From contig JAIRXU010000016.1 of the NCBI GenBank assembly GCA_031268095.1, forward strand, positions 1-60,098: DNA of 60,098 bases, given 5' to 3'. Position 1 is the stretch's first letter; every line of letters begins with the position of its first letter. This document shows, piece by piece, positions 1-60,098 of the stretch. The position numbers and the translations under genes are program-made. The notes beneath the pieces were generated by a model. The model was given only the letters and a program-made list of their open reading frames with translations, was not told the origin of the DNA and searched no databases. This stretch comes from Oscillospiraceae bacterium. GTDB taxonomy: Bacteria > Bacillota > Clostridia > Oscillospirales > Acutalibacteraceae.

Positions 1-108
1 TGGCGTGGCATCGCAACTCGCTACGCGAAAACCACCGATTCTTTCCTTGCCGCCGTCCAAATTCGCTGTTTTGCCATCTGGGCGCAGAAAAAATTGAAAC
101 TCGTGTAG
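1..108 (+). pseudogene. IS5-type transposase, C-terminal end (runs off left edge)
   Basis: Frame 1 is open from the first base to a TAG at 106-108 and encodes 35 residues beginning WRGIATRYAK and continuing LAAVQIRCFAIW. This matches the closing segment of IS5-family DDE transposases, where an RxxTRY-like motif is followed by a hydrophobic helix. The rest lies outside the window, so it cannot be said whether the transposase is intact. It ends 16 bases before the first usable start of the next ORF, which itself looks 5'-truncated, so this insertion probably interrupted that gene. The family assignment is by recognition of a short tail and is moderately sure. Confidence 0.6.
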
Positions 109-124
109 ACACTGTATAGTAACG

Positions 125-868
125 TTGGGAGCTGACTTGAAAGACAACCGTGTGCAGCTTGCAACCATTTTTCTCGAATATGGCGGCTATAACTTACGGA
201 CCTCCGAACTTTCCGGTATCACACAAACCGATCGTTTTTATGAGGTCAGGGACGCAAGCGCCTTGACGGATGTATTCAATAAAATCCATACTGATTTGTT
301 TGATTCTGCCAAGCGCGAATTGGGCGCCGGAAAAAATATCATCACTGTCCCTCCCAACGGGGTAAACATGCTCAACTTTATTTTTGAGCAGGATTCTCCG
401 GACGCTTTGTTTGAACTCACGGACCCGCTCGGCGCTAAAACATATACAAAGAGCGACGCCGTCCTTATGGGAAACCTTTGTGTTCTCTCCATCGCAAACC
501 CCACCGCCGGATGGTGGTACTGCAACCTGAGCGGGGGAACCGCTACGGAGGGCGAAACAGGAACGAAGTCGTCTCTCCTGGCGAGTGCAGAAAATTTCCT
601 CCAAGGTCCTGTCGGTGGCTTGGCTGCCTCTAGTGTCCTCAGCATCCCAACAGGCCTTTTGACGAATTGGCTCTATGACAAAATAAAACCGCCTGAAAAA
701 TCAGCGGCGAACGTGATCCCATTTCCGAACGCTTCTAAAAAAGCGAAGCGGAAGCGCGCCGTCGCCATCCTTACGGCTTGCGTTGTTGCCGTTGTCACAT
801 ATATGGGGGCGAACGGGCTCTTCCGTCCGCATGCTCTCGCTACTCTGTTCCAGTTTTATAGTGCCTAA
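125..868 (+). pseudogene. 5'-truncated VWA-domain membrane protein
   Basis: The frame is open from base 98. The first usable start is a TTG at 125 with no convincing Shine-Dalgarno sequence, and the residues before it (IVTLGADLKDN in the open frame) read like an internal VWA strand rather than an N-terminus. The first 60 residues resemble the end of a von Willebrand factor A domain (FYEVRDASALTDVFNKI is the usual closing helix). A beta-rich region follows to about residue 140, then a lysine-rich stretch and a hydrophobic segment near residues 212-232. The MIDAS-bearing N-terminal part is missing and an IS5-type transposase tail lies immediately upstream. Most likely a gene cut by IS insertion; the missing part may lie on the far side of the element. 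Confidence 0.55.
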
Positions 869-885
869 ATTCCTGTTCTCAATGA

Positions 886-911
886 AAGAGCCGCGCCAAA
901 GCGCGGCTCTT
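886..911. terminator. Bidirectional terminator between convergent genes
   Basis: A perfect 11-bp inverted repeat (AAGAGCCGCGC / GCGCGGCTCTT) with a CAAA loop is followed by a T-rich stretch on the plus strand and preceded by an A-rich one. It lies between the VWA remnant (plus) and zapA (minus) and can serve both. Confidence 0.85.
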
Positions 912-932
912 TCTTCGTTTATCCTGCCTCTT

Positions 933-1274
933 TTACCGCTTCCGCTTCAAATCCATCAGCTCTTTGTGCAGCCGCTCCGCTTCGTGACGGGAAAGCTCCG
1001 CTTCTTTCTTCAGCCGCGCGGCGTCTTCCAAATAATCCTGGATCCCGGCGCGCAGACCCTCGGCCGTAACGAGCGCCTGGCGGGCCTCGTCCATGGCGTT
1101 GAGCGCGCAGAGCACCGCCGCCTGGGTCGCGGACATCCGCCCCTGCTCCTGCAGCAGCGCACGCATTTTATTTTCCAGCTCCGCGGCCAGCGACGCGACG
1201 TACGGTTCCTCGTTCTCGGAAACCAGAACGTATTCTACCCCGCATATCGTGATTTGTATCCGATTCTTCTCCAA
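933..1274 (-). CDS. zapA: Cell division protein ZapA
   Basis: About 113 residues starting at a TTG at 1274-1272, chosen because a GAGGGGG Shine-Dalgarno lies 8-9 bases upstream; the longer reading to 1346 adds non-homologous residues. The N-terminus (LEKNRIQITICGVEYVLVSE) is the beta-hairpin typical of ZapA, followed by a helix (EEPYVASLAAELENKM) and a long coiled coil to the end. ZapA is cytoplasmic and bundles FtsZ filaments at the division ring. It stands alone on the minus strand, back to back with the argC promoter. Length and layout fit the family; the lysine/arginine-rich tail (LKRKR) is unremarkable. Confidence 0.85.
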   Translation of the reverse strand: MEKNRIQITICGVEYVLVSENEEPYVASLAAELENKMRALLQEQGRMSATQAAVLCALNAMDEARQALVTAEGLRAGIQDYLEDAARLKKEAELSRHEAERLHKELMDLKRKR

Positions 1275-1384
1275 AACACTTGTCCCCCTCAATGGCGGTC
1301 CTCCGGATTCCCTTTCTATTATACAGGATTGCGCCGGACATTGCAAGCTTTTTCACGATCTCCCGTTTTTCTTCCCCTGCCCCC

Positions 1385-1412
1385 TTGACATTTCCGAAAA
1401 ATATGCTATACT
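1385..1412 (+). promoter_or_regulatory. Sigma-A promoter of the arg cluster
   Basis: TTGACA at 1385-1390 and TATACT at 1407-1412 with a 16-bp spacer. The predicted start near 1419 gives a leader of about 80 bases, AT-rich with TATTC repeats, before argC. No symmetrical ARG box could be confirmed in it. Confidence 0.75.
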
Positions 1413-1499
1413 ATACCATAAAGCTTCCGTAGTATTCGTTGTTATTCATTTTTATTGTATATTTTGTGTATATTCCAGAGAGGAGATCGAAGGAAAGAT

Positions 1500-2459
1500 A
1501 TGATCGTATTCATCGACGGGCGGGAAGGAACCACTGGCCTGCGGATTGAGCAGCGGCTGGCCGCCAGGCAGGATATCCGGCTGCTCACGCTGTCCGAATC
1601 CCAGCGCAAGAACCCTGCCGCCCGCGCCGAAGCCCTCGCCGCCGCCGATGTGGCCTTCCTCTGCCTGCCGGACGCCGCCGCGCGGGAGGCCGTGTCCCTG
1701 CTGGGGGACGGCCGTGCCGTGCTGATCGACGCCTCCGCCGCGCACCGCACCGCGCCCGGCTGGGCTTATGGCTTTCCGGAACTGGGCCCGGCGTTCCGCG
1801 AAGCCATCCGGCGCGGGACGCGTGTCGCCGTTCCCGGCTGCCATGCCAGCGGCTTTCTGGCTCTGACGGCGCCGCTGCGCCGGGCCGGCCTCCTGCCCCG
1901 GGACGCCCTGCTCCACTGTTTCTCCCTGACTGGCTACACCGGCGGCGGGAAATCCATGATCGCCGCCTACGAATCCGGCGGCCGCGTCGGGCAGGACCCG
2001 CTCGCCGCCCCGCGTCAGTATGCCTTGGGCCAGTCGCACAAGCACCTGCCGGAGATGCGGACCGTCGCAAATCTGGCGGCGGCGCCGCTCTTCTGCCCGG
2101 TCGTGGCGGATTTTGACTGCGGTATGGAAGTGACCGTCCCGCTCCACCGCGCGCAGCTCAGCGGCAGCCCCGCCGCCGCAAGTTCCCGCCGCGACCCGAA
2201 AGCGGCGCTGCTGGACTGCTACCGCGCGGCTTACCGGGATGAACCCCTGATCCTCGTCGGCGCGCCGGACGAAGACGGCTTCCTTTCCGCGGGCGCGCTG
2301 CGGGGCCGGGATTCCATGGAACTCACCGTCGAAGGCAGTTCTGACCGTCTGCTGCTGATCGCCCGCTTCGATAACCTCGGCAAGGGCGCGTCCGGCGCGG
2401 CGGTCCAGTGCCTCAACCTCGTCCTGGGCGCGCCGGAAACAGAGGGCCTTTGCCCATGA
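1500..2459 (+). CDS. argC: N-acetyl-gamma-glutamyl-phosphate reductase
   Basis: 319 residues. ATG at 1500 is preceded by GAGAGGAG and AAGGAAAG; the ORF extension to 1455 lacks a binding site. ArgC reduces N-acetylglutamyl phosphate with NADPH to the semialdehyde, the third step of ornithine/arginine synthesis, in the cytoplasm. The NADP-binding start (FIDGREGTTGLRIEQRL) and the catalytic cysteine motif VPGCHASGF (Cys114) are visible. The length and the DGREGTTGLRI start are those of the shorter type 2 ArgC. It heads the cluster behind a strong promoter, and its stop overlaps the next start by four bases (ATGA), implying translational coupling to the nucleoside phosphorylase. Confidence 0.93.
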   Translation: MIVFIDGREGTTGLRIEQRLAARQDIRLLTLSESQRKNPAARAEALAAADVAFLCLPDAAAREAVSLLGDGRAVLIDASAAHRTAPGWAYGFPELGPAFREAIRRGTRVAVPGCHASGFLALTAPLRRAGLLPRDALLHCFSLTGYTGGGKSMIAAYESGGRVGQDPLAAPRQYALGQSHKHLPEMRTVANLAAAPLFCPVVADFDCGMEVTVPLHRAQLSGSPAAASSRRDPKAALLDCYRAAYRDEPLILVGAPDEDGFLSAGALRGRDSMELTVEGSSDRLLLIARFDNLGKGASGAAVQCLNLVLGAPETEGLCP

Positions 2460-3232
2460 GTATTCTGGATACGTTCGATCCCAGCCCGGAGGCTATCATC
2501 ATGCCCAAACTCATCCGTCCGGCGCGCGGCGCGGAAACGCCGCTGCCGGAAACCGTGCTCGTCACCTTCCGCAAGGAGATTACGGAGCGGCTGCTCCAGC
2601 GTTTTGCGCCCGAAGTCGTCGGCGCGTGCGCGCTGGGGCGGACGGTGCAGCTCTACCGCTTTGTGTGCGAGAGCAAACCGTTCGGCTTTTACAATACGTT
2701 GGTCGGCGGCGCGCCGAACGCCATTTTGCTGGAACAAGCCATCGCCATGGGCGGCCGGCGCATCCTTGTCTTCGGCACCTGCGGGGCGCTGCGGCCCGAT
2801 CTGACCAGCGGGCATTTCATCCTGCCGACGGAGGCCTACCGCGACGAGGGCGTGAGCTATCACTACGCCCCGCCCGGCGACTGGATCCGTGTGCCGACGG
2901 CGCAGAGGCTGGGCGAAATCTTCGATGAACTGGGCCTACCCTACACGAAAGGGCGGACTTGGACGACCGACGCGTTCTTCCGCGAAACGCCGCGCAACAC
3001 GCAGCTGCGGCGAGAGCAGGGATGCCTTGCCGTGGAGATGGAGTGCGCTTCCCTGATGGCGGTGGCGCAGCTGCGCGGCGCGGAGGTCTACCAATTTTTT
3101 TATGCGGACGATTGCCTGACCGGCAATACATGGGACCGACGCACCATGGGCGCGGAAACGCAGGACACGCAGGAACGGGTTCTTGCGGCGGCGCTGGCGG
3201 TCGCGCTGAAGCTATCCGCAATAAACCCATGA
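2456..3232 (+). CDS. Purine/uridine nucleoside phosphorylase-family protein
   Basis: 258 residues from the ATG at 2456 that overlaps the argC stop. The fold signature of the PNP/UDP phosphorylase superfamily is present: a glycine-rich strand (ILVFGTCGALRPDL, about residues 102-115), a substrate region (YRDEGVSYHY) and the base/ribose-binding segment CLAVEMECASLMAVA (around residue 190), where VEMEC is the diagnostic motif. Such enzymes split nucleosides with phosphate into base and sugar 1-phosphate. The substrate cannot be told from the sequence. Coupling to argC is unusual; no arginine role is known for the family, so this may be simple co-transcription. Confidence 0.8.
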   Translation: MSILDTFDPSPEAIIMPKLIRPARGAETPLPETVLVTFRKEITERLLQRFAPEVVGACALGRTVQLYRFVCESKPFGFYNTLVGGAPNAILLEQAIAMGGRRILVFGTCGALRPDLTSGHFILPTEAYRDEGVSYHYAPPGDWIRVPTAQRLGEIFDELGLPYTKGRTWTTDAFFRETPRNTQLRREQGCLAVEMECASLMAVAQLRGAEVYQFFYADDCLTGNTWDRRTMGAETQDTQERVLAAALAVALKLSAINP

Positions 3233-3238
3233 ATATTA

Positions 3239-3398
3239 GAACTTGTATTCGCAAGATTGGGGGGTGGGTTTTCGAGAGATTTTTTTCGGAAATCAAGGAA
3301 GAAATCCGCAGCCTTGCTGACGCAAGGCAAGAATTTCTGACGCAGAGTTCCGGAAAAAGATCCGAAAAGACGCCGCGCAAGATTGTGAATACGAGTTC
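3239..3398. repeat. 160-bp near-perfect palindrome, MITE-like
   Basis: The intergenic region folds back on itself along its whole length. The ends GAACTTGTATTC and GAATACGAGTTC match with one mismatch; inner arms (TTTTCG, TTTCGGAA with partners) pair with few gaps; the centre is GCCTTG-CTGACG-CAAGGC at 3311-3328. TTA flanks both ends (3236-3238 and 3399-3401), a possible target duplication. There is no coding content. It could be a non-autonomous transposable element or a long hairpin RNA or attenuator between the phosphorylase and kinase genes. No second copy was seen in the window. Confidence 0.6.
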
Positions 3399-3426
3399 TT
3401 AATCTGTCCGAAAGGGGATCCGCTCC

Positions 3427-4023
3427 ATGCCCGTCCCGAAAGACACGCCCGCGCCCCTTCCCTCGTTTCAGCACCTGATCCTCCTGCGCGGAAACAGCGG
3501 CAGCGGCAAAACGACCGCCGCCCAAGCGCTGCGCTGCGCCATGCGGGAACGCTTCGGCCGGGGCGGCACCATGCTTGTGTCCCAGGACGTGATCCGCATC
3601 GACCTGCTCGACGTCAGGGATACCGGCGACAACGAATCCATCACGCTGATCCGCGAGATTTGCGCCTACGGGCAGCGGGCTGGAAAACACGTCATTCTCG
3701 AAGGAATTCTTGACCGCTGGAAATACGGCGCGATGCTCTCGGATCTCCTGGCGCGCTGGCAGCGCCCCGCCCCGCCGGCCGATCCCTCTGCCCCGGTCTG
3801 TCAGGCGGCGCGCGGCCAAACCCACGTATACTATTATGACGTTCCGCTGGAAATCACGCTGGACCGTCACGACACGCGCCCGCAAAAAGATCTGTTCACA
3901 AAAGAGGACATGCGCCGCTGGTATAACACGGACAACCGGCTGCATGTCCCGGGGGAACAGATCCTGACCGCGGATCTGTCCGTCAGCGAGGCCGTCGCGC
4001 GCATGCTCCGGGCGCTTCCCTAA
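3427..4023 (+). CDS. P-loop kinase-like protein (AAA_33/zeta-toxin-type fold)
   Basis: 198 residues. A Walker A loop GNSGSGKTT sits at residues 22-30 after a hydrophobic strand (LILLRG). A second strand-helix carries DVIRIDLLDVRDTGDNES, an HVILEG strand follows, and YYYDVPLEITLDRHDTRP resembles the lid region of small-molecule kinases. These features fit P-loop kinases of the AAA_33 / uridine-kinase-like group that phosphorylate small molecules. There is no antitoxin partner next to it, so a zeta toxin role is unsupported. The substrate is unknown. It follows the palindromic element and precedes a lipoprotein gene on the same strand. Confidence 0.6.
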   Translation: MPVPKDTPAPLPSFQHLILLRGNSGSGKTTAAQALRCAMRERFGRGGTMLVSQDVIRIDLLDVRDTGDNESITLIREICAYGQRAGKHVILEGILDRWKYGAMLSDLLARWQRPAPPADPSAPVCQAARGQTHVYYYDVPLEITLDRHDTRPQKDLFTKEDMRRWYNTDNRLHVPGEQILTADLSVSEAVARMLRALP

Positions 4024-4060
4024 TTTTATGTTCAGTCCAGGAAAGAAAGGCGGGCTTCCC

Positions 4061-5131
4061 ATGTCCGTTCCCAAAAAACTCCTCGCTTCCCTCCTCGCCC
4101 TCGCCCTGCTGCTGTCCCTCTTCGCCTGTTCACCGTCTGCGGACGGACCCCTGACCGCCGACGCCTGGATTGCCAAAGGCGAAAAATACCTGCTTGACCT
4201 CGACTACGAGCAGGCCATTCTGGCCTTCGACGAGGCCATCAAAATCGACCCGAAAAATCCGCGCGCGCAGATCGGGCCCGTCGTCGTCTGGGTGCTCAAT
4301 CCCGACCGCCCTGCCGCCCCGCCCGTTTGGCCGTCGGACCTGCCGCCGCTGCCCGCGGACAGCCCGGCCAACCCCCTCGACCCGGCCAATCCAGATCCGG
4401 AAATCATCTTGCCGCCGATTCTGAAATGGCTCGAGGACCACGGCCTGCTCGATTTCCTGCAAAAGCTGCTCGAACGGCTGGCCGAGCGCTGGCCGGAGAT
4501 CCCGCTGTTCCAAACGGAGCTGGCGCGCGCGAAGGAGCTTCCTCCCGTCTCTGGTGGCGCGGCTACCACGGAGTCCAAAGTGCCAGACAATGTGTTCAGC
4601 AAAAAAGATTTGGATGCCATCGGGCTGGGAGATATCGACTACACTTTGTCGGCGTCCGCCATTGCAGCAAAACTTGGATATCCAAAAAGCCGTATAGTGG
4701 GCCCAAACACATCAGAAGCAGCCAGTACCTATTTACTTTACGATGTCGGCATTGCTATCGTTTACTATCCACAGGACTATGAGGGCAGTGCGCAATCTGT
4801 TGAAATCCAGTATCCTGAATATGCCGATCAAACCAAATTACCTTTTGGATTGCATTTTGGAATGGGGGTTGAAGAGGCGGTCGGTCTATTTTATGTCTCT
4901 CCAGATAGTACGTTATATCCGTTGCGACTCTCCGAAAACTCAGAAGGTAATATATATCGTTTTTCCCATAGCCGGGCAACCTGGCAGGTCGTGTTTTATA
5001 GCGATAATGACCCTCATCTCTATGTTTATTATGATTTTTTAGAGGAAGAAAAGCACTTTTTTCTTTCCCTGCATTTTGACTCTAACATTTTATCTTACGT
5101 TGACTTACGATTTTCCATACCTATAGCCTAA
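4061..5131 (+). CDS. TPR-containing lipoprotein, chimeric composition
   Basis: 356 residues from ATG 4061, behind GAAAGAAAGGCGGG; an in-frame ATG at 4028 has no binding site. The signal peptide ends in a lipobox (LLSLFAC), so it should be anchored on the outer face of the membrane. A TPR unit follows (AWIAKGEKYLLDLDYEQAIL, around residues 30-63), then a proline-rich linker and a C-terminal domain of no recognised family. The DNA becomes clearly AT-richer from about 4565 to the end, suggesting that the C-terminal domain was acquired separately. It is the first of three adjacent lipoprotein genes with related signal peptides. Confidence 0.75.
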   Translation: MSVPKKLLASLLALALLLSLFACSPSADGPLTADAWIAKGEKYLLDLDYEQAILAFDEAIKIDPKNPRAQIGPVVVWVLNPDRPAAPPVWPSDLPPLPADSPANPLDPANPDPEIILPPILKWLEDHGLLDFLQKLLERLAERWPEIPLFQTELARAKELPPVSGGAATTESKVPDNVFSKKDLDAIGLGDIDYTLSASAIAAKLGYPKSRIVGPNTSEAASTYLLYDVGIAIVYYPQDYEGSAQSVEIQYPEYADQTKLPFGLHFGMGVEEAVGLFYVSPDSTLYPLRLSENSEGNIYRFSHSRATWQVVFYSDNDPHLYVYYDFLEEEKHFFLSLHFDSNILSYVDLRFSIPIA

Positions 5132-5141
5132 GGAGGTCCCC

Positions 5142-6299
5142 ATGAAACGCTTTCCCGCTCTCATCCTCGCCCTTGCCCTGCTTGTCGGCCTCTTCGCCTG
5201 TTCCCCCCAACCCCAGCCCGCCGGCGACCGAAGCGCCCCAGCCGTTTCCTCGGCCGCCGCGCCTCCCGTCTCCACGGAGCCTTCCGCCCCCACGGCTTCC
5301 CCCGGCGGCGCTGCGGAAAGCGACGTCCGCGAGGCCATCCGGCAATACAACAGCGCGGCATCGGCGGAAAAAACAACCGAGGCCCCCAAGAAAAAATGGC
5401 TGCTGGAGCGGGCGGATAGTTATTCTGCCGACGGAACCCTTGGTTCCCATTTTACACACCAGTACGATGCAAACGGGAATCAAATCAGGTTGGATAATTA
5501 TGATTCTGACGGCTTTCATTCCTATAGAACGTACCAGGTCGATGCAGACGGGAATCAAATCAGGTCTGATGAGTATTCTTCCGATGGCTTTCATTCCTAT
5601 GAAACGTACCAGGTTGACGCAAACGGGAATCGAACCAGGTCTGATTATTATTTCGACGGCAGTCATGACTACAGAACGTACCAGTACGACGCGAACGGAA
5701 ATCAAACCAGGGTTGATTATTATTATTCTAACGGCAGTCATTTCTATCAGACATATCAGTACAACGCGAACGGGAATCAAACTAGGTATGACGAGTATTC
5801 TCCCGATGGCGGTCATTCCTATCAGACATATCAGTACGACGCGAACGGGAATCAAACTAGGTATGATGAGTATTCTTACGACGGCAGTCATTTCTATCAA
5901 ACGTACCAAGTCGACGTGAACGGGAATCAAACCAGGACTGATAATTATTCTCCCGACGGCAGTCATTCCTATACGACGTACGAGTACGATGCAAACGGGA
6001 ATCAAATCAGGGTTGATAATTATGATTCCGGCGGCAATCATGCCTCCCGGACATACCAGTATGACGAGAACGGGAATCAAACCAGGTGTGATAGTTATTC
6101 TTCTAACGGCAGTCATGGCTATAGAACGTACCAGTTCGACAAGAACGGAAATCAAACCAGGGTTGATGAGTATTTTTACGGCAGTCATTCCTATGGAACG
6201 TACCGGTACGACAAGAACGGCAACAAGATCAGAGAAGATTCTTACGATTCCGACGGCAAGCTCAGTCGCTATGCCCTCTATACCTACACCGAAGCATAA
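5142..6299 (+). CDS. Lipoprotein with eleven 25-residue YD-like repeats
   Basis: 385 residues; AAGGAGG lies 5-6 bases before the ATG. The signal peptide has a lipobox (VGLFAC). After a serine/proline/alanine linker comes SDVREAIRQYNSAASA, shared with the next lipoprotein. From about residue 106 to the end are eleven units of 24-25 residues of the form TYQYDANGNQTRxDxYSxDG, rich in Tyr, Asp, Asn and Gly. They recall YD/RHS-type or MORN-like surface repeats but match neither exactly. The function is unknown; a cell-surface binding role is inference. The antisense strand is also open over most of the gene because of the repeat. Confidence 0.7.
   Translation: MKRFPALILALALLVGLFACSPQPQPAGDRSAPAVSSAAAPPVSTEPSAPTASPGGAAESDVREAIRQYNSAASAEKTTEAPKKKWLLERADSYSADGTLGSHFTHQYDANGNQIRLDNYDSDGFHSYRTYQVDADGNQIRSDEYSSDGFHSYETYQVDANGNRTRSDYYFDGSHDYRTYQYDANGNQTRVDYYYSNGSHFYQTYQYNANGNQTRYDEYSPDGGHSYQTYQYDANGNQTRYDEYSYDGSHFYQTYQVDVNGNQTRTDNYSPDGSHSYTTYEYDANGNQIRVDNYDSGGNHASRTYQYDENGNQTRCDSYSSNGSHGYRTYQFDKNGNQTRVDEYFYGSHSYGTYRYDKNGNKIREDSYDSDGKLSRYALYTYTEA
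5458..6270 (+). repeat. Tandem 75-bp coding repeat, about 11 copies
   Basis: Units of about 75 bp (two are 72 bp) recur through the 3' two-thirds of the lipoprotein gene. Each contains GACGCGAACGGGAATCAAA or a close variant, and adjacent units near 5760-5880 are the most alike. Such arrays tend to change copy number by recombination. Confidence 0.85.
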
Positions 6300-6311
6300 G
6301 GAGGCCTCCCC

Positions 6312-6902
6312 ATGAAACGCATTCCGGTCCTCATCCTCACTCTAGCCCTGCTTCTTTCTCTCTCTGCTTGCTCACCGTCCGCGGACGGACCGTCTGCGGA
6401 CGGACCCTCTTCAGACGCATCGTCTGCGGACGCGCCCTCTGTGCCCCCATCCCCGTCTGTTTCCGCACCCACGGACCCTCCCGGCGCCACAGCTTCCCCC
6501 GGCGGCGCTACGGAAAGCGACGTCCGCGAGGCCATCCGGCAGTACAACAGCGCGGCGTCGGCGGCGGATCAGCTGAAGTTCCTGCCGTTTGACTTTGAAA
6601 AATACCAGGCGCTGCTGGAGGGCGTCGCGGTGCTTGCGGGCGCGGGGACGTCTGATTGGGAGCGTCTTCCCCCGGACGGACCCCCCCTGCCGTGCGATAC
6701 GATTACCCGGATGCCGGACGCGACGGCGGCTTTGATGCTCCGTTACTATTATGACGCCATACAAACGACCGCCGATTTTGGCGCCGATGTCCTGCTGGAT
6801 ATCCGAAAAGCCACCGATCTTTTTGAGGCCTCCGACGCAAGCGGCGCCTCGTCAAGCACTTGGATAGTGCTGGACGGAACCATCTATCGCCTCATCCTCT
6901 GA
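6312..6902 (+). CDS. Small lipoprotein, paralogue of the preceding gene
   Basis: 196 residues; TAAGGAGG precedes the ATG. The signal peptide and lipobox (LLSLSAC) are followed by a low-complexity linker with short SADGP repeats and by ESDVREAIRQYNSAASA, nearly identical to the segment in the previous protein. The C-terminal 110 residues have no recognised family. The shared leader and module with different C-termini suggest duplication followed by domain replacement. The function is unknown. It ends 46 bases before argJ, inside the arginine cluster. Confidence 0.7.
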   Translation: MKRIPVLILTLALLLSLSACSPSADGPSADGPSSDASSADAPSVPPSPSVSAPTDPPGATASPGGATESDVREAIRQYNSAASAADQLKFLPFDFEKYQALLEGVAVLAGAGTSDWERLPPDGPPLPCDTITRMPDATAALMLRYYYDAIQTTADFGADVLLDIRKATDLFEASDASGASSSTWIVLDGTIYRLIL

Positions 6903-6948
6903 TCGCTCTCCTCTCTCTCTATCATTTATTATAAAAGGAGTTTTTGTC

Positions 6949-8187
6949 ATGCTCAACTTCTTCTCTTCCGGCGTGTGCGCGCCCCGCGGCTTCCGGGCCG
7001 GCGGGATCCACTGCGGGATCCGCAGAAATCAAAGCAAACCCGACCTGGCGCTGATTGCCGGCGACGTCCCCTGCCAGGCGGCGGCGGTGTATACGAAAAA
7101 TATCGTGAAGGCGGCGCCGCTGCTCGTGACGAAGGAGCACCTGCGCGCCGGCGCGGCGCGGGCCATCGTCGTCAACTCCGGCAACGCCAACGCCTGCGCG
7201 CCGGACGGCGAGGTCAACGCCCTGCGCATGTGCCGCGCGGCGGCGGCGGCCCTCGGCCTCGCGGCAGAAGACGTCCTCGTCGCCTCCACCGGCGTCATCG
7301 GCCAGCGGCTCAACGCCGAAGTCATCGAAAACGCCCTGCCGCGGCTGACCGCCGGTTTGTCCTCCGGCGCGGAAGGCTCCGCCGCCGCCGCCCGGGCAAT
7401 CATGACCACCGATACCGTCCCGAAAGAGTTCGCGGTGGAATGCGAGATTGGCGGCGTATCTGTCCGCATCGGCGGCATTGCCAAAGGCAGCGGCATGATT
7501 CATCCGAATATGGGCACCATGCTCTGTTTCCTTACCACCGACTGCGCGATTTCCGGCGTTCTGCTGGACCGGGCCCTGCGCAGCGCCGTGCGCGAAAGCT
7601 TCAACCGGATTTCCGTTGACGGCGACACCTCCACCAATGACATGGCCGTCCTCCTGTCCTCCGGCCTCGCGGGCAACCCAGAACTCACGGCGGAAGACAG
7701 CGATTACGCCGTCTTCGACGACGCGCTGTGCGCCCTGTGCGTCAAACTGGCCCGGGCCATGGCCGCCGACGGCGAGGGCGCGAAACACCTGATCACCTGC
7801 AAAGTCTCCGAAGCGGAAACCGAGGCCAAAGCCGAGGCCATCGCCAAAAGCGTCATCTCCTCCTCCCTGTTCAAGGCGGCCGTTTTTGGCGAAGACGCGA
7901 ACTGGGGCCGGGTGCTGTGCGCGATGGGCTATGCCGGCCAGCCCTTCAATCCCGACCGTGTGGACGTCTCCTTTCGCTCCGCGGCGGGGGAAATCGCGGT
8001 CTGCCGCCAGGGCCGCGGCCTCGCCTTTGACGAAGCCCTGGCCAAAACCGTGCTGCACGAATCCGAAGTGGAGGTTCTCGTCAGCCTCGGCGAAGAAACC
8101 GCGCCCGGCGACTTCGGCTGGTGCGAATGCTGGGGCTGTGACCTGACGTACGATTACGTCAAAATCAACGGCGACTACCGGACGTAA
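6949..8187 (+). CDS. argJ: Bifunctional ornithine acetyltransferase / N-acetylglutamate synthase
   Basis: 412 residues, ATG with AAAAGGAG 9 bases upstream. ArgJ moves the acetyl group from N-acetylornithine to glutamate, closing the acetyl cycle of arginine synthesis; some also use acetyl-CoA. The precursor cleaves itself before the nucleophilic threonine in KGSGMIHPNMGTML, here Thr190, giving alpha and beta chains. VVNSGNANAC and SVDGDTSTNDM are further family signatures. The length is normal. With argC, argB and argD nearby the pathway to ornithine is covered except the downstream carbamoyl steps, which are outside the window. Confidence 0.95.
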   Translation: MLNFFSSGVCAPRGFRAGGIHCGIRRNQSKPDLALIAGDVPCQAAAVYTKNIVKAAPLLVTKEHLRAGAARAIVVNSGNANACAPDGEVNALRMCRAAAAALGLAAEDVLVASTGVIGQRLNAEVIENALPRLTAGLSSGAEGSAAAARAIMTTDTVPKEFAVECEIGGVSVRIGGIAKGSGMIHPNMGTMLCFLTTDCAISGVLLDRALRSAVRESFNRISVDGDTSTNDMAVLLSSGLAGNPELTAEDSDYAVFDDALCALCVKLARAMAADGEGAKHLITCKVSEAETEAKAEAIAKSVISSSLFKAAVFGEDANWGRVLCAMGYAGQPFNPDRVDVSFRSAAGEIAVCRQGRGLAFDEALAKTVLHESEVEVLVSLGEETAPGDFGWCECWGCDLTYDYVKINGDYRT

Positions 8188-8228
8188 AAGAATACTTCGC
8201 GGAGGAAAAATATTTCTTCCTCTGGGGG

Positions 8229-8256
8229 TTGACATTCCGCGAAAATGGGCTATAAG
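8229..8256 (+). promoter_or_regulatory. Promoter for argB
   Basis: TTGACA at 8229-8234 and TATAAG at 8251-8256, 16-bp spacer. The leader of about 115 bases to argB contains a short inverted repeat (TGTACC / GGTACA, 8259-8282) near the likely start, a possible operator or hairpin. Confidence 0.6.
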
Positions 8257-8378
8257 AAATGTACCGCTTTTTTATGTGGTACATTGTAACATATTGACGG
8301 GCTTTCCGGCAAAGTGGCCCAATCCCCAGAAGACCGAAGAAAAGATTCACTATACAAGGGAAAATCGGAGGAATAACC

Positions 8379-9242
8379 ATGTCTCACGCCAGCGAAACCG
8401 AAACCGCCCTGCGGGCCACCATTCTCATGGAGGCCCTGCCGTATATCCAGAAATATCATAACAAGATCGTCGTCATCAAGTACGGCGGCAGCGCCATGCT
8501 CAACGAGGAACGCAAACGGCAGGTCATGGGAGATATCGCTCTGCTGCATTTGGTCGGCATCCGTGTCGTCGTCGTCCATGGCGGCGGACCGGAGATCTCC
8601 GAACTGCTCGGGCGGCTGGGGAAACCCTCGGAATTTATCAACGGCCTGCGGGTCACCGACCGGGAAACCGCCGAAGTCGTCCAGATGGTCCTGGCCGGCA
8701 AAATCAACAAAGGCCTGGTGGCCTTGATGGAGACCTTCGGGCGGCACGCCATCGGTCTGAGCGGCCTGGACGGGCAGATGATCGAGGCCAAGGTCCTGGA
8801 CCCCGCCCTGGGCTTTGTCGGGGAGATCACCCGCGTCGATGCCGCGCCTGTTCTGGCCGTGCTGGAGAATGGCTATATCCCCATCATCTCCACCATCGGC
8901 GGGGACAGCAGCGGCAACGTTTATAACATCAACGCCGATACCGCCGCCGCGCGCCTTGCCGCCGCTTTGGGCGCCGAAAGCCTGATTTCTCTTTCCGATA
9001 TCCCCGGCCTGCTGCGGGACGTCAGCGACGAGGATTCCCTGATTCCCCGCGTCCGGGCGGACGAAGTGCCCCGTCTGATCGAGGAAGGCATTCTTTCCGG
9101 CGGGATGATCCCCAAGGTGGACTGCTGCGTGGAGGCGATCCGCGGCGGCGTCCGCCGGGTGTTCATCCTCGACGGCCGCGTCCCCCATTCTATCCTGATC
9201 GAGGTCCTCTCGGACGCGGGCATCGGCACCATGTTCTTCTAG
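8379..9242 (+). CDS. argB: Acetylglutamate kinase
   Basis: 287 residues; CGGAGG lies 8 bases before the ATG. It phosphorylates N-acetylglutamate with ATP, the second step. The amino-acid-kinase fold is clear: VVIKYGGSAM (phosphate-binding Lys) near residue 30, VVVVHGGGPEI near residue 64, NINADTAAARLA near residue 184 and GGMIPKV near residue 243. The N-terminus lacks a long extra helix. It is preceded by its own promoter and followed by a GNAT gene in the same direction. Confidence 0.95.
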   Translation: MSHASETETALRATILMEALPYIQKYHNKIVVIKYGGSAMLNEERKRQVMGDIALLHLVGIRVVVVHGGGPEISELLGRLGKPSEFINGLRVTDRETAEVVQMVLAGKINKGLVALMETFGRHAIGLSGLDGQMIEAKVLDPALGFVGEITRVDAAPVLAVLENGYIPIISTIGGDSSGNVYNINADTAAARLAAALGAESLISLSDIPGLLRDVSDEDSLIPRVRADEVPRLIEEGILSGGMIPKVDCCVEAIRGGVRRVFILDGRVPHSILIEVLSDAGIGTMFF

Positions 9243-9294
9243 CGCCGCATCGCCGCAGCCCAATATTTCTGTTCCATAAGAAAGAGTGGCAGCC

Positions 9295-9723
9295 ATGACA
9301 AACGTGACCATCCGCCTCATGACCCTCGAAGACTATGACGCCGTGCATGCCCTCTGGGCGGCGGAACCCGGGATCGGACTGCATGACGCGGAAGATTCCC
9401 GGGAGGGAATCGCGGCTTACCTGCGCCGGAACCCCGCCACCTGCTTCGTCGCGGCGGCGGACGGGCTGCTCGTCGGCGCGGTGCTTTGCGGCCATGACGG
9501 CCGCCGCGGGTTCCTCAACCATGCCGTGACCGCGCCCGCCTTCCGGGGCCGGGGCGTCGGCCGGGCGCTGGCGGAATCTTGCCTGTCCGCCCTGCGCGCC
9601 GAGGGGATCCGCAAGGCCGCCGTCCTTGTCTTCCGCGACAATGACCCCGGCAACGCCTTCTGGTCCGCCCTCGGCTTTGACAGCCGGGAAGATCTCCTCT
9701 ACCAAACGCACCGGACCATCTGA
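9295..9723 (+). CDS. GNAT-family N-acetyltransferase
   Basis: 142 residues from ATG 9295; a GTG three codons earlier is an alternative, and AAGAAAGAG serves either. The acetyl-CoA loop is visible in VTAPAFRGRGVGRALAESC (R-x-x-G-x-G), followed by the NPGNAFW-type C-terminal strand typical of RimI-like GNAT proteins. It lies between argB and a lipoprotein gene. It is too short and differently organised for the classical ArgA, but a glutamate-acetylating role in priming the cycle cannot be excluded. The substrate is unknown. Confidence 0.8.
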   Translation: MTNVTIRLMTLEDYDAVHALWAAEPGIGLHDAEDSREGIAAYLRRNPATCFVAAADGLLVGAVLCGHDGRRGFLNHAVTAPAFRGRGVGRALAESCLSALRAEGIRKAAVLVFRDNDPGNAFWSALGFDSREDLLYQTHRTI

Positions 9724-9761
9724 CGCTGTCCTTTCCGCCTTTCTCTGGAAGGAGCTCTCCT

Positions 9762-11249
9762 ATGAAAAAATCTCCCGCGCCGCTTTCTCTCCTCGTTTTG
9801 CCGCTCCTTATTCTCTTCTCTTTTTCCGCCTGCCATTCGCCGGCGGAACCCGCCGCTCCCCCTCCCGCCCCCAAGGACCCCGTCCCGTCCCTCGCGGCGC
9901 TCCGGGACGGCCCAGCCCTCTATCTCACCTACCGGGAGGGCCGCACCCAGACGGTCTGGCGGCAATCTGCGCCCGACTTCCTCTATGGCCTGATCAACCA
10001 GAACGGCGAGGTCGTCGCGCCGGAAGTCTTCTGCGCCGTGCAGTTTTATTCTGACGAAGACGGTCACCCGCTGGGTCTCGCGGCGCTCCGCGCCGTCCCG
10101 CCCCGCGGCTGCCTGTTCTATGATCTCTCCGGCCGGGTGATTCTCGAAGTCCCCGGGGACGATATCAGCCGCGCCGAGGTTCTCCCCGGCGGGAAGGCGG
10201 CCATCCTGGAACGGTATCCCGGCGGTCTTTCCGACGGCCTTTCCCGCGTGGAACTGATCGGGATTCCCTCCGGGGAAACCCTGATTCCCGGCCGCAGGGA
10301 ACTGGAACTGCGCTATGCCCCGTCCGGCCTGGTTCTGGCGCTGGAGTGGATGGACGCAGACGGGAATTTTCCGGACGTTAAACCCGCCTGGCTCTTTGAT
10401 CCGGCCACAGGCAGGCGCACGGACCTGCCGGGGATCGAGGTCTATTTTCTCGAAGGGGAAGCGCCCTGGCCCGCGCGGGCGGAAGACGGCCGGTACGGCT
10501 ACATCGATGCCAGCGGCCAGTGGGTGATTCCGCCGCAGTATTCCCGCGCGGATCGGTTTCAGAACGGCCGCGCTGTCGTTCAGGCCGGGGACTGCCGGCT
10601 CATCGACACGGAAGGAACCGTGCTCGCCCAAGGGTACACCCGCTTGGAATGGAACGGCAGCCGCTGCGTTTACTCCACCGATGACGCGCACCTCGGCCTG
10701 ATGGACGCTCAGTTCCGGGATATTGTTCCCATGGTCTATGACCGGATCGACGCCGTTTATGCGGCGGATACCGCAACCTCCCTTTTGGCGCTCGGCGCGT
10801 CCGGTCAGCCGACCCGTCTGCTGGACGGCAACACCTTTGTTGCGCAATGGCCTGCAGGGTATACGCCCGATCATCTGGAAGGCCGTCTGCTCTGGCTCAG
10901 CCGGCAAGAAGCCGTTCCAGGCCCCGACCGCCTCCTGCTGGATTTGTCCGCGGGAACCCTCCTTCGGCTGCCGGAACAGCTCGCCCAGAACGCCAGCGCC
11001 CTCTTTGATCAATTCCTTGTCTCGCCGTTTTGGCAGGAGCAGACCACTGCCCTCTATACCCTCTCCGGCGATCCTCTCCCCGCCGCCTCCCCCTTCGCCG
11101 GGATTTCCCGGGTGAGCGCCCTCGTCTATGACGAGACTGGCGCCGCCCCCCTTGCCGCCTGGGTGATCCGCGGCCCCCGTCAGGGCTATATCAATTCCGC
11201 CGGGGACTGGCTCTACGCGGAATCCCGCTGGGCGGCCCTGGACGACTGA
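9762..11249 (+). CDS. WG-repeat lipoprotein
   Basis: 495 residues; GGAAGGAG precedes the ATG. The signal peptide ends in SFSAC, a lipobox. The mature part carries WG-type beta-propeller repeats: LYGLINQNGEVVAP near residue 77, YGYIDASGQWVIPPQYSRA near residue 246, and a terminal GYINSAGDWLYAESRW. WG-repeat proteins are common extracytoplasmic proteins of unsettled function in gut Firmicutes and Bacteroidetes. Nothing links it biochemically to arginine synthesis, although it is flanked by argB/GNAT and argD. Confidence 0.75.
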   Translation: MKKSPAPLSLLVLPLLILFSFSACHSPAEPAAPPPAPKDPVPSLAALRDGPALYLTYREGRTQTVWRQSAPDFLYGLINQNGEVVAPEVFCAVQFYSDEDGHPLGLAALRAVPPRGCLFYDLSGRVILEVPGDDISRAEVLPGGKAAILERYPGGLSDGLSRVELIGIPSGETLIPGRRELELRYAPSGLVLALEWMDADGNFPDVKPAWLFDPATGRRTDLPGIEVYFLEGEAPWPARAEDGRYGYIDASGQWVIPPQYSRADRFQNGRAVVQAGDCRLIDTEGTVLAQGYTRLEWNGSRCVYSTDDAHLGLMDAQFRDIVPMVYDRIDAVYAADTATSLLALGASGQPTRLLDGNTFVAQWPAGYTPDHLEGRLLWLSRQEAVPGPDRLLLDLSAGTLLRLPEQLAQNASALFDQFLVSPFWQEQTTALYTLSGDPLPAASPFAGISRVSALVYDETGAAPLAAWVIRGPRQGYINSAGDWLYAESRWAALDD

Positions 11250-11311
11250 CCGCCGGACGGTTTTTCAGCGAACGCGTCCCCCCAAAAAAATGCACCAAAG
11301 GAGTCGTTTCT

Positions 11312-12484
11312 ATGTCCACCCAATCCCTCACCGACCAATACCTTGCCCATACCTACGCCCGGACGCCGGTGACGTTCGTCCGCGGCTCCGGTTCCCTGCT
11401 CTGGGACGAAACCGGGCGGGAATACATCGACCTCGGCAGCGGCATCGCCGTCAACGGCCTTGGCCTGGCGGATGAGGGCTGGGCCGCCGCCGTCGCCGCC
11501 CAGGCGGGCGCCCTGGCCCATACCTCGAATCTCTACTACACCGAGCCGCAGGCCCTGCTGGCGGAAACCCTCTGCACCCGTGCGGGGCTGCAAACGGTTT
11601 TCTTCTCCAACTCCGGCGCGGAGGCCAACGAATGCATGATCAAGACCGCGCGGAAGTGGGCGGCCCACCGCTGGGGAGAAGCGGCCCGCCCCGGCATTGT
11701 CACCCTGCTGGGCAGTTTCCACGGCCGGACCATGGCCACCCTCAGCGCCACGGGCCAGACCCACTATCACGAAACCTTCGGCCCCTTCCTCCCGGGATTT
11801 TATCACGCCGTGCCGGGCGACCTCTCTTCCCTGCGCAGCGTCCTTGCCGAACAGAAAGGCGCGCTCTGCGCGGTGATGATCGAGCTGATCCAGGGGGAAG
11901 GCGGTGTGCTGGACCTGAGCCCCGCCTATGTCTGGGACCTGGCGGCCCTCTGCGCGGAAGAAAACCTGCTGCTGCTGGTGGACGAGGTCCAGACCGGCAA
12001 CGGCCGCACCGGAACCCTCTTCGCCTATGAGCAATACGGGATCGAACCCGATATTGTCAGCACCGCCAAGGGCCTGGCCGGCGGCCTTCCCCTGGGCGCG
12101 ACGCTCTTCGGCCCCCGGACCGCCGGCGTCCTCACCCCCGGTTCCCATGGCTCTACCTTCGGCGGCAACCCTGTCTGCGCCGCCGCGGCGAATTATGTCC
12201 TCAGCCGTCTGGATGAAGCCCTGCTCTCTTCGGTCCGCCAGAAAAGCGCCTTCCTCCGGGCCCGGCTGGCGCGGGCCCCCGGCGTCCGGCGCGTCACAGG
12301 CCTCGGACTGATGGTCGGGATCGAGACGGACCGTCCGGCGGCGGAGATTCAGGCGGCGTGCCTGGCCCAAGGGCTGCTCGTCCTGACCGCCAAAGACCGC
12401 CTCCGCCTCCTTCCCGCCCTGACCGTCCCGGACGCGCTGCTGGCGCGGGCCACAGAAATTCTCTGCGCGGCCATCGCCGGATAG
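11312..12484 (+). CDS. argD: Acetylornithine aminotransferase
   Basis: 390 residues; AAAGGAG lies 8 bases before the ATG. This class III PLP aminotransferase makes N-acetylornithine from the semialdehyde and glutamate. The PLP lysine is Lys253 in STAKGLAGGLPLGA; the PLP-phosphate strand FFSNSGAEANE and the aspartate strand LLLLVDEVQTGNGRTG are present. It may also serve in lysine synthesis. Last of the arg genes in the window. Confidence 0.95.
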   Translation: MSTQSLTDQYLAHTYARTPVTFVRGSGSLLWDETGREYIDLGSGIAVNGLGLADEGWAAAVAAQAGALAHTSNLYYTEPQALLAETLCTRAGLQTVFFSNSGAEANECMIKTARKWAAHRWGEAARPGIVTLLGSFHGRTMATLSATGQTHYHETFGPFLPGFYHAVPGDLSSLRSVLAEQKGALCAVMIELIQGEGGVLDLSPAYVWDLAALCAEENLLLLVDEVQTGNGRTGTLFAYEQYGIEPDIVSTAKGLAGGLPLGATLFGPRTAGVLTPGSHGSTFGGNPVCAAAANYVLSRLDEALLSSVRQKSAFLRARLARAPGVRRVTGLGLMVGIETDRPAAEIQAACLAQGLLVLTAKDRLRLLPALTVPDALLARATEILCAAIAG

Positions 12485-12537
12485 CCGGAGAATTCCTGCG
12501 CCGCCGAAAAATCCCCGCAAAAATTCCGCAAAAACTA

Positions 12538-12566
12538 TAGACAAACGCGCCGGAATCCGGTATAAT
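12538..12566 (+). promoter_or_regulatory. Promoter of the DivIVA-like gene
   Basis: TAGACA at 12538-12543 and TATAAT at 12561-12566 with a 17-bp spacer; the leader is about 90 bases. Confidence 0.75.
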
Positions 12567-12660
12567 ACCCTTGGATATGATTGGGGTGTTGGATCTCCCG
12601 GCGGCGAACCGGGCCGCTTCTCTGATTTCTCCCCGAAAACAGAAAGGACCGAAAGCAGTT

Positions 12661-14154
12661 ATGGATCAGGAATATCCGTTCCGCGCGCGGGGGCGCCATG
12701 GCTTTGACCGCGACGACGTCATCAACTATATTGCCCAGGCTCAGGCCAGCTGCAACGAGCACCTTGCCCGGCTGGCGGAATTGGAAACCGCCAAACAGGC
12801 CTGGCAGGCCCAGGCGAAAACCCTCGAGCGTGAGCTGGGGGTTTTGAAGTCCCGCAACCAGGAGCTGGAACAGCAGCTCAACCAGGAGCGCATGACCGGC
12901 GCCGCCCAGCGGCAGGAGCTGGAATGGGCCCTGGCCGATAAAGACGGCGGCGCGCCCGGCGGTTCTGCCGGTCCCGCGGAGGCCGACGAACTGCGCGCGA
13001 AGGTCGCGGCGCTGGAAGAGCAGCTTTCCTCCCTGAAAGAAGCGAAACTCACCGAGCCCGCCCGCCCGGCGCTCTCTTTGGTGCCGGAAAACGGCGACAG
13101 CGCCCGGACCCAGGAACTCCATGCCCAAATCCTCCAGCTGACGGACCGGGTCAACCAGACCGCCGCCGAATTGGAAGCGCAGGTGCAGTCCGCCCGCGAA
13201 TGGAAGGCCCGCGCGGAATCCTTCGCCGAGGAAAAGGCCGCGGCCGAGGAACACGCCCGTCATTTGGACGATGAACTGCTGGAGCAGACCGGCGCGGCCT
13301 ACAGCGCCAAAGATAAAATCACCGCCTTGGAATTGGCCGCCCAAAAAGAAAAGGATGTGCTGACGGAGCGGATCACCGCCCTTGAGGCGGAAGCAAGCCG
13401 CCAAGCCGATTCTTTCTCGCGGCAAGCTGCCCATGCCGAAGCCTTGGAGCTGGAGAAAATCGCCCTGACCGAGCACATCGCTTCCCTTCAGGAAACCATT
13501 GCCGGGCTGGAGGGCATCACCGCCGGACTCGAAGAAACCATCGCTGCCCTCAAGGCGAAACGCGCCGAGGACGAGACCGAGCAGGACGCCAAAACCTCCC
13601 GTCTGGAATTCGCGCTGGAAGACGCCCATCAGGCCAAAGAAGCCTTGGACGCGGAAATCGTCCTGCTGCGCAGCCGGATCGAGGACCTGGAAGCCCAGCT
13701 GGCCAGCGAAAAAGGCAACGATACGCTGCGTTCCATGATGCTCGCGTCTTTCAATTACTCCAACCTTTATGTGGAAAATAACCTCAAGACCGCCCAGGTC
13801 ATTTCCGACGCGACGACGAAAAACATCGGCCGGGCCAGCGAGTCCGCCGCTGTCCTGCTGGAGCAGGTGGAAACCATCGTCCGCGCCTTCAATGACAATG
13901 TCAATCAGATCCGTTCCGGCCTTTCCTCTTTCCAGCGGGAGCTGATGTCCATGCAGAGCGGGATGAGCCAGCGCCTGTCGAAAGACAAATTCTCCGCGCT
14001 GCTGGAGGAGAACGAGCGCCTGCGGGAAGAACTGGAGCACGAGCTGCTGGCCGAACTGAACGAGGACTCCGCCGCGGACCCGATATTGCCCAGCCCGGAC
14101 GCGCCCCTGCCCTTCGCGGAGCCCCAGCGCGATTACCGCGATTACCTCAACTGA
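12661..14154 (+). CDS. DivIVA-domain coiled-coil protein
   Basis: 497 residues from ATG 12661 (GAAAGGA about 12 bases upstream); the frame is open further up but the DivIVA start motif begins here. The N-terminus YPFRARGRHGFDRDDVINYI resembles the DivIVA/GpsB lipid-binding domain, in which a short hydrophobic loop is followed by FdxxdVdxfl. Most of the rest is heptad coiled coil (residues 40-370), then VENNLKTAQVISDAT, which is reminiscent of the DivIVA tail helices, and an acidic end. DivIVA proteins collect at curved membrane and recruit division or sporulation factors. It is much longer than DivIVA (about 160-220 residues). Confidence 0.65.
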   Translation: MDQEYPFRARGRHGFDRDDVINYIAQAQASCNEHLARLAELETAKQAWQAQAKTLERELGVLKSRNQELEQQLNQERMTGAAQRQELEWALADKDGGAPGGSAGPAEADELRAKVAALEEQLSSLKEAKLTEPARPALSLVPENGDSARTQELHAQILQLTDRVNQTAAELEAQVQSAREWKARAESFAEEKAAAEEHARHLDDELLEQTGAAYSAKDKITALELAAQKEKDVLTERITALEAEASRQADSFSRQAAHAEALELEKIALTEHIASLQETIAGLEGITAGLEETIAALKAKRAEDETEQDAKTSRLEFALEDAHQAKEALDAEIVLLRSRIEDLEAQLASEKGNDTLRSMMLASFNYSNLYVENNLKTAQVISDATTKNIGRASESAAVLLEQVETIVRAFNDNVNQIRSGLSSFQRELMSMQSGMSQRLSKDKFSALLEENERLREELEHELLAELNEDSAADPILPSPDAPLPFAEPQRDYRDYLN

Positions 14155-14173
14155 CCCGCTGGCCCCTCTGCCT

Positions 14174-14222
14174 TCCCCGCACAACCCACAACCCGCCGCC
14201 CGGATCCTCCTCCGGTCGGCGG
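14174..14222 (+). repeat. 49-bp direct repeat, left copy
   Basis: Identical to 14573-14621 except for one base (T at 14216, C at 14615). Each copy contains the same terminator stem and a shared CCCCGCACAACCCACAAC lead-in. The two copies bracket the toxin-antitoxin-like module. Confidence 0.9.
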
Positions 14223-14229
14223 TTTTTTT
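14193..14229 (+). terminator. Terminator of the DivIVA-like gene
   Basis: Stem CCGCCGcCCGG / CCGGtCGGCGG with loop ATCCTCCT, followed by seven T residues. Confidence 0.85.
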
Positions 14230-14241
14230 CAAAAAAAACAC

Positions 14242-14271
14242 TTGACATAACCAATGCGTTCGGTTTATAAT
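14242..14271 (+). promoter_or_regulatory. Promoter of the antisense RNA
   Basis: TTGACA at 14242-14247 and TATAAT at 14266-14271 with an 18-bp spacer: both boxes are consensus. No gene in this direction follows before the terminator at 14340-14375, so the product should be an RNA of about 100 bases. Confidence 0.8.
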
Positions 14272-14277
14272 AAGCAA

Positions 14278-14382
14278 GAGGGGAATAGCGCCGCGCGACA
14301 GACGGCCTCCCTACCCCTCGTTCAAAATGAATTACGGAAGTAACCGCCCAGCTTGTCACGGCTCGGGGCGGTTACTTCTTAC
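14278..14382 (+). ncRNA. Candidate antisense antitoxin RNA
   Basis: Predicted transcript from the promoter at 14242-14271 to the terminator ending at 14375. It begins with GAGGGG (14278-14283), which can pair with CCCCTC (14314-14319) to form a 5' stem-loop, and ends in a 9-bp terminator stem. It covers the stop codon and 3' untranslated part of the convergent 26-codon ORF, so the two RNAs would be complementary over their 3' ends, as in TxpA/RatA of Bacillus subtilis. No ORF with a binding site is seen within it. Inferred from sequence only. Confidence 0.6.
14340..14375. terminator. Shared convergent terminator
   Basis: GTAACCGCC (14340-14348) and GGCGGTTAC (14367-14375) form a 9-bp stem with an 18-base loop. 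On both strands it is followed by T-rich but interrupted sequence. It would end both the peptide mRNA and the antisense RNA. Confidence 0.7.
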
Positions 14383-14452
14383 TGCCCTTGACTGTCATGA
14401 GGTACCCGGTGGCAATCACAAGGAAAGCCAATAAGTAGAGCCCAAAATCCAA
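14372..14452 (-). CDS. 26-residue hydrophobic peptide, candidate type I toxin
   Basis: A TTG start at 14452-14450 lies 8 bases after a perfect GGAGG. The peptide starts MDFGLYLLAFLVIATGY, continues LMTV and ends KGSKK. It is therefore one transmembrane helix of about 20 residues with a basic tail, the usual form of small membrane toxins such as Fst, TxpA or BsrG. An in-frame GTG at 14461 would add three residues (VKR) but overlaps the binding site. It has its own promoter and leader, a masked binding site and a convergent antisense RNA. The family was not recognised; toxicity is inference. Confidence 0.65.
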   Translation of the reverse strand: MDFGLYLLAFLVIATGYLMTVKGSKK

Positions 14453-14460
14453 TCTTTTCA

Positions 14461-14474
14461 CCTCCTTTCGGAGG
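14461..14474 (-). promoter_or_regulatory. Hairpin masking the peptide's Shine-Dalgarno site
   Basis: On the minus strand CCTCC-GAAA-GGAGG forms a 5-bp stem with a GNRA tetraloop, hiding the GGAGG that lies 8 bases before the TTG start. This would hold translation low unless the hairpin opens, a control common to type I toxin mRNAs. Confidence 0.65.
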
Positions 14475-14514
14475 GAAGGGGAGCAACCGCCGCTGCCGCG
14501 CAAGCGCCACGAAC

Positions 14515-14543
14515 AGTATAGCGCAATTCGTCAAATATTGCAA
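14515..14543 (-). promoter_or_regulatory. Promoter of the hydrophobic peptide mRNA
   Basis: Reading the minus strand, TTGCAA (14543-14538), a 17-bp spacer and TATACT (14520-14515). The predicted start near 14508 gives a leader of about 55 bases. Confidence 0.7.
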
Positions 14544-14572
14544 GCGGAATTTCGATTTTCTTATGAATTGTC

Positions 14573-14621
14573 TCCCCGCACAACCCACAACCCGCCGCCC
14601 GGATCCTCCTCCGGCCGGCGG
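14573..14621 (+). repeat. 49-bp direct repeat, right copy
   Basis: Second copy of 14174-14222 with a single mismatch, starting 399 bp downstream of the first. Confidence 0.9.
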
Positions 14622-14628
14622 GTTTTCT
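14591..14628. terminator. Duplicated terminator between the peptide module and rhaB
   Basis: Stem CCGCCGcCCGG / CCGGcCGGCGG, extended by one G-C pair, then GGTTTTCTTTT on the plus strand. On the minus strand it lies 84 bases beyond the rhaB stop and could end that transcript, although the T-run there is poor. Confidence 0.7.
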
Positions 14629-14711
14629 TTTGCTTTCTTCCGTCAGGCCAGGAACCGTGTGCCCGGTGAATCGCGGGGCAAACCGTGTTCCCCGCCTGCG
14701 GCGCGCTTCCC

Positions 14712-16193
14712 TTACCCTACCTTCCTCAGAAATTCCCCGTACCCTTCCTGCCATGCCGCTTCGTCCCGGGGCAGGTATTCCCGGACGGGGAAGGACCGCG
14801 CGATCAGTTCCCGCGCCTCGGCCAGCCCCGTCAGCTCCCCCTGGGCCATCAGCTGCACCGCCAGATTCCCCAGCACCGTCGCTTCCGCCGGCCCGGCCAG
14901 CACCGGAATCCCGCAGGCGTTGGCCGTCATCTGGCAAAGCAGCGTGTCCTTTACCCCGCCGCCGATGACGTGCAGGCGCGCGTAGCGCTTGCCGGTGCAG
15001 TCCTGGAGCCTTTCCAGCGTCCGGCGGTACTGCATCGCCAGAGACTCGTAAATGCAGCGGACCGTCTCGCCGACGGTTTCCGGCGGACGCTGGCCGCCGC
15101 GCCGGCAGACGTCCCGGATCCGGGCGGGAATGTCCCCCGGCGCGCCGAAAGCGGGGTCGTCCGGATCGAGGAACCGCCGGAACGCCGGCGCGTCCAGCGC
15201 CAGGCGCTCCAAGTCCGCGTACGAGTAGCTCTCCCCCGCGCGGGCCCAGGCCCGCCGGCTTTCCTGGATCAGCCAGAGCCCCGTGATATTCTTGAGGAAC
15301 CGGGTCTTTCCCAGCCCTCCTTCGTTGGTGATGTTGTATTTATATGCCTTGTCGTCCGCAATCGGCCTCTCCAGCTCCGTGCCCAGCAGCGACCAGGTTC
15401 CGGAACTCAGAAACGCAAATTCGGACCCCGCTTCCCCGCTCGGCACGGCGCAGACAGCGGACTGTGTGTCGTGCCCGCAGACGGAAATCACCGGCACCGG
15501 ACTCAGCCCCGTTTCCTCCTGGCTTTCCGGCAGCAGCGGCCCCAGCGGCGTCCCCGCCGGGACGATCTCCCCCACCAGCCGCCTTGGCAGCCCGAGCGTC
15601 TCGAACACCCGTTCCGACCACACTGGCCCCGCGCCGTCCTCGACCCGCAGCAGCTGGGAGGTCCGGGCAATCGATTCTTCCGTCGTCCGCTCCCCCGTGA
15701 GGAAATACCCCAGCAAATCCGGCAGGAACAGCAGCCGCTCCGCGCGCTCCAGCAGCGCGGGCCGCTGCCTGGCCAGGGCGAAGAGCTGGAACACCGTGTT
15801 GCCGGTCATGAACTGGAGCCCCGTCTCCCGGTAGAACGCCGGCAGCGGAAAGATCTCCCCCGCCGCTTCAATGCTCCCCGCCGTCCGGGCGTCCCGGTAG
15901 TGGACCGGGTTTTCCAGCAACCGTCCGTCCGCGCCCAGCAGCCCGAAGTCCACCCCCCAGGTGTCAATCCCGATGGAGCGGATCCCGGCCGCACCGGCGG
16001 TCCGGCGGCGCAGCCCCTGCCGGATTTCGTGCAGCAGGCGCAGGATGTCCCAGTAGAGCGTCCCGCCCAGCCCGACGGGTTCGTTGGGGAAGCGGTGCAG
16101 TTCCTCCAGGGCGAGCTTGCCGCCGTCGTAGCAGCCGAGCATGACCCGTCCGCCGGACGCGCCAAGGTCAACCGCGCAGGAGAGGGTAGGCAT
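14712..16193 (-). CDS. rhaB: Rhamnulokinase (FGGY-family carbohydrate kinase)
   Basis: 493 residues from ATG 16193, with GAAAGGA 7-8 bases upstream; a longer reading to 16235 lacks a site. Rhamnulokinase phosphorylates L-rhamnulose with ATP. Visible motifs are the N-terminal phosphate loop CAVDLGASGGRVMLG, SIGIDTWGVDFGLL with the catalytic Asp, PVISVCGHDTQSAV, FLSSGTWSLLG, and the C-terminal HVIGGGVKDTLLCQMTANA. The spread of these motifs fits RhaB better than xylulokinase or glycerol kinase. No other rhamnose gene is adjacent, so the exact sugar is inferred from family resemblance only. Confidence 0.85.
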   Translation of the reverse strand: MPTLSCAVDLGASGGRVMLGCYDGGKLALEELHRFPNEPVGLGGTLYWDILRLLHEIRQGLRRRTAGAAGIRSIGIDTWGVDFGLLGADGRLLENPVHYRDARTAGSIEAAGEIFPLPAFYRETGLQFMTGNTVFQLFALARQRPALLERAERLLFLPDLLGYFLTGERTTEESIARTSQLLRVEDGAGPVWSERVFETLGLPRRLVGEIVPAGTPLGPLLPESQEETGLSPVPVISVCGHDTQSAVCAVPSGEAGSEFAFLSSGTWSLLGTELERPIADDKAYKYNITNEGGLGKTRFLKNITGLWLIQESRRAWARAGESYSYADLERLALDAPAFRRFLDPDDPAFGAPGDIPARIRDVCRRGGQRPPETVGETVRCIYESLAMQYRRTLERLQDCTGKRYARLHVIGGGVKDTLLCQMTANACGIPVLAGPAEATVLGNLAVQLMAQGELTGLAEARELIARSFPVREYLPRDEAAWQEGYGEFLRKVG

Positions 16194-16288
16194 AGTATCA
16201 TCCTTTCTCGGACACATCTCAGATACAACTCTCACAGGTCCCGCTTATTTGTTCTTTATTATACGCCATCCCGTCCCAAAAAGCAAGC

Positions 16289-16323
16289 AAAAAAACACCC
16301 GCCCCCCGGTTTCCCGGCGGCGG
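16289..16323 (-). terminator. Terminator of the two-TM membrane protein gene
   Basis: On the minus strand CCGCCGCCGGG-AAA-CCGGGGGGCGGG is followed by TGTTTTTTTGC. The CCGGGAAACCGG core recurs in the bofA terminator at 17629-17654. Confidence 0.8.
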
Positions 16324-16336
16324 CTGGTTGTTTGAT

Positions 16337-17500
16337 CTATTCCTCATCCGTTCGTGCGCTTTCATCGCTTTGGGCCGCTTCGTCCGTCGGCGCCGGCCCA
16401 CGCTGCGGTTCCGGCGGAGGGACAGGAAAGATGACATAGGTGAATCCGGCGCCCGGGAGCACCCAATCGTAGAAATTATACTCCACGGTTTGGTTGGTAA
16501 TCCGGTTGGTAACATAATTCCGCGCGGACGGCTGCCCGTCTTGGAACGCCGCGTTTGCCACGGAAAACAACTTCCACCGCAAGGCTTCCCCGCCGTCAAT
16601 CGTGAACGTCCGATCGCACCTCTTGGTTAAAACATCCACCTTGGCCGTCATCGTTACAAATCCCCGCGTATAGTTTTTGCGCAGCGATATTCTCTCGATT
16701 GTATGCCGTTTCTGATGGCTGTCGGGATAGGGAACCGAAAACGTCAAGCCGTATTGGCTGTCGCTGAATCTTCTTGCGCCGGTTACCGCCGGAAACGACT
16801 TGGATTCCTGATACGCCTCCGTCAAATCAATCCCGTCAATGATTAGCTTCTGGCAAACATACGCATTTCTGTTTTGTTCCGACTCGAACCACATTGTTTC
16901 GCTGTAATCACGTTCCCCCGTCACTCTTTCCGCATCCAGTATCGTCTTGACGCTGGTGCTCCCCTCCTTGGAATTGGGAATGATAATTGTCTTCAAGGAG
17001 CTGTATACATAGTATTCCCGCTTCGCGATCAACGATAAAACGCGCGGTATCAGTTCCAGCGCGGTTTCGTCAATCCCCTCGTTCTGCCCCCGCCCGTCCT
17101 TTTCGCCTTCTGTCTCGGCCAAGGCCAGGGAAACCGAATGCAGCAATTGCCGCAAATTGAATTCCGACAGACCGGCGAAGTCGATGGGCTCTTCCCCCAG
17201 CAGCTGGCCTGTCCATTTCCGGTAAGTCTTCCCGACAACTTGGTCAATAAACTCCCGCACATTGCTGAACCCCAGGAACAAGTCCACGATGCCTGCCGTC
17301 AAGCACGTCCCTCCGACGGCGGCGACCAACTGCTGAAAAAACCAGTACAGCTTTCCGTAGGACGCCGGTTCGGTTGGCAGAACATCCATCAGTATGGAAA
17401 TGGTGACGATCAGCGCCCCCAGACACAGCAATAAAGCGCAGAGCTTCCATCTGGAAAAGAAAGCGCCCATTTTGCTCGGCTGCGGTTGTTTCTCTCGCAT
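16337..17500 (-). CDS. Two-TM membrane protein of unknown family
   Basis: 387 residues from ATG 17500, chosen because GGAGGG lies 7 bases upstream; the earlier in-frame ATG at 17578 overlaps the -10 box and so cannot be used from this promoter. Two hydrophobic segments (WKLCALLLCLGALIVTISIL and LVAAVGGTCLTAGIVDLFLG) near residues 17-40 and 56-80 are followed by a soluble region of about 300 residues with no recognised motif, ending in a proline-rich, acidic tail. The topology predicts a large cytoplasmic domain. It stands alone between rhaB and bofA; the function is unknown. Confidence 0.7.
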   Translation of the reverse strand: MREKQPQPSKMGAFFSRWKLCALLLCLGALIVTISILMDVLPTEPASYGKLYWFFQQLVAAVGGTCLTAGIVDLFLGFSNVREFIDQVVGKTYRKWTGQLLGEEPIDFAGLSEFNLRQLLHSVSLALAETEGEKDGRGQNEGIDETALELIPRVLSLIAKREYYVYSSLKTIIIPNSKEGSTSVKTILDAERVTGERDYSETMWFESEQNRNAYVCQKLIIDGIDLTEAYQESKSFPAVTGARRFSDSQYGLTFSVPYPDSHQKRHTIERISLRKNYTRGFVTMTAKVDVLTKRCDRTFTIDGGEALRWKLFSVANAAFQDGQPSARNYVTNRITNQTVEYNFYDWVLPGAGFTYVIFPVPPPEPQRGPAPTDEAAQSDESARTDEE

Positions 17501-17576
17501 CCCGCGTCCCTCCTGCCCTGCTTGCGCCGCTTGTTTTCGATTCGACATACTGTCGCTGTTTTTGCTTTGTTTGTCC

Positions 17577-17605
17577 ATTATAATCCGTTTGTCCGGAGAT
17601 GTCAA
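17577..17605 (-). promoter_or_regulatory. Promoter of the two-TM protein gene
   Basis: On the minus strand TTGACA (17605-17600), 17-bp spacer, TATAAT (17582-17577). Both boxes are consensus; the leader to ATG 17500 is about 70 bases. Confidence 0.8.
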
Positions 17606-17618
17606 GCTCTTCCGTCCC

Positions 17619-17654
17619 CAAAAAAACCACAGCCCCCGGTTTCCCGGCGGCTGT
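17619..17654 (-). terminator. Terminator of bofA
   Basis: On the minus strand ACAGCCgCCGGG-AAA-CCGGgGGCTGT followed by GGTTTTTTTGGGG. Confidence 0.85.
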
Positions 17655-17669
17655 GTCTTCTTGTCCCGC

Positions 17670-17933
17670 TCATCCCCGCAGGAAAATGGTGTTCAGCAGC
17701 AGCAGCGAGATTACCCCCGGCATGCCGCCCACCGCGCTCACGCCCAGGGACAGCGCGTTGACCGCAATCTTGATGCCCGTCAGCAGGCCGAGGGCATTGA
17801 CGGCGTACAGCGACGCAACGCCGGAAAGCGCCGTCAGCAGGAGGTTGCGCAGCAGATGCCGCGACCGGAGCATGGACAGCAGGATGGCCAGCGCCCCCGC
17901 CGCCGCCAGGGAGCATAGTACGACTTTCAGCAT
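17670..17933 (-). CDS. bofA: BofA-family pro-sigma-K processing inhibitor
   Basis: 87 residues; GGAGG lies 8 bases before the ATG. Hydrophobic segments with the family pattern SLYAVNALGLLTGIKIAVN and a GGMPGVISLLLLN end are visible. In Bacillus BofA sits in the outer forespore membrane and restrains the SpoIVFB protease that activates sigma K; Clostridia often keep BofA without that whole pathway. It follows a DUF2508 gene on the same strand, the same pair as yaaL-bofA of B. subtilis. It implies a spore-forming organism. Confidence 0.8.
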   Translation of the reverse strand: MLKVVLCSLAAAGALAILLSMLRSRHLLRNLLLTALSGVASLYAVNALGLLTGIKIAVNALSLGVSAVGGMPGVISLLLLNTIFLRG

Positions 17934-17974
17934 ACAACAACCTCCATGATACTCATACTAAGCCCCCTTCCTCC

Positions 17975-18304
17975 TCAGTTTACCCACCGTTCCTCTTCTT
18001 CCTCCCAAACCGGGAGCGCCGAGGTCTCAACCCTGCGTTCCCTGGCCAGGCGGAGCAGGTAGCGGTAGCGGGATTTCAGGGCCTTCATCTGATAAATTGA
18101 AGCTTCGAGCAGGTCTTCGTCGGTCTCCATCTCAAACAGCGCCGCGCACTGGTCCATTTGGCGGCAGCAGCCGCGGATGTCCTCGATCAGCCGCAGGGCG
18201 TCCGGCGTATGGGAGGGCCCCTCCGCGCCCTGCGCGGCGGCTTTTCGCCGGCGCAGGAGTTCTCTCAGGCGGCGCTGCGCGCCTTCTTCTGGCTGGAGTA
18301 ACAT
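17975..18304 (-). CDS. DUF2508 (YaaL-like) protein
   Basis: 109 residues; GGAAGGA is placed 7 bases before the ATG. It is a helical, arginine-rich small protein with LIEDIRGCCRQMDQCAALFE and a RYRYLLRLARERRV end, the pattern of DUF2508. The gene is 41 bases upstream of bofA and presumably co-transcribed. In B. subtilis the equivalent lies between recR and bofA; here recR is 28 kb away. The biochemical role is unknown. Confidence 0.65.
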   Translation of the reverse strand: MLLQPEEGAQRRLRELLRRRKAAAQGAEGPSHTPDALRLIEDIRGCCRQMDQCAALFEMETDEDLLEASIYQMKALKSRYRYLLRLARERRVETSALPVWEEEEERWVN

Positions 18305-18330
18305 AACATCATCCTTCCGTAATATTTCTA

Positions 18331-18359
18331 TAGCAATTTTGGGCGGAATATGCTATACT
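18331..18359 (+). promoter_or_regulatory. Putative manA promoter
   Basis: TATACT at 18354-18359 with a weak TAGCAA 17 bases upstream at 18331-18336. It lies in the divergent gap between DUF2508 and manA. Confidence 0.45.
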
Positions 18360-18421
18360 TAATCAGTAAATTTTCCATGCCGTGCGGAATGCAGAAAATG
18401 TGTCCGGAAAGGAATATTCCC

Positions 18422-19438
18422 ATGCCTGTTTTGCCCGCCGAATCCCCCGTTTCCCCTTATCCCCTCCTGCTGCGCCCGTATGTCTCCGAAACGGTCTGGG
18501 GCGGGCGGCGGCTGGCCGAAGAATACGGCGTTGCCTTGGACGGCCGCCAGAACTGCGCGGAAGCCTGGGTCCTTTCGGCCCATCCCAAAGGCTCCAGCAT
18601 CGTCGTCAACGGCCCCTGCGCGGGCCTCTCCCTGGCGGACCTGTTCCGCCGGGCGCCCGCCTGGTTCGGCCCGTGCCAGAGCGCTCCTTCCGGCGCCCCG
18701 TTCCCTCTTCTCATCAAGCTCATCGACGCCAGGGACGATCTCTCCGTTCAGGTCCATCCCCGGGACGATTATCCCGGCCTTGCCCCCGGGGAAGCGGGGA
18801 AGACCGAGTGCTGGTATATCCTCGACGCCGCGCCGGGCGCGCGCCTGCTGCTGGGCTTCCGGGAATCTGTCAGCCGGGAGGCCTTCGCCGCCGCCGTCGC
18901 GGATCATACCCTTTTGGACCTGGTGCAGCCGGTCCCTGTCCGGGCGGGGGATTTCTTCTTTCTCCCCGCCGGAGTGGTCCATGCCATCGGCGGCGGCGTC
19001 TTGCTGGCCGAGGTCCAGCAGAATTCCGACACCACCTACCGTGTCTATGACTATGGCCGTCTGCAAAACGGCAAGCCCCGCGGCCTCCATGTCGCCCAGG
19101 CCCTGGACGTCGCCCTGCGCGAGCCTTATCCCCTTCCCTGCGTCTCCCCGTCCGCCCTGCCCTCCCCCCGGCCCGGCTTCCGTCCGTTGGTCCGCTGCCC
19201 TCTTTTCGACGTCTCGGAAGTGACCCTCCGTGCCGACCCTTACCGCGGCGCCGCCGGGGAAACATCCTTTGTCTCCCTCCTGGCCCTGGAGGGCGCGGGC
19301 TTCGTGTCCTCCTGCGGCGAGACGCTCCCCCTGCGCAAGGGCGGCAGCCTCCTGCTGCCCGCCGCCTCCGGCCCCTTCGCCGTCAGCGGCCGCCTCCGTC
19401 TCCTCGAAACTACCCTGCCGGAATCGCCGCGCCCCTGA
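18422..19438 (+). CDS. manA: Mannose-6-phosphate isomerase
   Basis: 338 residues from ATG 18422 (GGAAAGGA 8 bases upstream). This type I phosphomannose isomerase interconverts mannose 6-phosphate and fructose 6-phosphate with a zinc ion. Metal-binding and catalytic motifs are DDLSVQVHPRDDY (His pair), KTECWYIL with the Glu ligand, GDFFFLPAGVVHAIG, and QQNSDTTYRVYDYGR with the catalytic Arg. It is followed after 22 bases by a degenerate ATPase-like gene whose start lies in the same transcript. Confidence 0.93.
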   Translation: MPVLPAESPVSPYPLLLRPYVSETVWGGRRLAEEYGVALDGRQNCAEAWVLSAHPKGSSIVVNGPCAGLSLADLFRRAPAWFGPCQSAPSGAPFPLLIKLIDARDDLSVQVHPRDDYPGLAPGEAGKTECWYILDAAPGARLLLGFRESVSREAFAAAVADHTLLDLVQPVPVRAGDFFFLPAGVVHAIGGGVLLAEVQQNSDTTYRVYDYGRLQNGKPRGLHVAQALDVALREPYPLPCVSPSALPSPRPGFRPLVRCPLFDVSEVTLRADPYRGAAGETSFVSLLALEGAGFVSSCGETLPLRKGGSLLLPAASGPFAVSGRLRLLETTLPESPRP

Positions 19439-19460
19439 ATCATCAAAAAACGCAAAGGAC

Positions 19461-21029
19461 GTGATCCCCATTCTCTCTGTTTTCTCCCGTCTCTCCCAGC
19501 TTCCCCTCTTCTGGGAACGCCTTCTCTGGATCGCCGCGCTGCTCCTGTCGCTGGCCGGGGCCGGCGCGCTGGGCTGGAAACTGCTCCGCTGGAAGCCGCT
19601 GCTGGTGGACCGGCAGATTCTCCTGGACGAGATTGCCGCGCTTCACCGCGCCTTGCTTGCCCGGGCGGTCCCTTCCCTCCGTTCCCCGGATGACGGCCCC
19701 GCCCCCTCTCCGGATCCCGTCAGCCAGCCCGGCCCGTCTTCCGATTCCCCTTCTCCCCCGGAACCATCCCCTCTTTCTTCCGGCTCCGTCCGCAGCGGCG
19801 GCGCCCCCGCCGTCCCCGCAGGGGGGAGGTTTCCCGGGCTGTCAGAGATCGACCGGCAGCGCGCGGAGGATTCCCCCGTTGCCTGGCGGACGGACCTGAC
19901 GCTTTCGGACGCCGCGGACCAGCTGCACCGTTACGCCGCGGCCCATCTGGGGATCTATACCGACCGCGCCTTCCCCGCCTATTTCTTGGCGGCCATGGCG
20001 GTCTCCGACCTCGTCCTTCTCTCCGGCGAACGCGCCGCCGCTTATCCGGACGCGCTCTGCAAAGCCTTCGGCCCCGCTTCCGCGCATTTCGGCGCAGGCG
20101 CGTCCTCCGTGCCTGTGCAGCCCGGCTGGCAGGACCCTTCGCCGCTGCTGGGCCGTTTCCATCCCCATACCAAGCAGTACGAGGAACCCCCCTTCCTCCG
20201 CGCGGTCTATGAGGCCGGCTGGCGCGGGGAGGTCTGCGGCGTCGTCCTGGACGGCTTCACCAACGCTCCTCCGGAAGACTGGTTCGCCCCCTGGCTGCGG
20301 ATGCTCGACCTCCCCGACCGGGAACTGTCTTCTGCCGTCTCCGCTGCCGTTCCCGGCGTGAGCGGCGGAAACCCCTGGGCCCCCGCTTCTCCGGAGGGGG
20401 AGCGAGCCTTCCTGGATCCCTTGCTGGGGGAGGCGCGGCGCAGCGTCGCCCTCGCCCCTTCCCAGTGGCCGACGGATCCCCGTCTGCTGCGGGACGGCCA
20501 GCTGGTCCTGCCGGAAACCGTCTGGTTCTTCGGTACGCTCCCTTCCGGGGAGCCGCTCCCCGGCGGCCGTCTGTTTTCCGGCGCGATGGAACTCCATCTC
20601 CCCGCTCCCGGCCATTCCTTTCCCGCCCCCTGGACCGAGGCACTGCCCCTGCAGGCGGCCACCCTGCGGAAACTCTTCGCCGCCGCGCGGGAAACCAATC
20701 CGACCCCCCCAGAGTTCCGCCGCCGGGTCCAGCTGCTGGAGCAGTATCTCGCCGATCGCCTGCGCGTCATCTTCGGGCCGAAGCTGGCCTGGCAGATGCT
20801 GCGCTTCGTGCCGGTCTGCCGCGCCTGCGGGCTCTCAGACCGGGAGGCCATGGACGGCTGGCTGGCGCACCGCGCCCTGCGCCGTCTGGCCGCGGCGGAC
20901 CCTGCCGCGCTGACCTATGAGCTCCCCGCCCTGCGGGAATTCATCCAGACCCGTTTCGGCCGCCGCGCCCTCCCCCTGTCGATGTCTTACCTCGACGAAC
21001 TGGAATCTTCTCTGTCCGTCGTTTCCTGA
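19461..21029 (+). CDS. Degenerate McrB/MoxR-type AAA+ protein with N-terminal TM segment
   Basis: About 522 residues. The start is uncertain: a GTG at 19461 lies directly behind AAAGGAC, and an ATT at 19470 is better spaced. One TM helix (residues 13-36) and a proline/serine linker precede a domain aligning with McrB-type ATPases. AVSDLVLLSGERAAAYPDAL (around 181-200) stands where Walker A should be but lacks G-x-G-K-T. VQPGWQDPSPLLGRFHP and YEEPPFLRAVYEA match the McrB segment between Walker A and B. GVVLDGFTNAPPEDWFAPWL (from residue 260) is Walker B without its acidic pair. Probably no longer hydrolyses ATP. Linked to manA; role unknown. Confidence 0.6.
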   Translation: MIPILSVFSRLSQLPLFWERLLWIAALLLSLAGAGALGWKLLRWKPLLVDRQILLDEIAALHRALLARAVPSLRSPDDGPAPSPDPVSQPGPSSDSPSPPEPSPLSSGSVRSGGAPAVPAGGRFPGLSEIDRQRAEDSPVAWRTDLTLSDAADQLHRYAAAHLGIYTDRAFPAYFLAAMAVSDLVLLSGERAAAYPDALCKAFGPASAHFGAGASSVPVQPGWQDPSPLLGRFHPHTKQYEEPPFLRAVYEAGWRGEVCGVVLDGFTNAPPEDWFAPWLRMLDLPDRELSSAVSAAVPGVSGGNPWAPASPEGERAFLDPLLGEARRSVALAPSQWPTDPRLLRDGQLVLPETVWFFGTLPSGEPLPGGRLFSGAMELHLPAPGHSFPAPWTEALPLQAATLRKLFAAARETNPTPPEFRRRVQLLEQYLADRLRVIFGPKLAWQMLRFVPVCRACGLSDREAMDGWLAHRALRRLAAADPAALTYELPALREFIQTRFGRRALPLSMSYLDELESSLSVVS

Positions 21030-21112
21030 TCCCCGCCGCCGCCCTCCTGCCGCGGGAAAGGGGAACGCGGGCGTCGCGGCGCTAGAAACATGATTTTTCT
21101 TTCTTTCCGAAA

Positions 21113-21141
21113 TTGACATTCCCCCCATTCTATTGTATAAT
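21113..21141 (+). promoter_or_regulatory. Promoter of the DUF21/CBS gene
   Basis: TTGACA 21113-21118, 17-bp spacer, TATAAT 21136-21141. Confidence 0.85.
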
Positions 21142-21223
21142 AGTTTTGACTGTCCCATATCCTATCTTTAACAACCCCATTACCACCCCATTTTCCGAAC
21201 AGCAGAAAGGAACGAACATAGTT

Positions 21224-22576
21224 ATGCCCTCTGACCCTGACCCCTCCGCCGCGCGCATTCTAGGCCAACTCATCTGGCTGGCCGTCCTGATCCTCGTCAA
21301 CGCCTTTTTCGCCATGAGTGAAATTGCCGTCATCTCCGTCAGCGACGCTAAACTGGAGCGCCTCGCCGCCCAGGGCGATAAACGCGCCGTGCGCCTGCGC
21401 AAACTGACCCTCAATGCCAGCCGTTTTCTCTCTACCATCCAGATCGGCGTGACCCTTGCCGGCTTCCTGGCCTCCTCTTCGGCGGCCCAGTCGTTCGGCG
21501 AGATGCTCACCGGTACGCTGATTCCCCTTGCCCCGCGCTGGGCCGGGCTCCTCAGCGGGGCCGCGACCGTCCTCGTCACGCTTGTCATGTCTTATCTCTC
21601 CCTGGTCTTTGGCGAACTTGTCCCCAAGCGCCTCGCCATGACGCACCCGGAGCGGATTTCCCTGCGGGTGTCCGGTGTGCTGCTGTTTTTCTCCCGCGCC
21701 TTCCGTCCCCTGGTCTTTCTCGTCAGCTCTTCCACCAACAGCATCCTGCGCCTGCTCGGGATCGACCCCAACCAGCAGGACGCCTCCGTCACGGAAGAAG
21801 AAATCCGCCTGATGGTCGAAGCCGGCGGCGAGCGCGGCGTCATCGAAGACAGTCAAAAAGAGATGATCGACAATATCTTTGAGTTTGACGACATCAGCGC
21901 CGCCGATATCATGACCCACCGCACGGAGATCGTCGGCGTGGAGTCCGGCGAACCCCTGGATAAAGTGATTGCCGCCGCCATGGAGGAAGGCTATTCCCGC
22001 ATCCCTGTCTATGAAGAAGACCTCGATACCATCATCGGCGTCGTTTACGTCAAGGACCTGCTGCGCTTCGTCGGCGCCGCCCTGCCCCAAGAAAGCGGCG
22101 CCCTGCGCCGTGTCATGCGCGAGGCGTACTATGTCCCGGAAACCATGCGCTGCGGCCCTCTCTTTCAGGAAATGACCGCCAAGCATCTCCAAATCGCCGT
22201 CGTCGTCGACGAATACGGCGGCACCGCCGGGATCGTCACCCTGGAAGACGTGCTCGAAAGCATCGTCGGCAATATCCAGGACGAGTACGACGACGAGGAA
22301 GAGGAGATCTCCCGCATCGACGAACGCACCTTCCTGCTGGACGGCGCGGCGGATATTGAGGAACTCGGCGAGCGTCTCAATATCACCCTGCCCCACGGGG
22401 AATATGACACCGTCGCGGGTTTCGTCCTCCAGCTCCTCGGCTATCTTCCCCAGGAAGGCGAAACCCCCCAGGTCCGTTTCCAGAATCTTCTGTTTACGGT
22501 TCTCGGCATGGAGGACCGCCGCATCACCCAAATCAAGGCGGAACTCCAGGATCCCCCCGTTCCGGAAGGTAAGTGA
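21224..22576 (+). CDS. CNNM/DUF21 transporter-like protein with CBS pair and CorC domain
   Basis: 450 residues from ATG 21224 (AGAAAGGA about 12 bases upstream). The N-terminal DUF21 membrane domain (about 12-200) contains LVNAFFAMSEIAVISVSDAK and FGELVPKRLAM. Then come two CBS domains (DIMTHRTEIVGV, ... GIVTLEDVLESIVGNIQDEYD) and the CorC/HlyC transporter-associated domain (FLLDGAADIEELGERL). Often annotated as hemolysin, the family is now linked to magnesium or cobalt export. It is a typical member, probably co-transcribed with the following lipase gene. Confidence 0.88.
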   Translation: MPSDPDPSAARILGQLIWLAVLILVNAFFAMSEIAVISVSDAKLERLAAQGDKRAVRLRKLTLNASRFLSTIQIGVTLAGFLASSSAAQSFGEMLTGTLIPLAPRWAGLLSGAATVLVTLVMSYLSLVFGELVPKRLAMTHPERISLRVSGVLLFFSRAFRPLVFLVSSSTNSILRLLGIDPNQQDASVTEEEIRLMVEAGGERGVIEDSQKEMIDNIFEFDDISAADIMTHRTEIVGVESGEPLDKVIAAAMEEGYSRIPVYEEDLDTIIGVVYVKDLLRFVGAALPQESGALRRVMREAYYVPETMRCGPLFQEMTAKHLQIAVVVDEYGGTAGIVTLEDVLESIVGNIQDEYDDEEEEISRIDERTFLLDGAADIEELGERLNITLPHGEYDTVAGFVLQLLGYLPQEGETPQVRFQNLLFTVLGMEDRRITQIKAELQDPPVPEGK

Positions 22577-22620
22577 CCGCTCCCCAAAAACTCACCCCAC
22601 TCCCAAAGGAGGTCTTTTTC

Positions 22621-24144
22621 ATGAAGTTGAACTCCCAGCCTTTCCGCCGCCGGCTGCTTTCGGCGCTGCTCTGCCTCTCCCTGCTGGCCGGCCTCTTTGC
22701 CCTGACCGGCTGCGACCACCTCCCTTGGGATAAAAAGCCCGTCGCCGTGACCTATCCCTTCGTCTTCGTCCATGGCCTCAACGGCTCCGGCGAAAACGGC
22801 GGCTCCATCAACTATTGGGGCTCCACCGCCGGCAATCTCCTCCCCTCCTTGCGGGAAGCGGGCTTCTCCTGCGTCGCCCCCACCCTCAGCCTGGCCGGGA
22901 GCGCCTGGGACGAGGCCTGCGAGCTCTACGCCCAGCTGTGCGGCGGCCGGGTGGACTACGGCAAGGCCCACAGCGAGAAGTACGGCCACGACCGCTTCGG
23001 CGAAACCTATGCCACCCCCCTGGTCCCCGGCTGGGGAACAGAGGACGCGAACGGCAACCTCGTCAAAATCAACCTTGTCGGCCATAGCTTCGGCGGCGCG
23101 GTGGTCCGGACCCTGCTCAACCTCCTTGCCAACGGCAGCCCCGCGGAGCAGGCCGCTCTCCCCCCGGTGACCACCATGAAAGCCGTCAAAGCCAAAAATA
23201 AAAATAATACGGACACGACTGTCCCCGCCCCGCTCGAGGAGTCCGCCCTCTCCCCTCTCTTCGAGGGCGGGAAAGGCAGCTGGGTCTTCAGCCTGACCGC
23301 CCTGGCCTCGCCCCATAACGGCACCTCCGCCCTCGCCATCCTTGACGCCAACAGCACCTTCTCCGGCTTGGCCAATCTCCTGGACATGACGGGTCTGTCC
23401 GGCGTCTCCAGCTTGGTCGGGCTCCTTGGCCAGTTCGATTTCACCGGCCTGCTGGGCAGCCTTGCCGACGCCGGCCTGATGCGCAGCGGCGGCCAGTCCC
23501 TCGAAGAAATCAAAGCGGCTCTCCAGACCGGCGACAACGCCTATTACGATCTCAGCATTCCCGGCGCGGAGGCCCTCAATGCCACCATGGGCGCGCCCCT
23601 CCCCGGCGTCTATTATTTCTCCCTCCCCGTGGACGGTACGGAAGACTCCCTTTCCGGCAACCGCTCCGGCGGCAGCGACATGTCCTGGTTCCTGCGCCCG
23701 CTGGCCACCGTCATCGGCAGCTACCGCAAAGATCTGGTCGGCTCCCAAGTGATTGACGCCCGCTGGCTGCCCAACGACGGCCTGGTCAATACCATCTCCG
23801 CCACCGCGCCCTTCCGGGAGCCCAGCGCGGAATGGGATCCCGCCCAAGCCCCCGTTCCGGCTTACGATCCCGAGAATTTCCATTATAAAGACTACGCCGA
23901 TCAGCTGCCCGCCGCCGCCCAGTGGAACATTTTCCCAACCCTCCGCGGTGACCACGGCACCCCCATCGGCATGAGCAAAACCCTCGACTGGACCCGGCAA
24001 TTTTACCTGGATTTCATGAAGCGCATCGACGAACTGAGCAAAATCGATACCGGCACCTGGTCCCGCAACCGGCCTGTCCCCGCGGCGGCCCCAGTGTCTG
24101 CGACGGACCCAGTGTCTGCGGACCCTAGCGCCGTCTCGCCCTAA
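22621..24144 (+). CDS. Secreted alpha/beta-hydrolase, lipase family I.5-like
   Basis: 507 residues from ATG 22621, with AAAGGAGG 7-8 bases upstream. The signal sequence ends in ALTGC, so it is probably lipid-anchored outside the cell. Features of staphylococcal/Geobacillus-type lipases are present: YPFVFVHGLNGSG (oxyanion), a lid region, nucleophile elbow VGHSFGGAVV, LASPHNGTS, DARWLPNDGLVN with a plausible catalytic Asp, and GDHGTPIG with the final His. The family hydrolyses triglycerides or other esters; the substrate is not shown. A short repeat (PVSATDPVSADP) ends the protein. Confidence 0.82.
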   Translation: MKLNSQPFRRRLLSALLCLSLLAGLFALTGCDHLPWDKKPVAVTYPFVFVHGLNGSGENGGSINYWGSTAGNLLPSLREAGFSCVAPTLSLAGSAWDEACELYAQLCGGRVDYGKAHSEKYGHDRFGETYATPLVPGWGTEDANGNLVKINLVGHSFGGAVVRTLLNLLANGSPAEQAALPPVTTMKAVKAKNKNNTDTTVPAPLEESALSPLFEGGKGSWVFSLTALASPHNGTSALAILDANSTFSGLANLLDMTGLSGVSSLVGLLGQFDFTGLLGSLADAGLMRSGGQSLEEIKAALQTGDNAYYDLSIPGAEALNATMGAPLPGVYYFSLPVDGTEDSLSGNRSGGSDMSWFLRPLATVIGSYRKDLVGSQVIDARWLPNDGLVNTISATAPFREPSAEWDPAQAPVPAYDPENFHYKDYADQLPAAAQWNIFPTLRGDHGTPIGMSKTLDWTRQFYLDFMKRIDELSKIDTGTWSRNRPVPAAAPVSATDPVSADPSAVSP

Positions 24145-24240
24145 CGGGAACCTTCCCGCGCTTCTTCTGGGGATCTCTCTCCCGTCATGCATATTTCCCG
24201 GAAAAAAAGCCAAAAAATAAGGGGAGTTTCTCTTTTTTAT

Positions 24241-24269
24241 TTGACAAGTTCCGGCCTTTCTGGTATACT
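24241..24269 (+). promoter_or_regulatory. Promoter of the lipoprotein gene before mreB
   Basis: TTGACA 24241-24246, 17-bp spacer, TATACT 24264-24269. It may also drive the downstream mre cluster. Confidence 0.8.
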
Positions 24270-24337
24270 ACTCTTATATTAGAAGAATTTTGTCCGCCGC
24301 TCTTTCTCCGAGATTTTCCTGAAAGGACCGAACTGTC

Positions 24338-25084
24338 TTGAAACCTTCCCGTTTTGTCTGCGGCGCTGCGTTGCCGCTGGCGTTTGCTCTGTTGCTGGTC
24401 AGCCTCTTCTCCGTCGTTTCCGGCTGCGGCAAAAAAAATCTCGGCGGTCTGCCGTATGTAGATAGCCAGGGAGAAACCCGTCTGCTCGCCACGGACCGTG
24501 ATGGGCAGACCCTCCCTGCGGAACCCGGTTCCTTTGTGGAACTGGAGACGCGCCCCGGCGGGTACGCCGCTTATGCCGACGGTAAGCAGGTCACCAAAGT
24601 TTCCGCTTACCCCGGCTATTTTCTCCATGCGCGCGCGGGTCAGCCCGACCTGCTGGAGACCTCCCTCTTCTCTCTCTCCCGGCCGAAGTCCTGGACCCCC
24701 GATACCACGCTCTCTACCCTGAAGATCTATTATAAAAAAGACAATTCCCACTTTATCGAGTGGATCAATACCGGCAAGCCCCTGGCGGAGGCCCAGGCCG
24801 AGCTGGACAAGCAAATGACAGAGTATTTCGGCGCCGCCAATGACGGCGCGGGCCTTTCCCAGACCGAGATCTCCCTTTCCTTCCTGGGAGAAACTCTCTC
24901 CGGCTATCACTACGTTTTCCCCGCCGGCCCGGAAAGTTCCGGGGAATACTATCTTGACGTCTTCTTGCTCTCTTCGTCCGCATCCTCCGGCGGCGCTGCC
25001 CTGCGCGTCACTTACGCCGCCCCCTCGGACCAGTACGACGCCTCCTTCCTCCCCTCCGTCCTCTCCGGCTTCGCCTGGAAATGA
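24338..25084 (+). CDS. Lipoprotein of unknown family
   Basis: 248 residues from TTG 24338, preceded by GAAAGGA. The lipobox (SVVSGC) places it on the outer membrane face. The mature region (about 220 residues) is beta-rich with ELETRPGGYAAYADGK and a lipocalin-like spread of aromatic residues, but no family was recognised. It ends 60 bases before mreB and lies on the same strand, so a link to the envelope is plausible but unproven. Confidence 0.65.
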   Translation: MKPSRFVCGAALPLAFALLLVSLFSVVSGCGKKNLGGLPYVDSQGETRLLATDRDGQTLPAEPGSFVELETRPGGYAAYADGKQVTKVSAYPGYFLHARAGQPDLLETSLFSLSRPKSWTPDTTLSTLKIYYKKDNSHFIEWINTGKPLAEAQAELDKQMTEYFGAANDGAGLSQTEISLSFLGETLSGYHYVFPAGPESSGEYYLDVFLLSSSASSGGAALRVTYAAPSDQYDASFLPSVLSGFAWK

Positions 25085-25144
25085 CCCCGGCCTTCCCCTT
25101 CGTTGCGTTTCGCTGATTTCTCACCTTGAAAGGAGATTGGATAT

Positions 25145-26155
25145 ATGTTATTTTCTCAGGACATCGGCATCGATCTTGGTACAGCGAATACCCTGGTTTT
25201 CGTCAAAGGCAAAGGCATCGTCATTCGGGAACCCTCTGTCGTCGCGGTGGACCAGCGAAGTAATCCGCCCCGGGTGGTCGCCGTCGGCGCGCAGGCGAAG
25301 GAAATGATCGGCCGCACCCCCGGTTCCATCATTGCGGTCCGTCCGCTGAAGGACGGGGTCATTGCCGATTTCAATATTACGGCGGACATGCTGAAAGCCT
25401 TCATCCGCCGCGCCATGAATAATTCCCCTTTCAGTCGTGCCCGGGTGCTGATCTGCATCCCCTCCGGCGTGACGGAAGTGGAGCGCCGTGCGGTTTATGG
25501 GGCAGCAAAAGGCGCCGGGGCAAAGGAAGTCCGCGTGATCGAAGAACCCATGGCGGCGGCGATCGGCGCGGGCCTGCCCGTCAGCGAGGCCACCGGCAGC
25601 ATGGTGGTCGATATCGGCGGCGGCACCTCTGAAGTCGCCGTGATCTCCCTGGGCGACGTCGTCACCTCCCGTTCCGCCCGCGTCGCCGGCGATAATTTCG
25701 ATGAATCCATCATTTCCTTCGTGAAAAAGAAATATAACCTTCTCATCGGTGAGCGCACCGCCGAGGATATCAAGATTCAGATCGGTTCCGCCTATCCGTA
25801 TGAAAACGAAGGCGGTATGGTCATCAAGGGCCGCAACCTCATGGATGGTCTGCCAAAGCATGTCGAGGTGACGGCGGAGGAAATCCGCGAAGCTCTCTCC
25901 GATCCCGTGAATCAGATCCTGGACGCCATCCGCGCCACGCTGGAGAAGACCCCGCCGGAACTTGCGGCGGACATCATCGATCACGGCATTATGCTCACCG
26001 GCGGCGGCGCGATGCTCCGCGGGCTGGACAGGCTCGTCTCCGCCGAAACAAAAATTCCCGTCCATGTCGCGGAAAAACCCCTGGACTGTGTCGTTGACGG
26101 CACCGGCATCTGCCTCGAAAACACCCGTCTCTATCCCGCCAGCGACGAGGACTGA
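25145..26155 (+). CDS. mreB: Rod shape-determining protein MreB
   Basis: 336 residues; AAAGGAG lies 9 bases before the ATG. This actin-like ATPase polymerises along the inner membrane and guides lateral wall synthesis. Phosphate 1 ([17 protein letters not shown]), phosphate 2 ([16 protein letters not shown]) and the adenosine motif ([12 protein letters not shown]) are all intact, and the length is normal. It heads mreB-mreC-mreD-pbp2. Confidence 0.97.
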
Positions 26156-26223
26156 TCGTCCCTTGCGGCGCTTTCGGGTTGTTCGCGCGGTCTTTAGCCC
26201 TTCCCCCAAGAAAGGAGCCCGCC

Positions 26224-27078
26224 TTGCGTCGAATTTTGAAGAGCGCGGCGTTCCGCGCCGTCGTAGCCGTGATGGCTGCGCTGTCTGCCGGGGCCTTGCT
26301 CTCTTTGGCCTTGCGCGGCAAAAGCAATCCCTTTACCTCTGCAATGGGTGTGCTTTTGCGCCCTGTGCAGGGGCTTTCCGCATCGGCAGCAGGCGTCGCC
26401 GAGGATTTCTGCGGCTATTTCCGCTCCTCTCATGCCTTGCAAGAGCGCTTGGCCCGGCAGGAAACCGAGCTGGCCAATCTGCGGCAGCGGCAGGTGGAGT
26501 ACGACCAGGCCATGCAGAAACTGGCGCTCTATGAAGAATTTCTGGAACTGAAAAAATCGCAGCCCAACGACCAGTTTGAACCCGCCTCCATCATTGCCCG
26601 CGACCCCGCCGAGCGCCTTTATACCTTCACCCTCGACCGGGGCAGCCTCTCCGGCATTCAAGTCAACAATCCCGTTCTTTCCGGCCAAGCCAGCGGCGCT
26701 TCCGGCGCGGGGCAGTATCTTGTCGGCGTGGTGACCAGCGTCGAACCCACCTCCTGCGTCGTCAGCACCATCCTGAATCCCAGCGTCAATGTCAGCGCCT
26801 ACGAAACCGTCACCCGGGAAATCGGCGTCGTCAATACCACCGCCGTCTTGGCGGAGCAGGGACTGTGCCGTCTGCCGGAACTCAAGCGCAGCACCGCCAT
26901 CGCCATGGGCGGCCTGATCTGCACCTCCGGCCTGGGCGGCATTTACCCCAAAGATCTGATCATCGGCGCCGTCACCGAGGTCCTTGACGATACCGCCACG
27001 ATCTCCGCCTTCGCCGTGATCCAGCCCGCCGTCGATTTCTCCTCCCTTCGTGACGTCATGGTCCTCACCAATTTCTGA
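26224..27078 (+). CDS. mreC: Rod shape-determining protein MreC
   Basis: 284 residues from TTG 26224, preceded by AAAGGAG; the ORF extension upstream has no site. One N-terminal TM helix (residues 14-32), a coiled coil (about 60-105) and the paired beta-barrel domain (IIARDPAERLYTFTLDRGS ... GLICTSGLGGIYPKDLIIG) are as in MreC. It scaffolds MreB to PBP2 outside the membrane. Confidence 0.92.
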   Translation: MRRILKSAAFRAVVAVMAALSAGALLSLALRGKSNPFTSAMGVLLRPVQGLSASAAGVAEDFCGYFRSSHALQERLARQETELANLRQRQVEYDQAMQKLALYEEFLELKKSQPNDQFEPASIIARDPAERLYTFTLDRGSLSGIQVNNPVLSGQASGASGAGQYLVGVVTSVEPTSCVVSTILNPSVNVSAYETVTREIGVVNTTAVLAEQGLCRLPELKRSTAIAMGGLICTSGLGGIYPKDLIIGAVTEVLDDTATISAFAVIQPAVDFSSLRDVMVLTNF

Positions 27079-27134
27079 CCCGCCGCGCCCCGTCCGTTCC
27101 CTCTCGCCATCCCCCTGAAAGGAGGCTTCGCCCC

Positions 27135-27698
27135 ATGGCTCTTGATAAGGCAAAAAAGCGCCGGGCGCTTCGCTGGGCCGTCTTCGCGCTGATGATTCTT
27201 CTGACGGCTTTGGCCCAGTCGGTTCCCCTCCTGCCGGACCTTTGGGGCGTCCGCGCCCTGCCGCTGCTGCCGCTGGTGATCTGTGCCGCTGTGCAGGAGC
27301 GGGAAATCCCCAGTGTGCTCTTTGGCGCGCTGGGCGGCTTGCTTTGGGACGTTACCGCCTCTCCCCGCGGCTTTCATGCCCTCTATCTCACCGCCGCGGC
27401 CTTTGTCTGCGCCATGCTGATGCGCTATCTCCTCAACCGCAACCTGCTGACCGTGGCGCTCCTTTCCGCCGCCGCAACGGCGCTGTATCTTCTGGGGCGC
27501 TGGCTTTTCGGGACCCTCGCCGCCGGCCTGGACCGTCCTTTTTATCTGCTCCTGCGCTATGACCTCCCCGCCCTGGGCTATACCCTCCTCTTTCTTCCCC
27601 TGCAATATGCCATCCTCCATGCCGCTGCCCGCCGCACGGCCCGCAAGCGCGTCGCCGTTGCCGAAGAAGGGGAACACCCCCTCAACCAGACGGCATAA
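27135..27698 (+). CDS. mreD: Rod shape-determining membrane protein MreD
   Basis: 187 residues; GAAAGGAGG precedes the ATG. Five to six hydrophobic segments, with the family region FGALGGLLWDVTASPRGFHA. Completes the MreBCD set; position between mreC and the PBP2 gene supports it. Confidence 0.85.
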   Translation: MALDKAKKRRALRWAVFALMILLTALAQSVPLLPDLWGVRALPLLPLVICAAVQEREIPSVLFGALGGLLWDVTASPRGFHALYLTAAAFVCAMLMRYLLNRNLLTVALLSAAATALYLLGRWLFGTLAAGLDRPFYLLLRYDLPALGYTLLFLPLQYAILHAAARRTARKRVAVAEEGEHPLNQTA

Positions 27699-27748
27699 CG
27701 GAGCGATACCATCTTTCCCGCTATATTTTCCGCCATAAAGGTACGTGT

Positions 27749-29797
27749 ATGGAACTCAAAAAACTCAACCAGCGTAATTTTCTGATCATCGGCCTGCTGG
27801 TCGCTGTTCTGGCGGGCTTTGGGATTACTCTGTCCAAAGTCCAGATCATCGACGGCCCGAAATACGTTGCCCAGCATGCCGCCTCCACCCGGGACGTTCC
27901 GATGAAGGCGGCCCGCGGCATTATCCTCGACCGCAACGGCGTCCCCATGGTCGAGAACCGTCAGAGCGTCTCGATTATCTTCGAAAATCCTTTCTTCCCC
28001 TCCAAGGAGCAGCAGGCGGAGCGCAACACTCTCCTGGCTTCCCTCATCGCCCTGTTCGAGGAGAATCAAACCCCCTGGATCGATGCGCTGCCCCTGACCC
28101 TGGATGCAGCCGGCGCCGCGTCCTTCCTGGAGGGAAAAGAGGAGGACATTGCCTGGCTTAAAAGCCGGGAGGTCCTGGGCCTCAACCAGTACGCCACCGC
28201 CCAGAACTGCATGGACGCCATAGTCGAAAAATATCAGCTCCAGGACTATCCGCTGGATATGGCCCGAAAAATCGCTTCCGTTTGCGTCAATATGAAGCGT
28301 CTCAATTATTCCACTACCACGCCCTATACCTTTGCCCAGGACGTCGGCGAAACCCTTGTTTCCAAAATCAAGGAGCGCAGCGGCTTCTACCGCGGCGTCA
28401 ATACCGAAATCGTCCCCATCCGCCTTTATACCGACGGCGCCGTCGCGCCCCATATTCTTGGCCGTGTGGGGGCCATCAGCCCCGCGGACCTCGCCGCCCA
28501 TCAGGACGAAGGCTATGTCCTGACCGACGAATACGGCGCGGAAGGCATCGAGCGCGCGGCGGAATCTTTCCTCCGCGGCAAGGACGGCATGAAGCAGGTC
28601 TCCGTCGATCCCGCCGGGAATGCCACTTCCTCCGTCGTTCAGGCCCCCGAGCAGGGCGACACCATCATTCTCACCCTCGATACCAATTTGCAAAAAATGG
28701 TTCAGGAGACCTTCCCCCGGGTCATGAACGCCAGCACGAACCGCTGGGATGTGGACCCCGCCGGCGCCGTGGTCGTCCTGGACGTCAATAATTTCGAGGT
28801 TCTCGCCTGCGTCAGTTATCCGGGCTACGATATCTCAAAATATTTGCAGCAGCGCCCCCAGCTGGAGAAAGACCCCCTTTCCCCCGCCTGGAACCGTGCC
28901 CTGCTCGCCACCTATGAACCCGGCTCCACCATTAAACTTTCCGTCGCCCTCGCCGCCCTGCAAGAAGGCCTGATCACCAAGACCTACACCTTCCGCTGCA
29001 CCGGCACCTATCATTTTTTGGACAGCACCTTCAAATGCCCCCAGGTCTACCTGCATCCGAACCAAAGCCTGAACGTCGAAGACGCCATCGTTGATTCCTG
29101 CAACAGTTTCTTTTATGAGCAAGGCCGCCGCCTCGGCTATGAGCGGATCAACGCTTACCGTTCCGCCATGGGCCTGGGCCAGGACACCGGCACGGAGCTG
29201 CCGGAAGCCGTCGGCGTGATGGATTCTCCCGAGCGCCGCGCCGCGCAGGGCCAAGACTGGTTTGCCGGCTATAACGTCCAAACCGCCATCGGTCAGAACA
29301 ACCTTTTTACCCCCATGCAGCTGGCCGTTTACGCCGCAACCGTTGCCAACGGCGGCACCCGCTATCAGGCCCATTTCATCCAGTCGATCCGCAAAGCCGG
29401 CACCATGGAGATGGTCAAAGCCTCGGAACCCACCGTTCTGGGCACCACCGGCGTCGATAAAGAATATTACGACATCGTCCGGCAAGCCATGTACCGCAAC
29501 GGCAAAAACGCCAGTTCCTATGCGGGCCGCCTCTTCAAAGACCTCCCCATCGACGTCGGCGCGAAAACCGGCACCTCCCAGGTGTACCGCACCATCAACG
29601 GCCAGCGTGTCCTGACCACCAACGGCATCTTCGTCAGCTTTGCCCCCTTCGATAAACCGGAAATCGCGGTCATCGTCGTGGGGGAGGGCTGCAAAAATTC
29701 CGAACCCGTCGTTCCCATCGTCCATGATATCTACGCCTACTATTTTGGTTCCCTCGCCCATGTCGATCCTCCCCAGTCCGAAAACGTTCTCCTCTGA
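27749..29797 (+). CDS. mrdA: Penicillin-binding protein 2 (elongasome transpeptidase)
   Basis: 682 residues. One N-terminal TM helix, a dimerisation domain, then the transpeptidase domain with Ser393-x-x-Lys396 (GSTIKLS), Ser450-Cys-Asn452 (SCN) and Lys606-Thr-Gly (KTG). The class B layout and location behind mreBCD identify the elongation-specific enzyme that crosslinks lateral wall peptidoglycan with RodA. No rodA is in the window. It is slightly longer than E. coli PBP2 (633 residues). The start at ATG 27749 follows a weak AAAGG site. Confidence 0.92.
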   Translation: MELKKLNQRNFLIIGLLVAVLAGFGITLSKVQIIDGPKYVAQHAASTRDVPMKAARGIILDRNGVPMVENRQSVSIIFENPFFPSKEQQAERNTLLASLIALFEENQTPWIDALPLTLDAAGAASFLEGKEEDIAWLKSREVLGLNQYATAQNCMDAIVEKYQLQDYPLDMARKIASVCVNMKRLNYSTTTPYTFAQDVGETLVSKIKERSGFYRGVNTEIVPIRLYTDGAVAPHILGRVGAISPADLAAHQDEGYVLTDEYGAEGIERAAESFLRGKDGMKQVSVDPAGNATSSVVQAPEQGDTIILTLDTNLQKMVQETFPRVMNASTNRWDVDPAGAVVVLDVNNFEVLACVSYPGYDISKYLQQRPQLEKDPLSPAWNRALLATYEPGSTIKLSVALAALQEGLITKTYTFRCTGTYHFLDSTFKCPQVYLHPNQSLNVEDAIVDSCNSFFYEQGRRLGYERINAYRSAMGLGQDTGTELPEAVGVMDSPERRAAQGQDWFAGYNVQTAIGQNNLFTPMQLAVYAATVANGGTRYQAHFIQSIRKAGTMEMVKASEPTVLGTTGVDKEYYDIVRQAMYRNGKNASSYAGRLFKDLPIDVGAKTGTSQVYRTINGQRVLTTNGIFVSFAPFDKPEIAVIVVGEGCKNSEPVVPIVHDIYAYYFGSLAHVDPPQSENVLL

Positions 29798-29911
29798 TCC
29801 CCCTCGTTTCGCGCCCCACCCAAAATAGTTTCTTCTTTCCAGATTCTTTCCGGATTCTCTCAGATTCTCTCAGATTCACCCCGGACGCCCGTAAAAAGGA
29901 GTTGACCCCAT

Positions 29912-30664
29912 GTGACCCAGCAACGCATCGTTGTCGCCTCCGGCAAAGGGGGCGTTGGCAAATCGACCCTCAGCGTCTGCCTGGCCCGGGAACTGGCCGC
30001 CCGGGGAATGCCCGCGCTGCTTGTGGACTGCGACATTGGCCTTCGCAGCCTGGATTTGATGCTCGGCGTCGAAACAGGGGTGGTTTTCTCCTGGGCGGAC
30101 GTTCTGCTGGAACGCTGTACCCTGGATCAGGCCCTGCTGCACGTCGCTGGGGTGGACCTCCTTTGCGCCCCGCTGACCCCCGAACGTTCGTTCTCTGACG
30201 ATATGCTGTCCCGCCTCGCCGCCCTCTGTCCGCATTATGCCGTTATTCTCTTCGACGCCCCGGCAGGTCTCGGCTTTGGCTTCCGGATGGCTGCCCTGGC
30301 CGCGACCCGCGCCCTGCTCGTCACCCTCCCGGACCCCGTCAGTGTGCGAAGCGTTGGGCTGGCGGCGCGGGCGTTGATCCGTTTCGGCCGCGAGGACCTC
30401 CGTCTGGTCGTCAATCGTTTTGACCGCAAAGCTGCCCTCCGGCGCGGTTCCCAAGTTTTGCCGATTGACGACATCATCGATCGCACCGAAACCCAGCTCA
30501 TTGGCGTCGTCCCGCAGGAAAGCCGTCTTTTCCAGTCTGGCGCGCCCGTCCTCGTGAAACCGTCCGTCCTGCAAGGCGCTGGCCCCATCCGCGCCGCCGC
30601 TCGCCGGATCGCCGCCCGCATCGAGGGCGAGGACGTTCCCCTGGTCGTTGATTTTGCGGAATGA
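29912..30664 (+). CDS. minD: MinD-like ParA-family ATPase
   Basis: 250 residues. GTG 29912 is chosen: AAAAGGAG lies 10 bases upstream, and the overlapping ATG at 29910 meets a stop at once. The deviant Walker A KGGVGKST with its signature lysine lies near residue 13, VDCDIGLRSLDLMLG follows as in MinD, and VILFDAPAG is Walker B. The C-terminus lacks a clear amphipathic membrane-targeting helix. minC and minE are not adjacent, so a Min role is likely but a related ParA role is possible. Confidence 0.75.
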   Translation: MTQQRIVVASGKGGVGKSTLSVCLARELAARGMPALLVDCDIGLRSLDLMLGVETGVVFSWADVLLERCTLDQALLHVAGVDLLCAPLTPERSFSDDMLSRLAALCPHYAVILFDAPAGLGFGFRMAALAATRALLVTLPDPVSVRSVGLAARALIRFGREDLRLVVNRFDRKAALRRGSQVLPIDDIIDRTETQLIGVVPQESRLFQSGAPVLVKPSVLQGAGPIRAAARRIAARIEGEDVPLVVDFAE

Positions 30665-30749
30665 TTGGCGGCTGCAATCTGCCGCCGCTGCCCCGCGTTG
30701 CGTGTCGTCGGCCTTCTTCTTGAAATCCGTATGCAAAGGAAATCCGTTT

Positions 30750-32144
30750 ATGCTTCAGGACGCCCCCGTTCTTCCCCCCCGCCAGGATACCATCGCCGCC
30801 ATTGCCACCGCGACCGCCCCGAGCGGCGTCGGAATCGTCCGGATCAGTGGTCCGGACGCAATTTTTACGGCCTCTTGCCTCTTTCGCCCCAAAAACCCGC
30901 TCGACTGGAGCCAATGGCGTGGGTATGAAATGAGGTATGGAACGGTTTTGGAAAATGCAGAGGCTGTAGACGAGGCCATCTGTCTTCTCTTTCGTGCGCC
31001 GAAGAGCTACACCGGAGAAGATGTCGTGGAACTTTCCTGTCACGGCGGCCCCGTGATCCTTCGCCGGGTCCTCCGAGCCGCCCTGGCCGCGGGAGCGCGG
31101 CTGGCTGCGCCGGGCGAGTTCACCCAGCGGGCGTTCCAGAACGGAAAATTAGACCTGACCGCCGCCGAAGCCGTGCTGGATCTCGTCAGTGCGCGGAGTG
31201 AGCAAGCCGCCGCCGCCGCCCGGTCCGCCCGCTGCGGCGCGCTGCGCGAAGTCGCCCGCGCCCTCGCCACCCCTCTTCTTGCCCTCTCCGCCCAGCTCTC
31301 CGCCTGGACCGATTACGCCGACGAAGAGATTCCCGACCTGACCCCGGCGGAAGTCCGCGATGCCGTCGCCCAGGCTTGCGCCCCCCTCGCGGATCTTCTC
31401 TCCCGCTATGATTCCGGCGCCGCCGTCACCCACGGCGTGACAGCCGTTCTCTCCGGCCGCCCCAATGTTGGCAAATCCACCCTCATGAATCTCCTCGCCG
31501 GCTATGATCGCTCCATTGTCACCGCCTTCCCCGGCACCACCCGCGACGCTGTCGAGGAAACGCTTCATCTCGGCAGTGTGCTGCTCTGCCTGAAGGATAC
31601 CGCCGGTATCCGTGCTACGGACCACCCCGTTGAGCGCCTCGGTGTCGAGCGCAGCCGCGCCGCTCTGGCAGACGCCCAGCTGATCCTTCTGGTCCTGGAT
31701 GCCTCCGCCCCCCTGACTTCAGACGACTTTGCCCTGCTGGCCGCCTGCGCCGGCCGTCCCTGTGTCGCCGTCTGCAACAAGTCCGATCTCTCCCGCCGCG
31801 CTGATCTTGCCGCCGTCCGCGCCTCCGTTCCCCGTCTGGTCTCCCTTTCCGCCGCGACGGGCAACGGCTTGGATGATCTTCGTCAAGCCGTCGAGGAAAC
31901 CTTGGATACCGCTGCCTTCGACCCGGCCGCCGCCATGCTGGCCAATGAACGTCAGCGCGATTGTGCTTTTCGCGCACATTCCGCCCTGCAAGAGGCCCTT
32001 TCTTCGCTGGAGGACGGATTTACCCTCGATGTTGTCCAAATTTTGGTTGACGACGCCATTGCTGCTCTGCTTGAGTTGACCGGGGAACGCGTGACAGAAG
32101 CCGCCACTGCGGAAATTTTTTCCCGCTTCTGCGTCGGCAAGTAA
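30750..32144 (+). CDS. mnmE: tRNA modification GTPase MnmE
   Basis: 464 residues from ATG 30750 (AAAGGA upstream). The N-terminal tetrahydrofolate-binding domain (TIAAIATATAPSGVGIVRIS), GTPase domain with GRPNVGKST, DTAGIR and NKSD, and the C-terminal FCVGK with the catalytic Cys are all present. With MnmG it makes the 5-aminomethyl or carboxymethylaminomethyl group on wobble U34. It is followed by a parS site and mnmG. Confidence 0.96.
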   Translation: MLQDAPVLPPRQDTIAAIATATAPSGVGIVRISGPDAIFTASCLFRPKNPLDWSQWRGYEMRYGTVLENAEAVDEAICLLFRAPKSYTGEDVVELSCHGGPVILRRVLRAALAAGARLAAPGEFTQRAFQNGKLDLTAAEAVLDLVSARSEQAAAAARSARCGALREVARALATPLLALSAQLSAWTDYADEEIPDLTPAEVRDAVAQACAPLADLLSRYDSGAAVTHGVTAVLSGRPNVGKSTLMNLLAGYDRSIVTAFPGTTRDAVEETLHLGSVLLCLKDTAGIRATDHPVERLGVERSRAALADAQLILLVLDASAPLTSDDFALLAACAGRPCVAVCNKSDLSRRADLAAVRASVPRLVSLSAATGNGLDDLRQAVEETLDTAAFDPAAAMLANERQRDCAFRAHSALQEALSSLEDGFTLDVVQILVDDAIAALLELTGERVTEAATAEIFSRFCVGK

Positions 32145-32168
32145 TTTATTTGTGACTATATCGCACAA

Positions 32169-32184
32169 TGTTTCACGTGAAACA
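32169..32184. promoter_or_regulatory. parS site 1
   Basis: TGTTTCACGTGAAACA, a perfect 16-bp match to the Spo0J/ParB nucleation site, between mnmE and mnmG in an AT-rich gap. Confidence 0.97.
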
Positions 32185-32213
32185 TTTCATCCCGTTTTTT
32201 GATAGGAGGTTTC

Positions 32214-34115
32214 ATGCTCGATATCATCGTCATCGGCGCGGGTCATGCCGGCATTGAGGCCGGTTTGGCGGCGGCGCGGCTGGGCGCCCGGGTTGCCGTC
32301 TACACTATCCAGCTGGACTGGGTGGGCAACATGCCTTGCAATCCCTCCGTTGGCGGGAGCGCCAAAGGGCATCTGGTCCGGGAGATCGACGCCTTGGGCG
32401 GAGAGATGGGCCGGGCGGCCGATGCCGTTACCCTCCAATCCCGCCTGCTGAATCTGGGCAAAGGACCTGCCGTTCACAGTCCCCGGGCGCAAGTGGACCG
32501 CCGCGCCTACTCCGACCGGATGAAATGCCGCCTGGAAATGCAGGAAAAACTGGAACTTCGGCAAGCGGAAATTGTCTCTCTGGAAAAATTAGCGGACAAG
32601 GACGGCTGGGCTGTCCTCACCCGGACCGGGGCACGGGAAGAGGCCCGCTGCGTCGTCCTGGCAACGGGAACCTTCCTTGCCGGGCAGATTCACCTCGGGG
32701 AACTGCACTACGCCAGCGGACCTGACGGCATGCCTCCCGCCGCTGCTTTGGCGGACTCTCTGCGTGCGCTCGGCTTGCCGCTGCGCCGCTTTAAGACCGG
32801 CACGCCCGCCCGGGTGCACCGCCGGAGCCTGGATCTCTCGAAAACCACCCCTCAGTCAGGGGATGCGGCGGCGGTCGCCTTCTCCTTCTCGGCCTCCGCC
32901 CCGCCAAAACAGCGCTCCGACTGCTACCTGACCTATACCAATGCGGAAACCCGGCGCGTGATCCTCGAAAACCTCCACCGCTCGCCTCTCTTCGGCGGAC
33001 AAATTGAGGGCGTAGGGCCGCGCTACTGCCCCAGCATAGAAGACAAAATGGTTCGCTTTCCGGACCGGGAGCGGCATCCTGTTTTTATTGAACCCTGCGG
33101 GGCGGATACCCAAGAAATGTACCTCCAAGGTCTCTCCTCCTCCCTGCCGGAGGACGTGCAACTCGCCTTTTTGCGGACCATTCCCGGCCTGGAACACTGT
33201 CAGGTCATGCGGCTGGCCTATGCCATCGAGTATGACTGTGTCGATCCCCTGGCCCTGCGCCCGACCCTAGAGTTCGCGGACCACCCCGGCCTGTTCGGGG
33301 CCGGACAGTTTAATGGCTCCAGCGGGTACGAGGAGGCCGCCGCCCAGGGTCTGGTGGCGGGGATCAACGCCGCGCGCAAGGCCCTGGGCCTCCCCTCGGT
33401 GATCCTCCCCCGGACAGGATCTTACATCGGCACCCTGATTGACGACCTGGTCACCAAGGGCTGCGCTGAACCTTACCGGATGATGACCTCCCGCTCAGAA
33501 GTTCGGCTGCTGCTCCGGCAGGACACTGCCGACCGCCGCCTGACCCCGTTGGGACAGGAGATCGGTTTGGTTTCCGCCGAGCACTCTTCCCGGTTCGAAG
33601 CAAAGCTGGCCGCCATCGCTGCCGAACGGCAGCGGGTCCAAGCCCTCGTCCTTCCCCCCACTGAGGCACTCCAGGCAGTCCTCCGGGCAGCGGGCACAGC
33701 GGAACTCCCTTCCGGCGCAAGGCTGGCTGACCTGCTCTGCCGCCCGCAGCTGGATTATGCCCTACTGGCGCCTTTTGATCCATCACGGCCGGAACTGGAT
33801 CCCGCCGTGATGGAGACCGTTGCGATTGATCTAAAATATGAAGGCTACCTGCGCAGGCAGGAAGCCCAGGTCCGGGACGCCGCACGGCTGGAGGAATGTC
33901 CTCTGCCGGAAGACCTGGACTATGCCGTGATCCCTTCCCTCCGGACGGAGGCACGGGAAAAACTGGCCAAGGTCCGTCCGCTCAGCGTCGGGCAAGCTTC
34001 CCGGATTTCCGGAGTCAACCCGGCGGACGTCTCGGCTCTGCTGATCTGGATGGAAAAGGTACGCAGGGAAGGCAGAGCCCACAGAGGACAAACGGAAGAG
34101 GCTGCACAGCCCTGA
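32214..34115 (+). CDS. mnmG: tRNA uridine-5-carboxymethylaminomethyl modification enzyme MnmG (GidA)
   Basis: 633 residues from ATG 32214, TAGGAGG directly upstream. The FAD-binding dinucleotide fold DIIVIGAGHAGIEAGLAAAR starts at residue 3. NMPCNPSVGGSAKGHLVREID with conserved Cys, GTPARVHRRS and the C-terminal helical domain ending KARRISGVNPADVSALL-like sequence (here ASRISGVNPADVSAL) fit. It acts with MnmE on tRNA wobble uridines. The strand composition changes from C-rich to G-rich across this gene. Confidence 0.96.
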   Translation: MLDIIVIGAGHAGIEAGLAAARLGARVAVYTIQLDWVGNMPCNPSVGGSAKGHLVREIDALGGEMGRAADAVTLQSRLLNLGKGPAVHSPRAQVDRRAYSDRMKCRLEMQEKLELRQAEIVSLEKLADKDGWAVLTRTGAREEARCVVLATGTFLAGQIHLGELHYASGPDGMPPAAALADSLRALGLPLRRFKTGTPARVHRRSLDLSKTTPQSGDAAAVAFSFSASAPPKQRSDCYLTYTNAETRRVILENLHRSPLFGGQIEGVGPRYCPSIEDKMVRFPDRERHPVFIEPCGADTQEMYLQGLSSSLPEDVQLAFLRTIPGLEHCQVMRLAYAIEYDCVDPLALRPTLEFADHPGLFGAGQFNGSSGYEEAAAQGLVAGINAARKALGLPSVILPRTGSYIGTLIDDLVTKGCAEPYRMMTSRSEVRLLLRQDTADRRLTPLGQEIGLVSAEHSSRFEAKLAAIAAERQRVQALVLPPTEALQAVLRAAGTAELPSGARLADLLCRPQLDYALLAPFDPSRPELDPAVMETVAIDLKYEGYLRRQEAQVRDAARLEECPLPEDLDYAVIPSLRTEAREKLAKVRPLSVGQASRISGVNPADVSALLIWMEKVRREGRAHRGQTEEAAQP

Positions 34116-34118
34116 AAG

Positions 34119-34134
34119 TGTTTCACGTGAAACA
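34119..34134. promoter_or_regulatory. parS site 2
   Basis: A second perfect TGTTTCACGTGAAACA, starting four bases after the mnmG stop codon and 32 bases before the rsmG start. Confidence 0.97.
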
Positions 34135-34165
34135 ATGTTGAATATTGTCACAGGAGGAGGGGCCC

Positions 34166-34966
34166 ATGGCGCACAGGGACGAGCTGGCCGGAAGGCCGGC
34201 TGCTGGGACTGAAACAGCCGGAACAGAGCGATCCAGAAGGGAACTCACCGCCACGGCCATCCGCGCGGCGGCGGCCGACGCCGGCGTTGCGCTGAACAGA
34301 ATGGCTGCGGAGCAGCTGGAGCACTATGCCCTGCGGCTTCTGCGCGAAAACGAGAAATACAACCTGACTGCCATTACCGCACCGGAAGAGGTGCTGTATA
34401 AGCACTTCCTGGACAGCCTGCTGCCGCTGGCCAAGTTCCCGCCGCCGGAGGGAGCGTCACTGCTGGACGTCGGGACTGGGGCGGGATTCCCGGGGCTGGT
34501 GATCGCCATTGCGCGGCCAGACTTGCGGGTTACGCTGCTGGACAGCGCAGGGAAGAAGGTGCGCTTCCTGGCGGAGACGGCGTGTGAACTGGGCGTCCCT
34601 GCGCGGACGCTCCAGGGGCGGGCAGAGGAACTGGCCCGGGGCGAGCTGCGCGGGCGCTTTGACCTGGTGACGGCGCGGGCGGTGGCGGCACTGCCCGTCC
34701 TTTGCGAATACTGTCTTCCGCTGGTGAAGCCGGGGGGCGCGTTCTTGGCGCTGAAGGGGCAGCAGGGGCGGGAAGAACTGGCCCAGGCGGCGCGGGCCAT
34801 TGCGCTGCTGGGCGGCGAAACGGCGGAACAAACAGAGATTGCGGAAGCAACGCTGGGGGAGAATGGGTGTTTTGGGCAAAGAACGCTGCTTTTGATCCGA
34901 AAAATATCGCAAACACCGACAAAATATCCACGAAACGGCGGACTGATCACAAAAAAACCGTTGTAG
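34166..34966 (+). CDS. rsmG: 16S rRNA (guanine-527-N7) methyltransferase RsmG
   Basis: 266 residues from ATG 34166, with AGGAGGAGG upstream. The SAM-binding motif LLDVGTGAGFPGLVIAIARP lies near residue 95; NEKYNLTAITAPEEVLYKHF is the conserved N-terminal part. It methylates G527 of 16S rRNA. It carries about 30 extra N-terminal residues compared with common RsmG, and ends in a non-conserved basic tail. A terminator follows. Confidence 0.92.
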   Translation: MAHRDELAGRPAAGTETAGTERSRRELTATAIRAAAADAGVALNRMAAEQLEHYALRLLRENEKYNLTAITAPEEVLYKHFLDSLLPLAKFPPPEGASLLDVGTGAGFPGLVIAIARPDLRVTLLDSAGKKVRFLAETACELGVPARTLQGRAEELARGELRGRFDLVTARAVAALPVLCEYCLPLVKPGGAFLALKGQQGREELAQAARAIALLGGETAEQTEIAEATLGENGCFGQRTLLLIRKISQTPTKYPRNGGLITKKPL

Positions 34967-34983
34967 CGGGACAAACAAGCGCG

Positions 34984-35012
34984 GATCGCCCGGAAAAACG
35001 GCGATCTTTTTT
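34984..35012 (+). terminator. Terminator after rsmG
   Basis: GATCGCC / GGCGATC stem (34984-34990, 35000-35006) followed by TTTTTT. Confidence 0.8.
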
Positions 35013-35014
35013 GA

Positions 35015-35043
35015 TGGACAAGCCAAGGAAAATCTGCTATAAT
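35015..35043 (+). promoter_or_regulatory. Promoter of the Noc/ParB-like gene
   Basis: TGGACA 35015-35020, 17-bp spacer, TATAAT 35038-35043. The leader is about 175 bases; a short GCG-GTAA-CGC hairpin with a T5 run (35088-35102) lies within it. Nothing else was recognised in the leader. Confidence 0.65.
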
Positions 35044-35224
35044 TGCAGTATTCCAGCGGGAACGGCAAGGAACAGCGGCAACCTAACGCGGTAACGCTTT
35101 TTCTCAACAACCAAGAACTTGAAAATTCCCCATAGTTCAAAGACCCGGCGCCGCTCATCGTTCTCCCGCGACGGAAGCAGACGCTTTCCCGAACATCTTT
35201 CTACGGGAATCAGGAGGAATCAGC

Positions 35225-36085
35225 ATGCTTGGACTCGGATCACTCGGACAAAGCAAGCCCGCCACAGCTGGGCATGTGCTACTGCTCACCCCCGATGAGA
35301 TTTTCCCCAACCCTCACCAGCCGCGGCGCGTCTTCGACGAGGAGGAGCTGGCGGGGCTGGCTGAGAGCATCCGGCACAACGGAATTCTGCAACCGCTGAC
35401 GGTCCGGAAACTGCCCGGAAACAACGGCGGCTATGTCCTGATTGCCGGGGAACGGCGGCTGCGGGCCGCGCGAATCGCCGGACTGCGGAAAGTACCGTGC
35501 ATCCTCTCCGACGTATCGGAAGAGAAATCGGCGGTGCTCGCGCTGATCGAGAACCTCCAGCGGCAGGACCTCGGATACTTCGAGGAGGCGGAGGCGGTGC
35601 AGAAACTCATGATCGAACACGGGTTCTCCCAGGAAGACATGGCAAGAACCTTGGGCAAAGCACAGTCCACGCTTTCGAACAAACTGCGGCTGCTGAAGCT
35701 GCCCGCAGACCTGCGGGAGCAGATCAACGAGGCAAAGCTGACTGAGCGGCACGCCCGCGCCCTGCTCCGGCTGGAAGACGAAACCCGGCAGAGGCGCGCG
35801 ATGGAACTGATTCTGACACGGAACCTCAACGTCGGCGAAACAGACCAGCTGATCGACCGGATGCTGGCCGAAAAGCCCAAGAGCAAGAAACTCAACACGA
35901 TTCAACTGTTCCGGGATCTGCGGATCTTTGTCAATACGATCAACCGCGCGGTGGACACCATGCGCCGCGCCGGGATTCCCGCCGACGCGGACAAGCGGGA
36001 AACCGACGAGTATTTGGAGTACACCGTCCGCATTCCCAAGACCGCCGAGAACGGCCAGGAAGCTGTCTGTTCGAACGCATCCTAA
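35225..36085 (+). CDS. noc: Nucleoid occlusion / ParB-family DNA-binding protein
   Basis: 286 residues; CAGGAGG lies 7-8 bases before the ATG. The ParB N-terminal CTP-binding domain is shown by NPHQPRRVF, HNGILQPLTVRK and IAGERRLRAARIAGL. A helix-turn-helix follows (SQEDMARTLGKAQSTLSNKL), then a C-terminal dimerisation part. It is a paralogue of the Spo0J at 37472. Its position between rsmG and soj is that of noc in Bacillus. Whether it binds Noc sites or parS is not decidable here. Confidence 0.75.
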   Translation: MLGLGSLGQSKPATAGHVLLLTPDEIFPNPHQPRRVFDEEELAGLAESIRHNGILQPLTVRKLPGNNGGYVLIAGERRLRAARIAGLRKVPCILSDVSEEKSAVLALIENLQRQDLGYFEEAEAVQKLMIEHGFSQEDMARTLGKAQSTLSNKLRLLKLPADLREQINEAKLTERHARALLRLEDETRQRRAMELILTRNLNVGETDQLIDRMLAEKPKSKKLNTIQLFRDLRIFVNTINRAVDTMRRAGIPADADKRETDEYLEYTVRIPKTAENGQEAVCSNAS

Positions 36086-36125
36086 CTTCACCTTCTTCTT
36101 TCTCTTTCACACCCCCACATCCGGC

Positions 36126-36153
36126 AAACGGACAGGCTACGGCCTGTCCGTTT
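36126..36153 (+). terminator. Terminator of the noc gene
   Basis: AAACGGACAGGC / GGCCTGTCCGTTT with a 3-4 base loop, a very stable stem in both orientations. Confidence 0.8.
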
Positions 36154-36308
36154 GTCATGGGTGAGGTGGGGAAGGCTGGAGATGACGAACAAATTCCAGA
36201 TATTGTTCTTCACCTGGGTCACTTGATCCGGTTCTTGCATAAGATAGCATGGGGTTGACTCCTGCGGGAAGGCAATCCTCACGTTCAGGAGGAAAGACTT
36301 CCGAAAAA
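36154..36308. other. Structured intergenic stretch between two terminators
   Basis: No gene is evident. It contains a tiny possible ORF on the plus strand (ATG 36182, 14 codons, MTNKFQILFFTWVT), one on the minus strand (31 codons, AGGAG 8 bases before its ATG), and a CCTC-GAGG hairpin near 36276-36292. It is bounded by strong terminators. No promoter with good boxes was found, so a small RNA is only a possibility. Confidence 0.3.
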
Positions 36309-36341
36309 GCGCCGCGTGTTTGCTTCACGCGGCGCGATTTT
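36309..36341. terminator. Second terminator upstream of soj
   Basis: GCGCCGCGTG (36309-36318) and CACGCGGCGC (36326-36335) with T-runs on both strands (GATTTTTT on plus, TTTTTCGG on minus). Confidence 0.85.
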
Positions 36342-36360
36342 TTGTGACAAAATTCAGAAA

Positions 36361-36376
36361 TGTTTCACGTGAAACA
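36361..36376. promoter_or_regulatory. parS site 3
   Basis: Third perfect TGTTTCACGTGAAACA, about 50 bases upstream of the soj promoter. Confidence 0.97.
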
Positions 36377-36425
36377 TTTGTCGGACAAACGACGGAAAAA
36401 ATCCGCGGTTATCTTGCGTTTTCTG

Positions 36426-36454
36426 TTGCGTTTTGCGCCGAGAAATGGTATAAT
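36426..36454 (+). promoter_or_regulatory. Promoter of soj-spo0J
   Basis: TTGCGT 36426-36431, 17-bp spacer, TATAAT 36449-36454. Confidence 0.7.
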
Positions 36455-36514
36455 AAAAAGGATCGATTGCTACACTGGGACTATGTTTTGAAACAGGGAA
36501 GGATGACAGAAAAA

Positions 36515-37294
36515 ATGGGGAAAACCATCGCCGTCGTGAATCAGAAGGGCGGAGTCGGGAAGACGACCACCGCCGTCAACCTGGCTGCCGCCATCGGGGC
36601 CATGGGGCAGCGGGTATTGCTGGCGGACATTGATCCGCAGGGGAACGCCACCAGCGGGGTCGGCATCAACAAAAAGCAGCTGCAAAGCTCAAGCTACGAA
36701 GTGATTGCCGGATCTGTCCCGGCGGCGGAAGCGGTCCAGCAGACCGCGTTCCAGAACCTCTGGATTTTGCCGTCGAGCATGAACTTGGCCGGGGCGGAGC
36801 TGGAGCTGGTCGAATTACAGAAGCGGGAAACGAGGCTGAAAACCGCACTGTCGCTGATCAAAGACGACTACGATTACATACTGATGGACTGCCCGCCCGC
36901 GCTGGGGCTGATCACGATCAATGCGCTCTGCGCGGCGGACACGGTACTGGTTCCTATCCAGTGCGAGTACTACGCGCTGGAGGGACTGTCGCAGCTGATG
37001 AACACGGTGCGGCAGGTGAAGAGGTTATACAATCCGCTGATTGACATTGAAGGCGTGGTGCTGACGATGTTCGACGGACGGCTGAACCTGACGCAGCAGG
37101 TCGTGGACGAGGTCAAGCGCTTCTTCCCGCGGCGGGTGTATTCTTCGGTGATCCCGCGGAATGTCCGGCTTTCGGAGGCGCCAAGCTACGGCAAGCCGGT
37201 GATGTACTATGACGCAGGATCCCGGGGGACACTTTCGTACCAGGACCTGGCGCGGGAATTCTTGGCAAATAATGGGATTTTGGCGGAGGCCTAG
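36515..37294 (+). CDS. soj: Chromosome partitioning ATPase Soj (ParA)
   Basis: 259 residues from ATG 36515; an ATG at 36503 lies too close to the AAGGA site. Deviant Walker A NQKGGVGKTTTAVNLA, switch I/Walker A' DIDPQGNATSG and Walker B DYILMDCPPALG are intact, and VVLTMFDGRLNLTQQVVDEV is as in Soj. It drives origin segregation with Spo0J and modulates DnaA. It lies directly upstream of spo0J, behind parS site 3. Confidence 0.95.
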   Translation: MGKTIAVVNQKGGVGKTTTAVNLAAAIGAMGQRVLLADIDPQGNATSGVGINKKQLQSSSYEVIAGSVPAAEAVQQTAFQNLWILPSSMNLAGAELELVELQKRETRLKTALSLIKDDYDYILMDCPPALGLITINALCAADTVLVPIQCEYYALEGLSQLMNTVRQVKRLYNPLIDIEGVVLTMFDGRLNLTQQVVDEVKRFFPRRVYSSVIPRNVRLSEAPSYGKPVMYYDAGSRGTLSYQDLAREFLANNGILAEA

Positions 37295-37471
37295 GACTGG
37301 GGGATCTCCCTTCTCCGCGCCCAGCCAACGGCCGCTCCCCAGAAACAGAGAAAAAGCAGAGAGGCCTCGGCGCATTGGGCCGGAAAACCGCCGCAGGGGG
37401 ATGCGCGCGGAGGGAGCACGGACAGAGACAGGGAAAGGACGTTGACGGGAGATTGGGGATGGAGGCGTTTT

Positions 37472-38392
37472 ATGGCGGCAAAAAAGAGCGGACTGGGCAG
37501 GGGCCTGGATTCGCTGTTTGAGGACAACGGCATAGCGGAAGGGGCGGGCGGCGGCGCGGTCACGCTGCGGATGATGGATGTTGAGCCCAACCGGGATCAG
37601 CCCCGCCGCCACTTCGACGAAACCGCGCTGGTGGAACTGGCCAAAAGTGTGGCGGATCATGGGATTTTGCAGCCGATTCTGGTGCGGCCCATGCCGAGCG
37701 GGAGCTATCAGATCGTCGCGGGGGAACGGCGCTGGCGGGCGGCACGGGCGGCCGGGCTGGCGGAAATCCCCGCCGTGATCCGGGAGATGACGGACGAAGA
37801 GGCGATGGCGGCCGCGCTGATTGAGAACCTCCAGCGGGAGGACCTCAACCCGATGGAAGAGGCGATGGGATACCGGCAGCTGATGGACAGCTGCGGCCTG
37901 ACACAGGAGGAGGCGGCGCGGCGGCTCGGGAAATCCCGCCCGGTGGTGGCGAACGCGCTGCGGCTGCTGAAGCTGCCGGAGCCGATTGCGGAACTGGTCC
38001 GGGAGGGACAGCTCTCCGCCGGGCACGCCCGGGCGCTGCTGGCGCTGGAGCAGGACACGCTGGGACAGGAGCTGCTGGCGACGCAGATCATTGCGCAGGA
38101 CATGTCGGTCCGGGAAGCGGAAGATCTGGTCCGCGGCGCCATTGAGGCCCAGCGGACGGAAGCCGCGCTGCGCGCGCTCGAGACGGAGGGGAACGGACGC
38201 ACGGTCCGGGAAGCGGTTTCCCGCCGGCCGGCTTACTTTGACGAAGTGGAACTGAGCCTCGCGCAGGCGCTGGGCAGGAAGATCAAGGTCGTCACGTCCG
38301 GCAAAGAGGAGGCGGGGCGGCTGGTGATTGATTTCTACGAGAAGGCGGATTTGACGAGGATCGTCCAGGCGCTGGCGGCGCTGGAGGAGTAG
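37472..38392 (+). CDS. spo0J: Chromosome partitioning protein Spo0J (ParB)
   Basis: 306 residues from ATG 37472 (GGATGGAGG upstream). The N-terminal motif AKKSGLGRGLDSLF binds Soj. The CTPase/DNA-sliding domain has QPRRHFD, HGILQPILVRP and IVAGERRWRAARAAGL. The helix-turn-helix TQEEAARRLGKSRPVVANAL reads parS. A C-terminal dimer domain follows. The three parS sites within 6 kb are its expected targets. Confidence 0.96.
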   Translation: MAAKKSGLGRGLDSLFEDNGIAEGAGGGAVTLRMMDVEPNRDQPRRHFDETALVELAKSVADHGILQPILVRPMPSGSYQIVAGERRWRAARAAGLAEIPAVIREMTDEEAMAAALIENLQREDLNPMEEAMGYRQLMDSCGLTQEEAARRLGKSRPVVANALRLLKLPEPIAELVREGQLSAGHARALLALEQDTLGQELLATQIIAQDMSVREAEDLVRGAIEAQRTEAALRALETEGNGRTVREAVSRRPAYFDEVELSLAQALGRKIKVVTSGKEEAGRLVIDFYEKADLTRIVQALAALEE

Positions 38393-38537
38393 GGCGCGCC
38401 GGCATGCCAGATATTCGGGAAACCTGAGACAAGGCGCGGATAAATATGGAAAAAGAACACATCCTATCAACAGCGCGCGTCCGGCGGGGAAGGGGAAGCC
38501 GGAGAGCCCGGCGGACGAACGCAGAAAGGACAAGCAT

Positions 38538-39818
38538 ATGCTGGACATGAAATTCCTGCGCAGCCACCCGGACGAGGTGAAAGAGAACATTCGGAAGAAA
38601 TTCCAGGACGCGAAGCTGCCGCTGGTGGACGAAGTGATCGCGCTGGACGCGGACTACCGCGCGGCGCTCCAGGAGGCGGAACAGCTGCGGGCGAAACGCA
38701 ACAGCGCGAGCAAACAGATCGGCGCGCTGATGGGGCAAAAAAAATTCGCCGAGGCCGAAACGGCCAAGGCGGAGGTCGCGCAGATCGGGGGACGGCTGGA
38801 GGAGCTGACGGAACAGGAGAAGACGCTTTCCGCCCGGATCCGGGAGATCATGCTGGTGATCCCGAACATCATCGACGGGAGCGTCCCGATCGGCAAAGAC
38901 GACGGCGAGAACGTGGAGCTGGAACGGTTCGGGGAGCCGACGGTTCCGGACTACGAGATCCCGTACCACACGGAGATCATGGAGCGGCTGGGGGGGCTGG
39001 ACCTCGACAGCGCGCGCAAAACCAGCGGGAACGGGTTCTATTACCTGATCGGGGACGTTGCGCGGCTGCATTCGGCGGTACTGACGTACGCGCGGGACTT
39101 CATGATCGACCGGGGGTTCACGTACTGCGTTCCGCCGTTCATGATCCGGGGCGCCGTGGCAACGGGGGTAATGAGCTTCGCGGAAATGGACAATATGATG
39201 TACAAGATCGAGGGAGAAGACCTGTACCTGATCGGCACATCCGAACACAGCATGATCGGACGGTACATTGACACGATCGCGCCGAAAGAGAGCCTGCCGC
39301 TGTGCCTGACGAGCTATTCCCCGTGTTTCCGCAAGGAGGTCGGGGCGCACGGGATTGAGGAGCGGGGAGTCTACCGGGTTCACCAGTTCGAGAAGCAGGA
39401 AATGGTCGTCATCTGCGAGCCGGAAGACAGCATGGCGTGGTTCCACAGGCTCCTCGGCTACACGGTGGAATTTTACCGGACGCTGGACATTCCGGTGCGG
39501 ACGCTGGAGTGCTGCTCGGGAGACCTGGCGGACCTGAAGGTCAAGAGCGCCGACGCGGAGGCCTGGTCGCCCCGGCAGGGAAAATATTTCGAGGTTGGCA
39601 GCTGCTCCAACATGGGCGACGCGCAGGCCCGCCGGCTGGGGATCCGGATCAAAGGAGAAAACGGGAACTACTACGCGCACACGCTGAACAACACGGTCGT
39701 CCCCCCGCCGCGGATGCTGATCGCATTCCTGGAAAACCACTTGCGGGCAGACGGGACGGTGGCGATTCCGGAAGCCCTGCGGGGGTACATGGGGGGCAAG
39801 GACCGGCTGGGAGGCTAA
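38538..39818 (+). CDS. serS: Serine--tRNA ligase
   Basis: 426 residues; AGAAAGGA lies 9-10 bases before the ATG. The N-terminal antiparallel coiled coil (residues 30-100) grips the long variable arm of tRNA-Ser. Class II motif 2 (LTSYSPCFRKEVGAHGIEER) and motif 3 (near the C-terminus, with NNTVVPPPRMLIAFLENH) are present. The 145-base upstream region holds a GC-rich hairpin (38479-38516) but no T-box could be recognised. Its TKGLYR-type loop region is in-family. Confidence 0.95.
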   Translation: MLDMKFLRSHPDEVKENIRKKFQDAKLPLVDEVIALDADYRAALQEAEQLRAKRNSASKQIGALMGQKKFAEAETAKAEVAQIGGRLEELTEQEKTLSARIREIMLVIPNIIDGSVPIGKDDGENVELERFGEPTVPDYEIPYHTEIMERLGGLDLDSARKTSGNGFYYLIGDVARLHSAVLTYARDFMIDRGFTYCVPPFMIRGAVATGVMSFAEMDNMMYKIEGEDLYLIGTSEHSMIGRYIDTIAPKESLPLCLTSYSPCFRKEVGAHGIEERGVYRVHQFEKQEMVVICEPEDSMAWFHRLLGYTVEFYRTLDIPVRTLECCSGDLADLKVKSADAEAWSPRQGKYFEVGSCSNMGDAQARRLGIRIKGENGNYYAHTLNNTVVPPPRMLIAFLENHLRADGTVAIPEALRGYMGGKDRLGG

Positions 39819-39861
39819 GAGCTCGCGTTCTAAGAACCTACAGTCAACCGGGAGAAAATCG

Positions 39862-40575
39862 TTACGTGTCCGGTTCCGGCGAGTCCGCTTCTTCCCATTC
39901 TTCAGGTTTTTCAGATTTTGGGGAGCGGCGTTTCCGCAGGAGGGTCAGGACGGCGGCGGCGGGGAGGGCAACGGCGACGGCGCCCAGGAGCAATTGGGGC
40001 GGGAAGAGCTTTCTGGCCTCTACGCCGAGGACAGTGAAGAGCGCGACGCGGGGAAACACGCCCAGCAACGACAGAGGCAGGTACAGCGCGAAGGGCTGAC
40101 GGGACGCGCCGAAGTAGAGGCCGGTGAAATCCAGGGGAAAGACCGGGAGCAGACGGGTCAGGAAAAGCACCGGCGCGCCGCGGCGGCGCTGGAACGAGAG
40201 GAGTTTCCGGCCGGCTTTGTTGCCGGAAAGCCAGCGGACGACGGTATCCCCACCAAGGAAGACCCCCATGCCATAGGTCACGCAGAGTTCCAGGAGGATG
40301 CCGGCGAGATTGATCAGCAGGGCCTCCCGGACGGGGAAGGCAATGCCGACAGAGACATAGAGAAGCATCGCCGGGACGACGAAGAGCACAGATTTCACGA
40401 GATAGACGGCCAGGACGATCAGCACGGCCAGGGCCAGGTTCACGCCAGCCGTCAGGACGGAAATATCCAGGGCGCGCAGGCGCTTGAAATAGAGGACGGC
40501 GAACACCGCCATCGCCAGGGCGACGAGGACACGGAAGACTTGGAGCAGACGGGTGAGTTTGCGATGGTTTGGCAT
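39862..40575 (-). CDS. TVP38/TMEM64 (DedA-like) membrane protein
   Basis: 237 residues from ATG 40575 with AAAGGA upstream. Six or so hydrophobic segments, with the family pieces FVVPAMLLYVSVGIAFPVRE and FLTRLLPVFPLDFTGLYFGA (G-x-x-x-[FY] motif with the conserved Arg). The SNARE-associated/DedA superfamily includes lipid-flippase and ion-homeostasis roles. It ends convergently with serS, 43 bases from that stop. The basic/acidic C-terminal tail is cytoplasmic. Confidence 0.82.
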   Translation of the reverse strand: MPNHRKLTRLLQVFRVLVALAMAVFAVLYFKRLRALDISVLTAGVNLALAVLIVLAVYLVKSVLFVVPAMLLYVSVGIAFPVREALLINLAGILLELCVTYGMGVFLGGDTVVRWLSGNKAGRKLLSFQRRRGAPVLFLTRLLPVFPLDFTGLYFGASRQPFALYLPLSLLGVFPRVALFTVLGVEARKLFPPQLLLGAVAVALPAAAVLTLLRKRRSPKSEKPEEWEEADSPEPDT

Positions 40576-40746
40576 TGGAAAATTCCTTTCGTTCCGTCCG
40601 CGGGCGGGCATGGGAACCATTCCCCTACAGAGCGGCGTTCGTTTTTTGAGGCAGCGGTTTCCTGTTCATTTCCGCCCGCATGTCCTATGCCGTATTTCGT
40701 ATTCCTATTCGCATATATGAATTCAAAATAACCGGGGAGGTACAGC

Positions 40747-42183
40747 ATGATCATGGGCGCAAACGGAGTTCTGGGAGCAAAGACCATGAAAATCAAGGAG
40801 GCAATCCAGCGGACGGCGGCTTCCGCCGCGCTGCGGCCGCTGCTGCGCTATGTCACTTCGGACCCGATCCCGAAGCTGGGCAAGCTGGTCAACACGGCAA
40901 CGAAACTGGTCAAGGGGACCTTCCCGGCGAAGACGCTGGAGAACATCCGGACCGGGGCGAAAGACCCGGAGAACGTCTGGGTGCGCTGGGCGGCGGGGCT
41001 GCTGCGGGAGGTGGACCGGGACGCGCTGCGCAGGCTGGCGCTCTCGCTGGGGCTGGGGATCCTGAACGGGACAAAGCTGGTGCGCAAGAACCGGGAGAAA
41101 TATAAATGTAATATACCCTTCCAGATCCTGTTTGATCCCACCAGCGCCTGCAATCTCCACTGCAAGGGCTGCTGGGCGGGAGAATATCAGAAACACGAGA
41201 ACCTGACGTACGGGGAGATGGACTCCATCGTCCGGCAGGGGGCTGCCATGGGGACGCGGGTATATATGCTCACGGGCGGGGAGCCGCTGGTGCGGAAGAA
41301 GGACATCCTGCGGCTGGCCGCGGCGCACAAGGAGAGCGCGTTCCTGATTTACACCAACGCGACGCTGATCGACCGGGAGCTCTGCGCGCAGACACGGAAG
41401 CTGGGGAACGTGGTATTCGCGGTGAGTCTGGAAGGATGGGAAGAGAGCAACGACGCGCGCCGGGGAGACGGGGCTTTCGTCCGGTCGATGGCGGCGATCG
41501 ACTTGCTGCGGGAAGAGCGGTGCTTGTTCGGGATTTCGGTATGCTACACAAGCGAAAACCTCTCGGCGGTCACGAGCGACAGTTTTCTGGACATGGTGAT
41601 TGGCAAAGGGGCGCGCTTCGCGTTCTACTTCAACTATATGCCGGTTGGGCAAAGCGCGGTGGTGGACTTGATCCCGACGCCGGAACAGCGGCAGGAGATG
41701 TATCACTGGCTGCGGAGGATCCGCAGCAGCAAGACGGGCAAGCCGTTGTTTGTGATGGACTTCCAAAACGACGGGGAGTATGTGGGCGGATGCATCGGCG
41801 GGGGACGGAACTACTTCCACATCAATTCCGCGGGAGACATCGAGCCCTGCGTTTTCATCCACTACTCGGATTCGAACATCCGGCAGCACACGCTGCTGGA
41901 GGCGCTGCAGCGGCCGCTGTTCCAGGCGTACTACAAGGGGCAGCCGTTCAACGACAATCACCTGCGGCCGTGCCCCATGCTGGAGAATCCGGAACTGCTG
42001 CGCGGGCTGGTCCACCGGACGGAAGCGAAGAGCACCGACCTGGCCGCGCCGGAGGACGTAGACGCGCTGTGCGCGAAATGCGAACGATACGCAAAGGCTT
42101 GGGCGCCGGTGGCGGAGCGGATCTGGGAAGACAACCCGCACCCGAAGCCGAAGACGCAGTACTACCGGGACGGGGGAAAATAG
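40747..42183 (+). CDS. Radical SAM protein with SPASM-like C-terminus
   Basis: 478 residues from ATG 40747 (GGGGAGG upstream). The 4Fe-4S cluster motif C-N-L-H-C-K-G-C lies near residue 136 after a helical N-terminal region of about 110 residues. TGGEPLVRKKDIL and LIYTNATLID are the usual glycine-rich and SAM-contacting segments. The C-terminus has cysteines in CIGGGRNYFHINSAGDIEPC and CPMLENPELL ... CAKC, fitting auxiliary clusters. The product is unknown; no peptide substrate gene is seen nearby. Confidence 0.85.
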   Translation: MIMGANGVLGAKTMKIKEAIQRTAASAALRPLLRYVTSDPIPKLGKLVNTATKLVKGTFPAKTLENIRTGAKDPENVWVRWAAGLLREVDRDALRRLALSLGLGILNGTKLVRKNREKYKCNIPFQILFDPTSACNLHCKGCWAGEYQKHENLTYGEMDSIVRQGAAMGTRVYMLTGGEPLVRKKDILRLAAAHKESAFLIYTNATLIDRELCAQTRKLGNVVFAVSLEGWEESNDARRGDGAFVRSMAAIDLLREERCLFGISVCYTSENLSAVTSDSFLDMVIGKGARFAFYFNYMPVGQSAVVDLIPTPEQRQEMYHWLRRIRSSKTGKPLFVMDFQNDGEYVGGCIGGGRNYFHINSAGDIEPCVFIHYSDSNIRQHTLLEALQRPLFQAYYKGQPFNDNHLRPCPMLENPELLRGLVHRTEAKSTDLAAPEDVDALCAKCERYAKAWAPVAERIWEDNPHPKPKTQYYRDGGK

Positions 42184-42223
42184 AAGCCGCGAATTTTTCC
42201 CGAGAGTTTTCCCTGGGAATTTC

Positions 42224-43057
42224 TCAATTCTCTTCTCGGGGTTCCTCTATGCCCAACAACCGCGCCGCGTTGCCGCCGAGCAGCGCGGCGGTTTCCGTTG
42301 GGGAAGCGCCGAGGGAAGAAAGAAAATAAATCTCGTCGCGGGGATCGGCCCAGGGAAGGTCGCTGCCCAAAAGGACCCGGGCGGGGTCATGACGGTCCAG
42401 CAGACGGCGGGCCCAGGAGGGCGGCAGGCGCGAGGCGGAATAGGAGGAGTCAAGATAAACGTCCGCGCCGCAGAGGAAACGCTCGGCCTCCTCCCAGCAG
42501 AGATAGCCGCCGAAATGGGCGGCGACGACGGGCGCGCCTTCAAACCAGGGAAGCGCGGCCGCCAAGGCCCGCGGACGGCAGTGCACCTCTCCGGGCAGAC
42601 CGATATCCACGCCGGCATGGAAGACGGTGATCAGGCCGAGACGGGCAATTTCCTGATAGAGGGGACGCATACGGGGCTCGTCCACAAAAAAATCCTGATA
42701 ATCCGGATGGAACTTCACGCCGCGCAGGCCGCGTTCGCGGATCCGGCGAAGTTCCTCCAGGGCGTCCGGGGCGGCGGGATGGACAGAGCCGAAGGCAAGC
42801 AGGCGGCGCGCGCCGTCAGGGGAGGAAAGGCCGTTGAGCGAGACGGCGAAGTCATTGACGGCCCGCTGCTGACGGGGATTGGTGGCGATATTCAGCACGA
42901 CGCTGCGGTCCACACCGCAGCGCGCCATGGCGTCCAGCAGGCCGGCGGGGGTGCCGTCGTAACGGGGTTCACGCGCGCCGCTGACCTCCGCCAGCTGCCG
43001 CAGGGCACGGGACGCAATTTTTTCGGCGAAGCAGTGGACATGGAAATCGACGACCAT
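42224..43057 (-). CDS. Amidohydrolase-family metallohydrolase
   Basis: 277 residues. Metal-binding motifs: DFHVHCF at the N-terminus (H-x-H), KFHPDYQ, TVFHAGVDIG, VVAAHFGGY and GSDLPWADPRDEIYF near the end. This is the amidohydrolase_2/TatD-like layout. The substrate is unknown. It converges on the radical SAM gene with 40 bases between stops. A TATAAT on the minus strand (43088-43083) 26 bases before the start, with a weak TAGTTA -35, is the likely promoter. Confidence 0.82.
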   Translation of the reverse strand: MVVDFHVHCFAEKIASRALRQLAEVSGAREPRYDGTPAGLLDAMARCGVDRSVVLNIATNPRQQRAVNDFAVSLNGLSSPDGARRLLAFGSVHPAAPDALEELRRIRERGLRGVKFHPDYQDFFVDEPRMRPLYQEIARLGLITVFHAGVDIGLPGEVHCRPRALAAALPWFEGAPVVAAHFGGYLCWEEAERFLCGADVYLDSSYSASRLPPSWARRLLDRHDPARVLLGSDLPWADPRDEIYFLSSLGASPTETAALLGGNAARLLGIEEPREEN

Positions 43058-43330
43058 AGCGGAAGCCCCTCTCTTTGCGATAATTATACTGTTTAATGCT
43101 TTTCATAACTATAAATGACTGCGCCAAGTAAAACCGTTATGACAGGCCTTTTGCGCTCCACGCATCCCCCGCGCCAAAACCCCCGCACCCCTGTTGGGAT
43201 GCGCTACACTTTTTCGTTGGAGCCGTCAACGACATCACCAGATTGCGATACATGAGATATGATAACAGGAAACGGAGGGAAGGTCAAGCGTTTTCTTTGG
43301 AGAGAGGCGCGGGAAGAGCGAAAATTTTTC
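43058..43330. other. Intergenic stretch upstream of the SRP RNA
   Basis: Apart from the amidohydrolase -10 box at 43083-43088, no gene, repeat or clear hairpin was found here. Confidence 0.4.
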
Positions 43331-43359
43331 TTGCTTTTTGGTGACGGATAGGGTATAAT
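43331..43359 (+). promoter_or_regulatory. Promoter of the SRP RNA
   Basis: TTGCTT 43331-43336, 17-bp spacer, TATAAT 43354-43359. Confidence 0.75.
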
Positions 43360-43390
43360 AAGATGGCGCAGATAATGGGCGCTTTTTTCC

Positions 43391-43508
43391 GGTCATATGG
43401 CACATGGGTCCTGTGCGGCGGAACGCCGTGAACCATGTCAGGCGGGGAACCGAGCAGCATTCAGCGGGCAGTCCCGCGCGCCACAGTCCGCCTGTGTGCC
43501 ATATGACC
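43391..43508 (+). ncRNA. ffs: Signal recognition particle RNA, short form
   Basis: GGTCATATGGCACA at the 5' end pairs with TGTGCCATATGACC at the 3' end, closing a rod of about 118 bases. The apical domain shows TGTCAGGCGGGGAAC-CGAGCAGCA, where TCAGG..., GGAA-type loop and GAGCAG are the Ffh-binding features. It lies just upstream of dnaX, the usual place for this gene in Firmicutes. No Alu domain is apparent. No T-run follows directly, so it may be processed from a transcript that continues into dnaX. Confidence 0.85.
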
Positions 43509-43617
43509 GAAAGAAAGGATTTGTTGTCTGCGCGTATTACATATTATACATATTATTATTGGAAAACGCGGACAGTCGGAAAACCTGAGTTTGATACCAA
43601 TAAGGGGGAGCCGCAGC

Positions 43618-45138
43618 ATGTATCAGGTACTTTACCGGAAATGGCGGTCCCGGACGTTCTCGGAAGTGGTGGGGCAGCCGCACGTCACGACGACGCTGCG
43701 CAGGGCACTGGCGGCCGGACAGCTCTCCCACGCTTACCTATTCACGGGGCCGCGGGGAACGGGAAAAACCTCCTGCGCCCGGCTGCTGGCCAAAAGCGTC
43801 AACTGCCTGCACCCCGCCGAAGGGGAGCCCTGCAACGAATGCGAGCTTTGCAGGGGCATTGACGCGGGGACGATCCTGGACGTGATTGAGATCGACGCGG
43901 CGAGCAACAACGGGGTAGACAATATCCGGGACCTGCGGGATGAGGCGAACTTCACGCCGTCCCAGGGGAAATACCGGGTCTATATTATTGACGAAGTGCA
44001 CATGCTTTCCGCCGGGGCGTTCAACGCGCTGCTGAAAACGCTGGAAGAGCCGCCCAGCTATGTGCTGTTCATTCTGGCGACGACGGAGCTGCACAAGCTG
44101 CCGGCAACGGTCCTTTCCCGCTGCCAGCGCTTCGACTTCCACCGGATCGCCGCGGAAGACATTGCGGCGCGGCTGCGGCTGGTGGCGAAAGAAGAGGCCA
44201 TCCCGCTGGAAGAAGACGCGGCGATGCTGCTGGCCCGGGTGGCGGACGGGGCGATGCGCGACGCGCTCTCCCTGCTGGACCGCTGCCGCGCCGGAGGCGA
44301 GCCGCTGACGGCGGCTTCCGTGGCAAAAAGCATCGGGATGGCGGACCGGCGGTATTTATTTTCGCTGACGGAGGCTTGCCTGGCGGGGAACATTTCCGGA
44401 TGCCTGGAAGGGATCCATGAACTCTACCAGGACGCGTGCGACATGGAACGGCTTTGCGCCGAACTGACGGGACACTTCCGGAACCTGCTGGTGACCCAGA
44501 CGGTCACAGCGCCGCAGGAGCTGATTCTCTGCACGAAGGACGACCTGGCGCTTTACCGCGAACAGGCGGCGAAGGCGGACGCGGCAACCCTGCTGGCGGG
44601 CCTGGACGTTCTGGAGGCCGCGGCGGACGCCCTGCGCCGCTCCGCCGACCGGCGGATGGAACTGGAGCTGGCGATGATCAAGCTATGCGCGGCGGCCGCG
44701 CCGGCGGCTGCACCGCTTGCCCCGGCTTCGGCGGCTGCACCGCCGGCCCTGGCTTCGCCCGCTCGTCCCAACGCTGAGCAAACACCTGCCGCAGAAGCAC
44801 CATCTGTTCAGCCTATTCCGCCAGCGGCGACAGAAGATCTGCCATTCGCCGCATGGCCCGCCGTGCTGGAAGCCATCCTGACGGACAACGCGCCTCTGGC
44901 GGGGATTCTGCACGGGTCGCGGGCCTTCCAGCGGGGGGACATTGTCCTGATCCAGTCGGACAACCCGACGGTGGACCAGTTCCTGCGGCAGGCCGTTCAC
45001 GCCAGCGTGATCAAAGAGGCCATCACGAAGGTCACGGGGGGAAAAACACGGCTGGGGATTTACCGCTCCGCCGCGCCCGCGCAGACCAAAGACCCGTTCG
45101 CGAATCTGGTAAACCTCGCAGGGAAAGCGGAGCTCTGA
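43618..45138 (+). CDS. dnaX: DNA polymerase III subunits gamma/tau
   Basis: 506 residues from ATG 43618 (AAGGGGGAG upstream). Walker A GPRGTGKTSCARLLAK, a four-cysteine zinc site (C-LHPAEGEPC-NECELC), Walker B IIDEVHMLS and sensor 1 ATTELHKLPATVLSRCQRF are intact. The clamp-loader ATPase is followed by an Ala/Pro-rich linker (375-420) and the tau C-terminal domain. No slippery frameshift site for a short gamma form was noticed. It starts dnaX-ebfC-recR. Confidence 0.95.
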   Translation: MYQVLYRKWRSRTFSEVVGQPHVTTTLRRALAAGQLSHAYLFTGPRGTGKTSCARLLAKSVNCLHPAEGEPCNECELCRGIDAGTILDVIEIDAASNNGVDNIRDLRDEANFTPSQGKYRVYIIDEVHMLSAGAFNALLKTLEEPPSYVLFILATTELHKLPATVLSRCQRFDFHRIAAEDIAARLRLVAKEEAIPLEEDAAMLLARVADGAMRDALSLLDRCRAGGEPLTAASVAKSIGMADRRYLFSLTEACLAGNISGCLEGIHELYQDACDMERLCAELTGHFRNLLVTQTVTAPQELILCTKDDLALYREQAAKADAATLLAGLDVLEAAADALRRSADRRMELELAMIKLCAAAAPAAAPLAPASAAAPPALASPARPNAEQTPAAEAPSVQPIPPAATEDLPFAAWPAVLEAILTDNAPLAGILHGSRAFQRGDIVLIQSDNPTVDQFLRQAVHASVIKEAITKVTGGKTRLGIYRSAAPAQTKDPFANLVNLAGKAEL

Positions 45139-45142
45139 TCCG

Positions 45143-45177
45143 TCCGCAAGCGGAGCTATGATTTGTCCGCTTGCGGA
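45143..45177. repeat. Perfect 12-bp inverted repeat between dnaX and ebfC
   Basis: TCCGCAAGCGGA (45143-45154) and TCCGCTTGCGGA (45166-45177), loop of 11. There is no T-run, so it is more likely an RNA-stabilising or processing hairpin than a terminator. Confidence 0.6.
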
Positions 45178-45248
45178 GCCGTGATCCTTGGTCCTTCCGC
45201 TTCCAGATACATTCCTACTTCCAAAAAAAACAGAAAGGGCTGATTCCT

Positions 45249-45587
45249 ATGAAGGCGAGATTGCCGGACGAATACCGCGGCGGGTCCAACCATATGATGA
45301 AACAGATCCAGCAGATGCAGGAAGAAATGGCGCGGGTCCAGCAGGAGATTGAAGAGAGCACGTTTTCCGCTTCGGCGGGCGGCGGGGCTGTGACGGCGGA
45401 GGTCAGCGGAAAGAACGAGCTGCTGTCGGTCAAGCTCCAGCCGGAGATCGTGGATCCGGAGGACGTCGAGATGCTGGAAGACCTGATTCTGGCGGCGGTC
45501 AACGAGGCGCTGAGTAAAGCGAACGACGCGATGACCCAAGGCATGGAAAACGCCAAGGGCGGGCTGAGCATCCCGGGGCTGCTTTGA
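45249..45587 (+). CDS. ebfC: YbaB/EbfC nucleoid-associated protein
   Basis: 112 residues from ATG 45249 (AGAAAGGG upstream). MMKQIQQMQEEMARVQQEIE is the characteristic first helix; GGGAVTAEVSGKNELLSVKL and DPEDVEMLEDLILAAVNEAL complete the tweezer-like dimer fold. It binds DNA and is conserved between dnaX and recR in many bacteria. Confidence 0.92.
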   Translation: MKARLPDEYRGGSNHMMKQIQQMQEEMARVQQEIEESTFSASAGGGAVTAEVSGKNELLSVKLQPEIVDPEDVEMLEDLILAAVNEALSKANDAMTQGMENAKGGLSIPGLL

Positions 45588-45609
45588 GAAAAAATCAAAG
45601 GATGGTGCT

Positions 45610-46212
45610 ATGGACAGGATGATTCCGCCGCTGGAAACGCTGGCGGAGCAATTCGGGAGGCTGCCGGGGATCGGACGGAAAACCGCGCAGCGCCTGGCAT
45701 ACCATGTGGTCAGCCTGCCCGCCGGGGAGGCAAAGACTTTCGCCCAAGCCATCGTTTCCGCGCAGGAAGCCGTCCGCCGCTGCGCCGTCTGCTGCGACCT
45801 GACGGACCAGGAGCTTTGCGCCGTCTGCCGCAGCACGGGACGGGACGGGGCCACTCTCTGCGTGGTGGAGGACCCGCGGGACGTGGCGGCCATCGAACGG
45901 ACGCACGAATACCGGGGGCTATATCATGTTTTGCACGGGGTGATCTCGCCGCTCAACGGCGTGGGGCCGGAGGCGCTGACGGTCAAGGAGCTGCTGGCCC
46001 GGCTCCGGGACAGCGCGGCGGTCCGGGAGGTGATCATGGCGACAAACCCGACGGTCGAGGGGGAAGCGACGGCCATGTATCTTTCGAGGCTACTGAAACC
46101 GCTGGGGCTGACGGTCAGCCGCCTGGCGTACGGGGTGCCCGTCGGGGCGGACCTGGAGTATGCGGACGAAGTGACGCTGGCCCGGGCGCTGGAGGGCAGA
46201 CGGGCGCTGTGA
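45610..46212 (+). CDS. recR: Recombination mediator RecR
   Basis: 200 residues; AAAGGATGG precedes the ATG. Helix-hairpin-helix LPGIGRKTAQRLAYHV, zinc finger C-AVC-C-DLTDQELC-AVC, Toprim core LCVVEDPRDVAAIE and the C-terminal Walker-like GADLEYADEVTL are present. It loads RecA at gaps with RecF/RecO. A small stem (GCCTGCGGCAGGC, 46295-46307) with T4 follows 80 bases later. Confidence 0.95.
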   Translation: MDRMIPPLETLAEQFGRLPGIGRKTAQRLAYHVVSLPAGEAKTFAQAIVSAQEAVRRCAVCCDLTDQELCAVCRSTGRDGATLCVVEDPRDVAAIERTHEYRGLYHVLHGVISPLNGVGPEALTVKELLARLRDSAAVREVIMATNPTVEGEATAMYLSRLLKPLGLTVSRLAYGVPVGADLEYADEVTLARALEGRRAL

Positions 46213-46510
46213 ATGCGGCGCCGGACGATTTTCCCTGCAGGTATGCACAGATTCCCATAGACGCGCGAAGCGGAGGCTCGCCGCGGGCGCGGGGGCCTGC
46301 GGCAGGCGTTTTCCACCGAAGTTTTCCTTTTCCACCGGTGAAATTCCCTTGTTTTTCCGCTTTGACGCAGGAAAGCAGGGAACAACTGGGAGTTGTTCCG
46401 GGGTTGTTTGGTTCTGTTGCGGGGCGAAAAGCCTTTTGGCGCAAGGAAAAGCGGTGTTGTTCGGATTTTCCACAGGCCCTACTACGACTACTATAATATA
46501 GATAGATCAG
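46213..46510. other. Region with DnaA-box-like motifs upstream of dnaN
   Basis: A 298-bp gene-free stretch with GTATGCACA (46241-46249), TTTTCCACC twice (46309-46317, 46328-46336) and TTTTCCACA (46466-46474), each one or two bases off TTATNCACA and all in the same orientation. A TATAAT at 46492-46497 is the likely dnaN -10 box. It may be part of an origin or a DnaA-regulated dnaN promoter. No AT-rich unwinding element is obvious apart from the last 20 bases. Confidence 0.45.
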
Positions 46511-46540
46511 ATGTATTGCAGTGAGCGGAGGTTGTCAGCA

Positions 46541-47659
46541 ATGAAATTTATTTGTCCCGTGGCCGATCTCTCGGAGGCCTGCCAGAATGTCCAGCGCGCT
46601 GTATCCGGCAAAACCACCATCCCCGCCGTGGAAGGCATCCTTTTGCGGGCGGAGGGAGAAACCGTCGCCCTGACGGGGTACGACCTGGAGGTTGGGATCC
46701 AGACGACGATTCCCGCCCAGGTCAAGGACGAGGGGACCATCATCATCAACGCGAAGGTGCTCTGCGACATCCTCCGGAAGCTGCCGGGGGAGACGGTGGA
46801 GATTGAGGCGGACGCGCGGTTCCTGGCCAGGATCCGCAGCGGGGAGTCGCTGTACCAGATCAACGGCATGTCGGCGGAGGAATATCCGGAGTTGCCGTCG
46901 ATCACGGGCGGGTTCCCGCTGGTGATCGGGCAGGGGATCCTGCGGGAGATGATCCGGCAGACGGTCTTCGCGGCGGCGGCGGTCAACGACAGCAAGCCGG
47001 TCCACACCGGGGTCAAGTTCGAAATCGCGGAAAAGGAACTGCGGCTGGTGGCGATCGACGGCTTCCGGCTGGCGGTGCGCCGGGAAGTGATCGACTACAG
47101 CGGGGACGAGATCGGATTCGTCGTCCCGGGCAAGACGCTCAACGAACTGGTAAAGCTCTTCGGCGACGAGGAGGCGGAGGTTTCGATCGGCGTCGGCAAG
47201 CGGCACATCGTCTTCGACGTGGGAACGTATCACATGGTATCCCGGCTGCTGGAAGGCGAATTCATGAATTACAAGGCGGCGATTCCGGTCAATCACGCGA
47301 CGGAGGCGGCGGTGGACGTCCGGAGCTTCATTGCGGGGATCGAGCGGATTTCACTGATCATCACGGAGAAGGCGAAGAGCCCGATCCGCTGCGACGTGCT
47401 GCCCGAGCAGGGGCGGCTGCAAATCTCCTGCGTGACGGCGCTGGGGACGGCGAGGGACAGCGTCGGGGCCGACATTTCCGGCGACGCGCTGGAGGTGGGA
47501 TTCAACTTTAAATTCCTGCTGGAAGCGCTGCGGGCCTGCGACACGGACGAGGTCCGGATCCAGTACAACGGCGCGGTGTCCCCGGTGGTGATCTTGCCGC
47601 CGGAAGGGGACCGGTACCTGTTCATGGTGCTGCCGGTGCGGCTGAAGGCGGACGGGTAA
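46541..47659 (+). CDS. dnaN: DNA polymerase III beta sliding clamp
   Basis: 372 residues from ATG 46541 (GCGGAGG upstream); the longer reading from 46511 has no site. Three clamp repeats can be traced, with AIDGFRLAVRR and the C-terminal YNGAVSPVVILPPEGDRYLFMVLPVRL. The ring tethers polymerase to DNA. It is followed by the S4-domain gene and recF, but dnaA, its usual upstream partner, is replaced by recR. Confidence 0.96.
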   Translation: MKFICPVADLSEACQNVQRAVSGKTTIPAVEGILLRAEGETVALTGYDLEVGIQTTIPAQVKDEGTIIINAKVLCDILRKLPGETVEIEADARFLARIRSGESLYQINGMSAEEYPELPSITGGFPLVIGQGILREMIRQTVFAAAAVNDSKPVHTGVKFEIAEKELRLVAIDGFRLAVRREVIDYSGDEIGFVVPGKTLNELVKLFGDEEAEVSIGVGKRHIVFDVGTYHMVSRLLEGEFMNYKAAIPVNHATEAAVDVRSFIAGIERISLIITEKAKSPIRCDVLPEQGRLQISCVTALGTARDSVGADISGDALEVGFNFKFLLEALRACDTDEVRIQYNGAVSPVVILPPEGDRYLFMVLPVRLKADG

Positions 47660-47693
47660 CGGGAAAGGAATTTTTTGGAGAGCGGGTGAGCGG

Positions 47694-47960
47694 ATGAAAC
47701 GCGTGGTTGGGAAGATCAAGACGGCCGTCCCGATCGGGATCCGCACGGCGGAGATCCGGCTGGACGCGCTGCTGAAGCTGGCCAACGCCGCCGAGAGCGG
47801 GGGACAGGCCAAGCAGGTGATCCAAGACGGGGAGGTCCGCGTCAACGGGGAAATCTGCGCCCAGCGGGGAAAAAAGCTGCGGGCCGGAGACGTCGTCGGG
47901 TTCCGGGGGGAACGGTATCAGATAGAGACAGAGGACGGGGAAGAAGAGATCTCTACGTAA
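47694..47960 (+). CDS. S4-domain RNA-binding protein (YaaA type)
   Basis: 88 residues. IRLDALLKLANAAESGGQAK and IQDGEVRVNGEICAQRGKKL are the S4 fold; GDVV closes it. This is the small protein always found between dnaN and recF in Firmicutes (YaaA of B. subtilis); its role is unsettled, possibly ribosome-related. The start follows GGAGAGCGGGTGAGCGG. Confidence 0.9.
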   Translation: MKRVVGKIKTAVPIGIRTAEIRLDALLKLANAAESGGQAKQVIQDGEVRVNGEICAQRGKKLRAGDVVGFRGERYQIETEDGEEEIST

Positions 47961-48053
47961 TACGATTCCTCCGCGGTTCCATCCCTCTGCAAACCCCTGC
48001 AAACCTTTGCAAGCTTTTGCGGGGAAAGAACGGGAGGAAGGGAGGGACTGGCG

Positions 48054-49256
48054 GTGGTCATCCGGCGGTTTCGGGCGGAAGGGTTCCGCAACCTGCGGCA
48101 AACGGAGATGGAGCCCTGTCCGGGGATCAACGTGCTCTACGGCGAGAACGGGCAGGGGAAGACCAACTGCGTGGAAGCGATTTGGATGTTCACGGGGTGC
48201 CGGAGTTTCCGGACAGGAAACCTCGGGGAGCTGATCCGGCACGGGGAAGCGAAGGCTTCGCTGCGGACGGAGTTCGTCTCCAACGCACGGGAACAGACGG
48301 CGGCCCTGGCCCTCGGCACGGGAGGGGAACAGAACAGGGCCGGGGAAGCCACGGGAACGGCCGGGATTCTGGGAGCCATGGGATCCAAAGGAAGAAACGG
48401 GAAACGGCGGGAACTGATCCTGAACGGCATGGCGCAGGACACGCCGCGCCGCATGCTGGGCGTGTTTCCGGCGGTGGTGTTTTCTCCGGCGGCCCTGGCG
48501 ATGATCCAGGGGGGGCCGGGAGAACGGCGGCGGTTCCTGGACGTGGCGGTCAGCATGCTGCGCCCGGCGTACGCTGTGACGCTGTCGAAATACATCAAGG
48601 CTTTGGCACAGCGCAACGCCCTGCTGCGGAAATACGGAAAAGCCGGGAGAGCGGAACGGACGCAGGACGGGACGGAGCTCTTCGAGGCTTGGGAAGAGGA
48701 GCTGGCGAAACAGGCGGCGGGGATCACGCTGGCGCGCAGGCAATACCTGCGGGAGCTGGCGCCGCGGGCGGAAGAACTCTATGGCGGCGTGTCCGGCGGC
48801 CGGGAAGCGATGGGGATATCGATCCAGGGGGGCGGGCCCGACGAAGAGAACCGCACGGCGCTGGAAGAGGCGTATGCGGCGCAATACCGGACCAGCCGCG
48901 CGGGAGACCTGCACAGACAGCTGACGAGCGTCGGCCCCCACCGGGAAGACTTGCTGCTGACGCTGGACGGGCAGCCTGTCCGGGCTTACGGATCCCAGGG
49001 GCAGCAGCGTTCCGCCGCGCTGGCGCTGAAATTGGCGGAAGCGGACGTGATCCGCGCACTTTCGGCAGAATGCCCGGCGGCGCTGCTGGACGACGTACTG
49101 AGCGAGTTGGACGGCCGGCGGCAGACAGACCTGCTGCGCTGCCTGCGGGAATGGCAGATATTTCTGACATGCTGCGAGCCGTCGCACCTGCTGCACGGAA
49201 AGGTCGGGAAAGCGTTCCTGGTAGCGGGGGGAGAGATCCGGGAGGCGAAGGGCTGA
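48054..49256 (+). CDS. recF: DNA repair protein RecF
   Basis: 400 residues from GTG 48054 with GGAGGG 7-8 bases upstream. Walker A YGENGQGKTNCVEAIW, the ABC-type signature YGSQGQQRSAALALKLAE and Walker B ALLDDVLSELDGRRQ are present. It binds gapped DNA and helps load RecA. The interval between residues 80 and 120 is longer and more repetitive than usual (GTGGEQNRAGEATGTAG). Confidence 0.94.
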   Translation: MVIRRFRAEGFRNLRQTEMEPCPGINVLYGENGQGKTNCVEAIWMFTGCRSFRTGNLGELIRHGEAKASLRTEFVSNAREQTAALALGTGGEQNRAGEATGTAGILGAMGSKGRNGKRRELILNGMAQDTPRRMLGVFPAVVFSPAALAMIQGGPGERRRFLDVAVSMLRPAYAVTLSKYIKALAQRNALLRKYGKAGRAERTQDGTELFEAWEEELAKQAAGITLARRQYLRELAPRAEELYGGVSGGREAMGISIQGGGPDEENRTALEEAYAAQYRTSRAGDLHRQLTSVGPHREDLLLTLDGQPVRAYGSQGQQRSAALALKLAEADVIRALSAECPAALLDDVLSELDGRRQTDLLRCLREWQIFLTCCEPSHLLHGKVGKAFLVAGGEIREAKG

Positions 49257-49391
49257 GCAGCGCGCCAAGACTCTGCCGCCGCGGACAATTCCATAGATGG
49301 TATCCGCTTCCCCGCGCCTGCGGGGGTGTTTCCGGGAAGAGAGAAGATTTCCTGGGAAACGGAGAGGGAAAGAAGGGAAACAGAGAGAACG

Positions 49392-49973
49392 ATGAAGAGA
49401 GGCTGGCGGAAGGTTCTTTGGATCCTGCCGGCGGCGGTCGTGGTCGCCGTGCTGGCGGGGATTGCCGGCGCGCAGTACCGAAGCGCGCATACCTTGCCGC
49501 CTAACCTATTTTTTGGCACGGCGCGGGAGGAGACCGCCCGGGGATCCGCGCAGGCGCTCAGCTTTCTGTGGGGAGAGAAAACCCTGAAGGGACCGCCGCC
49601 GGAGAACTGGGAATACGGGGCGCGGCAGACACTTTTCGTCCGGCCCGGAGAAACGCTCTGGTTTTCCCTCCGGGAGACGCCGGGGAATCCCGGGACCGTC
49701 GAGTATGTGAAGTATTACCGGTACAGCGACCGGGAAGCATACGATCCGGAGGTATCCCCATTCCTGAAAGGAGACCCGGACCGCAGCCGCGCGGCCGCGC
49801 CGAGCGAGCCGGGAACGTACCTTTGCGCGGTGCGAATTGCCCGGAAGAAAAATTGGGCGGAATACGGGCTGATGCTGGTGGTGGAAGCCGGGGAACGCCG
49901 GAGCGGCGCCGCAGACACTGGGGAAAGCGGCGGGGAAAGCGATGCTCCGCAGCGGGCGCCCGCGGGAGAATGA
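49392..49973 (+). CDS. Membrane-anchored extracytoplasmic protein, unknown
   Basis: 193 residues from ATG 49392. A basic N-terminus and one TM helix (VLWILPAAVVVAVLAGIAGA) are followed by a soluble domain with RQTLFVRPGETLWFSLRE and TYLCAVRIARKKNWAEYGLM, which suggests a small beta-sandwich. The C-terminal 25 residues are low complexity. No family recognised. It follows recF after 135 bases. Confidence 0.6.
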   Translation: MKRGWRKVLWILPAAVVVAVLAGIAGAQYRSAHTLPPNLFFGTAREETARGSAQALSFLWGEKTLKGPPPENWEYGARQTLFVRPGETLWFSLRETPGNPGTVEYVKYYRYSDREAYDPEVSPFLKGDPDRSRAAAPSEPGTYLCAVRIARKKNWAEYGLMLVVEAGERRSGAADTGESGGESDAPQRAPAGE

Positions 49974-50017
49974 ATCGGAAGCGCAGACTATTATAAACCG
50001 AAAGGTGTTGAGTCAAG

Positions 50018-50431
50018 ATGAAGTCGTTGGTATTGTACTATTCCCTGACGGGACACACGAAGGCCCTGGCGCAGTCGCTGGCCGCACGGGAGGACGCGGA
50101 GCGGGCGGAGATTGCGGACTGGAAAAAGCCCGGCGCGCTGAAATCCTTCCTGGCGGGATGTCCCGCGGCCATGGGTCACAAAGCATGGCCCATCCGCCCG
50201 CTGCCCGTGAACCTGGCGGACTACGACCGGATTTTCCTGCTGGCGCCGATTTGGGCGGGCAACGTCCCTCCGGCGGTCGACGCCGTGCTGGAGCGGTTCC
50301 CGGAAGGAAAGACGGTGGAAGTGACGCTGGTTTCCGGCAGCGGAAAGAGCAAGTGCGCGGGCTGGCTGCGCAAGACGCTGGAGGACCAGGGCTGCTCCGT
50401 GGCGGAAATTACGGACGTGAAGGCGGAATAG
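50018..50431 (+). CDS. Flavodoxin-like protein
   Basis: 137 residues; AAAGGTG precedes the ATG by about 10 bases. The FMN phosphate loop is YYSLTGHTKALAQSL (S-x-T-G-x-T) at residues 7-21, and FLLAPIWAGNVPPAVDAVL is the second flavin loop. It fits the flavodoxin_4-like group, cytoplasmic electron carriers or quinone reductases. It is not adjacent to a clear redox partner. Confidence 0.82.
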   Translation: MKSLVLYYSLTGHTKALAQSLAAREDAERAEIADWKKPGALKSFLAGCPAAMGHKAWPIRPLPVNLADYDRIFLLAPIWAGNVPPAVDAVLERFPEGKTVEVTLVSGSGKSKCAGWLRKTLEDQGCSVAEITDVKAE

Positions 50432-50474
50432 GCGTTTGGGACAGTCCGGTGGGGTTTGACGCGCCGCACAATCC

Positions 50475-50512
50475 AAAAAAACACAGCCCCCCGACACCCG
50501 GGGGGCTGCGCT
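50475..50512 (-). terminator. Terminator of the GLUG/dockerin gene
   Basis: On the minus strand CAGCCCCCCGG-GTGT-CGGGGGGCTG followed by TGTTTTTTTGG. It lies 15-50 bases past the stop. Confidence 0.88.
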
Positions 50513-50525
50513 GCTGACGGGACAG

Positions 50526-52382
50526 TTACGCGCCGGTATAAGCGCGGACACGGCTGGCGATTCCTTGCTGGTCCAGCGCCGGGCCGCCGTTGACGAAGGC
50601 CTTGAGCATGGCCAGCCCGCCGGAAGAAGGGGCAAGGGACGGCCGGCCCTCCAGATTCATGGCAAATCCCTGCATCGCATCGAAGGGTGCGCCGCTGACC
50701 ATGGCTTTCATGGCGTTATAGTCCCGCGAATTGATGATGCCGTTTTCGTCGGCGTCGCCGAAGAGGATGACCTGATAGGTTTCCAGAATGGTCAGGGTGG
50801 CGTCGTTGACGACGAAGAGGACGGTGAGGTTTGTGCCGACCAGGGCGTCATAATTCTCGCCGACGAACAGCACTTTGCCGTTGCCGACGACCTCCAGCAG
50901 CGTCTGCGCCAGTTCCCCCTGCGTTGTTCCCATGGGGATACCGTAAATGTAGTGGAAGGTCCGGTCCACGACGATGCCTTCCTGCCCGGCGCGGAGGAAA
51001 GGGGGTTCCGGTTCCGGGGGAAGCACCCGGACGGGCGGGGACAAAAGGGTCTTCGGATAGGGCAGGTCCCCGGAAAAGCCGGGCAGGGAAATCATTTGCC
51101 AGACAGAAAGGAAATCCAGGCCGGGGAAATTGGCGCGGAGGCTGCACTCCTCCTCAGTGCGGGCAGTGGCGGTCAGTGTTCCGCTGCCCGCCGGGGCGGG
51201 AGCGATCCCCGTCAGGAAGAAGCAGACGGACGCGGCGGTTCCGCCGGAGGAGGCGCCGACGAGCGCGCCCCGGACAGAAGAAGCGTTCCCGCCGGAAACG
51301 GAGGCGGTGGCGTAAGCAAAGGAATAGGAGAGGGCGGAGCCGCCGGCGCTGCCCGCCAGGCCGCCCGCCTGGGCGCTGCGGTTAGCGGCGGAAACGGAAG
51401 CGGAGACGGGGGCGTAGCTGCCGCAGTCGGTGACGGTGCTGCTGAAGAGATAGCCGGCAATTCCGCCCGCGCGGGCGTTGCCTTGCGCGCTGACGGCACT
51501 GACGGCGCCCCGGTTGGCCCCGCGGCTGATGGCGGCGCTGGAGACGGTATAGCCCAGCAGGCCGCCGGCATAGGTATGGGTATTGCCCTGGGCAGAGACG
51601 GTGCCGAGATTTTCGCAGTCGGCCAAGACGGCGCTATCATACTCCGAAACGCCGCAGATGCCGCCCGCATAGGCCATGAAGGCGCTTTCGCATTGCAGAG
51701 AAACCGAGGCGAGATTGGTGCATTTCCGGATGGCGGCCCCTGCGCCGCTGATTTCGCCCGCGAGGCCGCCGACGCGGAATTCCAAGGCCTGGGCGCTGTC
51801 ACGCTCGGAGAGCGACACGGTTCCGGTGACATAGCAGGCTTCGATTTGGCCGACATTGCGCCCGGCGAGACTCCCGACGGCACAGACCTCGCCTTGAGAA
51901 GCGCTGACGGAGACAGAGACGGCGCAGTCCTCCAGCCAGAGATTCCGGAGCGTGCCCGCGTTTTCGGCGAAAAGGCCGACGGCGGCCCCGTCCGAAACGG
52001 CGGCGCTGATCTTCAGGCCGCGGATGGCGAACCCGTTCCCGTCCAGCGTTCCGGTGAAGGGCTGGTCGAGAGAGCCAATGGGAACAAACGCCTTGCCGTA
52101 AAAGACGATATCATCCGTCAGGACGTAATGGCCGGAGAGGTTTTCCCGGATCCGGTCCAGATCTGTCATGGTGCGGACGGGAATGGGGGCTTCCTCCTGC
52201 GGATAGAGGGAAGCGTACCGCAAGGGGGCGGTCTCCGTCTCCCAGGTCAGCAGGAACTCCCGGACGGAGGAAGAAACGGGGGCCGGCTCCGCGGCGAGGG
52301 GTTCCGCGGCGGCGGGCTCATTCGCCAGGGAAAAAGCGGAGAGGAGCAGGGAAAGAAACATCCGGAACAAGGCGGAAATCAT
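50526..52382 (-). CDS. Secreted GLUG-repeat protein with dockerin-like C-terminus
   Basis: 618 residues; GAAAGGAAGG lies before the ATG. A signal peptide (MISALFRMFLSLLLSAFSLA) is followed by a region leading to FTGTLDGNGFAIRGLKI and several GLUG-type units (VGSLAGRNVGQIEACYVTG, AGGLLGYT, AGGIAGYLFSS, AGGLAGSAGG), which build a right-handed beta-helix in related adhesins. The C-terminus has FGDADENGIINSRDYNAMKA, a dockerin type I calcium loop; the second repeat (LEGRPSLAPSSGGLAMLKAF) is degenerate. It may attach to cohesins or to itself. A 19-base homopolymer sits in the leader. Confidence 0.75.
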   Translation of the reverse strand: MISALFRMFLSLLLSAFSLANEPAAAEPLAAEPAPVSSSVREFLLTWETETAPLRYASLYPQEEAPIPVRTMTDLDRIRENLSGHYVLTDDIVFYGKAFVPIGSLDQPFTGTLDGNGFAIRGLKISAAVSDGAAVGLFAENAGTLRNLWLEDCAVSVSVSASQGEVCAVGSLAGRNVGQIEACYVTGTVSLSERDSAQALEFRVGGLAGEISGAGAAIRKCTNLASVSLQCESAFMAYAGGICGVSEYDSAVLADCENLGTVSAQGNTHTYAGGLLGYTVSSAAISRGANRGAVSAVSAQGNARAGGIAGYLFSSTVTDCGSYAPVSASVSAANRSAQAGGLAGSAGGSALSYSFAYATASVSGGNASSVRGALVGASSGGTAASVCFFLTGIAPAPAGSGTLTATARTEEECSLRANFPGLDFLSVWQMISLPGFSGDLPYPKTLLSPPVRVLPPEPEPPFLRAGQEGIVVDRTFHYIYGIPMGTTQGELAQTLLEVVGNGKVLFVGENYDALVGTNLTVLFVVNDATLTILETYQVILFGDADENGIINSRDYNAMKAMVSGAPFDAMQGFAMNLEGRPSLAPSSGGLAMLKAFVNGGPALDQQGIASRVRAYTGA

Positions 52383-52432
52383 GAAAATCCTTCCTTTCGA
52401 GGCTTTCGGGGCGGTCAGAACAGGTTTTTTTT

Positions 52433-52451
52433 GGGGGGGGGGGGGGGGGGG
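52433..52451. repeat. G19 homopolymer (C19 on the coding strand) in a gene leader
   Basis: Nineteen G preceded by eight T (52425-52432). It lies between the minus-strand promoter (52470-52498) and the ribosome binding site of the GLUG/dockerin gene, about 50 bases before its ATG. Confidence 0.9.
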
Positions 52452-52469
52452 CCGCGCAGCTTTTCCCCT

Positions 52470-52498
52470 ATTATAACATATTTTTTAAAATAGTACAA
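52470..52498 (-). promoter_or_regulatory. Promoter of the GLUG/dockerin gene
   Basis: On the minus strand TTGTAC (52498-52493), 17-bp AT-rich spacer, TATAAT (52475-52470). Transcription would start near 52463 and run through the homopolymer. Confidence 0.75.
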
Positions 52499-52507
52499 GT
52501 CTGACTC

Positions 52508-52536
52508 TTGCCAGAAGGGGAAAAATGAGGTATAAT
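52508..52536 (+). promoter_or_regulatory. Promoter of the MFS symporter gene
   Basis: TTGCCA 52508-52513, 17-bp spacer, TATAAT 52531-52536; divergent from the dockerin promoter with 9 bases between the -35 boxes. Confidence 0.75.
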
Positions 52537-52624
52537 GCTAGACATCCAGGCGTTCGATAGGAGAGGTCAGAATTTGGGGGCATTTTGAGGGCATTTTTTT
52601 AAGAAAACAGAGAGAGGGGATTTC

Positions 52625-54238
52625 ATGGAGAGCGAAGGGGCGAAGCGGTCCTTGGGGGAGAAGATCAAGAGGGCGCTGGGCGTGGAGGGGAGCACGGCGA
52701 AGACAGTGCTGCCGATGCTGGCGTATTCGGCGGAGCACATTTCTTCCGCCGGGGGGCCGTACCTGATCGGGCTCTACTACCAGGCGTTCCTGACGTACGT
52801 CGAGGGGCTGAGCCTGGGGGAGGCGGGAATCGTCATGCTGATCAAAAGCCTCTGGGACGCGGGGATTGATCCTTTCCTGGGGCTGATGACGGACCGGACG
52901 CGATCGCGCCTGGGCCGGCACCGGATTTATATCCTGCTCGGGGCGGCGCCGTTCGGCATCGCGTACTTCATGCTGTGGAATTCATTTGGCATCTCCGCCG
53001 GGGGACGGAGCGGCTGGATCATGCTATATTACATTGCGGCGAACATCTTCTTCACGGGGGTGGCGAGCTTCATCACGGTGCCTCACACGGCGATGCTCCC
53101 GGAACTGGCGCCGGACTATTTCCAGCGGACGCAGTACATTTCCGTCGGCTACATCTTCAATTCCACCGGGATGCTGCCGTCCTTCCTGCTGGCGAGTTCC
53201 TTCCTCGGACTGATCAAATCCCAGGAATTCACGCCCGCGCTGCGCCCGACGTTCTTCAAGCTGGGGCTGACGCTGGGCGCGGTCTACATTCTCCCCATCC
53301 TGATTTGCGGGCTGACGACGAGGGAGAAAGACTCGCGGGACATGGAGACCCCGAAGGTCAGCGCGGCGTTTGTCTTTGAGGAATACCGGTCGGTATTCCG
53401 GAACAAGGCGTTCGCGCAGTATTTCCTGATGAGTTTCCTGCTGCTGTTCGGGACCGCGTTTTTCACTTCGAGCAAAACGTATTTCCTCTATGAGGTTGCG
53501 GACGCGAAGCAGCATCTGAATTTGCTGATCACGCTGGCGGGATTCGCGGAGATGCTGGCCTTCCCGGTCAACTTCGCGCTGACGAAGAAATTCGGCAAGC
53601 AGAAAATGGCGTGGTTCACGGCGCCGTTCCTGCTGGTCAGCCTGGGGCTGGGGTTCGTGATCGGCAAGCAGACGGGCCGGGGCTGGCTGGGGATCCCATG
53701 GATGACGGCGGCGCTTTATGCCCAGGAGATGCTGTTCCCCTTCGGCGGATCGGGGATCAACTTCGCGGTTTCGAACATTTTCCCGGACGTGACGGACGTG
53801 GACGAACTGCTCACGGGCCGCAGGCGGGAAGGGGTGATCGCGACCTTCAGCGCCTTCCTCAAGACGGCGACCTCCGGGGTGCTGCAATTTTTGATCGGCG
53901 TGATCCTGGAATGGTTCGGCGTCGAGACCAAAAAAGACGGCGGGGCCGGCAGTTTCCTCTTCCGGGCCAGGGCGGCCAGCCTCTTCGGGCCGAAATGGGG
54001 CGGCCCGGCCGCCGGGCTGCGCTTCGTTCACGCGTTTCTGCCGCTGGTATTCACGGCGCTTTCGCTGCTTTCACTGCGCAAGTACACGATGACCGGGGAG
54101 GAACACGCGCTGATTCGGCGGGTGATTGCCGGACGGCACGGCGAAGAAACGGACGGAAGCGAAATCACGCAGGCCGAACAGGAGCGGCTGACGGAGATTG
54201 CCGGGCAGAAATGGGAGGCCATGTGGGCCGGGAGATAG
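52625..54238 (+). CDS. MFS transporter, GPH (glycoside-cation symporter)-like
   Basis: 537 residues; AGAGAGGGG precedes the ATG. About twelve hydrophobic segments, with KSLWDAGIDPFLGLMTDRTRSRLGRHR, the GPH/MFS_2 signature loop between TM2 and TM3. FPDVTDVDELLTGRRREGVI is the matching mid-protein loop. GPH members usually import glycosides with protons or sodium. It stands 119 bases upstream of the mtaB-like gene, which has its own promoter, so the substrate may or may not be related to methyl metabolism. Confidence 0.8.
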   Translation: MESEGAKRSLGEKIKRALGVEGSTAKTVLPMLAYSAEHISSAGGPYLIGLYYQAFLTYVEGLSLGEAGIVMLIKSLWDAGIDPFLGLMTDRTRSRLGRHRIYILLGAAPFGIAYFMLWNSFGISAGGRSGWIMLYYIAANIFFTGVASFITVPHTAMLPELAPDYFQRTQYISVGYIFNSTGMLPSFLLASSFLGLIKSQEFTPALRPTFFKLGLTLGAVYILPILICGLTTREKDSRDMETPKVSAAFVFEEYRSVFRNKAFAQYFLMSFLLLFGTAFFTSSKTYFLYEVADAKQHLNLLITLAGFAEMLAFPVNFALTKKFGKQKMAWFTAPFLLVSLGLGFVIGKQTGRGWLGIPWMTAALYAQEMLFPFGGSGINFAVSNIFPDVTDVDELLTGRRREGVIATFSAFLKTATSGVLQFLIGVILEWFGVETKKDGGAGSFLFRARAASLFGPKWGGPAAGLRFVHAFLPLVFTALSLLSLRKYTMTGEEHALIRRVIAGRHGEETDGSEITQAEQERLTEIAGQKWEAMWAGR

Positions 54239-54291
54239 AGAAACAGAGAGCGCGCGGCGAAAGAATTCCGAGGGATTTTTTTGTTTCCCAC

Positions 54292-54320
54292 TTGTATTCC
54301 CGGGAGGATCGTGATACAAT
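54292..54320 (+). promoter_or_regulatory. Promoter of the mtaB-like gene
   Basis: TTGTAT 54292-54297, 17-bp spacer, TACAAT 54315-54320. Confidence 0.6.
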
Positions 54321-54357
54321 GATCCCCGATAAAAAAATCAGGACGGAGGATGATTTT

Positions 54358-55761
54358 ATGAGCACTACAGGCAGGAAACGCTTTGTCTCGGCAGCCTATC
54401 AAACCGCCGGGGAATTCGTGTTCGGCAAGGCGGCGCGGCCCGTCACGCTGGCAAACGGGATGGTGATCGGCGGCGGGACAGTCTATCCGGAGATCAACTT
54501 CACGCTGCCGAACATGCTGATCACCGGCGAAACGTTCCCGGAGGTGCTGCGCAATTACCGGGAGATCGCCGAGGGAATCTGCCAGCGGGCGCGGGAGCTT
54601 TTTGTGCCGGGTTTCATCGCGGAAATTGAGACGCTGCCGCCAATGACCTTCCGCCCCGCCTGGGGGATCGAGGTCTGCAAGACAGTGGTGGACGTGATCA
54701 GGGAGCACGAGGCGAAGTACGGGATCAAAGGCGCGGTGCGCATCACGCCCAACGACATCCGCGAGGGGGAAGACCTGGAGCATATGTGGCGCGGACGGCA
54801 CTGGGAGGCAATCCTGGAGACGTTCGAGGGCTGCGCAGAGGTGGGGGCGGACTTGCTGGCGATTGAATCCGTCGGCGGGAAAGAGATTCACGACGAGGCG
54901 GTGATGTACTGCGATATCGCCAAGTCGATTTATGCCCTGACGGTTCCGGGCTGCCTGGACATGGAACGGCTATGGACGGCGGTCGGGGACATCGGCGCGC
55001 GGACGGGGGCGGTTCCGGCGGGAGACACGGCCTGCGGCTTCGCCAACACGGCGATGGTGCTGGCGGAAAAGAACTACATCCCGAAGGTGTTCGCCGCGGC
55101 GGTGCGGGTGATTTCGGCGGTGCGGAGCCTCGTGGCGGCGGAATGCGGCGCGCGGGGACCCCACAAGGATTGCGGGTACGAAGGCGTTTACGTCAAGGCC
55201 ATCGCGGGCACACCCATTGCCATGGAAGGCCGGACGGCCGCCTGCGCGCATCTGTCACCGGTGGGGAACGTGGCGGGCTGCCTATGCGACCTTTGGAGCA
55301 ACGAGAGCATTCAGAACATCAAGCTATTGGGCGGAATGGCGCCGACGGTGTCCTTCGAGCAGCTGGCCTACGACTGCCGCCTGTTCAACGAGGCGAGCGG
55401 CCGGGGAACGGAGACCGCGCTGCTGCTGCGGGACCTGCACGCGGATTCCGACAGCCGTCTGGACCCCCAGGCCTATGTCCTGCGGCCGGACGTGGTGCTG
55501 GATATTTCCCGGGAACTGGTGAAAATCGACGGCGGGGACTACGCCCGGGGCAAGGCGGCGGCGGCTCTGGCGCTGGAAGCCATCCGGACGGGCAGCGAAG
55601 CGGGAGAACTCACGCTGGACGCCCGGGAAGAGACTTGGCTGGAGACGCTGGCCGAGGCGGTGGAAGACCTCCCGGCGCAGGCGGAGGAACTGGCCGAAAC
55701 GCTGACGTTCGAGAAGTTCGATCCGGCGAAGTATGATATGGCGGACGCGAAATCAGTTTAA
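54358..55761 (+). CDS. mtaB: Methanol--corrinoid methyltransferase MtaB family
   Basis: 467 residues from ATG 54358, with GGACGGAGGA upstream. MtaB breaks the C-O bond of methanol with a zinc ion and passes the methyl group to the corrinoid protein MtaC. Glu170 (AIESVGGKE), Cys226 (GDTACGFANT) and Cys272 (GPHKDCGYEG) sit where the zinc ligands of the archaeal enzyme fall; the assignment is by position. The length fits. MtaC and MtaA are not in the window, so either the partner is elsewhere or the enzyme acts on another methyl donor. Confidence 0.8.
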   Translation: MSTTGRKRFVSAAYQTAGEFVFGKAARPVTLANGMVIGGGTVYPEINFTLPNMLITGETFPEVLRNYREIAEGICQRARELFVPGFIAEIETLPPMTFRPAWGIEVCKTVVDVIREHEAKYGIKGAVRITPNDIREGEDLEHMWRGRHWEAILETFEGCAEVGADLLAIESVGGKEIHDEAVMYCDIAKSIYALTVPGCLDMERLWTAVGDIGARTGAVPAGDTACGFANTAMVLAEKNYIPKVFAAAVRVISAVRSLVAAECGARGPHKDCGYEGVYVKAIAGTPIAMEGRTAACAHLSPVGNVAGCLCDLWSNESIQNIKLLGGMAPTVSFEQLAYDCRLFNEASGRGTETALLLRDLHADSDSRLDPQAYVLRPDVVLDISRELVKIDGGDYARGKAAAALALEAIRTGSEAGELTLDAREETWLETLAEAVEDLPAQAEELAETLTFEKFDPAKYDMADAKSV

Positions 55762-55790
55762 AATAAATTTTGGAAAAGCGAGAGTTTCCT

Positions 55791-56663
55791 ATGAGCGATT
55801 CCCTGGCGAATTTTTCCGCGCTGGCCGCGCTCCTGCGGCGGCACGGGTTCCGGTTCTCCAAAGCCATGGGGCAGAATTTCCTGGTCAACCCCAGCGTCTG
55901 CCCCCGGATGGCGGCGGCCTGCGGGGCCGGGCCGGAAGACGGCGTATTGGAAATCGGCCCGGGGGTGGGAACACTGACGCGGGAACTGGCGAAGACCGCC
56001 GGGAAAGTCGCGGCGGTGGAGCTGGACGGACGGCTGCTGCCGCTGCTGGAGGAAACCCTCGCGGGACTGGAGAACGTGACGGTGGCGCGGGGGGATATCC
56101 TCGCGCTGGACCTGGGCGCGCTGCTGGCGGAGCATTTCGCCGGACGGCGGGTGTTTGTCTGCGCCAATTTGCCGTATTACATCACGTCGCCGGTGATCAT
56201 GCGATTGCTGGAAAGCAAAATTCTCTTCGCGGGGATCACGGTCATGGTCCAGAAAGAGGCGGCGGCGCGGCTTTGCGCGGCGGTCGGCAGCCGGGAAAGC
56301 GGGGCGGTCACCGTGGCGGTGGCGTACTACGCCGAAGCGCGGCGGCTCTTTGAGGTCAGCCGGGGGTCCTTCCTCCCCGCGCCGAACGTAGACAGCTGCG
56401 TCATGCAGCTGACGCCCCGGCCCGCGCCGCCGGTCGCCGTCCCGGACGAAGCGGCGTTTTTCCGGATGGTCCGGGCAGCCTTCGGCCAGCGGCGGAAGAC
56501 CCTGGCCAACGCCCTGAGCGCGGGGCTCGCCCTGCCGAAAGAGGCCGTCCTGGCGGCGCTGGCAAGGGCGGGAATCCCGCCGGAGATCCGGGCGGAGGCC
56601 ATGACGATGGCGGACTGGGAGAGAGCGGCGGGGGAGATGGCGGCGAGGGAAAACGGAGGATGA
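55791..56663 (+). CDS. rsmA: 16S rRNA dimethyladenosine transferase RsmA (KsgA)
   Basis: 290 residues from ATG 55791 (AAGCGAGAG upstream, weak). GQNFLVNPSVC, SAM motif EIGPGVGTLTREL, ANLPYYITSPVIMRLLE (the NLPY catalytic motif) and FGQRRKTLANAL are diagnostic. It dimethylates two adenines at the 3' end of 16S rRNA. It lies 29 bases after the mtaB-like gene on the same strand. Confidence 0.95.
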   Translation: MSDSLANFSALAALLRRHGFRFSKAMGQNFLVNPSVCPRMAAACGAGPEDGVLEIGPGVGTLTRELAKTAGKVAAVELDGRLLPLLEETLAGLENVTVARGDILALDLGALLAEHFAGRRVFVCANLPYYITSPVIMRLLESKILFAGITVMVQKEAAARLCAAVGSRESGAVTVAVAYYAEARRLFEVSRGSFLPAPNVDSCVMQLTPRPAPPVAVPDEAAFFRMVRAAFGQRRKTLANALSAGLALPKEAVLAALARAGIPPEIRAEAMTMADWERAAGEMAARENGG

Positions 56664-56750
56664 GAAAACATCAACAAAAAACAATGGACAGGAACGCAGC
56701 GTGATTCCGGTTCATAGCCATTGTAGAGTTTTATTTTTTGGGGGTCATGA

Positions 56751-57401
56751 TCAACTGAAAACACCGTGAGTAAATTCAAAACAAGTTTCTTTGTAAAAAC
56801 CATGAGAATCGCCGTCACAGACGAGTTTCAATGATGTTGCTCCCTTCAAGTTTATAGAATAAGTCTTTATTCTATCTCCAACACCAACTAGGATGATGGT
56901 TTCAGATTCCTTGTCATCCAAATAAATATGAAGAAGTCCATCCGTATCGTCGGAAAGACCGCTTCGACTTGCCGTCACGTGACCGATTTCAACGGTAAGA
57001 AGCGAAAAGCGTCCCCGCAAATCAAAAATGGCGTAGTTCTCGTATGCTGGATAAAAATCTATTTCTGAAGAGTAACTTCCATCCACAATATAACATCCGC
57101 CGCCAACAGTAGGCTTAACTTGAAGCCAATCTGTAAACTCACGTTGGGTGGTTGGAGCGTTCGTTGCCGATGAGGTCAGTAAAGTAGTACTTGCCGTAGA
57201 GGTATTAGGCTTGCCAGGCCTGGTGACAAGCAGGCCTTTTATTTCTTCAGAAAAAATCCCGCCCAAAATCGCACAAACACCCAAAACGAACCCCAGAATC
57301 TGCCACCACATATCTTTATATTCACTTTTCTGGAGAGAATTAAGAACCGCTATTAAAAAAATAAATGCCACGATAACCCCAACTATAAAAAGCCATAGCA
57401 T
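56751..57401 (-). CDS. Low-GC membrane protein with an NPCBM-like extracytoplasmic domain
   Basis: 216 residues from ATG 57401; AAGGAG lies 11 bases upstream, and a TTG at 57410 is too close to it. Two N-terminal hydrophobic segments (LFIVGVIVAFIFLIAVL; ILGFVLGVCAILGGIF) precede a Thr/Ser linker and a domain of about 130 residues. FDLRGRFSLLTVEIGHV, LLHIYLDDKESETIIL and SINLKGATSLKLVCDGD have the shape of an NPCBM/NEW2 carbohydrate-binding module. Base composition is clearly AT-richer than the neighbours, suggesting transfer. It lies between rsmA and tRNA-Arg. Confidence 0.65.
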   Translation of the reverse strand: MLWLFIVGVIVAFIFLIAVLNSLQKSEYKDMWWQILGFVLGVCAILGGIFSEEIKGLLVTRPGKPNTSTASTTLLTSSATNAPTTQREFTDWLQVKPTVGGGCYIVDGSYSSEIDFYPAYENYAIFDLRGRFSLLTVEIGHVTASRSGLSDDTDGLLHIYLDDKESETIILVGVGDRIKTYSINLKGATSLKLVCDGDSHGFYKETCFEFTHGVFS

Positions 57402-57593
57402 TGATTGCAAGGCTCCTTTCCATAAACTTCTTCTTTATTTTATCATAATCTACGCGCTTTTGTCCATACTTTCAACAAAATTTTCCCGGAAAATTTTTTG
57501 GCCGGTCGGGAGATCTCTGGGATCCGGACGGGCCTCTGGGCGGAGCGGACGGGAAGCGGAGAAGAATTCTCCGGAGAAAAATGAAAAAAAGAC

Positions 57594-57622
57594 TTGCGCC
57601 GCGCGCGGATTTGTGCTATAAT
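57594..57622 (+). promoter_or_regulatory. Promoter of tRNA-Arg
   Basis: TTGCGC 57594-57599, 17-bp spacer, TATAAT 57617-57622, with a GC-rich discriminator. Confidence 0.75.
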
Positions 57623-57668
57623 AAGGGCCGATATGGACCGACGCGGACCGACGCGGACCGCGGGATGT

Positions 57669-57745
57669 CCGCCTGTGGCGAAGCTGGATATCGCAGCAGA
57701 TTCCGATTCTGAAGGCCGGGGGTTCGAATCCCTCCAGGCGGGCCA
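57669..57745 (+). tRNA. tRNA-Arg (anticodon CCG)
   Basis: All arms pair: acceptor CCGCCTG / CAGGCGG, D stem GCGA / TCGC, anticodon stem around loop TTCCGAT (anticodon CCG, reading CGG), T stem GGGGG / CCCTC with loop TTCGAAT. The discriminator is G and CCA is encoded. 77 bases. Its 3' side borders genes of mobile-element type. Confidence 0.93.
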
Positions 57746-57774
57746 AAAAGGTAATCTGAAAAAGATGCCTCGCC

Positions 57775-57801
57775 AAAAACCCGCTATTTTAGCGGGTTTT
57801 T
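57775..57801 (+). terminator. Terminator after tRNA-Arg
   Basis: AAAAACCCGCT-ATTTT-AGCGGGTTTTT, a perfect stem with T-run, bidirectional. Confidence 0.88.
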
Positions 57802-57845
57802 CGCATGTCAAAGGGCAAAATCTCGAAACCGCGTTTTACAGATGA

Positions 57846-57923
57846 AAATCGCCCGATTTAGGCTTGCGCGAGTATGAACTTCGCGTGATTGCCGAAATCA
57901 AAAAACTGAATACAAACTATTAG
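57846..57923 (+). pseudogene. 3' remnant of an unknown gene
   Basis: An open stretch between a TGA (57843-57845) and a TAG (57921-57923), with coding-like residues KSPDLGLREYELRVIAEIK and ending NTNY. It has no start with a binding site and is followed by a good terminator, so it looks like the tail of a gene whose upstream part was lost where the mobile DNA meets the tRNA region. Confidence 0.4.
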
Positions 57924-57924
57924 A

Positions 57925-57958
57925 AGCCCGTTGGAAATGAAAATCCAGCGGGCTTTTT
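57925..57958 (+). terminator. Terminator after the gene remnant
   Basis: AGCCCGTTGGA / TCCAGCGGGCT with loop AATGAAAA-type and TTTTT. Confidence 0.8.
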
Positions 57959-57981
57959 GCATTGGAAGGAGCAAATATGAT

Positions 57982-58272
57982 ATGCCAAATTTCAGATTAG
58001 GCGGGCGCGAAGCCCGCGAACGCCTTGCCAAACAGTATCCCGTTGGTACCCGCGTCGAGCTTGCGTACTTGTGCAACAACGAGCCGGGGATGCCCAGCGG
58101 ACTGCGCGGAACCGTAAGAGGTCATGACGATCAACCCAGCCTTTTAATGGCGTGGGACAACCACCGTTCTCTCTCGCTCTTCCCCGGTGAGGACTCGTTT
58201 CGGGTGCTGACCCCTGAAGAAATCATGGAGGAGCAAACGCAATCACAGGACGAAGGGATGACGCTGACATGA
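57982..58272 (+). CDS. DUF4314 protein
   Basis: 96 residues from ATG 57982 with AAGGAG 10 bases upstream. VGTRVELAYLCNNEPGMPSG, RGTVRGHDDQPSLLMAWDN and a terminal acidic part match DUF4314, a small SH3-like domain carried mostly by conjugative elements and phages of Firmicutes. The stop overlaps the methyltransferase start by four bases (ATGA). The function is unknown. Confidence 0.78.
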   Translation: MPNFRLGGREARERLAKQYPVGTRVELAYLCNNEPGMPSGLRGTVRGHDDQPSLLMAWDNHRSLSLFPGEDSFRVLTPEEIMEEQTQSQDEGMTLT

Positions 58273-59219
58273 CAAACACCCCTCTCGCCTACAACCAAAT
58301 TTACAACATGGACTGCCTTGACGGTCTGCGACTGCTGGAATCCGACAGCATACAGATGGCGGTGACTTCACCGCCGTATTGGGCGCTTCGTTCGTATGGC
58401 TGCGCCGGTCAGATCGGGCAGGAAGACACGCCGCAGGAATATATCGACCGCCTGTGCGCCGTATTTGCCGAGCTTCGCCGGGTGCTGAAGCCGGACGGCG
58501 TGTTCTTCCTCAATATTGGCGATACCTACTGCGGCACCGGCAACAAGGCCGATTACTATGATCCGAAATACCCAAAAGGGCGAACTGGGCAGAAGAAAGC
58601 GAAAAACAATCGCGTCCCCGGCATCAAGCCAAAAGACCTCTGCGGCATTCCGTGGGCTGTAGCGTTCGCGCTTCGTGAGATGGGCTGGTATCTTCGTCAA
58701 GATTGCATTTGGAGCAAACCGAACCCGCTTCCCGAAAGCGTCACCGACCGCTGCGTGAAATCCCATGAATACCTCTTTTTGTTCGCCAAGAGCCAGCGGT
58801 ACTATTTTGACCACAAGGCAATCCGTGAACCCGCCGTGGATGCCCGAAAAAACGGCATCCACAAAGGCTCCGCAAAATACAACAGACCAATGACCGAGAG
58901 CGGCAGCGTCCAATCGCTGAACCGTGGGAATCGGCAGCGATGCCAATGGGAAGACGGACAGGCGCTTCGCAATAAAAGGAGCGTATGGACAGTAGCGACC
59001 AAAGGGATCAGCGACGGACATTTCGCGGCATATCCTCCCGCGCTGATTGAGCCGTGCATCTTGGCGGGCTGTCCGCCGGGAGAAGTCGTACTCGACCCCT
59101 TCATGGGCGCAGGGACAACAGCCGTTGTTGCCAAAGCCTTGGGACGGCAATATATCGGCTTTGAGCTGAACCCCGAATATATCACAATCGCTGAAAAGCG
59201 GATTAAGGAGGGCAAATGA
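58269..59219 (+). CDS. Site-specific DNA methyltransferase (N4-cytosine/N6-adenine type)
   Basis: 316 residues. The catalytic motif TSPPYWALRSYG lies near residue 31 (motif IV, S-P-P-Y), a target recognition region spans roughly 90-250, and the SAM motif VVLDPFMGAGTTAVVAKAL with FELNPEY comes near the C-terminus. This order is the beta class, and S-P-P-Y points to N4-cytosine or N6-adenine methylation. No restriction endonuclease is in the window, so it is probably an orphan methyltransferase of a mobile element protecting against host restriction. Confidence 0.88.
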   Translation: MTNTPLAYNQIYNMDCLDGLRLLESDSIQMAVTSPPYWALRSYGCAGQIGQEDTPQEYIDRLCAVFAELRRVLKPDGVFFLNIGDTYCGTGNKADYYDPKYPKGRTGQKKAKNNRVPGIKPKDLCGIPWAVAFALREMGWYLRQDCIWSKPNPLPESVTDRCVKSHEYLFLFAKSQRYYFDHKAIREPAVDARKNGIHKGSAKYNRPMTESGSVQSLNRGNRQRCQWEDGQALRNKRSVWTVATKGISDGHFAAYPPALIEPCILAGCPPGEVVLDPFMGAGTTAVVAKALGRQYIGFELNPEYITIAEKRIKEGK

Positions 59220-59220
59220 C

Positions 59221-60098
59221 ATGCCAAACTGGGTAACCAATCACTTGACAATAGAAGCCGAAACCGAAGAACGGCTTCACGAAATCATGACCGCTATCGC
59301 ATACGATGATAAAGGTCTCGGCACAATTGACTTCAACAAAATCAACCCGATGCCGCCTGAACTGGACATCGAAAGCGGCACCAAAACAAAGCAGGCTTTG
59401 GAGCGGTACACGCATTTTATCCGTGCGGCGCAGCTTACGGGCTGTGTTGGCTTGCAGGAGCCGCTGCCCATGAGCATTGAGGATGAACGTGTAAAGCTGA
59501 TCTCACCCAATTATGAGAAAGATGCCGATCTGATTGCTTTCGGCGCAAAGGCGTACAGCAACAAGCAGAAATACGGCGCGACCGACTGGTACTACTGGTG
59601 TTCCAGCAATCAACCCGGACATTGGGGTACGAAATGGAATAGCACCCCGATGGACGACCCGCACGAATACGATGGCAGCAATCGCCTTGAATTCCAAACG
59701 GCTTGGAGTCCACCCGAACCCGTGATCGTGCGGCTTTCGGAGATGTATCCCGACGCGCAGTTCCGGCACCGGTGGGCTGACGAGGACATCGGCATGAACG
59801 TGGGCGAAATCACCTATCAGGAGGGTGAAGCAATCGAATATGACGTTCCCTCTGGTGGCTCCAAGGAAGCCTACGAGATGGCGGCGGAGATTATCGGCAT
59901 CGACCTCTCCGAATATGAACTGTATTACTCCCAAACCAAAGGCAGCTATGTGAACCGTGAGGATTTGGCGTGGGAGGACATGTGTTACCGCGCGAAAAAA
60001 ACGAGGGAAGATTTCGCGCAAAAAACGAGAGCCGGAAGAAGCAGAGGGCCGGGAAGAGAAGCAAGCGCAAAGAGCATACAAAAGAGAGGCCAAAATGG
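59221..60098 (+). CDS. DUF1281/YubB-like ferredoxin-like-domain protein (3' end missing)
   Basis: Open from ATG 59221 through the last base (292 codons seen). The start MPNWVTNHLTIEAETEERLH, DFNKINPMPPEL, WCSSNQPGHWGTKWNS and LEFQTAWSPPEPVIVRLSEM are the signature of the plasmid/phage YubB-Api92 group. The last 45 residues become Arg/Lys-rich and unlike the family, while frame 3 reads REPEEAEGREEKQAQRAYKR, so a frameshift or the start of another gene near 59990-60010 is possible. Begins two bases after the methyltransferase stop, so the three genes are probably one transcript. Confidence 0.65.
   Translation, partial: MPNWVTNHLTIEAETEERLHEIMTAIAYDDKGLGTIDFNKINPMPPELDIESGTKTKQALERYTHFIRAAQLTGCVGLQEPLPMSIEDERVKLISPNYEKDADLIAFGAKAYSNKQKYGATDWYYWCSSNQPGHWGTKWNSTPMDDPHEYDGSNRLEFQTAWSPPEPVIVRLSEMYPDAQFRHRWADEDIGMNVGEITYQEGEAIEYDVPSGGSKEAYEMAAEIIGIDLSEYELYYSQTKGSYVNREDLAWEDMCYRAKKTREDFAQKTRAGRSRGPGREASAKSIQKRGQN

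Follow-up and report, generated by a model that had tools for sequence, protein, structure and literature searches.

What is encoded by a region of about 300 bases that sets two convergent promoters, a short hydrophobic reading frame and a palindrome into the space between two longer genes? The region lies in a 60,098-nucleotide stretch of an Oscillospiraceae genome (contig JAIRXU010000016.1; this whole stretch is called the window), and the initial annotation read it as a type I toxin-antitoxin-like module in which an antisense RNA silences the mRNA of a small membrane peptide. From sequence comparison, we favour a type I toxin-antitoxin module on the chromosome, compact in build and with its own peptide family, and we put the probability of this reading at roughly 0.7. 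What is new in it would most likely be the peptide family, within an otherwise known kind of type I system.

The individual pieces named in the annotation are all present (Table 1): the 26-codon minus-strand frame with its TTG start, the promoter upstream of it, the masked ribosome site and, on the opposite strand, a promoter with the full consensus. Such promoters are scarce by chance, as positions 13600–15200 hold two of them against 0.3 +/- 0.6 in shuffled sequence. The putative plus-strand RNA, in which a 5′ hairpin (GAGGGG...CCCCTC) would precede the shared hairpin, folds better than all of 200 shuffles (z -3.36), and the putative minus-strand RNA reaches z -2.42, with 6 of 200 shuffles folding equally well.

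Table 1. Features of the module and its immediate flanks, in window coordinates.
Feature	Position	Strand	Remark
Left copy of 54-bp direct repeat	14174..14227	+	copies 96% identical
Promoter of antisense (antitoxin) RNA, TTGACA-18-TATAAT	14242..14271	+	consensus 12/12
Putative antisense RNA, ~105 nt	14278..14382	+	predicted from promoter and hairpin
Putative toxin mRNA	14330..14508	-	predicted from promoter and hairpin; folded
Palindromic hairpin common to both RNAs, 13-bp stem	14337..14378		contains the stop codon of the ORF
Toxin-like ORF, 26 codons	14372..14452	-	TTG start; one hydrophobic stretch; C-terminal GSKK
Hairpin CCTCC-GAAA-GGAGG enclosing the Shine-Dalgarno (SD) site	14461..14474	-	read from sequence
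Leader element GGCGGTTGCTCC	14480..14491	-	imitates 3′ arm of hairpin, complementary to its 5′ arm
Toxin promoter TTGCAA-17-TATACT	14515..14543	-	consensus 9/12
Right copy of 54-bp direct repeat	14573..14626	+	

A hairpin does lie where the two putative transcripts converge, as the annotation had it, but the 9-bp stem that it placed at 14340–14375 is in fact one of 13 bp, in which 14337–14349 pairs with 14366–14378 and which overlaps the end of the coding sequence. The stop codon of the ORF (14374–14372) falls within the stem, the last two lysine codons (14380–14375) overlap its base, and these two codons, AAG AAG, are the complement of CTTCTT, the end of the putative plus-strand RNA. The stem was absent from the output of a simple terminator scan because its loop of 16 bases is too long for a scan limited to loops of 3–8 and because it has a weak T tail on either strand (plus, CTTCTTACTG; minus, CTTCCGTAATT). 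Across 17 distinct copies, standard pairs occupy 92.8% of the cells of the alignment, a value reached by 0 of 500 shuffles, and four pairs are changed on both sides, a count that 35 of 500 shuffles also reach. Termination of both putative transcripts at this hairpin is likely. No Rfam family matches inside the module at its gathering score; the best match below threshold, ohsC (26.2 bits against 50), we treat as chance.

The ORF translates from its TTG to LDFGLYLLAFLVIATGYLMTVKGSKK*, and this peptide exceeds no Pfam or NCBIfam cut-off, which supports the earlier suspicion that it would represent a family of its own, possibly a new one. Its relatives are conserved small hydrophobic peptides of 26–30 residues and of the single-helix type. 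In nine copies of the window's type (window included), pS/pN is 0.574/0.124, and two other groups of copies give 0.326/0.040 (n = 5) and 0.159/0.060 (n = 4). The synonymous excess of the window's group is lost in four of the five other frames and mirrored in one reverse frame, as is expected where wobble positions coincide; in the group of four, one shifted and two reverse frames likewise have pS > pN, so that this group is weak evidence on its own. The pooled value for 18 copies (0.588/0.390) was set aside, as it mixes peptides of different length. By these rates the peptide family is under purifying selection, and the pattern named in advance as contrary evidence, conserved flanks around a peptide frame that is not conserved, was not seen: per site, synonymous changes outnumber amino-acid changes.

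Further copies of the module occur within the genus, where 6 of 14 genomes hold 23 matches to the peptide profile, a single one in the window's own genome and up to nine in another; the other eight genomes, some of them incomplete, have none, which makes the module dispensable. When features were checked at their exact places, the stop codon lay within a hairpin at 21 of the 23 matches. An antisense promoter of at least 9/12 was present at 21 (0.061 of shuffled windows) and one of at least 11/12 at 20 (0.000 of 1150 shuffled windows), while a toxin promoter of at least 9/12 was found at 20 (0.069 of shuffled windows). All three features coincide at 20 of 23 matches, so that the co-conservation of peptide, hairpin and antisense promoter proposed as a check holds up within the genus, and on these counts chance does not account for the module. 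Of the exceptions, one is a copy whose toxin promoter scores 8/12 and two are loci (L174 and L175) in which the matched frame has a stop directly after its first codon; either translation starts elsewhere there or the copy is broken, and with a looser script all three features turn up next to the downstream portion of both frames. The 18 copies first collected align across the whole module, with both promoters and the hairpin present, and their putative antisense RNAs measure 100–113 nt. Two further loci (L017 and L013) keep the antisense promoter and the hairpin with no intact peptide frame, as expected if the toxin is lost first. Another locus (L011) carries tandem modules that differ from each other in peptide subtype, two copies about 344 bp apart, and in 3 of the 18 copies (L004, L012 and L030) an additional sequence of about 40 bases separates the leader element from the SD region.

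Which known system does the module resemble? The annotation assigned its geometry to txpA/ratA and related small membrane toxins, and the layout does fit the 3′-end overlap of the txpA/ratA pair, with RNA ends that in the window are predicted; the par system of plasmid pAD1, however, is equally close, as it has a shared bidirectional terminator. In PMC7472228, par is described with convergent promoters, that terminator, a short antisense RNA, a small peptide and a sequestered SD, and the module is like it in its convergent promoters, single shared hairpin, putative short antisense RNA, small peptide and folded SD. It differs from par in that its stop codon lies inside the hairpin and in that complementary direct-repeat pairing between the leader and the 5′ part of the antisense RNA is missing; no Fst-like family appears among the Pfam and NCBIfam matches, a statement about library matches. 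For txpA/ratA, an RNA overlap of about 75 nt and a peptide of 59 aa are given in PMC4147584, where sprG1/SprF1 is named as a homologue, and a 3′-end duplex with RNase III decay is described for the pair in PMC6562991 and PMC4147584. The module shares a hydrophobic peptide with a basic tail with txpA/RatA and Hol_Tox (PF16935), whereas its predicted overlap is about 45–50 nt and its peptide has 26 aa, both smaller than the txpA/ratA values. The window's family has no match to PF16935, and Hol_Tox itself exceeds its cut-off in 0 of 60 relatives, with one match below it; loci of Alicyclobacillus have the same hairpin stem as the window with other loops, and the single peptide scanned from them is Hol_Tox. 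Convergent modules of Clostridioides difficile are a third likeness: CD2517.1-RCd8 is described in PMC6563280 as convergent overlapping genes encoding a hydrophobic peptide with a Lys-rich end, and it resembles the window's module in belonging to the Clostridia, in layout and in peptide type, a comparison made by description only. The word 'terminator' is absent from the main text of that paper. Because the Hol_Tox profile is unmatched and the second contact of par fails, we file the module under neither par nor txpA/RatA. Neither a stop codon in a shared terminator nor the window's peptide is described in the passages of PMC7472228, PMC6563280, PMC6562991, PMC4147584 and PMC9045289 considered here, a scope outside which most of the subscription literature lies.

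The module would most likely use complementary hairpins, one at the 3′ end of each of its two RNAs, much as par/Fst-RNA II or TxpA/RatA do. The toxin mRNA would run leftward from about 14508 and would be poorly translated, since its SD is folded and its start is TTG; in all 18 putative mRNAs that were folded, the SD has a pairing probability of 0.80–1.00. The plus-strand RNA of about 105 nt, made from the better promoter, would present the complementary hairpin loop, and the two loops would kiss and then open into a duplex of about 45–50 bp over the last codons and stop of the mRNA. This duplex would be cut by RNase III, translation would be blocked, or both. When the antisense supply falls, the peptide would be made and would insert into the membrane.

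The leader element may add a second brake near the ribosome site by pairing with the 5′ arm of the hairpin, either that of the mRNA or that of the antisense RNA; since the stem is palindromic, the antisense RNA bears the same arm and could hold the leader instead. The predicted duplex of leader and 5′ arm has -18.3 kcal/mol in the window and a mean of -19.1 over 18 loci, against -11.1 kcal/mol (mean sd 2.1) in shuffles. Of 18 copies, just two, one of them the window's (P 0.66), fold best with the mRNA closed on itself, 5′ to 3′, and such closure was rejected as a general resting state. Imitation of the arm by the leader appears to be mainly a feature of the window's family, as it has a z below -2 at 8 of 10 loci of that family and, elsewhere, at 3 of 14 loci with an antisense promoter and 1 of 8 without one. 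A par-like second pairing (DRa/DRb), suggested by CGAGGGG/CCCCTCG near both 5′ ends, was also rejected: leader and antisense 5′ part give -32.4 kcal/mol for cognate partners and -37.6 for shuffles, with no cognate preference (permutation p = 0.53).

We also observe that the two RNAs of a locus, toxin mRNA and antisense, start similarly, and in the same sense (for example GGCGCTGCGC, GGTGTCGCRC, GGTGCTACGC), at 14488–14508 (minus) and 14284–14299 (plus) in the window and at the same places in 17 relatives. Within a subfamily, the 5′ elements of a single locus resemble each other more closely than those of different loci do (permutation p = 0.0008, a value that relatedness inside subfamilies may inflate), and for the window's element the cognate partner ranks only third of 18. 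Such a near self-complementary element may act as a contact site or a protein site, or it may be what remains of an inverted duplication.

The genomic setting of the module allows other explanations of it. On one side lies the 3′ end of a long coiled-coil gene (527 aa; no family in Pfam, weak SMC-type matches only) and on the other that of an FGGY-type sugar kinase gene that is nearest to rhamnulokinase (450.8 bits, cut-off 528). A direct repeat of 54 bp, terminator-like by eye, brackets the module, and the 31-base core of this repeat occurs twice in the genome (up to three mismatches), both times here. This repeat may mark an insertion or allow excision. In one relative the module separates two genes that are about 400 bases from each other, one rhaB-like and one with L-fucose isomerase domains, and in another a rhaB-like gene is closely followed by a like (fucI-like) frame with no peptide between; the presence of the module beside these neighbours is thus variable (L130, L133). 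The bracketing repeat with its locally confined core, this presence and absence beside rhaB-like genes and the dispersed, multicopy state would all suit a small selfish element that is propagated whole, with the peptide-RNA pair preventing its loss and the module a passenger useless to the cell. Against it, neither phage records nor viral contigs yielded a match (0 in the phage records; in the viral contigs, 0 by hairpin pattern and 0 by peptide), and the plasmid search returned three matches, all weak and haloarchaeal. We think a selfish element possible but on balance unlikely, and it is compatible with a type I module and not exclusive of it.

The same sugar-kinase neighbourhood could instead point to a small membrane protein that is no toxin, one that modulates a membrane process and whose level is tuned by the antisense RNA. 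Purifying selection would look identical for such a protein, and the module does adjoin a rhamnulokinase-like gene here and stands between rhaB-like and fucI-like genes in the relative above. The count of one to nine profile matches in the genomes that have any, the lack of a match in 8 of 14 genus genomes, the tandem pair and the antisense-side loci without an intact peptide nevertheless fit an addiction-type module better, and we consider this alternative improbable. The type I toxin-antitoxin reading accordingly remains the one that we prefer.

How far does such a module reach beyond the genus? A DNA search found matches in 9 of 60 genomes, own included, all of the genus and some by the hairpin alone. 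In the order, the peptide profile matched 5 of 295 genomes, again with the own genome: two matches in other families encode MEYYFLLVL(I/V)LIVATGYI(T/L)SIKK*, with a 9-bp inverted repeat that by eye includes the stop codon, though the 60-base piece folds better in another way, and the remaining two, in long frames, look like chance. Among 299 genomes across the phylum, only the own genome was matched. The hairpin reaches further than the peptide, since 46 stretches from named genomes have the exact 12+12 pattern; the titles of many read Oscillospiraceae or Clostridia, and others are from Alicyclobacillus, Ornithinibacillus, Neobacillus, Lactiplantibacillus, a Lachnospiraceae MAG and two Bacteroidota-type records.

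A 10+10 pattern within those 46 stretches gives 49 distinct hairpins, 32 of which have an SD-preceded hydrophobic ORF ending at the TAA of the stem (shuffle rate 0.002; at least one of the 32, at L074, is an apparently spurious frame). A promoter from the opposite side at 60–130 bases accompanies 24 of these 32 loci (rate 0.000 in 640 shuffles), and one from the same side as the peptide accompanies none. Either K or R stands next to last in 30 of the 32 peptides; the final K is imposed by the pattern itself. The 17 of 49 hairpins without such a peptide might speak for a dispersed repeat, palindrome or terminator, in which the open frame is accidental; the 32 that have one, the frame-specific synonymous excess and the promoters on both sides contradict this reading, and it is very improbable.

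Ten of the hairpin peptides were scanned, and those of Alicyclobacillus (51.9 bits) and Ornithinibacillus (24.0 bits) pass the Hol_Tox cut-off of 23.3. The remaining eight, which include two from the window's family, pass no cut-off. Conversely, a phylum search gave more than 30 Hol_Tox matches, and of 30 loci taken from them the frame could be placed, by a loose motif, in 24; in 19 of these 24 genes the stop codon falls within a predicted hairpin, on its 5′ arm. Across the loci compared, then, a stop codon inside the hairpin is a common habit of these genes, and the window carries another peptide family on it. As the arrangement recurs with unrelated peptides, Hol_Tox included, it looks like a chassis for different peptides. 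We offer tentatively, at somewhat less than even odds, the broader proposal that one chassis, a hairpin of convergent RNAs with built-in toxin stop and lysine codons, bears unrelated membrane peptides across the Bacillota; the antisense terminator would then account for part of the basic tail, as a by-product, and a hairpin search could bring up new toxin families. Two other loci (L071 at about 7513 and L087 at about 3123) have the same hairpin stem with longer hydrophobic frames unlike the window's family.

Genes as short as these are usually missed by gene callers, and the window's family lies below the cut-offs of both libraries. The hairpin with its built-in stop is a sequence handle that picked up several peptide families at once and could help to list hidden type I modules in uncultured Clostridia, and it offers an explanation for the Lys-rich ends of these peptides. 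Elsewhere in the window, positions 43402–43500 encode a bacterial small SRP RNA and 57669–57742 a tRNA, both ordinary.
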